A model generated the notes under the pieces. That model was not told the origin of the DNA. It was given only the letters and a program-made list of their open reading frames with translations, and did no database searches. The translations under genes were made by a program, and so were the position numbers. Shown in pieces: positions 1-45,177 of a stretch of DNA of 45,177 bases; the stretch's first letter is position 1, and every line of letters starts with the position of its first letter. The DNA comes from Klenkia terrae (lineage in GTDB: Bacteria > Actinomycetota > Actinomycetes > Mycobacteriales > Geodermatophilaceae), in NCBI RefSeq assembly GCF_900491935.1, contig NZ_UEXK01000004.1, positions 2,941,095 to 2,986,271 on the forward strand, written 5' to 3'.

Positions 1-500
1 TCGGGCTGGGCGGGCTGGGTCACCTGGCGGTCAAGTTCGCCGCCGCGCTGGGCGCCGAGGTGACCGTGCTCAGCCGGAGCGCGGACAAGGCCGACGACGC
101 CCGTGCGCTGGGCGCGACCGCGCTGGTGGTCAGCACGGACGAGGCGGCGATGGCCGCGGTGGCCGACACCTTCGACCTGGTGGTGGACACCGTGGCGGTG
201 CCGCACGACCTGGGTCCGCTGCTGCGCACGGTCGCCGTCGACGGCGTGCTGTGCTCGCTGGGCGACCTCGGCCCGGTCACCGTGCAGATCATGGACCTGC
301 TGGTCGGCCGGAAGAAGCTGACCTCCTCGGGCAGCGCCGGCCTGCCGTCGACCCGGGAGATGCTGGCGTTCTGCGCCGAGCACGGGGTGACCGCCGACGT
401 CGAGGTGCTGCCTGCCGCCCGGGTGCAGGAGGCACTCGACCGGCTGGCCGTCGGCGACGTCCGGCACCGCTTCGTGCTGGACACCTCGGCGCTGTCCTGA
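1..500 (+). CDS. Zinc-type NAD(P)-dependent alcohol dehydrogenase, C-terminal part
   Basis: The 5' end lies outside the window. The reading frame is open from base 3 and ends at TGA 498-500. The first visible residues are GLGGLGHLAVKFAAALGAEV, the nucleotide-binding turn of the Rossmann domain in medium-chain dehydrogenases of the cinnamyl alcohol dehydrogenase/YahK type. The rest is the remainder of that domain and the short C-terminal return to the catalytic domain. Such enzymes reduce aldehydes or oxidise alcohols with NAD(P)H. The zinc ligands lie in the missing N-terminal part, so substrate class cannot be judged. The gene converges on cobS with five bases between stop codons. Confidence 0.85.
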   Translation, partial: GLGGLGHLAVKFAAALGAEVTVLSRSADKADDARALGATALVVSTDEAAMAAVADTFDLVVDTVAVPHDLGPLLRTVAVDGVLCSLGDLGPVTVQIMDLLVGRKKLTSSGSAGLPSTREMLAFCAEHGVTADVEVLPAARVQEALDRLAVGDVRHRFVLDTSALS

Positions 501-505
501 GCCGG

Positions 506-1258
506 TCAGCCCAGGAGCACCGCCGCGGCCAGGAGGGTGGCCGTGGCGGTGACCTCGCCGGCGGCGCCCATGACGTCGCCGTTGACCCCGCCCAGCCGGG
601 CCCGGGCCCGGCGGTGCAGCAGCTCGCCGGCGGCCAGGCCGAGCGCGGCGGCGGCCACCAGCCGGCCGCCCTGCCCGAGGTCGCCCAGCCACAGCGCGGT
701 GCCCAGCACCAGCAGGACGACGACCACCGCGCAGGCGGCCAGCCAGGCGCGGGAGACGGTGCCGGCGACCGCGGCGCCCAGCGAGGAGCCGGCCGCGGTG
801 GGCACCCCGGGCAGGCCGCAGCGGGACATCGCCAGCCGGGCGGCGACCACCGCCGTCACCGGCGCGAGCCATCCGCCGTCCAGGGAGAGCAGCTGGGCCA
901 GGCAGGCGACCTGCAGCAGGAGGGCCAGCACCAGGGTGGCGACCCCGAACGGGCCGACGTCGCCCGACCGCATCACCTCCAGCGCCCGCTCCCGCCCGCG
1001 CAGCGGACCCAGGCCGTCGGCGGTGTCGGCCAGCCCGTCCAGGTGCAGCCCGCGGGTCAGCCAGGCCAGCAGCGCGACCGCCAGCACCGCGCCGACCAGG
1101 GGGGAGGCGGAACGGGCGGCCAGCCAGCCGACCAGCGCGGCCAGGGCGCCGAGGACCAGGCCGACCAGCGGCGCCCACGGCAGCACGCCGCGCGCGCTCG
1201 CCGACCCGGGCACGCGGAAGACCGTCAGCCACCCGAAGGCGGCCCACACCCCGCTCAC
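506..1258 (-). CDS. cobS: Adenosylcobinamide-GDP ribazoletransferase (cobalamin synthase)
   Basis: A 250-residue, very hydrophobic protein with several membrane helices, matching the size of CobS. It contains the family signature LTRGLHLDGLADTADGL about a third of the way in. CobS joins adenosylcobinamide-GDP to alpha-ribazole in the membrane, the last joining step of B12 synthesis. The GTG start at 1258-1256 overlaps the cobU stop (GTGA), so translation is probably coupled. The longer upstream extension of the frame is a shadow of cobU. Function is assigned from the signature, membrane topology and the cobU neighbour. Confidence 0.93.
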   Translation of the reverse strand: MSGVWAAFGWLTVFRVPGSASARGVLPWAPLVGLVLGALAALVGWLAARSASPLVGAVLAVALLAWLTRGLHLDGLADTADGLGPLRGRERALEVMRSGDVGPFGVATLVLALLLQVACLAQLLSLDGGWLAPVTAVVAARLAMSRCGLPGVPTAAGSSLGAAVAGTVSRAWLAACAVVVVLLVLGTALWLGDLGQGGRLVAAAALGLAAGELLHRRARARLGGVNGDVMGAAGEVTATATLLAAAVLLG

Positions 1259-1776
1259 CGCAGGCGCTGGGGGAGTCCTGCGACGACGAAGAACACCTCG
1301 TCGGCGGTGGCGGCCAGCCGCTGGTTCACCGTGCCGAGGGTGTCCCGGAACAGCCGGCCCGACGACGTCTCGGGGATGACGCCCAGCCCGACCTCGTCGC
1401 TGACGGCCACGACGTGCGCCGGGGTCATCACCCAGGCCTCGAGCAGCTCGTCGACCCGCCGGGACAGGCGGTCGGCGGCCCGCTGGCCGCCGTCCCAGAC
1501 CCCGCTGGCGTCCATCATCGCGGTGACCCAGGTGGTGATCGAGTCGACCAGGTAGGTGCCCGGGAGCACCAGCTCGCCGGGGTTGGTGGTCTCCTTCGTC
1601 GTCCACGCGGCCGGCCGGCGGGCGCGGTGCGCGGCGATCCGGGCGGCCCAGTCGGCGTCCCCGGGTCGGGGGTCGGTGGTGGCCAGGTAGGTGACGTCGT
1701 CCCGGCCCTCGAGCAGCGACTCGGCGTGCGCGGACTTGCCCGACCGCGAGCCGCCGAGGACGAGGGCGCGGCTCAC
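1255..1776 (-). CDS. cobU: Bifunctional adenosylcobinamide kinase / guanylyltransferase
   Basis: 173 residues, as expected for CobU/CobP. The P-loop GGSRSGKS sits at residues 8-15. The stretch RIAAHRARRP carries the histidine that takes up GMP in the family. The motif SDEVGLGVIPE is the conserved central signature. The enzyme phosphorylates adenosylcobinamide and then adds GMP, giving the substrate for CobS. The GTG start at 1776-1774 overlaps the stop of the upstream phosphatase gene, and its own stop overlaps the cobS start, so the three form one tightly coupled operon. Confidence 0.95.
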   Translation of the reverse strand: MSRALVLGGSRSGKSAHAESLLEGRDDVTYLATTDPRPGDADWAARIAAHRARRPAAWTTKETTNPGELVLPGTYLVDSITTWVTAMMDASGVWDGGQRAADRLSRRVDELLEAWVMTPAHVVAVSDEVGLGVIPETSSGRLFRDTLGTVNQRLAATADEVFFVVAGLPQRLR

Positions 1777-2309
1777 AGCTCGAGCCGGGTGATCGAGCCG
1801 TTGTGCGGGGTGACCGCGGGCATCGCCTCGGGGCCGTCGCCGGCGAGCACGGCCTGGGCGGCGCGGATGGTGTCGCCGTGGGTGACCAGCGCGACCACCT
1901 CGGCCGGCGGGGCCGCCCGCAGGCCGTCCAGGTAGGTCGCCACCCGGGCGTGCAGCTGCGCCAGGGACTCCCCGCCGTCGGCGGACCAGTGCACGTCGGT
2001 CCAGTCCACGAGGTCCCACAGCTCGCGGGAGGGCCGGCCCTCCAGGACGCCGTACCCCTGCTCGCGCAGCGCCGGGGTGGTGGTGAAGCGGCGTCCGGTG
2101 GCGGCCATGCAGTGCTCGGCGGTCTGCACGGCCCGGTGCAGGTCGCTGGCCACCATCGCGCCGGGGCGCAGGCCCTTGAGCTCGGTGGCCGCGCCGCGGG
2201 CCTGCTCGTGGCCGAGCTCGGTCAACGGCACGTGCGCCGTCTGGCCCTGCATGAGGCCGGCGGCGTTCCAGGTGCTCTGTCCGTGCCGGACGAGCAGGAG
2301 CGTGGTCAT
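1773..2309 (-). CDS. Histidine phosphatase family protein, probable alpha-ribazole phosphatase
   Basis: 178 residues beginning MTTLLLVRHGQSTWN: the RHG motif places the catalytic histidine at residue 9. A second histidine in VTHGD near the C-terminus and the acid in LREQGYGVLEG complete the branch-1 histidine phosphatase site. As first gene of the operon with cobU and cobS it is probably CobC, removing phosphate from alpha-ribazole 5'-phosphate, but phosphoglycerate-mutase-like enzymes of other specificity share these motifs. The ATG at 2309 lies 8 bases after TAGGCT (2323-2318), which suggests a leaderless transcript. Confidence 0.85.
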   Translation of the reverse strand: MTTLLLVRHGQSTWNAAGLMQGQTAHVPLTELGHEQARGAATELKGLRPGAMVASDLHRAVQTAEHCMAATGRRFTTTPALREQGYGVLEGRPSRELWDLVDWTDVHWSADGGESLAQLHARVATYLDGLRAAPPAEVVALVTHGDTIRAAQAVLAGDGPEAMPAVTPHNGSITRLEL

Positions 2310-2317
2310 CGAGGGGG

Positions 2318-2339
2318 AGCCTAGGTGCGCGGTTACCGT
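2318..2339. promoter_or_regulatory. Divergent leaderless promoters of the cob operon and the Fic-like gene
   Basis: Two -10-like boxes face away from each other: TAGGCT on the minus strand (2323-2318), 8 bases before the phosphatase ATG, and TACCGT on the plus strand (2334-2339), 6 bases before GTG 2346. Only 36 bases separate the two start codons, so neither transcript can have a normal leader with a ribosome site. Positions of the boxes are seen. Promoter activity is inferred. Confidence 0.55.
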
Positions 2340-2345
2340 CGAGGC

Positions 2346-3173
2346 GTGACGATCCCCCTGCGGCCCCCGACGGACGGCCCCGGCGCGGCAGGCCTGGGTG
2401 CCCGCCGCGCGGCCCCGCGGCCGACCCGGCCGGCCGGTCCGGACCCGCTGGCCCCGCTGCTGGACCTGCCCGGCGTACGCGACGCGGCCGACGCGGCCCG
2501 CACCGCGGTCGACCGGCTGCTCGGCCACAAGGTGCTGCGCCGGGAGTCCGCCGGCGTGAGCTCGGAGTCCGCGCTGCGCGGCGCCCGCGCCTCGGCGTCG
2601 CTGGAGGGCGTCGACGTCCCGCTGGCCCAGGTGCGCACCGGCGACGTCAGCGAGCCGACCCTGCAGGGCGCGCTGCGGGTCTCGGTCGCGCTGGGCTCGA
2701 TGGTCGACACCTGGGACCGCGCGCCGGGCCAGGTGCTGGCCCGCATGCACGTGCTCGCCGCCGCCGACCTGGTGCCCAGCGCCGAGCTGGGCCGGCCCGC
2801 GCCGCAGTCCAGCGGCCGGCTGGGCGGGGTGTTCGGGCTGATCACCGGGGCGACGACCGCCCCGGCCGTGCTGATCGCCGCGGTCGTGCACGGCGAACTG
2901 GCCGCGGTCGAGCCCTTCGCCGTGGGCAGCGGGGTGGTGGCCCGGGCCGCCGGCCGGCTGACCGGCATCGCCCGCGGCCTGGACCCCAAGGCCGTCTCCG
3001 TGCCCGAGGTGGGCTTCGCCGAGCTGGGGGCTGATGCGTACGCCGAGGCCCTGGCCGGCTACCGCAGCGGCACCGCCGAGGGCGTCGCCGGCTGGCTGGC
3101 GCACTGCTGCCGGGCCACCGAGCTGGGCGCCGTCGAGGGCCTGGCCATCTGCGAGTCCCTCCTCCGCGGGTAG
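2346..3173 (+). CDS. Fic-like protein with degenerate active site
   Basis: 275 residues. ASASLEGV (residues 82-89) matches the (S/T)xxxE(G/N) autoinhibitory motif of Fic AMP-transferases. The stretch EPFAVGSGVVAR (189-200) lines up with the Fic core HxFx(D/E)GNGRxxR, but the catalytic His is Glu, the acid is Val, Asn is Ser and the first Arg is Val. Some glycines, the Phe and the last Arg remain. The protein therefore looks like a Fic fold without normal AMPylation chemistry. Such proteins occur widely in Actinobacteria, often under vague names. The start at GTG 2346 is chosen because TACCGT lies 6 bases upstream; GTG 2325 is possible but unlikely. Confidence 0.6.
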   Translation: MTIPLRPPTDGPGAAGLGARRAAPRPTRPAGPDPLAPLLDLPGVRDAADAARTAVDRLLGHKVLRRESAGVSSESALRGARASASLEGVDVPLAQVRTGDVSEPTLQGALRVSVALGSMVDTWDRAPGQVLARMHVLAAADLVPSAELGRPAPQSSGRLGGVFGLITGATTAPAVLIAAVVHGELAAVEPFAVGSGVVARAAGRLTGIARGLDPKAVSVPEVGFAELGADAYAEALAGYRSGTAEGVAGWLAHCCRATELGAVEGLAICESLLRG

Positions 3174-3185
3174 CCCCCAGGCCTC

Positions 3186-3245
3186 GCCGAGTGCGGAGCC
3201 AGACCGGTCATCGGCGTGGATGAGCGGTCTCAGTCCGCACTCGAC
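3186..3245. repeat. 60-base imperfect palindrome, copy 1 (3' side of the DUF559 gene)
   Basis: The 24-base arms at 3188-3211 and 3220-3243 pair at 20 positions around the 8-base loop CGGCGTGG. The outer part CGAGTGCGGAG pairs with CTCCGCACTCG apart from the central mismatch block. The right arm overlaps the stop codon and last codons of the DUF559 gene. A direct copy lies at 4225-4284. It sits between two convergent genes, so it could also stop transcription. Confidence 0.85.
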
Positions 3246-4198
3246 GATGCAAGGGCTGCCGCCACCAGCGCCACGATGCGCTCGGGGTGGTGGAGGTCGG
3301 CCGCCGTCACGTAGAGCACCCGCCAACCTGCGGCTTGCAGGCGGTTCATCCGTTGCCGGTCCGGGCCCAGCCGGGTCAGGTGGACCTCGCCGTCGTACTC
3401 CAGGGCCACTCTCAGCGCCGGCCAGGCGAAGTCCACCCGGGCCACCTCGCGTCCGCGAGCGTCGCGCACCCGGTGCTGAGCCATCGGTCTGGGCAGTGCG
3501 GACCGGTGGAGGACCAACCGCGTCCGGGTCTCCTGCGGTGACTCGGCCAGGCCGTCGGCGTCGGCCAGGGCGGCCCGGATCCGCCGGCAGCCACGCCCCG
3601 TGCGGGTGCCGGCACGGTCCTCGAGGTCGGCCAGGGTGACGGTCCGGTGCTCGCGGGGCCCGAGCTGGCAGAACTGGTCCAGGACCACCACGGCGTCGTC
3701 GTGGCGGAGCTCGGCAGCGAGGTCGAGGGCGGTGACCGTGGGGAGCGTCAGTCGCACCCCGTCCCGCCGTCCGACGTCCTGGGCGAACACCGCGCGCCGG
3801 CGGACGACGAGGCCCGCGATGCGCTGCTGACCAGCCGGGCGGCGGATGCCGTCGGCGTCGGGTGCCCGCCGTGGACGCGCGACCTCGACATCGGCCCGGT
3901 CGGGGTCGCCGGTGGGCCCGTCGACGTCCACGCCCCACAGTCGGGCAGCGCTGCGCCCGCAGACCACGGCGTCGGGGAACAGAACCAGGGCGGCCCGCAC
4001 CCGGAGCTCGTGGGTGAGCGGCACCCCGGCCGCGATGTAGACGTCCGGGAACACCCGCACCCACCCCGGGCCGGCCAGCTGGTGCCGGGTGAGCGTGCCC
4101 GCCGCCACCGCGGCGGACCCCCGGAACGGCCGGGAGCCGAGGGCGGGCGCAGGGCGCGGCGGCCGGGACACGCTCGCAGGCTCCAGCACGGCGGACAC
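3230..4198 (-). CDS. DUF559 / AbiEi_4-type protein with PD-(D/E)XK-like domain
   Basis: 322 residues. The N-terminal part (about 30-60: GTLTRHQLAGPGWVRVFPDV) resembles the winged-helix AbiEi_4 antitoxin-like domain. The C-terminal part (about 215-315) is a DUF559 domain related to Vsr-type nucleases: E219 in ESPQETR, D256 in VDFAW and E267/D269 in ALEYDGEVH form a PD-(D/E)XK-like site. Such proteins are numerous in high-GC Actinobacteria and have no settled role. No toxin partner gene is adjacent. The gene is bounded on both sides by copies of the same palindrome, one overlapping its stop. GTG 4198 is the longest start; GTG 4189 is also possible. Confidence 0.75.
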   Translation of the reverse strand: MSAVLEPASVSRPPRPAPALGSRPFRGSAAVAAGTLTRHQLAGPGWVRVFPDVYIAAGVPLTHELRVRAALVLFPDAVVCGRSAARLWGVDVDGPTGDPDRADVEVARPRRAPDADGIRRPAGQQRIAGLVVRRRAVFAQDVGRRDGVRLTLPTVTALDLAAELRHDDAVVVLDQFCQLGPREHRTVTLADLEDRAGTRTGRGCRRIRAALADADGLAESPQETRTRLVLHRSALPRPMAQHRVRDARGREVARVDFAWPALRVALEYDGEVHLTRLGPDRQRMNRLQAAGWRVLYVTAADLHHPERIVALVAAALASSSAD

Positions 4199-4201
4199 CG
4201 A

Positions 4202-4218
4202 TGTGGATCTTGTCCACA
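4202..4218. promoter_or_regulatory. Inverted DnaA-box-like sites upstream of the DUF559 gene
   Basis: TGTGGA-N5-TCCACA forms an inverted pair of TCCACA half-sites just before the DUF559 start. The right half reads TTGTCCACA, which fits the high-GC actinobacterial DnaA box. It may act on DUF559 expression; function is inferred. Confidence 0.35.
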
Positions 4219-4224
4219 GGCGCC

Positions 4225-4284
4225 GTCGAGTGCGGAGCCAGGCCGGTCATCCCCGGCGATGGGCGGTCTCACTCCGCACTCGAC
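4225..4284. repeat. 60-base imperfect palindrome, copy 2 (5' side of the DUF559 gene)
   Basis: Arms GTCGAGTGCGGAGCCAGG... (4225-4250) and the pairing strand (4259-4284) enclose the 8-base loop CCCCGGCG. The left arm differs from copy 1 at one of 24 bases (A to G), the loop differs fully in sequence but not in length, and the same stem mismatches are kept. The two copies are therefore direct repeats of one element. It also lies 24 bases before the aldo/keto reductase start. Confidence 0.85.
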
Positions 4285-4308
4285 GGCCGCTCCGCCCACA
4301 CTGGGGGC

Positions 4309-5343
4309 ATGCGCTTCCTCGACGTCGACGGTCTCGGTCCGGTCTCCCGGATCGGGTTGGGCACCTGGCAGTTCGGCTCCCGGGAGTGGGGCTACGGCGA
4401 CGACTACGCCGACGCGGGCGCGACCGCGATCGTCCGGCGGGCCCTCGAGCTGGGCGTCACCCTCTTCGACACCGCCGAGGTCTACGGGCCGGGCAAGAGC
4501 GAGCGGATCCTCGGCGCGGCGCTGGGTGCCGACCGGGACGACGTCGTCCTGGCCTCGAAGGTGCTCCCGGTCGCGCCGTTCCCGAAGCTGGTCCGCAAGG
4601 CATGGCAGGGGAGCGCGCAGCGGCTCGGCGTGCGGCGGATCCCGCTGTACCAGGTGCACCAGCCCAACCCGGTGGTCCCCGACACCGTGACGATGAAGGG
4701 CATGGGCGCGCTGCTCGACGAGGGCCGGATCGGCGCCGTCGGCGTCTCGAACTACAGCCTGGAGCGCTGGCGGGCCGCCGACGCCGCGCTGGGCCGGCCC
4801 GTGGTCAGCAACCAGGTGGACTTCTCCCTCGCCGCCGCCGGCCCGCTGGAGGACCTGGTGCCCTTCGCCGAGGCGGAGGACCGGGTGGTGATCGCCTACA
4901 GCCCGCTCGCCCAGGGCCTGCTCGGCGGCAAGTACGGCGTGGACAACCGCCCCGGCGGCGTCCGGGCGATGAACAAGCTCTTCGGCACCGAGAACCTGCG
5001 CCGGGTGGAGCCGCTCCTGGAGCTGCTGCGGGAGGTGGCCGCCGCGCACCGCGTCGAGCCGGCCCAGGTCGCGCTGGCCTGGCTCCTCTCGCTGCCCCGG
5101 GTCATCGCGATCCCGGGCGCCTCCAGCGTCGAGCAGCTGGAGTTCAACGTGGCCGCCGCCGACCTCGAGCTGGCCGCCGACGAGCAGGCCGCGCTGACCA
5201 CCGCGGCCCGGGCCTTCGACCCCAAGGCCACGGTCGGCACGCTGCTGGACCGGGCGAAGGAGGAGGCCGGGCCGTTGCTGGGCCGGGCCCGCAGCGAGGC
5301 CGGCCCGCTGGTGGACAAGGTCAGGCAGGCCCTGCGGCGCTGA
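4309..5343 (+). CDS. Aldo/keto reductase
   Basis: 344 residues with the AKR barrel. The catalytic tetrad is visible: D54 and Y59 in FDTAEVYG, K84 in LASK, and H117 in YQVHQPN. The cofactor-binding end IAIPGASS near residue 265 is also present. These enzymes reduce carbonyls with NADPH; the substrate is not predictable. The last 35 residues form an extra charged helical tail after the barrel. ATG 4309 is chosen because homologues begin at this point and the longer frame would translate the palindrome. Its 3' end overlaps the convergent DUF1232 gene by 23 bases. Confidence 0.92.
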   Translation: MRFLDVDGLGPVSRIGLGTWQFGSREWGYGDDYADAGATAIVRRALELGVTLFDTAEVYGPGKSERILGAALGADRDDVVLASKVLPVAPFPKLVRKAWQGSAQRLGVRRIPLYQVHQPNPVVPDTVTMKGMGALLDEGRIGAVGVSNYSLERWRAADAALGRPVVSNQVDFSLAAAGPLEDLVPFAEAEDRVVIAYSPLAQGLLGGKYGVDNRPGGVRAMNKLFGTENLRRVEPLLELLREVAAAHRVEPAQVALAWLLSLPRVIAIPGASSVEQLEFNVAAADLELAADEQAALTTAARAFDPKATVGTLLDRAKEEAGPLLGRARSEAGPLVDKVRQALRR

Positions 5344-5745
5344 GCCCGGCCAGCCGGCGCACCAGGTCCAGGCCGGCGGGGGGGCCGGGCCAGTGCCGGG
5401 TCAGCGCCTCCGGCCCGGCCCGCCGCACCACCGCGCGCAGCACCAGGGCCACCACCACGGCGTCGTCGGCGTACCCGATGACCGGCAGCACGTCGGGCAC
5501 CAGGTCCACCGGCGACGCCAGGTAGACCAGCAGCAGGACCAGGCCGACCCGCACCCCGCGGGGCAGCGACCCGTCGCCGGCCAACCGCTTCACCAGCCGG
5601 ACGACGTCGGGCAGCAGCCGCAGCGCCTCCCGGGCGGTGACCGTCTCCGGGTGCCGCCGGGCGTAGCCCCACAGCAGGCCGAGCAGGACGGCGTAGAGCA
5701 GCACCAGCCCGGCGACGACGCCCAGCAGGACCTGCCACCACGCCA

Positions 5746-5746
<1 letters not shown>
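5321..5746 (-). CDS. DUF1232 (YkvA-type) membrane protein
   Basis: 141 residues. A membrane helix lies near the N-terminus (VLLGVVAGLVLLYAVLLGLL). The DUF1232 core follows at about 70-110, with VYLASPVDLVPDVLPVIGY, the family's hallmark SPxDLxPD block. The function of the family is unknown. The ATG at 5746 shares a base with the argG stop (TGATG), so it is read as a downstream member of the argG transcript. Confidence 0.85.
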
Positions 5747-7187
<1,441 letters not shown>

Positions 7188-7190
<3 letters not shown>

Positions 7191-7835
7191 TGCAGAGTCG
7201 GGGTCGGTGAGGCCGTGCTCGATGGCGTACCGGGTCAGCTCCACCCGGTTGTGCAGCTGCAGCTTGCGCAGGGTGTTCTGCACGTGGTTCTCCACCGTGC
7301 GGTGCGAGAGCACCAGCCGCTCGGCGATGGCCTTGGCCGACAACCCGCGGCTGACCAGCTTGAGCACCTCGGTCTCCCGCTCGGTCAGCTGCGGGGCGCC
7401 CGGGTCGGGACCGGCCTGCAGCCGCCGGTACTCACCCAGCAGCAGCCCGGCCAGCCCGGCGGAGAAGACCGCGTCCCCGGCCGCCGTCCGGGTGACCGCG
7501 TCGGCCAGCTCGTCGGCGCCGGCGGACTTCACCAGGTAGCCCGAGGCGCCGGCCTTGACCGCCTCCAGCACGTCCGCCTGCTCGGCGCTGGCCGAGAGCA
7601 CCAGCACCCGGGTGCCCGGCAGGGCGGCGACGACGTCCCGGGTGGCGTCGACCCCGGACCCGGTGCCCAGCTGCAGGTCCATGACCACCACGTCGGGCCG
7701 GACGGCCAGGGCGCGGCGGACGGCGGACCCGGCGTCCCCGGCCGTGGCGACCACCTCGAAGCCGCGGGCGGCGAGGTCGCGCTCCACGGCCTCGCGCCAC
7801 ATCGGGTGGTCGTCGACCACCATCACGGTCGTCAT
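7188..7835 (-). CDS. LuxR-family (NarL-type) response regulator, MacR-like
   Basis: 215 residues. The receiver domain spans 1-120 with acidic pair D8/D9, phosphoacceptor D53 (VVMDLQL) and K103 (YLVKSA). The DNA-binding LuxR domain spans about 150-208, with LTERETEVLKLVSRGLSAK and HRTVENHV as the recognition part. It follows a histidine kinase whose stop overlaps its ATG (ATGA), so it is the cognate regulator. The kinase resembles MacS of Streptomyces, which with MacR affects development, but the target genes here are unknown. Confidence 0.92.
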
Positions 7836-8944
7836 CGCGGCGTCCCCCTCGGGATCGTGAGCTCCCACTCGGTGCCCTGGCCGGGCGCGGTGTGCAGGAC
7901 GGCGGACCCGCCCAGGTCGGCCAGCCTGCCGCAGATCGAGGAGCGGACCCCGTGGTGCCCCTCGCCGGCGGCGGCGGGCAGCCGTCCGTCGGGGATGCCC
8001 GGGCCGTCGTCCCGGACCACCACGACCACCTCGTCGTCGGCCGGCTCCAGCGAGACCCAGGCGTGCGCCCCGGCGGCGTGCTCGGCGGTGTTGGCCAGGG
8101 CCTCCCGCACCGCGGCGGTCAGCTCGGCGGCGGTGTGCGCGGGCAGCTCGACCGGCTCGGCGGGACCGGCCACGTCGACGTCGGGGGTGGCCAGCAGCCG
8201 CAGCGCGGTGCCCAGGTCGGCGGTGCCGACGGCGACCTCGGGCCCGGTGGTCAGCAGCCCGCGCAGCGCGACCTCCTGCTCGGCGGCCAGCCGGGTCAGC
8301 TCCGGGTCCACGCCCCGGCGGCGGACGGCGGCCAGCACCTGCAGGACGCCGTCGTGCACCGCCCGGCCCAGCCGTTCGCGCTCCTGCGCGGCGGCCTGCG
8401 CCGCGGCGGCCTCCCGCAGCGCGAGCTCGGCCCGCCGGGTGATCGTGGCCGCGTAGCCCAGCAGCCCGGCGGTGAGCACCAGCAGCGTCAGGTTGAAGAC
8501 CTCGCGGTCGCCGACGTAGCCGCGCAGGAAGGTGACCGCCGCCCAGACGACGACGGCACCGGCCACGCCGCCGTCCCGGCCGCGGGCCAGCGCCATGGCC
8601 AGCGCGGGCCCGGCCACCCAGATCGAGGTGACGATGGGGGCGCCCTCGCCGAACGCCCCGGCGGGCTGGGTGGCCACGGTGGCGGCCAGAACCAGCACGG
8701 TGACCCCGAGGTCGAGCAGGGTCACCCGGGTGCGGCGGCCCGCGGCGCGGCTGTAGGCGACGGTGACCACCGCGGTCCACACCGCCATCGCGACCAGCAC
8801 GGCGACCGGGGCCGCCGTCCCGGGGTAGTCGTCGCGCTCCCGGAACCAGCCGGCGACGGCCAGCACCCACGCGACCAGCCGGAACGCGACCACGACCCGC
8901 CACAGCGGGGCGAGCAGGTCGCGCTGCCGGAGCTCCCCGGCCAT
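7832..8944 (-). CDS. MacS-like sensor histidine kinase
   Basis: 370 residues. The N-terminal half has about five membrane helices and begins RDLLAPLWRVVVAFR, typical of the DUF5931 region of MacS-type kinases. The HisKA_3 dimerisation helix follows, with phosphoacceptor H197 in RLGRAVHDGVLQVL. The ATPase part has the N-box REALANTAEHA and the G-box DDGPGIPDG. It autophosphorylates and passes phosphate to the downstream regulator. Its ATG shares a base with the HAD gene stop (TGATG). The signal sensed is unknown; MacS assignment rests on overall layout. Confidence 0.88.
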   Translation of the reverse strand: MAGELRQRDLLAPLWRVVVAFRLVAWVLAVAGWFRERDDYPGTAAPVAVLVAMAVWTAVVTVAYSRAAGRRTRVTLLDLGVTVLVLAATVATQPAGAFGEGAPIVTSIWVAGPALAMALARGRDGGVAGAVVVWAAVTFLRGYVGDREVFNLTLLVLTAGLLGYAATITRRAELALREAAAAQAAAQERERLGRAVHDGVLQVLAAVRRRGVDPELTRLAAEQEVALRGLLTTGPEVAVGTADLGTALRLLATPDVDVAGPAEPVELPAHTAAELTAAVREALANTAEHAAGAHAWVSLEPADDEVVVVVRDDGPGIPDGRLPAAAGEGHHGVRSSICGRLADLGGSAVLHTAPGQGTEWELTIPRGTPR

Positions 8945-9741
8945 CAGGCGCGCAGGGCCCGCCGGCGCACGAACCAGGCCAGCCCGACGACGGCGGCGCC
9001 GACGCCCACGGCCGCCCCGGTGACCACCTGGCCGCGCTGCGTCGTCCGCGAGCTCAGGGCGACCGGACGGCGGAACTCCAGCACCGGCCAGCCGCGCTCG
9101 GCCGCCGCCCGGCGCAGTCCCCGGTCCGGGTTGACCGCGGTGGGGTGGCCGACCGCGGTCAGCATCGGCAGGTCGGTGATCGAGTCGGAGTAGGCGTGGC
9201 AGTCGGCCAGGTCGTAGCCGCGCTCGGCGGCCACCTCGCGCATCGCCGACGCCTTGCCCTCCCCGTAGGCGTAGAACTCGATCTCGCCGGTGTAGCGGCC
9301 GTCCACCACGACCATCCGGGTGGCCACCACCCGGTCGACGCCGAGCATCTCGCCGATCGGCTCGACCATCTCCGCCCCGCTGCTGGAGACGATCACGACC
9401 TCCCGGCCGGCCGCCTTGTGCGCCTCGACCAGGTCGACGGCCTCGGCGTAGACCAGCGGGTCGACGATCGTGTGCAGGGTCTCCCGGACGATGTCGTGCA
9501 CCACGTCGACGTCCCAGCCGGTGCACATCGCGGTGATCTGCGCGCGCATCCGCTCCATCTGCACCGCGTCCGCCCCGGCGAGGGAGAACATGAACTGCGC
9601 GTAGGCGCCCTTGAGCACCGCGCGGCGGTTGATCAGCCCGCCCTGGAAGAACGGCCGGCCGAAGGCCAGCGTGCTCGACTTGGCGATCACGGTCTTGTCC
9701 AGGTCGAAGAACACCGCGCTGCGGGGTCCGTCGGGGCTCAT
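8944..9741 (-). CDS. HAD-IB family phosphatase, membrane-anchored
   Basis: 265 residues. The HAD nucleophile motif DLDKT is at 13-17 (D13, D15), motif II is VIVSSSG and motif III is YSDSITDLPML. This is the SerB-like HAD-IB branch. A single hydrophobic helix near the C-terminus (VVTGAAVGVGAAVVGLAWFV) may anchor it to the membrane. A gene of this kind next to ssd and the tad genes is a conserved actinobacterial arrangement. The substrate is unknown; phosphoserine and lysophospholipids are both possible. The start is ATG 9741, 8 bases after TAGCCT. Confidence 0.88.
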   Translation of the reverse strand: MSPDGPRSAVFFDLDKTVIAKSSTLAFGRPFFQGGLINRRAVLKGAYAQFMFSLAGADAVQMERMRAQITAMCTGWDVDVVHDIVRETLHTIVDPLVYAEAVDLVEAHKAAGREVVIVSSSGAEMVEPIGEMLGVDRVVATRMVVVDGRYTGEIEFYAYGEGKASAMREVAAERGYDLADCHAYSDSITDLPMLTAVGHPTAVNPDRGLRRAAAERGWPVLEFRRPVALSSRTTQRGQVVTGAAVGVGAAVVGLAWFVRRRALRA

Positions 9742-9749
9742 GGGGCACG

Positions 9750-9755
9750 AGGCTA
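9750..9755 (-). promoter_or_regulatory. -10-like box of the HAD-IB gene
   Basis: TAGCCT on the minus strand, 8 bases before the ATG, fits the leaderless pattern seen at eight other genes in the window. Confidence 0.45.
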
Positions 9756-9788
9756 GGGCTAGCAGACGCCGCCGACGTCCGGCGCGCC

Positions 9789-9820
9789 GTCGTCCACACC
9801 CGCAGGGGTTGTCCACAGAT
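9789..9820 (+). repeat. GTCGTCCACA-N13-TCCACAGAT motif, copy 1
   Basis: GTCGTCCACA at 9789-9798, a 13-base spacer and TCCACAGAT at 9812-9820. It lies between the HAD gene and ssd, 48 bases before the ssd start. The second half reads TTGTCCACA, a DnaA-box-like sequence. The same bipartite motif with identical spacing occurs at 13556 and, inverted, at 17214. Confidence 0.8.
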
Positions 9821-9867
9821 CCCGTCCGGGCCGCCCGCGGACGCCGTCCGGGGGGCTCACTGCCGGG

Positions 9868-10938
9868 GTGGACGAACGCACCGAACCCCATCCGCTGGTC
9901 ATCAGCGCCGACGACGGCCTGGTCGACGAGCTGCTGCACCTGCTCGCCGCCGCCGGCACCACCCCGGAGCTCACGCACGGCGGTGCTGCGCTGCGCCGGG
10001 CCCACCGGTCGGCCCCGCTGGTGGTGCTGGGCGCCGACGTCCTGGGGGCCGCCGCGGTCCGGGCGCTGCCCCGCCGGCCCGGCGTGGTGGTGGCCAGCCG
10101 GGAGGAGCTGACCGGCGAGGGCTTCGAGGCGGCCCTGGCGGTCGGCGCCGAGCGGGTCGTCGTGCTGCCCCGGGACGAGGGCTGGCTGGTCGAGCGGGCG
10201 GCCCGGGCGGTCCGGGACCCGGTCGACCCCGGGGCGCTGGTCGTGGTCTCCGGGGCGTGCGGCGGCGCCGGGGCGAGCACGCTGGCCACCGCGCTGGCGC
10301 TGGGCCTGCCCGGCGAGCGGGCCACCGTGCTGGTCGACACCGACCCGGCCGGCGGCGGGCTGGACCTGCTGCTGGGGGCCGAGTGGGCCGAGGGCCTGCG
10401 CTGGCCGGACCTGGCCGGCCTGCGCGGGCGGGTCGACGGCGCGGCCGTGGTGGCCTCGCTGCCGCGGACCCACGGCGTGCACGTCCTGGCGCCGTCCCGC
10501 GAGGTGGCCGGGCCGGTGCCGCCCGGCGCGCTGGCCGCGGTGGTCGAGGCGGCCCGGGCGGACGGGCACCCGGTGGTCGTGGACCTGCCGCACCGGCCCG
10601 ACCCGGCGGTGGCCGAGCAGGTGCTCGCCGACGCCGACCTCGCGGTGCTCGTGGTCCCGGGCCGGGTGCGGGCGCTCGCCGCGGCCGGCACGCTGCTGCG
10701 CGACCCGGTGTGGGGCCGGGCCGCGCTGGTCGCCCGCACCACACCGGGTGGGGTGGGCGCCGCCGAGGTGGCGACCGCCCTGGGCCGGCCGGTGGTGGCC
10801 GAGCTGGTGCACGACCGCTCCGCCCCGGCCCGCGCCGAGCGGGGCGAGCCGCCCCAGGTCGGGGCACGCACGCCGCTGGGCCAGGTGGTCCGGCGGCTGC
10901 TCCCGCGGGTGGGTGCCGGCTCGGTGGCCCGTGCCTGA
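9868..10938 (+). CDS. ssd: Septum-site-determining / CpaE-like protein of the Tad locus
   Basis: 356 residues. The N-terminal 120 form a receiver-like but acceptor-poor domain. A MinD/CpaE-type ATPase follows, whose P-loop region reads SGACGGAGASTLA (128-140), lacking both signature lysines of MinD. The nucleotide-side DTDP block is at 157-160. It matches the CpaE homologue of actinobacterial helicase/secretion neighbourhoods (Rv3660c, Ssd in M. tuberculosis), linked to Tad localisation and septum effects. It opens the operon and overlaps tadA by eight bases. GTG 9868 follows CTGCCGGG without a strong ribosome site. Confidence 0.88.
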   Translation: MDERTEPHPLVISADDGLVDELLHLLAAAGTTPELTHGGAALRRAHRSAPLVVLGADVLGAAAVRALPRRPGVVVASREELTGEGFEAALAVGAERVVVLPRDEGWLVERAARAVRDPVDPGALVVVSGACGGAGASTLATALALGLPGERATVLVDTDPAGGGLDLLLGAEWAEGLRWPDLAGLRGRVDGAAVVASLPRTHGVHVLAPSREVAGPVPPGALAAVVEAARADGHPVVVDLPHRPDPAVAEQVLADADLAVLVVPGRVRALAAAGTLLRDPVWGRAALVARTTPGGVGAAEVATALGRPVVAELVHDRSAPARAERGEPPQVGARTPLGQVVRRLLPRVGAGSVARA

Positions 10939-12064
10939 GCCGCTGGTCGACCGGGTGCGGGCCCGGCTGGCCACCGGGACCGCGCGGCCCGACCAGGCCA
11001 CGGTCGCCGCCCTGGTCCGGCAGGAGAGCGCCGGTCTGCTCGGCGACGGCGACGTGCTCAGCGCGGTCCGGGCGGCGGTCGACGAGTTCGCCGGTGCCGG
11101 GGTGCTGGAGCCGTTGCTGCGCACCCCGGGGACCACCGACGTGCTGGTGGTCGGGCCGGACCAGGTCTGGGTGGACCGGGGGTCGGGCCTGGAGCGGACG
11201 GCGGTGCGGTTCGCCGACGACGAGGCGGTGCGCCGGCTCGCCGTCCGGCTGGCCGGGTCGGCCGGACGGCGGCTGGACGACGCTGCGCCGTGGGTGGACG
11301 TCGGCCTGCCCGACGGCACCCGGCTGCACGCGGTGCTGCCCCCGGTGTCCGGCAGCGGCACCTGCCTGTCCCTGCGCGTCCTGCGCCGGGCCCGGCTGGC
11401 GCTGCCCGACCTGGCCGCGGCCGGTTCCCTGCCCGGCCGGTCGGCCGAGCTGCTGGCCGCCGTGGTGCGCCGCCGGGTGGCCTTCCTGGTCACCGGCGGC
11501 ACCGGCACCGGCAAGACGACGCTGCTCTCGGCGTTGCTGGGGGCCGCCGACCCGGCCGAGCGGCTGCTGCTGTGCGAGGACGCCGCCGAGCTCGACCCGG
11601 CTCACCCGCACGTGGTCCGGCTGCTGACCCGGCCGGCCAACGTGGAGGGCGTCGGCGCCGTCGGGCTGCGCGACCTGGTCCGGCAGGCGCTGCGGATGCG
11701 GCCGGACCGGCTGGTCGTGGGCGAGGTGCGCGGCGCCGAGGTGGTGGACCTGCTGGCCGCGCTCAACACCGGTCACGACGGCGGCTGCGGCACGCTGCAC
11801 GTCAACCGGGCCACCGACGTGCCGGCCCGGCTCGAGGCGCTGGGCACCGCGGCCGGTCTGGACCGGGCCGCGGTGCACAGCCAGGCCGCCGCGGCGCTGT
11901 CGGTGGTGGTGCACCTGCGCCGGGAGCCCACCGGTCGGCGGGTGCACGAGATCGGCCTGGTCGCCCGGGACGGCGACCTGGTGCGGGTGGTCCCGGGCTG
12001 GCGGGCCGACGGCGGCGTCGCACCGGCCGCGGCCGAGCTGGCCGAGCTGCTCGGCGTGCCGTGA
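10931..12064 (+). CDS. tadA: Type II/IV secretion ATPase TadA (CpaF family)
   Basis: 377 residues. The Walker A motif GGTGTGKTT lies at 189-197, preceded by the CpaF N-terminal domain. ED in [12 protein letters not shown] is the Asp box, and [16 protein letters not shown] is Walker B. The histidine box follows in [12 protein letters not shown]. It powers assembly of the Flp/Tad pilus from the cytoplasmic side. GTG 10931 is in frame and overlaps the ssd stop by eight bases. It corresponds to the helicase/secretion neighbourhood ATPase of Actinobacteria. Confidence 0.95.
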
Positions 12065-12825
12065 GCGGCGCGCTGCTCTGCCTGGCCGCCGCCGCCCTGT
12101 GCTGGCCCCGCCGGGCGGTGCTGTCCCGGTTGCGACCGGATCCCGGGAGAGCCCGGCCGGACGTGCCGCTGGCCGCGGCCGCGGTGGTCGTCGCCGGGGC
12201 GGCGGGGGCGCTGCTGAGCACGCCGGTGGTGGCCGCGCTGGCTGCGGCCGGTGCGGGCGCCGGCGTGCGGGCCTGGCGCGGGCGGGTCCGCGCCCGGGAC
12301 GCCCGGGAGCAGGTGCAGGCGCTGGCCGAGGCGCTCGGCGTGCTGGCCGCCGAGCTGCGGGCCGGCCGGTCGCTGCCCGACGCCACCGGCACCGCGGTCG
12401 GGCGCTGCCCGCACCCGGGAGCCGCCGCGGCGCTCGGCCCGGCGCTGGGGCCGGGGTCGGTGGCGGCCGACCTGCCCGAGGAGGCCCGGGACGCCCTGGG
12501 CCGGGTGGTCACCGCGGCCCGGGTCAGCGCGCGCACGGGCTGCTCGCTGGCCGCCGTCGTCACCGCGGCCGAGGACGACCTGCGCGCCGGGCTGCGCACC
12601 CGCGCCGAGCTGGGTGCGGCGCTGTCGGGGCCGCGGGCCTCGGCCGCCGTCCTGGCTGGGCTGCCGGTGCTCGGCCTGCTGATGGGGTCGGGCATCGGCG
12701 CCGATCCCTGGCGGGTGCTCACCACGACCCCGGTCGGCACGGTCCTGCTCGTGGTGGGGGTCGGCCTGGAGGCCGCCGGGATCGCCTGGTCGGGCCGGCT
12801 GGCCGCGCGGGCGGCCCGGGCGTGA
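12061..12825 (+). CDS. tadB: Tad pilus inner-membrane platform protein TadB-like
   Basis: 254 residues with hydrophobic segments at about 35-60 and again near the C-terminus (two helices around 197-240). Between them is the cytoplasmic GspF-type helical domain, with LAEALGVLAAELRAGRSLPDA and VVTAARVSARTGCSLAAVV. It forms the membrane platform above TadA. The GTG start overlaps the tadA stop (GTGA), and its own stop overlaps the tadC start. Confidence 0.9.
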   Translation: MSGALLCLAAAALCWPRRAVLSRLRPDPGRARPDVPLAAAAVVVAGAAGALLSTPVVAALAAAGAGAGVRAWRGRVRARDAREQVQALAEALGVLAAELRAGRSLPDATGTAVGRCPHPGAAAALGPALGPGSVAADLPEEARDALGRVVTAARVSARTGCSLAAVVTAAEDDLRAGLRTRAELGAALSGPRASAAVLAGLPVLGLLMGSGIGADPWRVLTTTPVGTVLLVVGVGLEAAGIAWSGRLAARAARA

Positions 12826-13529
12826 GCGCCCTCCTGCTGCTCGTGACGGCGCTGCTGGTCTGGCCGCGGGCGCCGGGTCCGGCGGCCCGCCTCACCCGGG
12901 CCGACCGCGTGGTCGCGGCGGCCCCCGGTGCGCCGGCGGGGCCGGTGCGGCGCCGGGCGCTGGCGGCGCTGGCCGGGGCGGTCGTGCTCGGGGTGGCCGG
13001 CGTGGGGCCGGGCTCCCTGCTGGCGGCCGTCGGGGTCGCGGTGGGCGTGGCGCGCTGGGCCCGCCGGGGAGCGGCGACCGGTGCGGACGACGGCGCCCGG
13101 GTCCGCGACGACCTGCCCCTGGTCTGCGACCTGCTGGCGGTCTGCCTGGCGGCGGGCACGCCGGTGCCCGGTGCCCTGGGTGCGGTGGGGGCCGCCGCCG
13201 GTGGTCCGCTGGGCCGGGTGCTGGCCGGGGTCGCGGCGCGGCTGCAGCTGGGCGCCCCGGCCAGGACGGCGTGGCGGGACGTGCCGGCCGACGCGGCGGC
13301 CTTGGCCCGGGTCGTCGTCCGGGCGGGGGAGTCCGGGTCGTCGGTGGTGCCGGCGCTGCAGGCCCTGGCCGCCGACCTCCGGGTGGCCCAGCGGTCGGCG
13401 ACGGCCGCGGCGGTGCAGCGGGCCGGGGTGTGGGTGCTGGCCCCGCTGGGGCTGTGCTTCCTGCCGGCGTTCCTGTGCCTGGGCGTCGTGCCGCTGGTGC
13501 TGGGCATCGCCGAGGACGTCCTGGGATGA
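12822..13529 (+). CDS. tadC: Tad pilus inner-membrane platform protein TadC-like
   Basis: 235 residues. Two helices near the N-terminus are followed by a GspF-like domain with DDLPLVCDLLAVCLAAGTPVP and VVVRAGESGSSVVPALQALA. A final helix pair at the C-terminus is PLGLCFLPAFLCLGVVPLVLG in its central part. It is the second platform subunit pairing with TadB. It is shorter than proteobacterial TadC, as usual in Actinobacteria. The GTG start overlaps the tadB stop by four bases. Confidence 0.9.
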   Translation: MSALLLLVTALLVWPRAPGPAARLTRADRVVAAAPGAPAGPVRRRALAALAGAVVLGVAGVGPGSLLAAVGVAVGVARWARRGAATGADDGARVRDDLPLVCDLLAVCLAAGTPVPGALGAVGAAAGGPLGRVLAGVAARLQLGAPARTAWRDVPADAAALARVVVRAGESGSSVVPALQALAADLRVAQRSATAAAVQRAGVWVLAPLGLCFLPAFLCLGVVPLVLGIAEDVLG

Positions 13530-13555
13530 GCACACCCCGGCCGGTCGTGCGGCCC

Positions 13556-13587
13556 GTCGTCCACACCCGGGGCCGCCGTCCACAGAT
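13556..13587 (+). repeat. GTCGTCCACA-N13-TCCACAGAT motif, copy 2
   Basis: GTCGTCCACA at 13556-13565, a 13-base spacer and TCCACAGAT at 13579-13587, between tadC and the pilin gene. It has the same orientation and spacing as copy 1, and the flanking bases CCC and GCCGTC are also similar. The gap 13530-13670 holds no other recognisable feature. Confidence 0.8.
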
Positions 13588-13670
13588 GCCGTCGGCCCGG
13601 TCCGCGGAGCCCCGGTCGGCCCGAGGGTCGTGACGTGGCCCGATGCCCGGGCCGGTCGAGGAGGCAGGAC

Positions 13671-13853
13671 ATGAGCAGGCTGTGGCGGCGGTTGACGGCG
13701 GGCCCGGAGGACGGGATGAGCACCGCGGAGTACGCGGTCGGGACGGTGGCGGCGTGCGCGTTCGCCGCCGTCCTCTACCAGGTGGTCACCGGCGACTCGG
13801 TGGTCGCCGGGCTGGGCGCCCTGGTGGCCAAGGCGCTCGCGACGCTGGCCTGA
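13671..13853 (+). CDS. DUF4244 protein, Flp-type major pilin candidate
   Basis: 60 residues. A short basic leader (MSRLWRRLTAGPEDG) is followed by MSTAEYAVGT and one hydrophobic helix. Cleavage after G15 would put glutamate at position 5 of the mature protein, the hallmark of type IV and Flp pilins. DUF4244 proteins sit at this place in actinobacterial tad loci. ATG 13671 is preceded by a GAGGAGG ribosome site. No prepilin peptidase gene is in the window, so processing must rely on a gene elsewhere. Confidence 0.88.
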   Translation: MSRLWRRLTAGPEDGMSTAEYAVGTVAACAFAAVLYQVVTGDSVVAGLGALVAKALATLA

Positions 13854-13855
13854 GG

Positions 13856-14215
13856 GTGCGCACCGACCGGGCCCGGGAGCGCGGGATGGTCACCGCCGAG
13901 ACCGCGGTGGTGCTGCCGGTGCTGCTGCTGGTGCTCGCCGGGGCGGTGGCCGCGGTGGTGCTGGTCGGTGCGCAGCTGCGCTGCGTCGACGCGGCGCGGG
14001 AGGGCGCCCGGGCCGCGGCCCGCGGGGAGAGCGCGGCCACGGTGGCCGACCTCGCGGGCCGGGCCGGGCCGGACGGCGCCGTGGTCACCACCGGCACTCA
14101 CGGCGACCGGGTCACCGTGACCGTCTCCGCCCGGGTGCAGCCGCTGGGCCCACTGCCGCTGGGGCTCACCGTGTCGGCGAGCGCCACCGCGCTGGTCGAG
14201 GCGGGCACCGGGTGA
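13856..14215 (+). CDS. tadE: TadE-family minor pilin-like protein
   Basis: 119 residues. A short charged leader ending in RERG is followed by MVTAETAVVLPVLLLVLAGA, a TadE hydrophobic helix with the pilin-like glutamate. A small extracellular domain follows. It probably acts as a pseudopilin in pilus assembly. GTG 13856 sits two bases after the pilin stop and gives a plausible leader; ATG 13886 is an alternative that would start directly at the helix. The stop overlaps the next start (GTGA). Confidence 0.87.
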   Translation: MRTDRARERGMVTAETAVVLPVLLLVLAGAVAAVVLVGAQLRCVDAAREGARAAARGESAATVADLAGRAGPDGAVVTTGTHGDRVTVTVSARVQPLGPLPLGLTVSASATALVEAGTG

Positions 14216-14580
14216 GGGCCGGGGGCGAGCGGGGGTCGGCCACGGTGTGGACCGTCGCGCTGGCGACCGTGCTGGCCCTGGTCGGCGCGGCCACCGTGCT
14301 GGTCGGCGCCGCCGTGGTCGCCCGGCACCGGGCCGGGGCCGCGGCCGACCTCACCGCGCTGGCCGTGGCCGGGCGGGCGGTGCTGGGCGACCTCGCGGCC
14401 TGCGCCACCGGCAGCTCGGTCGCCAGGGCCAACGGTGCCGAGCTGACCGGCTGCACCGTCGGGCCGGACGCGGTGGTCGAGGTGGCGATCGCCGTCCCGG
14501 TCCGGCTCGGGCCGGTCGGGGTGACGCAGGCCGTGGGCCGGGCACGGGCGGGCCCGGTGCCGTGGGGCGCCGACCCGTGA
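14212..14580 (+). CDS. Rv3654c-type TadE-like protein of the helicase/secretion neighbourhood
   Basis: 122 residues. It opens GGERGSATVWTVALATVLAL, a second TadE-like helix with a short basic leader. Two cysteines in the mature part (ACATGSS and GCTVG) may form a disulphide. Its place between tadE and the convergent DECH helicase is the diagnostic actinobacterial order. It is likely a minor pilin. GTG 14212 overlaps the tadE stop by four bases. Confidence 0.85.
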   Translation: MRAGGERGSATVWTVALATVLALVGAATVLVGAAVVARHRAGAAADLTALAVAGRAVLGDLAACATGSSVARANGAELTGCTVGPDAVVEVAIAVPVRLGPVGVTQAVGRARAGPVPWGADP

Positions 14581-14588
14581 GCGCACGG

Positions 14589-17168
14589 TCAGAAGACCAG
14601 GTCGTCCTCGGGGGGCTCGGCGAACGGGTCGTCGGCGGGCGGTGGTGGGTCGGCCGCGCTGGGCTGCGGGCGCCCCCGCAGCGCCCGGGCCGGGGGAGCG
14701 GCCCCCAGCTGGGCCCGGCGCCGCAGCGCCCGGGAGCGCGCGCTCGAGGTGCCGCCGCGGGCCTGGGCGAACGCCCCGCCCAGCCCGCGCGGGTCCGGCT
14801 CGTCGTCGCCCTCCTCGTCGGGCGGGTCGACGTCGCCGGCCGCGGCGAGCTCGTCCAGGACGACGTCGAGCACCCGCACCGCGCCGGCCTTGTCCAGCGG
14901 GTCGTTGCCGTTGCCGCACTTGGGCGACTGCACGCACGACGGGCAGCCCGACTCGCACTCGCAGGTGGCCACCGTGGCGCGGGTCGCGGTCAGCCAGCGC
15001 CGGAGCACGGCGTGCCCGCGCTCGGCGAAGCCCGCCCCGCCGGGGTGGCCGTCGTAGACCACGATCGTGGCCGCCCCGGTGTCCGGGTGCAGGGCGGTCG
15101 AGACCCCGCCCAGGTCCCACCGGTCGCAGGTGGCCAGCAGCGGGAGGATGCCGATCGCGGCGTGCTCGGCGGCGTGCAGGGCGCCCGGGAGCTCGCGGTC
15201 GGAGACGTCGGAGCGCTCGATCGCCCGCTCGTCGAGGGTCAGCCAGACCGCCCGGGTGCGCAGCTGGCGGGCCGGCAGGTCCAGCGGGAACTCGGCCAGC
15301 ACCTCGCCGGTGCCCAGCCGGCGGCGCTGGTAGGCCACCACCTGGTTCGTCACGTCCACGGTGCCGGTGTGCGCGGTGACCGTGCCCAGCCGGCGGGTGG
15401 TGGCGATGTCGACGATGGCCAGGTCGGTGACGTCCCGGGCGACCGTCGTCCACTCCGGGCTCTCCGGGTGCACCGCCGCGCAGGCGTCCTCGACGTCGAG
15501 CTCGTCGACGACGTAGGTCTCGCCGCGGTGCACGTACAGCGCGCCGGTGTGCACCGCGGAGTGCGCGGCGTCGCCGTCCACGGTGCCCAGCAGCCGCCCG
15601 GTGGAGCCCTCGACGATCGAGACCGGCTCGGCCCCCGAGCCGCGGATGTCGACGTCGGGCCGGCCCCGGCCGGCCCAGTACCAACCGGTGGGTCGCCTGC
15701 GCAGCTGGCCGGCGGCGACCAGCTCCTCCAGCGCGGCCAGCGCCGCGGGGCCGCCGAACGCGTCGAGCTCGTCCTCGGTCAGCGGCAGCTCGGCGGCCGC
15801 GCAGCACAGCTGGGGCCCGAGCACGTAGGGGTTGGACGGGTCGGTGACCGTGGCCTCGATGGCCCGGCCGAAGACCGCCTGCGGGTGGTGGGCGAGGTAG
15901 TGGTCCAGCGGGTCGTCGCGGGCCACGAAGACCACCAGCGACTCCCGCTGCGCCCGCCCGGCCCGGCCGGCCTGCTGCCACAGCGAGGCCAGGGTGCCGG
16001 GGTAGCCGGCGAGCAGGACGGCGTCCAGGCCGGCGATGTCGATGCCCAGCTCGAGCGCGTTCGTCGTCGCCACCCCGAGCAGCTCCCCGGCCGACAGCGA
16101 CCGCTCGAGCTCCCGGCGCTCCTCGGGCAGGTAGCCACCGCGGTAGGAGTCCACCCGGCGGGCCAGGTCGCCGCGGCCGCGGTCGGTCAGGATCCGCCGC
16201 GCCTGGTCGGCCACCGACTCGGCCGACCGGCGGGACCGGACGAAGGCCAGCGTGCGGGCGCCCTGCTGCACCAGGTCGGCCAGCAGCCCGGCGGCGTCGG
16301 CGGCCGCGGACCGCCGCAGCGGCGCACCGTGCTCACCGGTCTTCTCCGTCAGCGGCGGCTCCCACAGCGCGAACGTGGCCCCCGGGCGCGGCGAGCCGTC
16401 CTCGGTCACCGCGGTCACCGGGGCGCCCACCAGGCGGGAGGCGGCCAGCGCCGGGTCGGCCACCGTCGCCGAGGCCAGCACGAAGACCGGCTCGGCGCCG
16501 TATCGCCGGCAGATCCGCTGCAGCCGGCGCAGCACGTGCCCGACGTGGGAGCCGAAGACGCCGCGGTAGGCGTGGCACTCGTCGACCACGACGTAGGCGA
16601 CCCGGCGCAGCGTGGAGGACCAGCGCTGGTGCCCGGGCAGGATCCCGCGGTGGACCATGTCCGGGTTGGTCACGATCCAGCGCGAGTGCCGGCGGACCCA
16701 GTCGCGCTCCTCCTGGGGGGTGTCCCCGTCGTAGGCCGCCGGCCGGACGTCGGGCGGGGCCAGCGCGGCCACCCCGGCGAGCTGGTCGCGGGCCAGTGCC
16801 TTGGTCGGGGCCAGGTAGAGCACGCAGGCCCGCGGGTCCTCGGCCAGCGCGGCGAGTGCCGGCAGCTGGTAGGCCAGCGACTTGCCCGACGCCGTCCCGG
16901 TGGCGACGACGACGTGCTGCCCGGCGTGCGCCAGCTCGGCGGCGGCCACCTGGTGCGACCAGGGTTCCTGCACGCCGCGGGCGAGCAGGCGCGCGCGCAG
17001 GTCCGGCGGGGTCCAGGCCGGCCAGCCGTCGTGCGCGGCCTCCCGCACCGGCAGCCGGTGCACGTGGGTGACCGGGGAGTCTTCGTCCGGGGTGCCGGCC
17101 AGCAGCGCCGAGAGCAGCTCGTCGCCCGGGAGGTCCCGGGGGAGCGGCGCGGCGGCGGACGACGTCAC
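14589..17168 (-). CDS. DEAD/DEAH-box helicase, Hrq1/MrfA-like, with C-terminal zinc-binding domain
   Basis: 859 residues. Motif I is ATGTASGKS (89-97) and motif II is DECH in VVVDECHAYRG. Motif VI is QQAGRAGR. Near residue 745 a four-cysteine cluster CECESGCPSCVQSPKC marks the DUF1998 zinc domain of the YprA/Hrq1/MrfA family, which in Bacillus acts in mitomycin crosslink repair. The last 110 residues are low-complexity, rich in Pro, Arg and acid. This is the helicase that names the actinobacterial helicase/secretion neighbourhood. GTG 17168 is chosen from the first conserved residues; a GGAGG is very close upstream. It faces away from the EspC-like gene. Confidence 0.93.
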   Translation of the reverse strand: MTSSAAAPLPRDLPGDELLSALLAGTPDEDSPVTHVHRLPVREAAHDGWPAWTPPDLRARLLARGVQEPWSHQVAAAELAHAGQHVVVATGTASGKSLAYQLPALAALAEDPRACVLYLAPTKALARDQLAGVAALAPPDVRPAAYDGDTPQEERDWVRRHSRWIVTNPDMVHRGILPGHQRWSSTLRRVAYVVVDECHAYRGVFGSHVGHVLRRLQRICRRYGAEPVFVLASATVADPALAASRLVGAPVTAVTEDGSPRPGATFALWEPPLTEKTGEHGAPLRRSAAADAAGLLADLVQQGARTLAFVRSRRSAESVADQARRILTDRGRGDLARRVDSYRGGYLPEERRELERSLSAGELLGVATTNALELGIDIAGLDAVLLAGYPGTLASLWQQAGRAGRAQRESLVVFVARDDPLDHYLAHHPQAVFGRAIEATVTDPSNPYVLGPQLCCAAAELPLTEDELDAFGGPAALAALEELVAAGQLRRRPTGWYWAGRGRPDVDIRGSGAEPVSIVEGSTGRLLGTVDGDAAHSAVHTGALYVHRGETYVVDELDVEDACAAVHPESPEWTTVARDVTDLAIVDIATTRRLGTVTAHTGTVDVTNQVVAYQRRRLGTGEVLAEFPLDLPARQLRTRAVWLTLDERAIERSDVSDRELPGALHAAEHAAIGILPLLATCDRWDLGGVSTALHPDTGAATIVVYDGHPGGAGFAERGHAVLRRWLTATRATVATCECESGCPSCVQSPKCGNGNDPLDKAGAVRVLDVVLDELAAAGDVDPPDEEGDDEPDPRGLGGAFAQARGGTSSARSRALRRRAQLGAAPPARALRGRPQPSAADPPPPADDPFAEPPEDDLVF

Positions 17169-17213
17169 CCCTCCACTGTCACACCCCCTGGCAACCCGCC
17201 ACCGCCCAGCGGG

Positions 17214-17245
17214 ATCTGTGGAGGGCCACCGGTCCTGTGGACGAC
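17214..17245 (-). repeat. GTCGTCCACA-N13-TCCACAGAT motif, copy 3 (inverted)
   Basis: On the minus strand GTCGTCCACA (17245-17236), a 13-base spacer and TCCACAGAT (17222-17214). It lies in the 154-base gap between the divergent helicase and EspC-like genes and is read toward the helicase, as copies 1 and 2 are read toward tad genes. Confidence 0.8.
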
Positions 17246-17322
17246 GGGCCGCGCGCCGTCGTCCCCCCGGGCGAACCTGCCGGCACCGGCCCGCAGGGGG
17301 CCCGGAGAGCAGGAGGACCACC

Positions 17323-17640
17323 GTGCCCGACACCGTGACCATGCAGCTGGACGCCGTGGCGGCGCTGGCCGGTCAGCTGACCGACCTCGGCGCCGAGCTG
17401 GCGACCGACGGGGAGACCACCCGGGCCGACGGCGCCCGGCTCGGCCAGGCGCTGACCGGGCCGGTGGCCGAGGAGCTGGCCGGCACCGGGGCGGGGTGGG
17501 GGCAGCTGGTGGACGCCCTCGCCGACCGGGCGCGGACCGTCGCGACCGGCCTGGACCAGGCGGTGCAGTCCTACCGGGCGCTGGACAGCCTGCTGACCGA
17601 GCGGGTCGGGGCCGGCCTGAACGCCGCGACCGCCCGGTGA
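17323..17640 (+). CDS. EspC/WXG100-like small protein
   Basis: 105 residues, alpha-helical throughout and without cysteine or signal peptide. The pattern of two long helices, with MQLDAVAALAGQLTDLGAEL first and a second around TVATGLDQAVQSYRALDSLL, fits the ESX type VII substrate-like family (EspC, DUF2580). A strong AGGAGG ribosome site precedes GTG 17323. The stop overlaps the start of the DUF1023 hydrolase, which itself begins with a similar helical domain. No ESX secretion genes are in the window. Confidence 0.7.
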   Translation: MPDTVTMQLDAVAALAGQLTDLGAELATDGETTRADGARLGQALTGPVAEELAGTGAGWGQLVDALADRARTVATGLDQAVQSYRALDSLLTERVGAGLNAATAR

Positions 17641-19145
17641 CCACCGGGTTGTCGGCGGTCGAGGCGTGGGACCTACCGGCGCTGCAGGGGTCGGTCGCCG
17701 GCCTCGCGGCGGTGCCCGACCGGCTGGCCGGCTGGCGGGCCCGGCTGGACGGCCTGCGCGGTCACCTGCGCGGCGCCGACCTGTGGTCCGGCCAGGCCGC
17801 CGACGTCGCGGCCACCGCGCTGGTCGAGCTGTCGGCGGTCGCCGGGGAGGTCGGCCGGGCGCTGGGCGGCAGCGCCGAGCAGCTGGGCGTCGTGGTCGTG
17901 CGGGCCGGCACCGCGCAGGAGGAGGTCGCCGCGGCCCGGGCCGCGGCCGCCAGCGGTCCGGTGGAGCTGTCGGACTCCGGAGCCGTCCCGCCGGTCGCCC
18001 TGGCCGGGATGGCGGCCGACCAGCTGCTGGCCGTCGCCGACCGCGAGCGCGCGGCCGGCTGGGCGGAGTCACACGCCCGCAGCGCGCTCGCCGCCGCCGA
18101 CGCGGTGCTGCTGGCCGCCCGCGCCGCCGGCGAGCCGCTCACCCCGATGGTGGTCGCGGGGGTCGGGTACACCGGTGTGGCGCAGGCGGCCGCGGCGGTC
18201 GCGGCACCCCCGCGGGTCCCGGCCGCCGCCCCGGTCGCCGCCGCGGCCTGGTGGGAGGGGCTGACCCCGGCGGCCCGGCAGGCCGCGATCGCCACCGACC
18301 CGGCCGGCGTCGGCGCGCTGGACGGCCTCCCGGCCGCGGCCCGCGACCAGGCCAACCGGCTGCTGCTGGACCAGGCCCTGGCCCACCCCGGCCGGGACGG
18401 CCACGGCGTCGCGCTGGACACCGCGGCCCGGCTCGCCGCCCTCGACGCCGCCGGCCCGGCCCAGCTGGTCGCCTTCGACCCGGCCCACGAGGTGGTGGCC
18501 CTGTCCGTCGGCGACCTGGACACCGCCGCCGCGGTCGGCGTGCTGGTCCCGGGGATGGCCACCACGCCCGACGACCTCCCCGGCCTGGTCCACGACGCGA
18601 CGTCGGTCGGTGCCCTGGCGGCCGTCGCGGTGCCCGGCCTGGCCGTGGCGACCCTGGTCTGGCTGGGCTACAGCACCCCGAACATCCTCACGGTCGCGTC
18701 GGCCCGCCAGGCCCGGGACGGCGGGGTCGCCCTGGACCGGGCCCTGGACGGCCTGGCCGCATCGCGCGGAGCGGCCGCGGCCGCGGGTGGGCCGCCGCCC
18801 CCGCGCACCAGCGTGCTGGCGCACAGCTACGGCACCGTGGTCGCCGGGTACGCGGCCCGGGCGGAGGGGGAGCTGGCCGCCGACGCGGTGGTCCTGCTGG
18901 GCAGCCCCGGCGTGCCCGAGGACGACGCCGCCGGCCTGGAGGCACCGGAGGTCTACGGCGCCTGGACGCCGTTCGACCCGGTCTCCTACCTCGGCCGGTT
19001 CGGGCCGAGCCCGTCGGACCCGGGGTTCGGGGACACCCCGCTGCCCACCACGCCGGTGCAGCTGCACACCGAGTACTACGACGAGTGGTTCCCGACCCTG
19101 GAGGCCGTCGCGGAGGTCGTGGCGGGCACCCGGGACCACGGGTGA
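17637..19145 (+). CDS. DUF1023 alpha/beta hydrolase with helical ESX-like N-terminal domain
   Basis: 502 residues. About 1-190 are helical and WXG100/PPE-like, with DLWSGQAADVAATAL around 48-62. The linker AAWWEGLTPAARQAAI opens the DUF1023 part. The hydrolase has LVPGM near 303 and the nucleophile elbow AHSYG with S397, where most relatives have GHSYG. The end HTEYYDEW contains a probable catalytic histidine. The substrate is unknown; family members are thought to act on esters or lipids. The GTG start overlaps the preceding small gene (GTGA), so the two are made together and may interact. Confidence 0.85.
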   Translation: MTTGLSAVEAWDLPALQGSVAGLAAVPDRLAGWRARLDGLRGHLRGADLWSGQAADVAATALVELSAVAGEVGRALGGSAEQLGVVVVRAGTAQEEVAAARAAAASGPVELSDSGAVPPVALAGMAADQLLAVADRERAAGWAESHARSALAAADAVLLAARAAGEPLTPMVVAGVGYTGVAQAAAAVAAPPRVPAAAPVAAAAWWEGLTPAARQAAIATDPAGVGALDGLPAAARDQANRLLLDQALAHPGRDGHGVALDTAARLAALDAAGPAQLVAFDPAHEVVALSVGDLDTAAAVGVLVPGMATTPDDLPGLVHDATSVGALAAVAVPGLAVATLVWLGYSTPNILTVASARQARDGGVALDRALDGLAASRGAAAAAGGPPPPRTSVLAHSYGTVVAGYAARAEGELAADAVVLLGSPGVPEDDAAGLEAPEVYGAWTPFDPVSYLGRFGPSPSDPGFGDTPLPTTPVQLHTEYYDEWFPTLEAVAEVVAGTRDHG

Positions 19146-19181
19146 GCGCGTCCCCCGGCGCGCCCAGGCGGTCCGCTCGAC

Positions 19182-19197
19182 GCGGGGAGCTCCCCGC
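19182..19197. other. 16-base perfect palindrome GCGGGGAGCTCCCCGC
   Basis: A self-complementary site between the hydrolase stop and the topA promoter. As a hairpin it would have a 6-base stem and a 4-base loop without a following T run, so it could be a weak terminator or an operator for topA. Confidence 0.4.
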
Positions 19198-19205
19198 CGG
19201 TGGCC

Positions 19206-19211
19206 TACCGT
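19206..19211 (+). promoter_or_regulatory. -10-like box upstream of topA
   Basis: TACCGT about 70 bases before the topA GTG. It is identical to boxes upstream of the Fic-like gene, tmk and ftsH, but here it implies a leader of roughly 60 bases. Confidence 0.4.
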
Positions 19212-19280
19212 GGCGTCCGCCGGGGCCTGCGCGTCGTCGCCCCGGCACGTGCACCTCAGCACCACCGACAGGAGTTCCCC

Positions 19281-22193
19281 GTGCCCACCAAGACCGCGAA
19301 GCCCGCCGCGCAGGCCGACGCCGGCGCTCCCTCGACCCCGCCCCGCAAGCGGGCGGCCGGGGCGCGCGGGGGCAAGCCGCTGGTCATCGTGGAGTCGCCG
19401 TCGAAGGCCAAGACCATCGCCGGCTACCTGGGCGACGGGTACGTGGTGGAGGCCAGCGTCGGCCACATCCGGGACCTCCCGCGCAACGCCGCCGACGTGC
19501 CGGCCGCGCACAAGGGCGAGTCCTGGGCCCGGCTGGGCGTCGACGTGGACAACGGCTTCGCCCCGCTCTACGTGATCAGCCCCGACCGCAAGCAGCAGGT
19601 CAGCCGGCTCAAGCAGCTGGTCAAGGACGCCTCCGAGGTCTACCTCGCCACCGACGAGGACCGCGAGGGCGAGGCCATCGCCTGGCACCTGGTCGACACC
19701 CTCAAGCCCACCGTGCCGGTGCGCCGCATGGTGTTCCACGAGATCACCCGCGAGGCCATCGCCCGGGCCGTGGCCAGCCCGCGCGAGCTGGACACCGCGC
19801 TGGTCGACGCGCAGGAGACCCGCCGCATCCTCGACCGGCTCTACGGCTACGAGGTCTCCCCGGTGCTGTGGAAGAAGGTGCTCCCCAAGCTGTCGGCCGG
19901 CCGCGTGCAGTCGGTGGCCACCCGGATCGTCGTCGAGCGCGAGCGGGCCCGGATGCGGTTCACCGCGGCCGACTACTGGAGCCTGACCGGCACCTTCGAC
20001 GTCGCCGCGGCCGACGCCGTCGACGGCGACGAGCCCCGCCACCTCACCGCGAACCTGGTGGCGCTGGACGACAGCCGCATCGCCACCGGCCGCGACTTCG
20101 ACGCCGACACCGGCGCGGTGGCCAGCAACGTGGTGCACCTGGACGAGGCCGGTGCCCGGGGGCTGGCCGCCCGGCTGGAGAACACCCAGGTCAGCGTCAC
20201 CCGGGTCGACGAGAAGCGGTACACCCGCCGTCCCTACGCCCCGTTCACCACCTCGACGCTGCAGCAGGAGGCCGGCCGCAAGTTCGGCTGGTCCTCCCAG
20301 CAGGTCATGCGCACCGCCCAGCGGCTGTACGAGAACGGGCACATCACCTACATGCGCACCGACTCGACGAACCTGTCGGAGACGGCGCTGCGGGCGGCCC
20401 GCACCCAGGCCCGCGAGCTCTACGGCGACGCCTTCGTCCCGGCCGAGGCGCGGCACTACTCCAAGAAGGCCAAGGGCGCCCAGGAGGCGCACGAGGCGAT
20501 CCGGCCCGCCGGTGACTCCTTCCGCACGCCCGGGCAGCTCGCCGGGCAGCTGGCCCGCGAGGAGTTCCGGCTCTACGAGCTGATCTGGCAGCGCACCGTG
20601 GCCTCCCAGATGGCCGACGCGGTCGGCCAGACGGTCACCATCCGGCTGGCCGGGCGGTCCACGACCGACGAGGTGGCCGAGTTCTCCGCCAGCGGGCGCA
20701 CCATCACCTTCCCGGGCTTCCTGCGCGCCTACGTCGAGGGCAAGGACGAGGGCGCCGCGGGCGACGACGCCGAGGCCGACGACTCCGAGCGCCGGCTACC
20801 CCGGGTCGAGCGCGGCCAGGTGCTCGACACCGCGAAGCTCGACGCCAAGGGCCACACGACGAGCCCGCCGGCCCGCTACACCGAGCCCAGCCTGACGAAG
20901 GCGCTGGAGGAGCTCGGCATCGGCCGGCCCTCGACCTACGCCTCGATCATGCAGACCATCCAGGACCGCGGGTACGTGTGGAAGAAAGGGTCCGCGCTGG
21001 TCCCGACCTTCATCGCCTTCGCGGTGGTGAACCTGCTCGAGCAGCACTTCGCGGCCCTGGTCGACTACGACTTCACCGCCTCCCTGGAGGGCGAGCTCGA
21101 TGAGATCGCCGGCGGCACGCTGCGCCGGGTGGACTGGCTGACCGAGTTCTACTTCGGCGGCGGCGGTGGTCACGCCGGCGGCATCGCGGCCTCGGGCGGG
21201 CTGAAGTCGGTGGTCGGTCAGCGGCTGGAGGAGATCGACGCCCGCGGGGTGAACTCGATCCCGCTCAAGGCCACCGGCCCGGCCGGAGAGCCGGTCATGG
21301 TCCGGGTCGGCCGGTACGGGCCGTACCTGCAGGCCGGCGGGGACGACGGCGCCCGGGTCTCCATCGCCGACGACATCGCCCCCGACGAGCTCACCGCCGA
21401 GAAGGTGCGCGAGCTGCTGGAGGCGCCGTCGGGCGACCGCGAGCTGGGCACCGACCCGGAGTCCGGGCACACCGTCGTGGTGAAGGCCGGCCGGTACGGC
21501 CCCTACGTGACCACCGTGGTGCCCGAGGGCAGCAAGGAGTCCCCGCGCACGGGCAGCCTGTTCAAGACCATGCAGCCCGAGTCGGTCACCCTCGAGGACG
21601 CCCTCAAGCTCCTCAGCCTGCCCCGCACCGTGGGCAAGGCCGAGGACGGCGAGGAGATCCAGGCGCTCAACGGTCGGTACGGGCCCTACCTCAAGAAGGG
21701 CACCGACTCCCGCTCGATCGAGAGCGAGGAGAAGCTCTTCACCACCACGCTGGACGAGGCGCTGGCGATCTTCGCCCAGCCCAAGCAGCGCGGGCGCGCG
21801 GCGGCCAAGCCGCCGCTGGCCGAGCTCGGCCCGGACCCGGTCACCAACGGCCTGGTGACGGTGCGCGAGGGCCGGTTCGGCCCCTACGTGACCGACGGGG
21901 AGTCCAACGCCAGCCTGCGCAAGGGCGACGACCCGCTGACCATCACCCTCGAGCGGGCCGCCGAGCTGCTGGTCGACCGCCGCGAGCGGGCGCCGGTGAA
22001 GAAGAAGGCGACCAAGAAGGCCGCCGCGAAGAAGGCCCCGGCCAAGAAGTCCACGGCGGCGAAGAAGACCACCGCGAAGACGACGGCGAAGGCCACGACC
22101 GCCAAGAAGACGACGACCACCCGGAAGACCGCCACGAAGGCGGCCGCCCGGACCACGACCAGCGGCGAGGGCGTCGTCCCGGCCGGCAGCTGA
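19281..22193 (+). CDS. topA: DNA topoisomerase I
   Basis: 970 residues, typical of actinobacterial TopA. The TOPRIM domain starts KPLVIVESPSKAKTIAGYL and includes the acidic DEDREGEAIAWH. The catalytic tyrosine lies in ITYMRTDSTNLS. The C-terminal part has the repeated RYGPY modules found in place of zinc fingers: FGPY/YGPY occurs four times between about 680 and 900. It ends in a 50-residue lysine-rich tail, which in mycobacterial and streptomycete TopA increases DNA binding and processivity. It relaxes negative supercoils. GTG 19281 follows CAGGAG and avoids the arginine-rich extension of the longer frame. Confidence 0.97.
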   Translation: MPTKTAKPAAQADAGAPSTPPRKRAAGARGGKPLVIVESPSKAKTIAGYLGDGYVVEASVGHIRDLPRNAADVPAAHKGESWARLGVDVDNGFAPLYVISPDRKQQVSRLKQLVKDASEVYLATDEDREGEAIAWHLVDTLKPTVPVRRMVFHEITREAIARAVASPRELDTALVDAQETRRILDRLYGYEVSPVLWKKVLPKLSAGRVQSVATRIVVERERARMRFTAADYWSLTGTFDVAAADAVDGDEPRHLTANLVALDDSRIATGRDFDADTGAVASNVVHLDEAGARGLAARLENTQVSVTRVDEKRYTRRPYAPFTTSTLQQEAGRKFGWSSQQVMRTAQRLYENGHITYMRTDSTNLSETALRAARTQARELYGDAFVPAEARHYSKKAKGAQEAHEAIRPAGDSFRTPGQLAGQLAREEFRLYELIWQRTVASQMADAVGQTVTIRLAGRSTTDEVAEFSASGRTITFPGFLRAYVEGKDEGAAGDDAEADDSERRLPRVERGQVLDTAKLDAKGHTTSPPARYTEPSLTKALEELGIGRPSTYASIMQTIQDRGYVWKKGSALVPTFIAFAVVNLLEQHFAALVDYDFTASLEGELDEIAGGTLRRVDWLTEFYFGGGGGHAGGIAASGGLKSVVGQRLEEIDARGVNSIPLKATGPAGEPVMVRVGRYGPYLQAGGDDGARVSIADDIAPDELTAEKVRELLEAPSGDRELGTDPESGHTVVVKAGRYGPYVTTVVPEGSKESPRTGSLFKTMQPESVTLEDALKLLSLPRTVGKAEDGEEIQALNGRYGPYLKKGTDSRSIESEEKLFTTTLDEALAIFAQPKQRGRAAAKPPLAELGPDPVTNGLVTVREGRFGPYVTDGESNASLRKGDDPLTITLERAAELLVDRRERAPVKKKATKKAAAKKAPAKKSTAAKKTTAKTTAKATTAKKTTTTRKTATKAAARTTTSGEGVVPAGS

Positions 22194-22209
22194 CCACAGG
22201 GAGACGCCC

Positions 22210-22971
22210 GTGACCGGGGACCTCGAGCCCACCACCTGGGACGCCCGGCGGACCTCCTTCGGGTCCGTCGCGGCGGAGTACGCCCAGCTCCGGCCGGGGT
22301 ACCCGGCCGACGCGGTGGCCTTCCTGCTGGGGGAGGCGCCGCGGCGGGTGCTGGACCTGGGGGCGGGCACCGGCCTGCTCACCGACCAGCTGCTGGCCGC
22401 CGGGCACGAGGTGGTCGCCGTCGACCCGTCGGCGGACATGCTGGCCCAGCTCACCGCCCGGCACCCCCACGTCGAGGCCGCCGTCGGGGGAGCGGAGCAG
22501 ATCCCGCTGCCCGACGGCAGCGTGGACGCCGTGGTCGCCGGCCAGGCCGCGCACTGGTTCGACCCGCCGCGGGCCGCGCCGGAGCTGCGCCGGGTGCTGG
22601 CGCCCGGCGGGGTGGTCGGGTTCGTGTGGAACGTCCGCGACGAGACCGTGCCGTGGATCGCCGCGCTGGGCGCGGAGCTCGCCGAGGAGGCGCGCGGCCA
22701 CGAGGCCGACCAGGGCGTCGTGGGCCGGTTCGCCGCCCAGCTGCCGGCCGACGTGGTCGAGCACGTCTCCCGGGTGGTGCAGCGGCTGACCCCCGAGCAG
22801 GTCGTCGCCGGCATCGGCACCCGCAGCTACGTGGCCACCATGACCCCGCCGGACCGGACGGCGTTCCTGGACCGGCTGCGCACCCTGCTCGCCGAGCACC
22901 CCGACACCGCCGGCCGGACCGAGCTCGAGCTGCCCCACGCCACCCACTCGGTCCGGCTGACCCCGCGCTGA
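22210..22971 (+). CDS. Class I SAM-dependent methyltransferase
   Basis: 253 residues. The SAM-binding motif I is VLDLGAGTGLLTD (about 50-62) and the acidic motif II follows in VVAVDPS. The block GQAAHWFDPPRAAPELRRVL is typical of the methyltransf_11 family. The acceptor is unknown. An AGGGAG ribosome site precedes GTG 22210, 17 bases after the topA stop. The closing codons and following bases carry a short tandem repeat of CGCTGACC. Confidence 0.88.
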   Translation: MTGDLEPTTWDARRTSFGSVAAEYAQLRPGYPADAVAFLLGEAPRRVLDLGAGTGLLTDQLLAAGHEVVAVDPSADMLAQLTARHPHVEAAVGGAEQIPLPDGSVDAVVAGQAAHWFDPPRAAPELRRVLAPGGVVGFVWNVRDETVPWIAALGAELAEEARGHEADQGVVGRFAAQLPADVVEHVSRVVQRLTPEQVVAGIGTRSYVATMTPPDRTAFLDRLRTLLAEHPDTAGRTELELPHATHSVRLTPR

Positions 22972-23007
22972 CCCTGCGCTGACCTCGGACCTGTCGGACC
23001 CCGCCGG

Positions 23008-23013
23008 TACCGT
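23008..23013 (+). promoter_or_regulatory. -10-like box of tmk
   Basis: TACCGT, 7 bases before GTG 23021. It overlaps the earlier in-frame GTG at 23012 and so argues for the later start. Confidence 0.5.
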
Positions 23014-23020
23014 GGGCGCC

Positions 23021-23656
23021 GTGGCCGGGGGTGGGGTGTTCATCGCCTTCGAGGGCGGTGAGGGTGCCGGCAAGTCCACCCAGGTCCAGCGGCTGCACGG
23101 CTGGCTGACCGAGCAGGGGATCGCCGCCCGCACCACCCGCGAACCGGGTGCCACCGGCATCGGCGGCACCCTGCGCTCGATCGTGCTGGACCCGGCCAAC
23201 ACCCAGCTGTCCCCGCGGACCGAGGCCCTGCTCTACGCCGCCGACCGCGCCCAGCACGTGCACGAGGTGCTCTCCCCGGCCCTGGCCGCCGGCGAGGTGG
23301 TGGTCACCGACCGGTACGTCGACAGCTCGCTGGCCTACCAGGGCGCCGGTCGCACCCTGGAGCCGGCCGAGGTCCGGTCGATCTCCCGCTGGGCGACCGA
23401 GGGGCTGACCCCCGACCTGACCGTGCTGCTGGACCTGCCGCCGGAGACCGGGCTGGCGCGCGCCCGGGGCCGGGCGGCGGCCGACCGGCTGGAGGGCGAG
23501 TCCGTCGGGTTCCACCAGCGGGTGCGGGCCACGTTCCTGCAGCTGGCCGGTGCCGAGCCCGCCCGCTACCTGGTGCTGGACGCCACGGGGTCGCCCGACG
23601 ACCTCGCCGACGCCGTCCGCGTGCGGGTGGCCGAGCTGCTGGCCGGCCGGCCGTGA
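23021..23656 (+). CDS. tmk: Thymidylate kinase
   Basis: 211 residues. The P-loop GGEGAGKST is at 12-20, the DRY motif is VVTDRYVDSSLAYQGAGR, and the LID region is RAAADRLEG. It phosphorylates dTMP to dTDP. The start GTG 23021 is preferred over GTG 23012 because the latter lies inside the TACCGT box. The stop overlaps the holB start, an old actinobacterial pairing that joins nucleotide supply with the polymerase clamp loader. Confidence 0.96.
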   Translation: MAGGGVFIAFEGGEGAGKSTQVQRLHGWLTEQGIAARTTREPGATGIGGTLRSIVLDPANTQLSPRTEALLYAADRAQHVHEVLSPALAAGEVVVTDRYVDSSLAYQGAGRTLEPAEVRSISRWATEGLTPDLTVLLDLPPETGLARARGRAAADRLEGESVGFHQRVRATFLQLAGAEPARYLVLDATGSPDDLADAVRVRVAELLAGRP

Positions 23657-24834
23657 CCGAGCTCCCCGACGGGGTGTGGACCGACGTCGTCGGCCAGCCG
23701 GTCGTGGTCGCCGAGCTCAAGCAGGCGGTCGCGCACCCGGCGTCGATGACGCACGCCTGGCTGTTCACCGGGCCGCCCGGCTCGGGCCGGTCGGTGGCCG
23801 CGCGCGCCTTCGCCGCCGCCCTGCAGTGCCCGGCCGGCGGGGACGGCACCTGCCACGCCTGCACCACCGCGCTGCGGGGCACGCACGCCGACGTCCGGGT
23901 GGTCGTGCCCGAGGGGCTGTCGATCGGGGTGGCCGAGGTCCGCGAGCTGGTCCGGATGGCCGGCCGGGCGCCGTCCCAGGGGCGCTTCCAGGTGGTCATC
24001 GTCGAGGACGCCGACCGGATGACCGAGCAGGCGTCCAACACCGTGCTGAAGATGCTCGAGGAGCCCCCGCCGCGGACGGTGTTCCTGCTCTGCGCCCCGT
24101 CGCTGCACCCCGACGACGTCCCGGTGACCATCCGCTCGCGCTGCCGGGTGGTGCCGCTGCGCACCCCACCGGCCGAGGCCGTCGCCGAGGTGCTGGTCCG
24201 CCGGGACGGCGTCGACCCGACGCTGGCCGCCTGGTCGGCCGCCGCGGCGGGCGGGCACGTGGGCCGGGCCCGCCGGCTGGCCCGCGACGAGGACGCCCGC
24301 GCCTCCCGCAAGGCGGTGCTCGACGTGCCGCTGGCGCTGGTCAGCCTGGCCGCCTGCCTGCAGGCCGCCGACCACCTGGTCGCCGCGGCGAAGGACGAGT
24401 CCGACCGGACGACGGCGGCCACCGACGGTGCGGAGACCGAGGCGGTGAAGGCCTCCCTGGGCGTGGGCGCCCGCGGTCCCGGGGTGGCCGCGGCCAGCCG
24501 GGGCGCGGGCCAGCTCAAGGAGCTGGAGAAGCGGCAGAAGTCCCGCGCCACCCGGGTCGGGCGGGACTCGCTGGACCGCGCCCTGGTCGACCTCGCCGCG
24601 TTCTACCGGGACGCGCTGCTGATCGCCGCTGTGCGCGGGCAGATGGACCGGGTGCCGCACCTCAACCACCCCGACCGGCAGGCCGACGCCCTGGAGCTGG
24701 CCCGCAAGATCGGCACGGAGGGGGCGCTGCGCCGGATCGACTCGGTGCTGGCCGCACGCACGGCCCTGGAGCAGGCGGTCAAGCCGCAGATCGCCATCGA
24801 GGCGATGTGCGTGGCCCTCCGGCTGCCCGCCTGA
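23653..24834 (+). CDS. holB: DNA polymerase III subunit delta'
   Basis: 393 residues. The AAA+ domain has GPPGSGRS (40-47), where the usual P-loop lysine is arginine, consistent with delta' not hydrolysing ATP. A cysteine-bearing zinc module follows (CPAGGDG, CHAC). The SRC sensor motif is present in TIRSRCRVVP. It is part of the clamp loader that places the beta clamp on primed DNA. The C-terminal third is helical collar. Its start overlaps the tmk stop (GTGA). Confidence 0.94.
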   Translation: MTELPDGVWTDVVGQPVVVAELKQAVAHPASMTHAWLFTGPPGSGRSVAARAFAAALQCPAGGDGTCHACTTALRGTHADVRVVVPEGLSIGVAEVRELVRMAGRAPSQGRFQVVIVEDADRMTEQASNTVLKMLEEPPPRTVFLLCAPSLHPDDVPVTIRSRCRVVPLRTPPAEAVAEVLVRRDGVDPTLAAWSAAAAGGHVGRARRLARDEDARASRKAVLDVPLALVSLAACLQAADHLVAAAKDESDRTTAATDGAETEAVKASLGVGARGPGVAAASRGAGQLKELEKRQKSRATRVGRDSLDRALVDLAAFYRDALLIAAVRGQMDRVPHLNHPDRQADALELARKIGTEGALRRIDSVLAARTALEQAVKPQIAIEAMCVALRLPA

Positions 24835-24874
24835 CACCCCGGCACCGGTGCGTCGGCGACCGCCGGGGGTCCCG

Positions 24875-24880
24875 TAAGCT
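24875..24880 (+). promoter_or_regulatory. Probable -10 box of tRNA-Thr
   Basis: TAAGCT, 14 bases before the tRNA 5' end. This spacing suits a short 5' leader removed by RNase P. Confidence 0.45.
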
Positions 24881-24894
24881 CTGCGGAGCAGCAC

Positions 24895-24970
24895 GCCGCC
24901 TTAGCTCAGTCGGTAGAGCATCTCACTCGTAATGAGAAGGTCGTCGGTTCGATTCCGACAGGCGGCTCCA
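24895..24970 (+). tRNA. tRNA-Thr (anticodon CGT)
   Basis: A 76-base cloverleaf. The acceptor stem pairs GCCGCCT with AGGCGGC, the discriminator base is T and CCA is encoded. The anticodon stem TCTCA/TGAGA holds the loop CTCGTAA with anticodon CGT at 24928-24930, reading ACG. The T arm is GTCGG-TTCGATT-CCGAC. It sits between holB and the TetR gene, and no integrated element follows it. Confidence 0.97.
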
Positions 24971-24980
24971 CCCTCCCCGG

Positions 24981-25616
24981 TCACCGCGCCAGCAACGCCG
25001 CGCGGAGCGTCCCGAGCACGAAGTCCCCGTAGGCCGCCGCCGTCCAGCCGCGCCGGGTGACCAGCAGGTCGTACAGCTCGGCCGCGGTGCAGGTCCAGAG
25101 CACGTCGCGGACCCGCTCGACGTCCCCCGGCACACCGAGGGCCAGCAGGTGCCGGGCCAGCCCGGTCATGCCGGCCAGCCGCTCCCGGTCGGCCTTGGCC
25201 AGCACCTCCGCCGCCCCGCCGTCGGCGGACGCGGCCGCCCGGGCCGCGACGAGCAGGGGCGCCACCCGCTGCTGCACGCCGACGGCCACCGCGACGTACC
25301 CGGCCAGCACCGCGCCCGGGTCGGTCTCCTGCGCCAGCGCGGTGACCGCGGGCCGGCGGGCCATCGGGACGTCCGCTTCGTCGCCGGCCAGCGCGACGTC
25401 CAGGACGGCGGCCAGCAGCGCCGCCCGCCCGCCGACGTTCTTGTAGACGAACTCGGCCGACACCCCCGCCGCCGCGGCCACCGCCGGGACCGTGGTCGCC
25501 GGGTACCCCTCGGCCAGCAGCAGGTGCCGCGCGGCGTCCACCACGACGCGGCGGGTGGCGGCTGCGCGCTCCCGCCGGGCCGAGGCGTCGTAGCGCCGCT
25601 TGACCGGCTCACTCAT
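24981..25616 (-). CDS. TetR-family transcriptional regulator
   Basis: 211 residues. The N-terminal helix-turn-helix reads TTVPAVAAAAGVSAEFVYKN, standard for TetR. The remaining 150 residues form the ligand-binding helical domain. It diverges from a DUF1772 membrane gene 58 bases away, and the gap holds a palindrome that is probably its operator. It is likely a repressor of itself and that neighbour. The ligand is unknown. ATG 25616 has AGGAG ten bases upstream. Confidence 0.92.
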   Translation of the reverse strand: MSEPVKRRYDASARRERAAATRRVVVDAARHLLLAEGYPATTVPAVAAAAGVSAEFVYKNVGGRAALLAAVLDVALAGDEADVPMARRPAVTALAQETDPGAVLAGYVAVAVGVQQRVAPLLVAARAAASADGGAAEVLAKADRERLAGMTGLARHLLALGVPGDVERVRDVLWTCTAAELYDLLVTRRGWTAAAYGDFVLGTLRAALLAR

Positions 25617-25631
25617 CGGGGAAAGACTCCT

Positions 25632-25651
25632 GTATCGGATACGGGGATCCG
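25632..25651. promoter_or_regulatory. Candidate TetR operator
   Basis: GTATCGGATAC (25632-25642) is a perfect 5+1+5 palindrome. Overlapping it is a second dyad, CGGAT-N6-ATCCG (25636-25640 and 25647-25651). It is centred in the 58-base gap between the divergent TetR and DUF1772 genes. Binding is inferred. Confidence 0.55.
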
Positions 25652-25674
25652 TCCCAGAATAGTCAGGAGCCGTC

Positions 25675-26148
25675 GTGCTGGTCCTCCTCGCCGCGGTCGC
25701 GGCCGCGCTGCACGCCATGTCGGCGGGCATCCACCTGTTCGGCGTCGCCGCCCTGAACCCCACCTGGCGCGAGCTCGACGGGCCGGCCTACGTGCTGGTC
25801 AAGCAGGCCGCGGACCGCCGGTTCCCGATGCTCATGCGGCCGTTCACCCTGCTCGGGCTGGTGGCGGTGGTCGCCCTGGCCGTGGTCGCCACGGTCGCCG
25901 GCGAGCAGCCGGCCGGGGCGCTGGCGTCGGCGGGCGCGGTGGCGGCAGTCGTCGGGCTGGTCGCCGTCGTGCGCGGCGACCTGCCGATCAACCAGCGCAT
26001 GGCCACCTGGTCCGCGGCCGACCTGCCGGCGGACTGGCAGGAGGAGCGCCGGCGGTGGGAGCGGTGGTTCGCCGTCCGGACGGCGGCCGCCTCGGTCGCC
26101 GCGGTCGCCTGCCTCGCGGCCCTGGCCACCCTGGGCGGTCAGAGCTGA
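25675..26148 (+). CDS. DUF1772 (anthrone oxygenase-like) membrane protein
   Basis: 157 residues with four predicted helices. The segment DLPINQRMATWSAADLPADW followed by RRRWERWFAVRT is the signature of the DUF1772 family. Some fungal members are linked to anthrone oxidation, but bacterial members have no known reaction. GTG 25675 follows CAGGAG at suitable distance. It is probably controlled by the divergent TetR gene. Confidence 0.75.
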   Translation: MLVLLAAVAAALHAMSAGIHLFGVAALNPTWRELDGPAYVLVKQAADRRFPMLMRPFTLLGLVAVVALAVVATVAGEQPAGALASAGAVAAVVGLVAVVRGDLPINQRMATWSAADLPADWQEERRRWERWFAVRTAAASVAAVACLAALATLGGQS

Positions 26149-26154
26149 CTGCCG

Positions 26155-26160
26155 TAACGT
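26155..26160 (+). promoter_or_regulatory. -10-like box of the flavin oxidoreductase gene
   Basis: TAACGT, 7 bases before ATG 26168; leaderless arrangement. Confidence 0.5.
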
Positions 26161-26167
26161 CCGCCGC

Positions 26168-27142
26168 ATGACGCTCCCCGACGTGCTGCGCGGCCGGCTG
26201 ACGCTGCCGGCCATCGCCTCGCCGATGTTCATCGTGTCCGGTCCCGACCTGGTGGTCGCCCAGTGCGCCGCCGGCGTCGTCGGCTCCTTCCCGGCGCTCA
26301 ACGCCCGCCCGGCGGCCCAGCTGGGTGACTGGCTGACCGAGATCGACGAGCGGCTGGCCGCCGCGGCCGCCACCGGGGCCACCGTCGCCCCGTACGCGGT
26401 CAACCAGATCGTGCACCGCTCCAACGACCGGCTCGAGGCCGACGTGGCGATGTGCGTCGAGCACGAGGTGCCGATCGTGATCACCTCGCTGGGCGCCCGG
26501 GCCGACGTCTACGACGCGGTGCACTCCTACGGCGGCATCGTGCTGCACGACGTCATCGACGACCGGTTCGCCCACAAGGCGATCGAGAAGGGCGCCGACG
26601 GCCTGATCGCCGTCGCCGCCGGGGCCGGCGGGCACGCCGGGACGACGTCGCCGTTCGCGCTGGCCCGGGAGATCCGCCGCTGGTTCGACGGCCCGCTGGC
26701 GCTCTCGGGCGCCATCGCGCACGGCAGCTCGGTGCTCGCCGCGCAGGCCGCCGGGGCGGACCTGGCCTACATCGGCTCGGCGTTCCTGGCCACCACCGAG
26801 GCCCGCGCCGCCGAGGGCTACAAGCAGATGGTGGTGGACAGCTCGGCGTCCGACATCGTCTACAGCAACCTGTTCACCGGCGTGCACGGCAACTACCTGT
26901 CCGGCTCGATCGTCGCCGCGGGCCTGGACCCGGCCGACCTGCCGACCTCGGACCCCTCGGCGATGAGCTTCGGCTCCGACGGCGGCGCCAAGGCCTGGCG
27001 CGACGTCTGGGGCTCGGGCCAGGGCATCGGTGTCGTCGACGCGGTCGTGCCGGCCGCCGAGCTGATCGCCCGGCTGACCCGGGAGTACCTGGAGGCCAAG
27101 GCCGCCCTGGACGCCGCGGTCATCGCGCCCGCCACCGTCTGA
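26168..27142 (+). CDS. NAD(P)H-dependent flavin oxidoreductase, nitronate monooxygenase-like
   Basis: 324 residues. It is an FMN-binding TIM barrel of the 2-nitropropane dioxygenase family: IASPMFIVSGPDLVVAQCAA opens the barrel, GAGGHAG (about residues 157-163) binds phosphate, and GADLAYIGSAF ends the FMN site. Family members oxidise nitronates or act in enoyl reduction and other flavin chemistry, so the substrate is open. ATG 26168 follows TAACGT by 7 bases. The stop directly abuts a very strong terminator. Confidence 0.9.
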   Translation: MTLPDVLRGRLTLPAIASPMFIVSGPDLVVAQCAAGVVGSFPALNARPAAQLGDWLTEIDERLAAAAATGATVAPYAVNQIVHRSNDRLEADVAMCVEHEVPIVITSLGARADVYDAVHSYGGIVLHDVIDDRFAHKAIEKGADGLIAVAAGAGGHAGTTSPFALAREIRRWFDGPLALSGAIAHGSSVLAAQAAGADLAYIGSAFLATTEARAAEGYKQMVVDSSASDIVYSNLFTGVHGNYLSGSIVAAGLDPADLPTSDPSAMSFGSDGGAKAWRDVWGSGQGIGVVDAVVPAAELIARLTREYLEAKAALDAAVIAPATV

Positions 27143-27190
27143 GACGACGAGGGGCGCCGCGCCCGGGTGGGTGCGGCGCCCCTCGTCGTC
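27143..27190. terminator. Bidirectional terminator with perfect 18-bp stem
   Basis: The arms 27143-27160 and 27173-27190 are perfectly complementary (GACGACGAGGGGCGCCGC on the left) around a 12-base loop. It begins on the base after the oxidoreductase stop codon and serves the convergent ppa gene as well. There is no T run, as usual in high-GC Actinobacteria. Confidence 0.9.
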
Positions 27191-27233
27191 TCCGGTGCGC
27201 TCGGTGCGGCCGATCAGGCCGGCGGGATCGTGC

Positions 27234-27728
27234 TCAGTGGTGCTTGGAGGCGTTCTTGGCCCGCTCGAACGAGGCGTTGATCTCCGCCTCGGCCTCGGCG
27301 AGACCGACCCAGTTGGCGCCCTCGACGCTCTTCCCGGGCTCGAGGTCCTTGTAGGTCTCGAAGAAGTGCTGGATCTCCAGGCGGTCGAACTCCGACACGT
27401 CGGTGATGTCCTTGAGGTGGGCCATCCGGGGGTCGGTGGCCGGCACGGTGAGGACCTTGTCGTCGCCACCTGCCTCGTCGGTCATCCGGAACATGCCGAT
27501 GGCTCGGCAGGTGATGAGGCACCCGGGGAACGTCGGCTCCTCCAGGAGCACCAGGGCGTCCAGCGGGTCACCGTCCTGACCCAGGGTCTCCTCGATGTAC
27601 CCGTAGTCCGCCGGGTACCGCGTCGAGGTGAACAACATCCGGTCCAGCCGGATGCGTCCAGTGGCGTGGTCCAGCTCGTACTTGTTCCGCTGGCCCTTGG
27701 GGATCTCTACCGTCACGTCGAACTGCAC
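27234..27728 (-). CDS. ppa: Inorganic pyrophosphatase
   Basis: 164 residues from the chosen start, close to the M. tuberculosis enzyme. It begins [20 protein letters not shown], contains [22 protein letters not shown] with the metal-binding aspartates, and later YKDLEPGK. It hydrolyses pyrophosphate from biosynthetic reactions. The frame extends to GTG 27746, adding MGHTTS; the later GTG is preferred because relatives start at MQFDVT. The promoter region is shared with the divergent dacB. Confidence 0.96.
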
Positions 27729-27757
27729 CGACGTAGTGTGGCCCACGCCCGGCGCCC

Positions 27758-29239
27758 GTGGGACGTCGAGGGTCGTGGATCCATGGGGGAGGGGCCATCG
27801 CGAGCGCTCCGGCGAGCCCCGTGGTGGTCACCGCGAAGCCCCGACCGCGGTGGCGGCGGCGGGTCTGGCAGCTGCTGGTCGCGCTCTGCGTGGTGGCCGC
27901 GCTGGGGGCCGGCGCCTTCCTGCTGGCCACCCACGAGGACGCCGACCCCGACGCGGTGGCCGCCGTCCCGTCCGACGCGGTCGCCGTCCCCGACGCGGTG
28001 CTGCCCGAGCTGACCGGCCCGGCCCCGGTGCTCGCCGCGCTGCCCGCCGAGGCCCCGGCGCCCACCGCCGCGGGCCTGCAGGCGGTGCTGGCCCCGCTGC
28101 TGGCCGCGCCGGCGCTGGGCAGCGGGTTGTCGGCCGAGGTCGTCGACGTCGCCACCGGCGCCGTGCTGCTGGACACCGACGCGGCCGACCCCGGCACCCC
28201 GGCCTCGACCGCCAAGCTGCTCACCGGGCTCGCCGTGCTCACCACGCTGGGACCCGACGCCACCCTCGCCACCACCGTCGTCGCCGGGGCGGCCCCCGGC
28301 GAGGTGGTCCTGGTCGGCGGCGGCGACCCGACGCTGTCCACCACCGCGCCCTCGCTGAGCTACCCGGGCGCGGCCACCGTCGCCGACCTGGCCGCCCAGG
28401 TGCAGGCCGCGCTGGCCGGGGCCGCCGTCACCTCCGTCGTCGTCGACAACTCGCTGTTCACCGGACCGCTCACCGCGCCGGGGTGGGGCTCGGAGGATGC
28501 CCCGTCCACCTACGCCGCCCCGGTCACCGCCACCGCCGTCGACGGCGCGCGGGTGACCCCGGGGCAGAGCCAGCGCAGCGGCCAGCCAGGGACCGACGCC
28601 GGGCTGGCGCTGGCGGCTGCGCTCGGCGCCCCCGGCGCGGCCGTGTCCCTGGGGACGGCGCCGGTCGGGTCCGCCGTGCTGGGCACCGTCCGCTCCGCCC
28701 CGGTCGAGCGGCTGGTCGAGCAGGCGCTCACCGCCTCGGACAACCTTCTGGCCGAGACCCTGGCCCGCCAGGTCGCCCTCGCCACCGGTGCGGACCCCAG
28801 CTTCACCGGGTCCGCGGCCGCCGTCGCCGCCGCCGTGCAGGGGGCCGGGTTCACCACCGCGGGGCTCACCCTCACCGACGGCAGCGGGCTGTCGGGCACC
28901 GACCAGGTGCCCGCGCGGCTGCTGGTCGACGTCCTGGAGGCCGCCGCCGACGGGTCGGTCGCCGGGACCGGGGCGCTGCTGTCCGGGCTGCCGATCGCCG
29001 GGTACACCGGCACGCTCGCCGACCGCGGGGACGCCGACCCGGCCACCGCCCCCGGCACCGTGCGGGCCAAGACCGGCACCCTGGCCACGACCAGCGCGCT
29101 GGCCGGGGTGGTGGTGACCGAGGACGGCCGCCTGCTGGCCTTCGCCCTGCTCGCCGACGGCACCCCGGGGAACGTGGTCGCCGCCGAGGCCGCCCTCGAC
29201 GCGGTCGCCTCGGCGATGGCCGGCTGCGGCTGCCGCTGA
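27758..29239 (+). CDS. dacB: D-alanyl-D-alanine carboxypeptidase/endopeptidase (PBP4 family)
   Basis: 493 residues from the longest start. One membrane helix (about 37-56) anchors the protein with the enzyme outside. The penicillin-binding motifs are S150-T-A-K153, S327-D-N329 and K438-T-G440. It trims peptidoglycan peptides. An Ala/Pro-rich linker joins helix and enzyme domain. The start is uncertain: GTG 27758 gives an odd N-terminus and GTG 27821 is the next candidate. It leads a conserved actinobacterial run (metalloprotease, tilS, hpt, ftsH). Confidence 0.92.
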
Positions 29240-29267
29240 CCCGCCGCTGCACCGTGCCGGGGGGCCG

Positions 29268-29273
29268 TACGGT
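29268..29273 (+). promoter_or_regulatory. -10-like box of the DUF2342 metalloprotease gene
   Basis: TACGGT, 6 bases before ATG 29280; leaderless arrangement. Confidence 0.5.
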
Positions 29274-29279
29274 GGGCCG

Positions 29280-30353
29280 ATGAGCAGCTCGCTGGTCGAC
29301 TGGGACCTCGCCGGACGCACGGCCCGCCGGCTGAGCAGCTCGGGGCCGGCGACCACCCGCGACGAGGCCGCCGCCGTCGTCCGCGAGCTGCAGGAGTGCG
29401 CCGCCACCGCGGTCGCCCACGTGGAGCAGCTCACCGGCCTGGTCCCGGCCGCGGGCGCCCCGTCCCCGGTCACCGCCGTCGTCGACCGGGGCGGCTGGGT
29501 CGACGCCAACACCGCCGGCATGGCCGCGCTGCTGGATCCGCTCACCGAGGCCCTGCAGGACAAGGCCGGCAAGGCTCCCGGCGCCCTGACCCGGGCGGTC
29601 GGCGGCCGGGTCACCGGGCTGCAGGCCGGCGGCGTGCTGGCGTTCGTGTCGTCCAAGGTGCTGGGCCAGTACGAGGTGTTCGGCACCGGCGGCCGGTTGC
29701 TGCTGGTCGCCCCCAACATCGTCGAGGCCGAGCGCCGGCTGGGCGTCGACCCGCACGACTTCCGCATGTGGGTCTGCCTGCACGAGGTCACCCACCAGCT
29801 GCAGTTCACCGCCGTCCCCTGGCTGCGCGGCTACCTGGAGGCGCAGGTCACCGAGTTCGTGCGGGCCAGCGACCTGGACCCGGCGGTGCTGCGCGAGCGG
29901 CTGCGCGACGTGGTGACCAGCCTCTCCGACGCCGTGCGCGGCAAGCCGGTCGAGGGCGACGCGCCCGGTGGGCTGATGGCGCTGGTCGCCGACCCCGCCC
30001 AGCAGGCCGTGCTGGACCGGGTGACCGCGGTGATGAGCCTGGTCGAGGGGCACGCGGAGTTCGTCATGGACGGCGTCGGCCCCGACGTCGTCCCCTCGGT
30101 CCGCACGCTGCGCAAGCGATTCGGCCAGCGGCGCAAGGGCACCGGACCGCTGGACCGGGTGCTGCGCCGGCTGCTCGGCCTGGAGCAGAAGATGCAGCAG
30201 TACGCCGACGGCCGGCACTTCGTCGCCGGCGTGGTCGAGCGCGTGGGCATGGAGGCGTTCAACACGGTGTGGACGTCGCCGGGCACCCTGCCGCGCAAGG
30301 AGGAGCTCACCGACCCCCAGCGCTGGGTCGACCGGGTCCTCACCCCCTACTGA
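29280..30353 (+). CDS. Zinc-dependent metalloprotease, DUF2342 family
   Basis: 357 residues. The zinc motif HEVTH lies at 168-172 ([11 protein letters not shown]), and EGHAEFVMD near 248 probably gives the third ligand. The family is restricted mainly to Actinobacteria, sits between dacB and tilS, and has sometimes been tied to F420-associated gene sets. The substrate is unknown. No signal peptide or membrane helix is seen, so it is cytoplasmic. ATG 29280 follows TACGGT by 6 bases. Confidence 0.88.
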
Positions 30354-30356
30354 CCC

Positions 30357-31340
30357 GTGGGCGGACCCGATCCCGCGGTCGCCGCCGTCCGCTCCGCGGT
30401 CCGGCCCGGTCTCACCGCCGGCCCGGCGGCCGGCCCGGTGCTGGTCGCCTGCAGCGGGGGAGCCGACTCCCTGGCCCTGGCCGCGGCGGTCGCCTTCGAG
30501 GCACCCCGCGCGGGCGTGCCGGCCGGCGCGGTGACCGTCGACCACGGCCTGCAGGCCGGCTCGGCCGACCGGGCCGCCGCCACGGCGCAGCTGCTGCGCG
30601 GGCTCGGCCTGGACCCGGTGCTGGTGCGCACCGTCGAGGTGGGGACGGCGGGGGGCCCGGAGGGCGCGGCGCGGGAGGCCCGGTACGCCGCGCTCATCGC
30701 GGCGGCGCACGAGCACGGGGCCCGGATCGCGCTGGGCCACACCCGCGACGACCAGGCCGAGACCGTGCTGCTGGGCCTGGGGCGGGGGAGCGGACCCCGC
30801 TCGCTGGCCGGCATGGCGACCTGGCGCCCGCCGCTGTGGCGCCCGCTGCTGGACGTCGACCGGGCCACCACCCGGGCGGCCTGCGCGGCGCAGGGCCTGC
30901 CGGTCTGGGACGACCCGCACAACACCGACCCGGCCTACACCCGGGTACGGCTGCGCACCGAGGTGCTGCCGCTGCTGGAGGAGGTGCTCGGCGGCGGGGT
31001 GGCCCGGGCGCTGGCCCGCACCGCCGCGATGGTCCGCGAGGACGTCGAGGCCCTCGACGACCTGGCCCGGCTGCCCGACCCGGCCGACTGCACCGCGCTG
31101 GCCGCGCTGCCGCCCGCGCTGCGCCGCCGGGTGCTGCGCGGGTGGCTGCTGGAGCAGGGGGTGGCCGACCTCGCCGCGGTGCACCTGCACGCCGTGGACG
31201 CCCTGGTGGTCGCCTGGCGCGGCCAGGGCCGGGTGGACCTCCCCGGCGGTGCGGGCGTCGTCCGGGCGTCTGGCAGGCTTGCGCTGCAAGGCCCCCCTGC
31301 GCCCCTGCGCACACCCCCGAGCGAGGAGCCCCACCCGTGA
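30357..31340 (+). CDS. tilS: tRNA(Ile)-lysidine synthase
   Basis: 327 residues. The PP-loop SGGADS is at 33-38. The family blocks [20 protein letters not shown] and [17 protein letters not shown] are clear. It adds lysine to C34 of the minor tRNA-Ile so that it reads AUA. The C-terminus is short compared with E. coli TilS, as usual in Actinobacteria. GTG 30357 lies three bases after the metalloprotease stop. Its stop overlaps the hpt start, and a GAGGAG in its last codons serves hpt. Confidence 0.94.
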
Positions 31341-31918
31341 GCGAGACACCCAGCGGCCCCCTGGGTCCCGACCACGGCTACGGCCCCGACATCGACCACG
31401 TCCTGCTGTCCGAGGAGCAGATCGCGGGCAAGATCCGCGAGTTGGCCGACCGGATCGCCGTGGACTACGCCGGCCGCGAGGTGCTGCTGGTCGGGGTGCT
31501 CAAGGGCGCCGTGCTGTTCATGAGCGACTTCGCCCGGGCGCTGCAGCTGCCCACCCAGATGGAGTTCATGGCCGTCTCCTCCTACGGGTCGGCCACCAGC
31601 TCCTCGGGCATCGTCCGGATCCTCAAGGACCTGGACCGGGACATCACCGACAAGCACGTGCTGGTGCTCGAGGACATCATCGACTCGGGCCTGACGCTGT
31701 CCTGGCTGCTGAAGAACCTGGGCTCGCGCGGCCCGGCGAGCCTCGAGGTGTGCGCCCTGCTGCGCAAGCCCGACGCGGTCAAGGTCGACGTGCCGGTGAA
31801 GTACGTGGGCTTCGAGATCCCCAACGAGTTCGTCGTCGGGTACGGCCTGGACTACGCCGAGCGGTACCGCGACCTGCCCTACATCGCCACGCTGAAGCCC
31901 GAGGTCTACAGCAGCTGA
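31337..31918 (+). CDS. hpt: Hypoxanthine phosphoribosyltransferase
   Basis: 193 residues. The PRPP-binding motif is [14 protein letters not shown] (108-121), and the early loop LVGVLKGAV holds the family's Leu-Lys pair. It salvages hypoxanthine and guanine using PRPP. The end [19 protein letters not shown] is characteristic of HPRT. GTG 31337 overlaps the tilS stop. The tilS-hpt-ftsH order is one of the most conserved in Gram-positive bacteria. Confidence 0.96.
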
Positions 31919-31979
31919 GGGCCTCACCCGTGCAGGGTGCGACCAGCGTCTGAGCAGCGGGCGCACAGGGTTTCCCGTG

Positions 31980-31985
31980 TACCGT
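31980..31985 (+). promoter_or_regulatory. -10-like box upstream of ftsH
   Basis: TACCGT in the 183-base gap between hpt and ftsH. A start about 7 bases downstream would give a leader of roughly 110 bases. The rest of the gap shows no further recognisable element. Confidence 0.4.
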
Positions 31986-32101
31986 CGGCCGGACGACGTC
32001 GCCCCTCGCGACGCACCAGACCTCGGGTCGCGCGGCGTCCCCGGACGAGCAGGAGGGTCGACGGGCATCCCGGGGCATCCCCGGCCGCCCGGCATCGGTA
32101 C

Positions 32102-34113
<2,012 letters not shown>

Positions 34114-34117
<4 letters not shown>

Positions 34118-34728
34118 CCGACCACGCCGTGGACCCAGGCCCCGTGCCGCACGCCGAGGACGGCGTCGACCACGCCCGGGCCGAGGCCGCCGTGCGGGAG
34201 CTGCTGATCGCCGTGGGGGAGGACCCCGACCGGCCCGGGCTGCGGGAGACCCCGGCCCGGGTCGCCCGGGCGTACGCCGAGACCTTCGCCGGGCTCCGGC
34301 AGGACCCGGCGCAGGTGCTGGCCACCACCTTCGACGAGGACCACGACGAGCTGGTGCTGGTCCGCGACATCGCGCTGTACTCCACCTGCGAGCACCACCT
34401 GGTGCCCTTCCACGGGGTGGCCCACATCGGCTACATCCCCGGTGCCGACGGCCGGGTGACCGGGCTGAGCAAGCTGGCCCGGCTGGTCGAGGTGTACGCC
34501 CGCCGTCCGCAGGTGCAGGAGCGGATGACCAAGCAGATCGCCGACGCGATGATGGAGGGCCTGCGCCCGCGCGGCGTCATCGTGGTCGTCGAGGCCGAGC
34601 ACCTGTGCATGGCCATGCGCGGGGTCCGCAAGCCCGGCACCCGCACGCTGACCTCGGCGGTCCGCGGGGTGTTCAAGGAGTCCGCGGCCACCCGCGCCGA
34701 GGCGATGAGCCTGGTCCTCGGGCGGTGA
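34114..34728 (+). CDS. folE: GTP cyclohydrolase I
   Basis: 204 residues. The zinc ligands are C92 and H95 in [13 protein letters not shown] and C166 in [11 protein letters not shown]. It converts GTP to dihydroneopterin triphosphate, the entry into folate synthesis. The GTG start overlaps the ftsH stop, so folate genes are partly read from the ftsH transcript. folP, folB and folK follow on the same strand. Confidence 0.97.
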
Positions 34729-34753
34729 CGCCGCCCTGCCCCCGGACCCGCCC

Positions 34754-35605
34754 GTGAGCACCGGGCGCTGCCAGGTGATGGGCGTCCTCAACGTCACCCC
34801 GGACTCCTTCTCCGACGGCGGCTGCTTCGCCGACACCCCCAGCGCGGTGGCGCACGGCCTGGCCATGCACGCCGCCGGCGCCGACTGGGTGGACGTCGGC
34901 GGTGAGTCCACCCGCCCCGGCGCCGACCGGGTCGCGGCGGCGGAGGAGAGCGCCCGTGTGCTGCCGGTGGTGGCGCAGCTGAGCGCCGCCGGGGTGGCGG
35001 TGTCGATCGACACCACCCGCGCGGAGGTCGCCGCCGCCGCGCTGGACGCCGGCGCCCGGCTGGTCAACGACGTCAGCGGGGGGCTCGCCGACGCCGGCAT
35101 GGCCCGGCTGGTCGCCGAGCGCGGCGTGCCGTGGGTGCTGATGCACTGGCGCGGGCACAGCCGCGAGATGTACGCCGCGGCCCGGTACGGCGACGTCGTG
35201 ACCGAGGTCTGCGCCGAGCTGACCGCCCGGGTCGAGGACGTCGTCGCCGCCGGCGTGGACCCCGCCCAGCTGCTCCTGGACCCCGGGCTGGGGTTCGCCA
35301 AGAACGCCGAGCACAACTGGGCGCTGCTGGCCGGGCTGGACCGGCTGGTGGACCTGGGGTTGCCGCTGCTGGTCGGGGCCTCCCGGAAGACCTTCCTGGG
35401 CAGGCTGCTGGCCGGCGCCGACGGCACCCCTCGCCCGGCCGAGGAGCGGGACGCCGCCACGCTGGCCACCACGGTGCTGGCCGCGGAGGCCGGGGCGTGG
35501 GGCGTGCGGGTGCACGACGCCGGCCCGTCGGTCGACGCCGTCCGTACCGTGGCCGCCGTCCGCGCCGCCCGTGACCGAGCCCGACCCCGGAGGAACCGTG
35601 CCTGA
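34754..35605 (+). CDS. folP: Dihydropteroate synthase
   Basis: 283 residues. NVTPDSFSDGG is near the start (13-23), GGESTRPGA follows, and DPGLGFAKN and GASRKTFLG line the pterin and p-aminobenzoate sites. It joins p-aminobenzoate to the pterin; this is the sulfonamide target. The lower-activity FolP2 paralogue of mycobacteria differs; this one has all signature residues. GTG 34754 is 25 bases after folE. The 3' end overlaps folB by eight bases. Confidence 0.96.
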   Translation: MSTGRCQVMGVLNVTPDSFSDGGCFADTPSAVAHGLAMHAAGADWVDVGGESTRPGADRVAAAEESARVLPVVAQLSAAGVAVSIDTTRAEVAAAALDAGARLVNDVSGGLADAGMARLVAERGVPWVLMHWRGHSREMYAAARYGDVVTEVCAELTARVEDVVAAGVDPAQLLLDPGLGFAKNAEHNWALLAGLDRLVDLGLPLLVGASRKTFLGRLLAGADGTPRPAEERDAATLATTVLAAEAGAWGVRVHDAGPSVDAVRTVAAVRAARDRARPRRNRA

Positions 35606-35960
35606 CCAGATCGCCGTCCGCGGCCTCACCGCCCACGCCCACCACGGCGTGTACGCCGTCGAGCGCGAGCAGGGCCAGACCTTCCGGGTGGACGCCGTGC
35701 TGGACGTGGACACCGCGCCGGCCGCGGCCGACGACGACCTGGCCCGGACGGTGAACTACGCCGAGCTCGCCCAGCAGCTGCACGCGGTGCTGACCGGCGA
35801 GCCGGTCGACCTGCTGGAGACCCTCGCGCAGCGGCTGGCCGACGTCTGCCTGGCCAACCCGCTGGTGGACGCCGTGCAGATCACCGTGCACAAGCCCGAG
35901 GCCGACCTCGGCGTCCCCTTCGACGACGTCACCGTGACCATCAACCGGACCCGCGGGTGA
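35598..35960 (+). CDS. folB: Dihydroneopterin aldolase
   Basis: 120 residues. It opens VPDQIAVRGLTAHAHHGVYA, with the aldolase GLxxxAxHGV pattern, and has a central NYAEL and a closing ITVHKPEA block. It converts dihydroneopterin to hydroxymethyldihydropterin. GTG 35598 is preferred over GTG 35571 because GGAGGA lies five bases upstream and family members start here. The stop overlaps folK. Confidence 0.94.
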   Translation: MPDQIAVRGLTAHAHHGVYAVEREQGQTFRVDAVLDVDTAPAAADDDLARTVNYAELAQQLHAVLTGEPVDLLETLAQRLADVCLANPLVDAVQITVHKPEADLGVPFDDVTVTINRTRG

Positions 35961-36460
35961 CCCGCGCCGTCCTCTCGCTGGGGGCGAACCTGGGCGACCG
36001 GGCCGGCACCCTGCGCACCGCGCTGCGCGCGCTGGTGGGCGAGGGCCTGGTCGCCCGCTCGGTGCTGTACGAGACCCCGCCGTGGGGCCCGGTCGAGCAG
36101 CCGCCGTTCCTCAACGCGGTCGCCGTCGTCCGCGGCGAGCGGGACGCCGCCGGCTGGCTGGCGCTGGCCCACGAGCTCGAGGACGCCGCCGGCCGGACCC
36201 GGGAGGTCCGGTTCGGGCCGCGGACGCTGGACGTCGACGTGGTCGCCGTGACCGGGGACGACGGTGCCCCCGTGCTCTCCACCGACCCGGAGCTCACCCT
36301 GCCGCACCCCCGGGCGCACGAGCGGGCCTTCGTGCTGGTGCCGTGGCTGGCCCTGGACCCGGCCGCCGTCCTGCCCGGGCACGGGTCGGTCCGCGAGCTG
36401 CTGGCCGGGCTGCCGGCCGGCGACGTCGAGGGCGTGCAGCGCTGGGAGCAGCTGGCGTGA
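35957..36460 (+). CDS. folK: 2-amino-4-hydroxy-6-hydroxymethyldihydropteridine diphosphokinase
   Basis: 167 residues. SLGANLGDR opens the fold and RFGPRTLDVDVV is the catalytic loop with the metal-binding aspartates. HPRAHERAFVLVPW completes the signature. It pyrophosphorylates the pterin for FolP. GTG 35957 overlaps the folB stop and its own stop overlaps the DUF3180 start, so translation is coupled through the block. Confidence 0.96.
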   Translation: MTRAVLSLGANLGDRAGTLRTALRALVGEGLVARSVLYETPPWGPVEQPPFLNAVAVVRGERDAAGWLALAHELEDAAGRTREVRFGPRTLDVDVVAVTGDDGAPVLSTDPELTLPHPRAHERAFVLVPWLALDPAAVLPGHGSVRELLAGLPAGDVEGVQRWEQLA

Positions 36461-36954
36461 GACCGGTCAGCCGGCGGGACCTCGTCGTGGTCGCGGTGGG
36501 CCTGGCGGTGCTCGGCTGGGTCGTCGTCCGGGCGTTCTACGGGGACCTGCCCGGCCTGCACTGGTGGCAGCCCGTGCCGCTGGCCCTGCTGGGGGCGGCC
36601 GAGGGCCTCGGCGCGCGCTCGCTGGCCGCCCGGCTGACCACCGACCGGGACCGCCGGCGCGCGGCCCGCTCCGGCGAGGCGACCGCCCTGGCGCCCGGGC
36701 AGCGGTCCCTCGACCCGGTGGAGCCGATGCTGGTCGCCCGGCTCGCCGTGCTGGCCCAGGCCAGCGCCTGGGTGGCCGCCGGGTTCGCCGGGCTGTGGGC
36801 CGGTGCGCTGGTCTTCACCCTGTCCCAGGTCGGCCGGTTGGCCGCGGCGTCCGGCGACGCGGTCGCGGCCGGGGTCGGCGTGGGCTGCTCGGCGGCCCTG
36901 CTGGCCGGCGCCCTGCTCCTGGAGCGCGCCTGTCGCGTCCCGCCCGAGGACTGA
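36457..36954 (+). CDS. DUF3180 membrane protein
   Basis: 165 residues with four membrane helices: one near 10-25, one near 38-50 and a pair at 100-155. The family is actinobacterial and regularly follows folK. Its function is unknown. The GTG start overlaps the folK stop. The stop codon lies in the loop of a strong hairpin shared with the convergent ABC ATPase gene. Confidence 0.87.
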   Translation: MRPVSRRDLVVVAVGLAVLGWVVVRAFYGDLPGLHWWQPVPLALLGAAEGLGARSLAARLTTDRDRRRAARSGEATALAPGQRSLDPVEPMLVARLAVLAQASAWVAAGFAGLWAGALVFTLSQVGRLAAASGDAVAAGVGVGCSAALLAGALLLERACRVPPED

Positions 36955-36969
36955 CCCCGGGCGGGACGC
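36935..36969. terminator. Bidirectional terminator, 12-bp perfect stem
   Basis: GCGTCCCGCCCG (36935-36946) pairs fully with 36958-36969. The 11-base loop contains the TGA stop of the DUF3180 gene. It lies between two convergent genes and probably ends both transcripts. Confidence 0.8.
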
Positions 36970-36976
36970 CGTCGGC

Positions 36977-38176
36977 TCAGACCAGGGCCGAGCCCGCGGT
37001 CTCGGGGACGGCGCCGTCGACCGACCGGCGCAGCGCGGCGTGCAGCGACTCCGGGGTGAGGACGCCGAGGAAGCGGTCGCCGTCGAGCACCGCCACCCAG
37101 CCGGCCTCCATCCGCAGCATGATCGCGAACGCGTTCTTCAGCGTGGAGTTCACCGGCACCCAGGCGTCCATCCGGCGGCTCACCTCGCGCACCGTGCCCG
37201 CACCCTGGGCGCGGTCCAGGGACAGCCAGCCGTGCAGCGCATCCTGGTCGTCGAGCACCACGGCCCACCGCGCGCCGGTCCGGTCCAGGACCGCGCGGGC
37301 GTCGGCGAGCCCGTCGCCGACGTGGACGACCGGCGGGCGCTCCAGGTCCTCGATCTCGATGCCGGTGACGGCCAGCCGCTTGAGCGCGCGGTCCGAGCCG
37401 ACGAAGTCCGCGACGAACGGGCTGGCCGGCTTGCCCAGCAGCTCGGCCGGGGTGGCGTACTGCTCGACCTTGCCGCCCTCGCTCATCACCGCGATCCGGT
37501 CGCCGAGGCGCACGGCCTCCTCGATGTCGTGGGTGACGAAGACGATCGTCTTGCGCACGGTCTCCTGCAGCCGGAGGAACTCCGACTGCAGCCGCTCGCG
37601 GACCACCGGGTCGACGGCGGAGAACGGCTCGTCCATCAGCAGGACCGAGGGGTCCGCGGCCAGGGCCCGGGCCACGCCGGCCCGCTGGCGCTGCCCACCG
37701 GAGAGCTGGTGGGGGTAGCGGTCGCCGAAGGTGGCCGGGTCCAGCCCGACGGTGCTCAGCAGCTCCTCCACCCGGTCCCGGGTGCGCTTCTTGTCCCAGC
37801 CCAGCAGCTTGGGCACCGTCCCGACGTTGGTCCGGATCGACTGGTGCGGGAAGAGCCCGACGTTCTGGATCACGTAGCCGATCCGGCGGCGCAGCTGGGT
37901 CGGGTCGACGTCGGTGACGTCGTCGCCGCCGACCAGGATGCGCCCGGTGCTCGGCTCGATGATCCGGTTGATCATCTTCATCGTGGTGGTCTTCCCGCAG
38001 CCCGACGGGCCGACCAGGACGGTCAGCTGCCCGGGGGCGAAGGTGAGGTCGAGGGCCTGCACGCCGACCGACCCGTCGGGGTAGACCTTGCTCACGCCCT
38101 CGAGGCGGATCTCCTCGGCACCCCCCTGACCAGCGTCAGCGGTGGTGGTGCCGGCAGCGGTGGCAGTAGCGTCCAC
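36977..38176 (-). CDS. Osmoprotectant (betaine/choline) ABC transporter ATPase with CBS domains
   Basis: 399 residues. Walker A is GPSGCGKTT (56-64), the signature is LSGGQ (158-162) and Walker B is LLMDEP (179-184). After about residue 260 come two CBS domains, as in OpuCA/ProV. In Firmicutes these bind c-di-AMP or sense ionic strength; whether that holds here is unknown. It drives uptake of compatible solutes with the permeases across a gap of only 26 bases. GTG 38176 is chosen; no clear ribosome site is seen. Confidence 0.93.
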   Translation of the reverse strand: MDATATAAGTTTADAGQGGAEEIRLEGVSKVYPDGSVGVQALDLTFAPGQLTVLVGPSGCGKTTTMKMINRIIEPSTGRILVGGDDVTDVDPTQLRRRIGYVIQNVGLFPHQSIRTNVGTVPKLLGWDKKRTRDRVEELLSTVGLDPATFGDRYPHQLSGGQRQRAGVARALAADPSVLLMDEPFSAVDPVVRERLQSEFLRLQETVRKTIVFVTHDIEEAVRLGDRIAVMSEGGKVEQYATPAELLGKPASPFVADFVGSDRALKRLAVTGIEIEDLERPPVVHVGDGLADARAVLDRTGARWAVVLDDQDALHGWLSLDRAQGAGTVREVSRRMDAWVPVNSTLKNAFAIMLRMEAGWVAVLDGDRFLGVLTPESLHAALRRSVDGAVPETAGSALV

Positions 38177-38190
38177 GCGGTGGCCTTCCT

Positions 38191-38210
38191 GGTGAGCGCT
38201 CGGTGAGCGC
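38191..38210. promoter_or_regulatory. Direct repeat in the divergent proV/permease gap
   Basis: GGTGAGCGC occurs twice with an 11-base period (38191-38199 and 38202-38210), the second copy containing the GTG start of the first permease. The gap between the divergent starts is 26 bases, so promoter elements must overlap coding sequence. The repeat could be a binding site or a small duplication. Confidence 0.35.
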
Positions 38211-38952
38211 AGCGAGCGGTATGGCGGTGCTCGCGGTGGACGCGGCGCCGAACCCGTGGTTCAGCTCCTCGTGGGTGGTCGACAACTGGAGCACCATCAT
38301 GCCGTTGTTGATCCAGCACATCAGGTTGACCGTCGTCTCGGTGCTGATCGGCGCGCTCATCGCGTTTCCGCTGGCCCTGCTGGCGCGGCGCAGCCGGTTC
38401 CTGACCGGGCCGGTCCTGGGGCTGTCGACGCTGGTCTACACGATCCCGTCGCTGGCCATGTTCGCCTTCCTGGCGCCGTTCACCGGCCTGTCCGAGACCA
38501 CCGTCGCGGTGGGCCTGGTGCTGTACTCGCTGGTGATCCTGGTGCGCAACTTCCTGGCCGGTCTGCAGGCCGTGCCCGCCGACGCCGTCGAGGCCGCGCG
38601 CGGCATGGGCTACGGCACCGGCCGGCTGCTGGCGAAGGTCGAGATCCCGCTGGCGCTGCCCTCGATCATGGCCGGCCTGCGGATCGCGACGGTCTCCACC
38701 GTCGCGCTGGTCACCGTGGGCGTCGTCGTCGGCCAGGGCGGGCTGGGCCAGATCATCATCGTCAACGGCTTCAGCGCGAACTACTACCGGCCGCCGATCG
38801 TCTTCGGCACCCTCGCCTGCGTGGTGCTCGCCCTGGTCGCCGACCAGCTGCTGGCCCTGCTGGAGCGGGTGCTCACCCCCTGGAACCGCACACCCACGGC
38901 CGGCCGCCGCGCCGCCGCGACCCCCGCCGAGACCGTGGAGGTGGCCGCGTGA
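38203..38952 (+). CDS. Osmoprotectant ABC transporter permease 1 (OpuCB/ProW-like)
   Basis: 249 residues with about six helices. The EAA loop reads AVEAARGMGYGTGRLLAKVEIP followed by LALPSIMAGLRIA in its two parts, the contact site for the ATPase. It forms half of the membrane channel. GTG 38203 is used, but ATG 38221 is an alternative start. The stop overlaps the second permease start (GTGA). Confidence 0.9.
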   Translation: MSAASGMAVLAVDAAPNPWFSSSWVVDNWSTIMPLLIQHIRLTVVSVLIGALIAFPLALLARRSRFLTGPVLGLSTLVYTIPSLAMFAFLAPFTGLSETTVAVGLVLYSLVILVRNFLAGLQAVPADAVEAARGMGYGTGRLLAKVEIPLALPSIMAGLRIATVSTVALVTVGVVVGQGGLGQIIIVNGFSANYYRPPIVFGTLACVVLALVADQLLALLERVLTPWNRTPTAGRRAAATPAETVEVAA

Positions 38953-39713
38953 GCGTCATCGGGGACGCCGTCCTCTACCTCAACGACCCGGTCAACTGGA
39001 CCCGCCCGCGCGGGATCCTCGACCTGGCCGGCCAGCACCTGCAGATCGCCGGCCTCGCGCTGGGCATCGGGCTGGTCATCGCCGTCCCGCTGGCGGTGGT
39101 GCTCGGGCACACCGGTCGCGGCGGCGCCCTCACCGTCGGTCTGGCCAACGTCTCCCGCGCGGTGCCGACGCTGGCGATCCTGACGATCTTCGCGGTGACC
39201 CCCATCGGGTTCACCATCTGGGCACCGGTCATCGCGCTGGCCGTCTTCGCCATCCCGCCGATCCTGGCCAACACCTACGTCGGCTTCCGCGAGGTCGACC
39301 GGGACGTCGTGGAGTCCGCCCGGGCGATGGGCATGAGCGAGCGCCAGGTGGTGCTGCGGGCCGAGCTGCCCCTCGCCGTCCCGCTGATGATGACCGGCAT
39401 CCGGACGGCGGCCGTCCAGGTCGTGGCCACCGCGACGCTGGCCGCGCTGCTGGGCGGCGGCACCCTCGGGTCGGTGATCCGGACCGGGTTCGCCCGCCAG
39501 GACAACGGGGTGGTCATCGCCGGCGCGCTGCTGGTCGCGCTGCTGGCGCTGCTCACCGAGGTGCTGCTGGCCGTGGTCACCTGGGTGGTCACGCCCGGCC
39601 AGAAGCAGCTGCCCTTCCCCCGGGGCCGCTCCCGCCGTCCGGTGGACGAGCCGGTCGACCTGCCCGCCGTCGACGGCCGCGACGAGCTGGTCGGGGCCGG
39701 CACCCGCACCTAG
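38949..39713 (+). CDS. Osmoprotectant ABC transporter permease 2 (OpuCD-like)
   Basis: 254 residues with six helices. The EAA loop is VVESARAMGMSERQVVLRAE with LPLAVPLMMTGIRTA after it. It makes the other half of the channel. About 35 polar residues follow the last helix. The GTG start overlaps the first permease stop. The first binding-protein gene begins 127 bases later behind its own leader. Confidence 0.9.
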   Translation: MSVIGDAVLYLNDPVNWTRPRGILDLAGQHLQIAGLALGIGLVIAVPLAVVLGHTGRGGALTVGLANVSRAVPTLAILTIFAVTPIGFTIWAPVIALAVFAIPPILANTYVGFREVDRDVVESARAMGMSERQVVLRAELPLAVPLMMTGIRTAAVQVVATATLAALLGGGTLGSVIRTGFARQDNGVVIAGALLVALLALLTEVLLAVVTWVVTPGQKQLPFPRGRSRRPVDEPVDLPAVDGRDELVGAGTRT

Positions 39714-39734
39714 GTCACAGCTCGGCAACGGTGC

Positions 39735-39840
39735 TTTGCACAGGTCGGGCGGGGCGAGTTCAGTTGTGAGCTGCGGGAGTCCTCCCGCCAGACACGCGTC
39801 GCCTCCAGACCTGGGGGCGCGGGACACAGAAGGCGGACCC
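39735..39840 (+). promoter_or_regulatory. Promoter and structured leader of the first binding-protein gene
   Basis: A -35-like TTTGCAC (39735-39741) is followed 38 bases from its start by stem 1: GCGGGA / TCCCGC (39773-39778, 39783-39788). Stem 2 is GCCTCC / GGGGGC (39801-39806, 39813-39818) with a six-base loop. The segment up to the ATG closely matches the leader of the second binding-protein gene, including ACACAGAAGGCGGAC before the start. No convincing -10 is seen. Confidence 0.6.
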
Positions 39841-40833
39841 ATGCGCACCAGCGCCCGCACAGCAACCATCACGTTCGCCGTCGCCACGGTGCTCGCCACC
39901 GCCGCCTGCGGGGAGTCCGGCTCCTCGGGCACCAGCACCGGCGGGGGCGGCGAGGCCTCCGGGGAGGCCTGCGCGCCGATCGCCGGCGACCAGCTCGTCG
40001 TCCTCGAGGACGACAAGGGCCTGCAGGCCGTGGACAACATCATCCCGGCCATCAACTCCGCCTACGCCGGCAGCAACCCCGGCGTGCTCGACGTGCTCAG
40101 CTCCATCTCCTCGGTGCTGACCACCGAGGACCTGGTGGCGCTGAACTCCGGCGTGGACATCGAGCGGAAGTCCGCCGAGGACGTCGCGGCGGCCTACGTC
40201 GAGGAGCAGGGCCTGGGGGCCGACGCCGCGGCCGGCACCGGCACCGTGCGGGTCGGGGCCGCGGGCTTCACCGAGAGCCAGATCCTCGCCAACGTCTACG
40301 CCGACACCCTGACCGCCGCCGGCTACACCGCCACGGTGCAGACCGTGGGTCAGCGCGAGACCTACCTGCCGGCCCTCCAGAGCGGCGAGTTCGACGTCTT
40401 CCCCGAGCACGTGGGCACGCTGACCGAGTACCTGGACGGCAACCCCGACGAGGCCGTCGCCAGCGCCGACCTGGACGCCACCGTCGAGGCGCTCCGCCCG
40501 CTGGGCGGCGCGGTCGGCCTGACCTTCGGCGAGCCGGCCGAGGCCGCCGACGAGAACGCCTTCGCCATCACCACCACGCTGCAGGACGAGCTGGGCGGCA
40601 TCACCACGCTGTCCGAGCTGGCCGACGCCTGCTCCGACGGCTCGCTGGTGCTCGGCGGCACCCCGGAGTGCCCGACGCGGCCCTTCTGCCAGCCCGGCCT
40701 CGAGGAGACCTACGGCTTCACCTTCGCCCAGGTGAACGACTACGACCTCGGTGCCCCGACGAACAACGCCCTCAAGCAGGGCGAGATCTCCCTGGCGCTG
40801 GCCCTGTCCACGGACCCGGTCTTCGCCCAGTAG
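39841..40833 (+). CDS. Osmoprotectant-binding lipoprotein 1, circularly permuted
   Basis: 330 residues. A lipoprotein signal ends LATAAC with the lipidated cysteine at 23, followed by a Gly/Ser linker. Residues 48-125 (from APIAGDQLVVLEDDKGLQAV to AAAYVEEQGL) match the C-terminal third of OpuCC-type proteins. Residues 135-330, from TVRVGAAGFTESQILANVYA to LSTDPVFAQ, match the N-terminal two thirds. The order is therefore circularly permuted around a short linker at 126-134. It captures solute for the permeases. A close paralogue follows. Confidence 0.9.
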   Translation: MRTSARTATITFAVATVLATAACGESGSSGTSTGGGGEASGEACAPIAGDQLVVLEDDKGLQAVDNIIPAINSAYAGSNPGVLDVLSSISSVLTTEDLVALNSGVDIERKSAEDVAAAYVEEQGLGADAAAGTGTVRVGAAGFTESQILANVYADTLTAAGYTATVQTVGQRETYLPALQSGEFDVFPEHVGTLTEYLDGNPDEAVASADLDATVEALRPLGGAVGLTFGEPAEAADENAFAITTTLQDELGGITTLSELADACSDGSLVLGGTPECPTRPFCQPGLEETYGFTFAQVNDYDLGAPTNNALKQGEISLALALSTDPVFAQ

Positions 40834-40835
40834 GA

Positions 40836-40902
40836 GAAGGACCTGGCTGCCCCCCACGACGCGCTCCGCACGCCGCGGGTCCCTGCAGCCAGGCCGTTCC
40901 AG
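40836..40902 (+). repeat. 67-base hairpin element, copy A
   Basis: It starts GAAGGACC three bases after the stop of binding protein 1. The arm CCTGGCTGC (40842-40850) pairs fully with GCAGCCAGG (40885-40893), and GGCCGTTCCAG ends the element. The core contains CCCACGACGCGCTCCGCACG. Copy B, inverted at 42107-42173, has the same length and core but different arms. It may end transcription of the first binding-protein gene. Confidence 0.88.
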
Positions 40903-40911
40903 CACGTTCGT

Positions 40912-40944
40912 CGAGGCGGGCACCCGGACGGGGTGCCCGCCTCG
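40912..40944. terminator. Terminator with perfect 14-bp stem
   Basis: CGAGGCGGGCACCC (40912-40925) pairs perfectly with 40931-40944 around the loop GGACG. It follows the copy A hairpin and precedes the promoter of the second binding-protein gene. Two hairpins in a row indicate that the two binding-protein genes are transcribed separately. Confidence 0.88.
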
Positions 40945-40989
40945 CGGCGTTCCCGGGGGCTAACGGTTCGGTCACGGTGTCCCGTGGGA

Positions 40990-41097
40990 TTTGCGCTGGT
41001 CAGGGCGCACAGGGTTCGCTCAGGAGCCGCGGGACACCTCCCGCCGGACACGCGTCGCCCCCACGTCCGGGGGCGCGGGACACAGAAGGCGGACTCC
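40990..41097 (+). promoter_or_regulatory. Promoter and structured leader of the second binding-protein gene
   Basis: TTTGCGC (40990-40996) lies 39 bases from stem 1 GCGGGA / TCCCGC (41029-41034, 41039-41044). Stem 2 is GCCCCC / GGGGGC (41057-41062, 41069-41074) with a six-base loop. Compared with the first leader, a T.G pair in stem 2 has become C-G while loop bases differ, so pairing is kept. Confidence 0.6.
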
Positions 41098-42093
41098 ATG
41101 CGCACGCGCGCCCGCATCCTCACCACCACGTTCGCCCTCACCGCGGTGCTGGCCACCGCCGCCTGCGGTGAGTCCGGCTCCTCCGGCAACGGCGGGGGCG
41201 GCTCCGACGGCGGCCAGGCCTCCGGCGACACCTGCGCCCCCATCGCCGACGACCAGCTCGTGGTGATGGAGGACGACAAGGAGCTCCAGGCCGTCGACAA
41301 CATCATCCCGGCGCTGGTGACCTCCTACGCCGAGGCCAACCCCACCGCGATCGAGGCGCTGAACACCGTGTCCTCGGTGCTCACCACCGAAGACCTCGTC
41401 GGCCTGAACGCCGCCGTGGACGTCGAGCGCCAGAGCGCCATCGACGCCGCGGCCGCCTACGTCGAGGACAACGACCTCGGCTCGGGCGTCACCGGCAGCG
41501 GCGCCGTCACCGTCGGGGCCGCCAGCTTCACCGAGAGCCAGATCCTGGCCAACGTCTACGCCGGTGCGCTGAACAACGCCGGCTTCACCGCCACGGTGCA
41601 GACCGTCGGCCAGCGCGAGGCCTACCTGCCCGCCCTGCAGGCCGGTCAGTTCCAGGTCTTCCCGGAGTACGTGGGCACGGTCGCCGAGTACCTGGACGGC
41701 AACCCCGACGAGGCCGTCGTCTCCGGTGACCTGGACTCCAGCGTCGAGACCCTGCGCAGCCTGGGCACCCCCGCCGGCCTGACCTTCGGCGAGCCGGCCG
41801 AGGCCGAGGACAGCAACGCCTTCGCCATCACCAAGGCGCTGCAGGACGAGCTGGGCGGCATCACCACGATGTCCGAGCTGGCCGAGGCGTGCTCGGACGG
41901 CTCGCTGATCCTGGGCGCCACCCCCGAGTGCCCGACCCGGCCGTTCTGCCAGATCGGGCTCGAGGACGTCTACGGCTTCCAGTTCGCCTCGCTCGGCGAC
42001 TACGACCTGGGTGCCGCGACCAACCAGGCCCTGATCCAGGGCGAGATCTCCATGGCCCAGGTCCTGTCCACGGACCCGATCCTGGCCCAGTAG
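41098..42093 (+). CDS. Osmoprotectant-binding lipoprotein 2, circularly permuted
   Basis: 331 residues, a close tandem paralogue of the preceding gene over its full length including signal peptide (LATAAC, cysteine 23). It has the same permuted order: CAPIADDQLVVMEDDKELQAV early, VTVGAASFTESQILANVYAG in the middle, and LSTDPILAQ at the end. Differences cluster in the linkers and around the domain 1 loops (for example FPEYVGTVAEYL for FPEHVGTLTEYL), which may alter substrate preference. Its own leader and terminator suggest separate control. Confidence 0.9.
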   Translation: MRTRARILTTTFALTAVLATAACGESGSSGNGGGGSDGGQASGDTCAPIADDQLVVMEDDKELQAVDNIIPALVTSYAEANPTAIEALNTVSSVLTTEDLVGLNAAVDVERQSAIDAAAAYVEDNDLGSGVTGSGAVTVGAASFTESQILANVYAGALNNAGFTATVQTVGQREAYLPALQAGQFQVFPEYVGTVAEYLDGNPDEAVVSGDLDSSVETLRSLGTPAGLTFGEPAEAEDSNAFAITKALQDELGGITTMSELAEACSDGSLILGATPECPTRPFCQIGLEDVYGFQFASLGDYDLGAATNQALIQGEISMAQVLSTDPILAQ

Positions 42094-42106
42094 CGCACGG
42101 GACCGT

Positions 42107-42173
42107 CTGGAACGGCCCCCTCGCAGGGACCCACGGCGTGCGGAGCGCGTCGTGGGGGGCGAGGGGGTCCTTC
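42107..42173 (-). repeat. 67-base hairpin element, copy B (inverted)
   Basis: Read on the minus strand it begins GAAGGACC and ends CCGTTCCAG like copy A. The arms are CCCCCTCGC and GCGAGGGGG (42159-42167 and 42116-42124 on the plus strand). Relative to copy A five consecutive base pairs differ and all still pair. The core differs from copy A at one base. It fills the gap between binding protein 2 and the convergent DUF1684 gene, reaching the latter's stop codon. Confidence 0.88.
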
Positions 42174-42778
42174 TAGTACCAGCCGCCCTCGGGCAGCTGC
42201 TCGCCGGCGGCGACGACGGCGGCCACCCGGTTGCCGGCCTGGGGGAGCGGGCAGGACCAGCGCGGGTCGTAGGTGCAGCTCGGGTGGTAGGCGAAGTTGA
42301 GGTCCACCACCAGCCGGTCGCCGTCCCCGCCCAGGTCGGCGCCCTTGACGGTGTCCAGGAGGTAGCGGCCGCCGCCGTAGGTGGTCGCGCCCGAGGAGCC
42401 GTCGTGCAGCGGCAGGAAGAGCCCGCCGGCGTAGCCGCGCAGCCACCAGACGTCCAACCGGCCGACCTCGCCGAGGGTCACCCGCCCGATCCGCTCCATC
42501 CCCACCACGCCGTCGTCTGCGGTGGGCAGCTCCAGGCGCTGCGGTGCCGCGTCCTCCAGCGGCACGACGAACCGCATCGCCGGGTCGTAGGGGGCGACCG
42601 GGATGCCGGTGAACGCCGTCCGCGCCGAGTCCCCCAACGGGGAGTCCGGGTGGTCGGTGAACAGGGCGTCCCGGCCGGCCCGCCAGGTCGCCCAGCCGGC
42701 CGCGGGGTCCTCCGCGGCGCGGGCCTCGGCGTAGAGCGCGTGCACCCGGCGGCGCCAGTCCAGCAGCGTTGTGGTCAC
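42173..42778 (-). CDS. DUF1684 protein
   Basis: 201 residues, the usual family length. It opens TTLLDWRRRVHALYAEAR and holds FTDHPDSPL, GGGRYLLDTVKGAD and LNFAYHPSCTYDPRWSCPLP, the conserved blocks of DUF1684. The function is unknown; the two cysteines in the last block are conserved in the family as I recall. GTG 42778 is chosen because family members begin about ten residues before this block, while the longer frame is a shadow of the divergent gene. Confidence 0.85.
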   Translation of the reverse strand: MTTTLLDWRRRVHALYAEARAAEDPAAGWATWRAGRDALFTDHPDSPLGDSARTAFTGIPVAPYDPAMRFVVPLEDAAPQRLELPTADDGVVGMERIGRVTLGEVGRLDVWWLRGYAGGLFLPLHDGSSGATTYGGGRYLLDTVKGADLGGDGDRLVVDLNFAYHPSCTYDPRWSCPLPQAGNRVAAVVAAGEQLPEGGWY

Positions 42779-42850
42779 CGCCCCCAGCCTGCCAGGGGCG
42801 GCCCGGGACGGCGACGCGGTGACCGGGACCGGATCGTCACACACGCCCCG

Positions 42851-42856
42851 TACCCT
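42851..42856 (+). promoter_or_regulatory. -10-like box of the DUF6779 gene
   Basis: TACCCT, 7 bases before GTG 42864; leaderless arrangement that decides this start against the longer frame. Confidence 0.5.
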
Positions 42857-42863
42857 CTGGCCC

Positions 42864-44081
42864 GTGACTGGCGGGCCGGGTGACCTGGGGACGAGTGCTC
42901 CACGACCGCGACCGCCGGAGTCCCGCCTGTCCCCGGTCGTGCGGATCGCCGGGCTGGTGCTCGGGTTCGCCCTGGCCATCGCCGCCACGCTGGCGGTCTT
43001 CCTCACCGACAACGCGCTCTACCTGCGGCTGGCGGTGATCGCGGTCGCCTGGGCCTTCGTCATCGCGGCGTTCTCGGCCGGGCGGCGCAAGACCGACCAG
43101 GCCGTCGCCGAGGGCCGGGAGAACCAGCTGCGCCAGGCCTACTCGCTGGAGCTGGAGCGGGAGGTCGCCGCCCGCCGGGAGTACGAGCTGAAGCTGGAGA
43201 ACCAGCTGCGGCGCGAGACCCAGGAGGCGATGCGGGCGGAGATGGACAAGCTCCGGGCCGACCTGGCCTCCCTCGCCGGTCTGCGCGACCAGCTCGTCGG
43301 CCTGGGCGAGCTGCAGGCCGACATGGGCCGGCTGCGGCACGAGCTGACCGAGCAGCTGTCCGGCGAGATGCTCGTCGAGCGGATCGTGATGCGCACCCAG
43401 TCCATCCGGATGCCGGCCGAGCGGGCCGAGCTGGGTGCCGCGGGCAGCGACGTCATCGACGGCGACGCCGGCACGGGGTGGACCGGCGCGTCCCGGTCCG
43501 CCGAGGACGACCTCGTCGCGCGGGTGCAGCCGCCGCCGGTCCCGTCCGCACCGGACCGCCCGGCCGCGGAGCCGCCGTCGCCGTTCGCCTGGCTGGCCCC
43601 GCGGGAGCGCCCGGCCGAGCCGCCGTCCCGGCACGCCAGCCCGACCCAGGACGACCGGGTCGCCCGGCCCGACAGCGCCGCCCGGCACGGCACCGCAGAG
43701 CAGCCCGCCGTCGTCCAGGTCCCGGCCCGGACCCCGCCGCCCGTGCAGCCGTCCACCCCGCCGGTCGAGCCCCCGCCGGTCGAGCCTGCTCCGCCGGTCC
43801 GGGCCGAGCCGGCCAGCGCCGCTGGCCCGGCTACCGAGCTGTGGGCAGCGCCGGAGGCCGAGGCGGCTCCGCACCGTCGCCGGGCGCCGGAGGAGCCGGC
43901 CCCGCCGCCGGCCGAGCCCGAGCACGAGCCCGACGTCTTCGAGACCGCCGGTCACCAGCGGCTCACCGAGATCCTGGCCGAGTCGGGGTCGACCGCCGGC
44001 GGCGGTCGCCGTCGCCGTCGCTACCGCGAGGACGACGACCCGGGCGAGGACGACGTCCTCGCCCGGGTGCTCAGCTCGTAG
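42864..44081 (+). CDS. DUF6779-type membrane protein with coiled coil and proline-rich tail
   Basis: 405 residues. Two adjacent membrane helices lie at about 30-70 (IAGLVLGFALAIAATLAVFL and LRLAVIAVAWAFVIAAF). A charged coiled coil follows to about 190, with QLRQAYSLELEREVAARREY. The next 180 residues are rich in Pro, Ala and Glu and presumably disordered. An RRRRR cluster precedes the acidic end. It is actinobacterial and of unknown function; the layout suggests a membrane-tethered scaffold. The last codons hold a perfect hairpin that may terminate the transcript. Confidence 0.75.
   Translation: MTGGPGDLGTSAPRPRPPESRLSPVVRIAGLVLGFALAIAATLAVFLTDNALYLRLAVIAVAWAFVIAAFSAGRRKTDQAVAEGRENQLRQAYSLELEREVAARREYELKLENQLRRETQEAMRAEMDKLRADLASLAGLRDQLVGLGELQADMGRLRHELTEQLSGEMLVERIVMRTQSIRMPAERAELGAAGSDVIDGDAGTGWTGASRSAEDDLVARVQPPPVPSAPDRPAAEPPSPFAWLAPRERPAEPPSRHASPTQDDRVARPDSAARHGTAEQPAVVQVPARTPPPVQPSTPPVEPPPVEPAPPVRAEPASAAGPATELWAAPEAEAAPHRRRAPEEPAPPPAEPEHEPDVFETAGHQRLTEILAESGSTAGGGRRRRRYREDDDPGEDDVLARVLSS
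44039..44067. terminator. Perfect 13-bp hairpin inside the 3' end of the DUF6779 gene
   Basis: CCCGGGCGAGGAC (44039-44051) pairs fully with 44055-44067 around the loop GAC. It lies in the last coding part, 14 bases before the stop, where the gene converges on the SDR gene, so it may terminate both. Confidence 0.65.
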
Positions 44082-44084
44082 CGG

Positions 44085-44885
44085 TCAGATCGGACCCTGG
44101 GACAGCGCGCCGCCGTCCAGGACGAGGGTCTGGCCGGTGACCCACCCGGCGGCGTCGGAGAGCAGGTAGGCGCCGGCCTCGCCGATGTCCTCGGGGACCC
44201 CGAGGCGCCCGACGGGGTACTGCCGGGAGACCTCGTCCTCGCGGCCGGTGAACAGCGCCTCGGCGAACCGGGTCTTCACCACGGCCGGGGCCACGGCGTT
44301 GACCCGGATGCGCTGCGGGCCGAGCTCGACGGCCAGCTGGGTGGTCAGGTTGACCAGCGCCGCCTTGCTGACGCCGTAGGCGGCGATGCCCTGGCTGGAC
44401 TTGAGCCCGGCGACCGAGGCCACGATCAGGATCGACCCGCCGTGCTCGCCCAGCCAGGCGCGGTGCGCCTCCTGCACCAGGCCGAGGGTGCCGACCACGT
44501 TGGTGTCCAGGATCTTGCGGAAGGCGTCCAGCGGGGTGTCCAGCAGCGGGCCGTAGACCGGGTTGATGCCGACGTTGCCGACCAGGTGGTCCAGGCTGCC
44601 GAAGGTCTCGACGGCGGTCCGCACCGCCTCGGCCCGGTGCTCGGGGTCCGCGGCGTTGCCGGCCACGGCGACGGCGACCTCGGGGCCGCCGAGGGACGCC
44701 ACCGCCTCGGCGAGCGCGTCGGGCTTGCGGGCGGTGAGCACCACCCGGGCGCCGCGGTCGACCAGCGAGCGGGCGATGGCCAGGCCGATGCCGCGGCTGG
44801 CGCCGGTCACCAGGGCGGTCCGGCCGGCGAAGGAGGTCGGGTCGGGGCGGGCGGGCGGCGTCGATGCCGCGGCTGCGTCGGTCAC
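44085..44885 (-). CDS. SDR-family oxidoreductase
   Basis: 266 residues. The cofactor motif TGASRGIG is at 27-34, the structural NVG at 104-106, and the catalytic residues are S157, Y170 and K174 (YGVSK). The end TGQTLVLDGGALSQGP closes the SDR fold. It is of the classical 3-oxoacyl-ACP reductase-like type; the cofactor and substrate are not predictable. GTG 44885 follows TACGGT by 6 bases on the minus strand. Confidence 0.92.
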   Translation of the reverse strand: MTDAAAASTPPARPDPTSFAGRTALVTGASRGIGLAIARSLVDRGARVVLTARKPDALAEAVASLGGPEVAVAVAGNAADPEHRAEAVRTAVETFGSLDHLVGNVGINPVYGPLLDTPLDAFRKILDTNVVGTLGLVQEAHRAWLGEHGGSILIVASVAGLKSSQGIAAYGVSKAALVNLTTQLAVELGPQRIRVNAVAPAVVKTRFAEALFTGREDEVSRQYPVGRLGVPEDIGEAGAYLLSDAAGWVTGQTLVLDGGALSQGPI

Positions 44886-44891
44886 AGCCGC

Positions 44892-44897
44892 ACCGTA
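44892..44897 (-). promoter_or_regulatory. -10-like box of the SDR gene
   Basis: TACGGT on the minus strand, 6 bases before GTG 44885; leaderless arrangement. Confidence 0.5.
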
Positions 44898-45118
44898 GCC
44901 ATCCCCTCCGCAGCTGCACCGGGTGAGTCAGCACACACCGCCCAGGCGTTGCCGGGCGCGTCCGCGGGTAACACACTCGCCACCGACACGACACCCGCGT
45001 GGCACACGGCCGCAGCGGGACCGCCGGGTCGACCGCACCACCCGGGTCCTCGACGAGGAGGCCCCGGCATCGCCGACAAGTCCGGTACCCGTCAGGGACT
45101 GGAACGAGAGGTGCACCG

Positions 45119-45177
45119 ATGATGCCGTCCCGCCCTGGTCTGCCCCTGCGCGCCGCAGCCCCGAACCCCGGTGCCCC
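45119..45177 (+). CDS. Start of an unidentified gene cut by the window edge
   Basis: ATG 45119 opens MMPSRPGLPLRAAAPNPGA and remains open to the window end. GAGAGG lies eight bases upstream, a fair ribosome site. Too little is visible to name it. The 233-base gap before it (44886-45118) holds the SDR promoter and, beyond that, nothing I can identify, though its length would allow a leader for this gene. Confidence 0.4.
   Translation, partial: MMPSRPGLPLRAAAPNPGA

Follow-up and report, generated by a model that had tools for sequence, protein, structure and literature searches.

The question raised by this locus is what two copies of one hairpin, nearly alike in core and different in arms, are doing beside a pair of tandem paralogous genes. 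The window, by which we mean the whole stretch of 45,177 nt of Klenkia terrae DNA that was analysed, holds copy A at 40836..40902, with its folding strand on the minus strand, and copy B at 42107..42173, with its folding strand on the plus strand; both are 67 nt long and of type 1. Copy A abuts gene 1 (39841..40833, plus strand), which encodes a substrate-binding protein; gene 2 (41098..42093, plus strand), a tandem paralogue of gene 1, lies between the two copies; and copy B abuts gene 3 (42173..43012, minus strand), given here as the longest open reading frame, its start codon being uncertain. An earlier note on this DNA had described two mutually inverted 67-base copies which, once turned in one direction, share their ends, have cores one base apart and differ at five neighbouring arm bases with all pairs kept, and the sequence agrees at each of these points. 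The observation is correct, and the two hairpins are part of a larger repeat family.

Our preferred reading, to which we assign a probability of roughly 0.57, is that they belong to a REP-like, non-autonomous family of dispersed palindromes of the Geodermatophilaceae, in which a folded single strand is used for spread without a known RAYT. Judged from sequence comparison, the family is probably mobile.

A repeat family of the Geodermatophilaceae

The exact 18-base core occurs in 10 copies in the K. terrae genome, more than expected by chance, and the reversed pattern does not occur; with up to three mismatches, a 22-base core gives 22 occurrences, compared with 12 for the reversed control. A covariance model was built from those 22 copies and run on genomes. 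In the 4.81-Mb K. terrae genome it yields 56 matches at E ≤1, 53 of which score at least 41 bits. Within the window, a family model whose source copies include A and B themselves scores them at 91.7 and 91.6 bits, respectively (E ~3e-21, filters off), and the next non-overlapping match at 15.8 bits. Matches at E ≤0.01 are present in 27 of 60 genomes, K. terrae included; the element is found in 27 of the 36 genomes of the family and, at the same threshold, in none of the 24 from the rest of the order. The earlier suspicion of a dispersed element with many more copies is borne out by these numbers.

Copy number ranges from 5 to at least 130 per positive genome. The 60-genome search scored the best 86 candidates per genome, so that its high counts are lower bounds; with the best 150 candidates scored, two congeners have at least 117 and at least 130 copies. 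A third congener, G025, which is 99-100% complete, has a single weak match (E 0.057). Eight of the nine element-free family genomes are drafts of 2.5-3.7 Mb in at least 190 contigs.

A scan of 84,980 species with an exact pattern, one that misses some element types, found 78 stretches, all 78 under Geodermatophilaceae names (Klenkia, Modestobacter, Blastococcus, Geodermatophilus, Goekera or Geodermatophilaceae in their titles). One exact pattern gave no stretch in viral contigs, and copy B as a query at 1e-5 matched no plasmid or phage; carriage by phage or plasmid was ruled out by these searches. Among the literature matches listed there is no report of such a repeat in the Geodermatophilaceae, and the excerpts of PMC9686282, PMC3733652 and PMC12306157 name none.

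A set of 201 distinct copies was compiled from the matches, after 6 of 207 entries were removed as duplicates; because several represent one gene end sampled in different species, the copies are not independent. Weak wrong-strand matches and two coreless hairpins (L114, L115) were left out. A poorly paired 41-bit match at L113:1501-1568, ~0.5 kb from a dnaA domain, may be due to chance.

Constant and variable parts of the unit

The unit consists of CGGCC, an arm, CAGGGNCCC, an inner stem, GGGGGGC, the second arm and GGTCCTTC. Matches are 64-71 nt long, and 148 of the 201 copies measure 67 nt. Part of the copies carry a 5′ extension, GGTGACGTGMTGGAACGG, with GGAAC in 83/201, GGTGA in 53/201 and both in 43/201; its TGA is the stop codon of some convergent genes, and its GACG reads CGTC on the other strand.

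Arms and inner stem vary between copies with pairing kept. The arms could be parsed in 185 of the 201 copies (the remaining 16 were not parsed) and comprise 73 distinct sequences, in line with the claim that the stem sequence is free. Their 1662 cells hold 1582 Watson-Crick pairs, 44 G.T pairs and 36 mismatches, some of the last being parsing failures, and 97.8% are paired; compensated arms in so many further copies support the proposed selection on structure. The companion claim of a fixed core has to be given up. At the same gene end, core types as well as arms differ between species, with pairing mostly held, so the core cannot be called constant; across the wider set its changes mostly preserve pairing, and it sorts into types. 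The covariance-model search of this and related genomes that the earlier note had proposed thus returned many matches with compensated arms, mostly extragenic, but not the constant core. Little variation is seen in the two ends, in the AGGG of the internal loop or in the innermost pairs.

Loops of the types C-GNA-G and C-NN-G, which form tight turns, are both present. GTAG stands at any hairpin foot in at most 20 of the 201 copies, and CGTC on the non-folding strand occurs beside the 5′ foot, within the extension, in 52 and less often at other positions; neither is an invariant foot tag in this set.

Most copies are single, and A and B are, with two other pairs, inverted neighbours within 3 kb. 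Head-to-tail arrays of four and two copies were seen at L261:5560-5807 (Geodermatophilus telluris) and L244:5096-5218, with a spacing of 63-64 nt and the 3′ arm on the last copy only. In genome G032, L406 (the gene end that L352 also represents) shows an inverted element beside a stop codon that has apparently replaced the 3′ half of an earlier one. The coreless hairpins L114 and L115 lie behind stop codons and have element-like arms; they and two others at groEL ends (below) are either remnants or ancestors of the element.

Position at stop codons

In 169 of the 201 copies a coding stop could be detected in the interval from -120 to +60 relative to the GAAGGACC end, and in these it lies at most 2 nt away in 140 and at most 6 nt away in 151. 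At the other end of the element 114 stops were found; 7 of these lie no more than 2 nt away and 32 no more than 6 nt, and a secondary peak at -4 comes from the TGA of the GGTGACGTG extension. Anchoring within 2 nt of a stop is not expected of a neutral insert. TGA stops are followed by one base and then GAAGGACC in 65 of 97 cases, and TAG stops have their G in common with GAAGGACC in 30 of 45. By a stricter gene caller 117 of the 201 copies adjoin a called gene end, and in genome G018, two of whose loci are also within the 201-copy set, 32 of 40 copies abut a stop within 8 nt.

In the window, gene 1 ends in a TAG (40831-40833) that the GAAGGACC end of copy A follows at 2 nt; gene 3, on the minus strand, ends in a TAG that overlaps copy B by one base; and gene 2 is abutted by no anchored element end. 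Each copy does lie behind a binding-protein gene, as first noted, but the anchored end of copy B abuts gene 3. The opposite orientation of the copies had been offered as an argument against co-duplication with the genes; the orientation has another explanation, each element being turned according to the gene at whose stop codon it sits. The best NCBIfam match of gene 1 is the glycine-betaine binding protein OsmF at 79 bits, below its cut-off of 400, and gene 3 has no NCBIfam match at 1e-20.

The abutted genes are ordinary ones, including those for glutamine synthetase, citramalate synthase, GMP synthase, NusG, adenosylhomocysteinase, methylmalonyl-CoA mutase, IS481 transposase and others; L094 adjoins GroEL. 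Abutting genes were extracted for 26 copies and scanned for 21, and NCBIfam matches at 1e-20, some below their cut-off, were obtained for 14 of 20 abutted proteins scanned; abutted proteins such as GuaA, NusG, AhcY and MctC extend to the end of their family profiles. At L038:1501-2484 an IS481 transposase gene has its stop codon immediately followed by an element. Abutted genes tend to run co-directionally with replication (dnaA lies at C4:2,192,055 in K. terrae), a tendency read from copy strands with no statistical test; ordinary gene bias would explain it, and GC skew at sampled loci is noisy.

Such positions would suit a host element of mRNA 3′ ends, that is, a terminator, exonuclease block or ribosome roadblock that is selected at particular stop codons and evolves in place. 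It would fit, too, with the occupation of the same gene end across species by elements with different, compensated arms (adenosylhomocysteinase and GroEL-like genes), and with convergent pairs in which the element takes the place of the ordinary hairpin of an element-free congener (L361). We nevertheless consider it unlikely, if worth keeping in view, for several reasons. The strand that folds well is antisense to the abutted gene and is not its mRNA, and it is often antisense to both neighbours because the next gene is often in tandem. By a simple gene caller the next gene is tandem at 63 abutting copies and convergent at 42, much like the 263 and 175 at element-free gene ends; the same lack of enrichment ruled out an insulation of convergent genes. 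Behind copy A there is, moreover, a separate perfect inverted repeat with 14-nt arms 5 nt apart (40912..40944), which is the likelier ordinary terminator of gene 1; a relative that lacks element A has retained a similar hairpin. Further hairpins follow at groEL in several species, and a scan for terminators, taken as a hairpin with a T run behind it and a loop of 3-8 nt, makes no terminator-like call at copy A or B. A plain terminator as the whole story is ruled out by the antisense fold, the further hairpins and the absence of a call, as the earlier note had supposed.

Occupied and empty sites

Occupied and empty orthologous sites exist. The element is dispensable, because congeners range from at least 117 and at least 130 copies to one weak match. 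Nine of 12 gene ends occupied in G018 were located in G025, and inspection by eye of the 130 nt displayed shows no element at any of the nine and an ordinary hairpin at several; that G025 manages without it is a further point against a 3′-end function. Site A of the window is without the element in a relative, G005, which at site B has it in the other orientation, abutting gene 2; in K. soli (L203) both sites are occupied, with different, paired arms at A.

At the groEL end, within the genus of K. terrae, the element is present in G000, G002, G003, G005 and G006 and absent from G004, and a short hairpin lacking the core, its arms those of G000, is found in G001 and G007. The start or the whole of a shared ordinary hairpin comes next in five of the eight (95 nt shown). 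Treatment of the GroEL group as one orthologous site was dropped: L094 ends unlike the other five, and there are probably two paralogues. At several gene ends the element is shared between genera, which fits long retention as well.

A plain insertion is seen at L096, between convergent stops, where five of five relatives are without the element. The copies at L253:623-689 and L225:2981-3047, at the same codon in similar genes of one Geodermatophilus genome, look like plain insertions, unaligned. At L164:1660-1860 and L103:1480-1600 the element lies within a tandem duplication of a gene end; it occurs there in one or two copies in different genomes of the genus and is absent from others.

Folding of one strand

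The strand opposite to that read in the earlier note has RNA folding energies of -47.0 (A) and -49.1 (B) kcal/mol, versus -32.9 and -38.5 kcal/mol for the strand read there. DNA energies for the folding and the other strand are -22.3 versus -15.5 (A) and -24.7 versus -20.0 kcal/mol (B); for L099, a copy of the second type, the DNA model does not prefer the folding strand. Across the 148 copies of 67 nt, the 23 pairs comprise 2814 Watson-Crick, 472 G.T, 9 A.C and 109 other cells, A.C cells being the trace that would be expected if the opposite strand folded (an earlier pooled count of 65 A.C cells included weak wrong-strand matches; the cleaned count is 9). The second type, which has tandem G.A pairs in its inner stem, gives 87 G.T to 2 A.C in 34 copies, and 29 copies of G018 give 65 to 2. 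One strand, then, forms a structure of two stems and an asymmetric internal loop. In the 22 copies from the core search nine pairs are changed on both sides, a value as high in 0 of 500 shuffles and compared with 1-3 for slid structures, the tested structure having been derived from two of the 22 copies, which favours it.

The G.T pairs, which would be G.U in RNA, and the tandem G.A pairs on one strand, together with the near-constant AGGG of the internal loop, could also come from a structured RNA transcribed off the folding strand, either an antisense RNA or an sRNA. We think this improbable: in tandem contexts that strand is transcribed by neither neighbour, a scan for promoters of the sigma-70 type makes no call in 40700-42300, and over the same interval no Rfam family reaches threshold, the best overlap with the element having E 9.8 and 15 of 268 bits, so that a known Rfam RNA was ruled out. 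The sole Rfam match of the window at gathering score is a tRNA gene at 24895-24967. Template switching at quasi-palindromes, which copies arm onto arm, would produce pairing without selection for structure and would account for several neighbouring pairs differing together between copies; with G.T pairs left uncorrected at fixed places (9/62, 27/47 and 30/44), and with arms one pair change apart at groEL, we give it very little weight. Harder still to credit is a site in double-stranded DNA at which a chromosome-organising or regulatory protein binds, with the palindrome reflecting the symmetry of that site; this suits the conserved blocks and dispersed copies but gives no reason for one-strand wobble or for variable but paired arms, and G025 manages without it.

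Relation to known repeats and possible mobility

If the element is a REP-like palindrome as we prefer, its folded single strand, probably ssDNA, would be recognised by a putative enzyme during copying to new places, in parallel with the action of TnpA-REP on REP hairpins. Copies would be directed to stop codons or would survive best there, where they may slow terminating ribosomes and so damp the abutted gene, as has been reported for E. coli REPs, which are said to stall ribosomes when they lie no more than 15 nt from a stop (excerpt of PMC12306157).

REPs lie near the 3′ ends of ORFs, mostly between genes, some supplying a TAG stop and some lying inside ORFs (excerpt of PMC3733652). TnpA-REP works on a single folded strand, which it cleaves at a CT next to the hairpin, and one group of REPs has an irregular stem (PMC8266576, in excerpt). 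The present element resembles REP, BIME and REPIN sequences in being a short palindrome present many times in a genome, for the most part outside genes and close to their 3′ ends, and resembles REPs in its strand-specific single-strand fold (472:9, 87:2 and 65:2 G.T:A.C). Unlike REPs, it is 64-71 nt long with a two-part stem, is without an invariant GTAG or CGTC tag, has one end ~2 nt from a stop in most copies and folds well on the strand antisense to the abutted gene; its arms vary freely but stay paired, and internal copies stand in place of coding DNA.

A further difference lies in the enzyme. The spread of bacterial extragenic palindromes is usually tied to one enzyme family, RAYT. The mobiliser search used two Pfam models, PF01797 (Y1/RAYT transposase) and PF00078 (reverse transcriptase). 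PF01797 has no match in 23 family genomes, K. terrae included, and is present in 2 of 14 genomes from elsewhere in the order and in 5 of 14 controls; a RAYT partner was thus not found, and a Y1 transposase as mobiliser is ruled out for this model. The element is REP-like in habit yet is not filed as a REP, because the RAYT model finds nothing in the family. PF00078 has no match in the element-rich G009, G010, G011, G014 and G021, and a reverse transcriptase is ruled out for that model, its presence not following copy number.

Other comparisons are less close. Integron attC sites, too, fold on a single strand and combine conserved parts with a stem of free sequence, but the present element is dispersed singly at gene ends. 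With intrinsic terminators it shares a GC-rich hairpin after a stop codon, and it differs from them in its conserved internal loop and ends, a fold bias against the mRNA strand, the further hairpin behind copy A and the lack of a terminator call at A or B. Rickettsia palindromic elements are found inside genes and outside (excerpt of PMC3733652), as is the element described here; it differs in that most copies are extragenic and that three of the four internal copies compared (L102, L108 and L110) break the frame or add a stop, L099 being in frame.

The Geodermatophilaceae thus have a family-wide set of repeats with REP-like habits for which no RAYT was found, and congeners with more than 100 copies versus about none provide a natural experiment. 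Spread of hairpin repeats by a non-RAYT route, and the reason for their siting at stop codons, become testable.

Copies in place of coding DNA

Some copies, all in one genome, stand in place of coding DNA. Four gene-internal copies of K. terrae occupy 64-66 nt where relatives hold 68-71 nt of coding sequence. In L108, whose gene we take from its motifs to encode an ABC transporter ATPase, a 66-nt element faces ~71 nt of coding sequence in 15 of 15 aligned relatives (14 of the family and one of another). The corresponding lengths are 66 versus 69 nt for L099 (8/8 relatives), 64 versus 68 nt for L110 (4/4) and 66 versus ~69 nt for L102 (one relative). At L098, closer to the gene end, 66 nt stand against ~86 nt in two of two relatives. 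Cases to the contrary are the plain insertions described above, L103 in its duplication, and L101, which could be aligned to two of four relatives. The reading frame is shifted by L108 and L110, meets a stop within L102 and stays open, in frame, through L099. An assembly fault or a lineage peculiarity is possible, because the replacements all lie in one genome.

By raw count, AG stands just before 13 of the 20 copies that begin CAGAAGG. It is conceivable, and we put it forward as a doubtful proposal, that the element spreads by overwriting: a folded single strand would displace a genome stretch of about equal length, with a preferred 3′ junction AG^CAGAAGGACC in gene sense. It would also favour stop codons and depend on an enzyme or repair pathway that differs from both Y1 transposases and reverse transcriptases. 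The nested element of G032 resembles these replacement cases.
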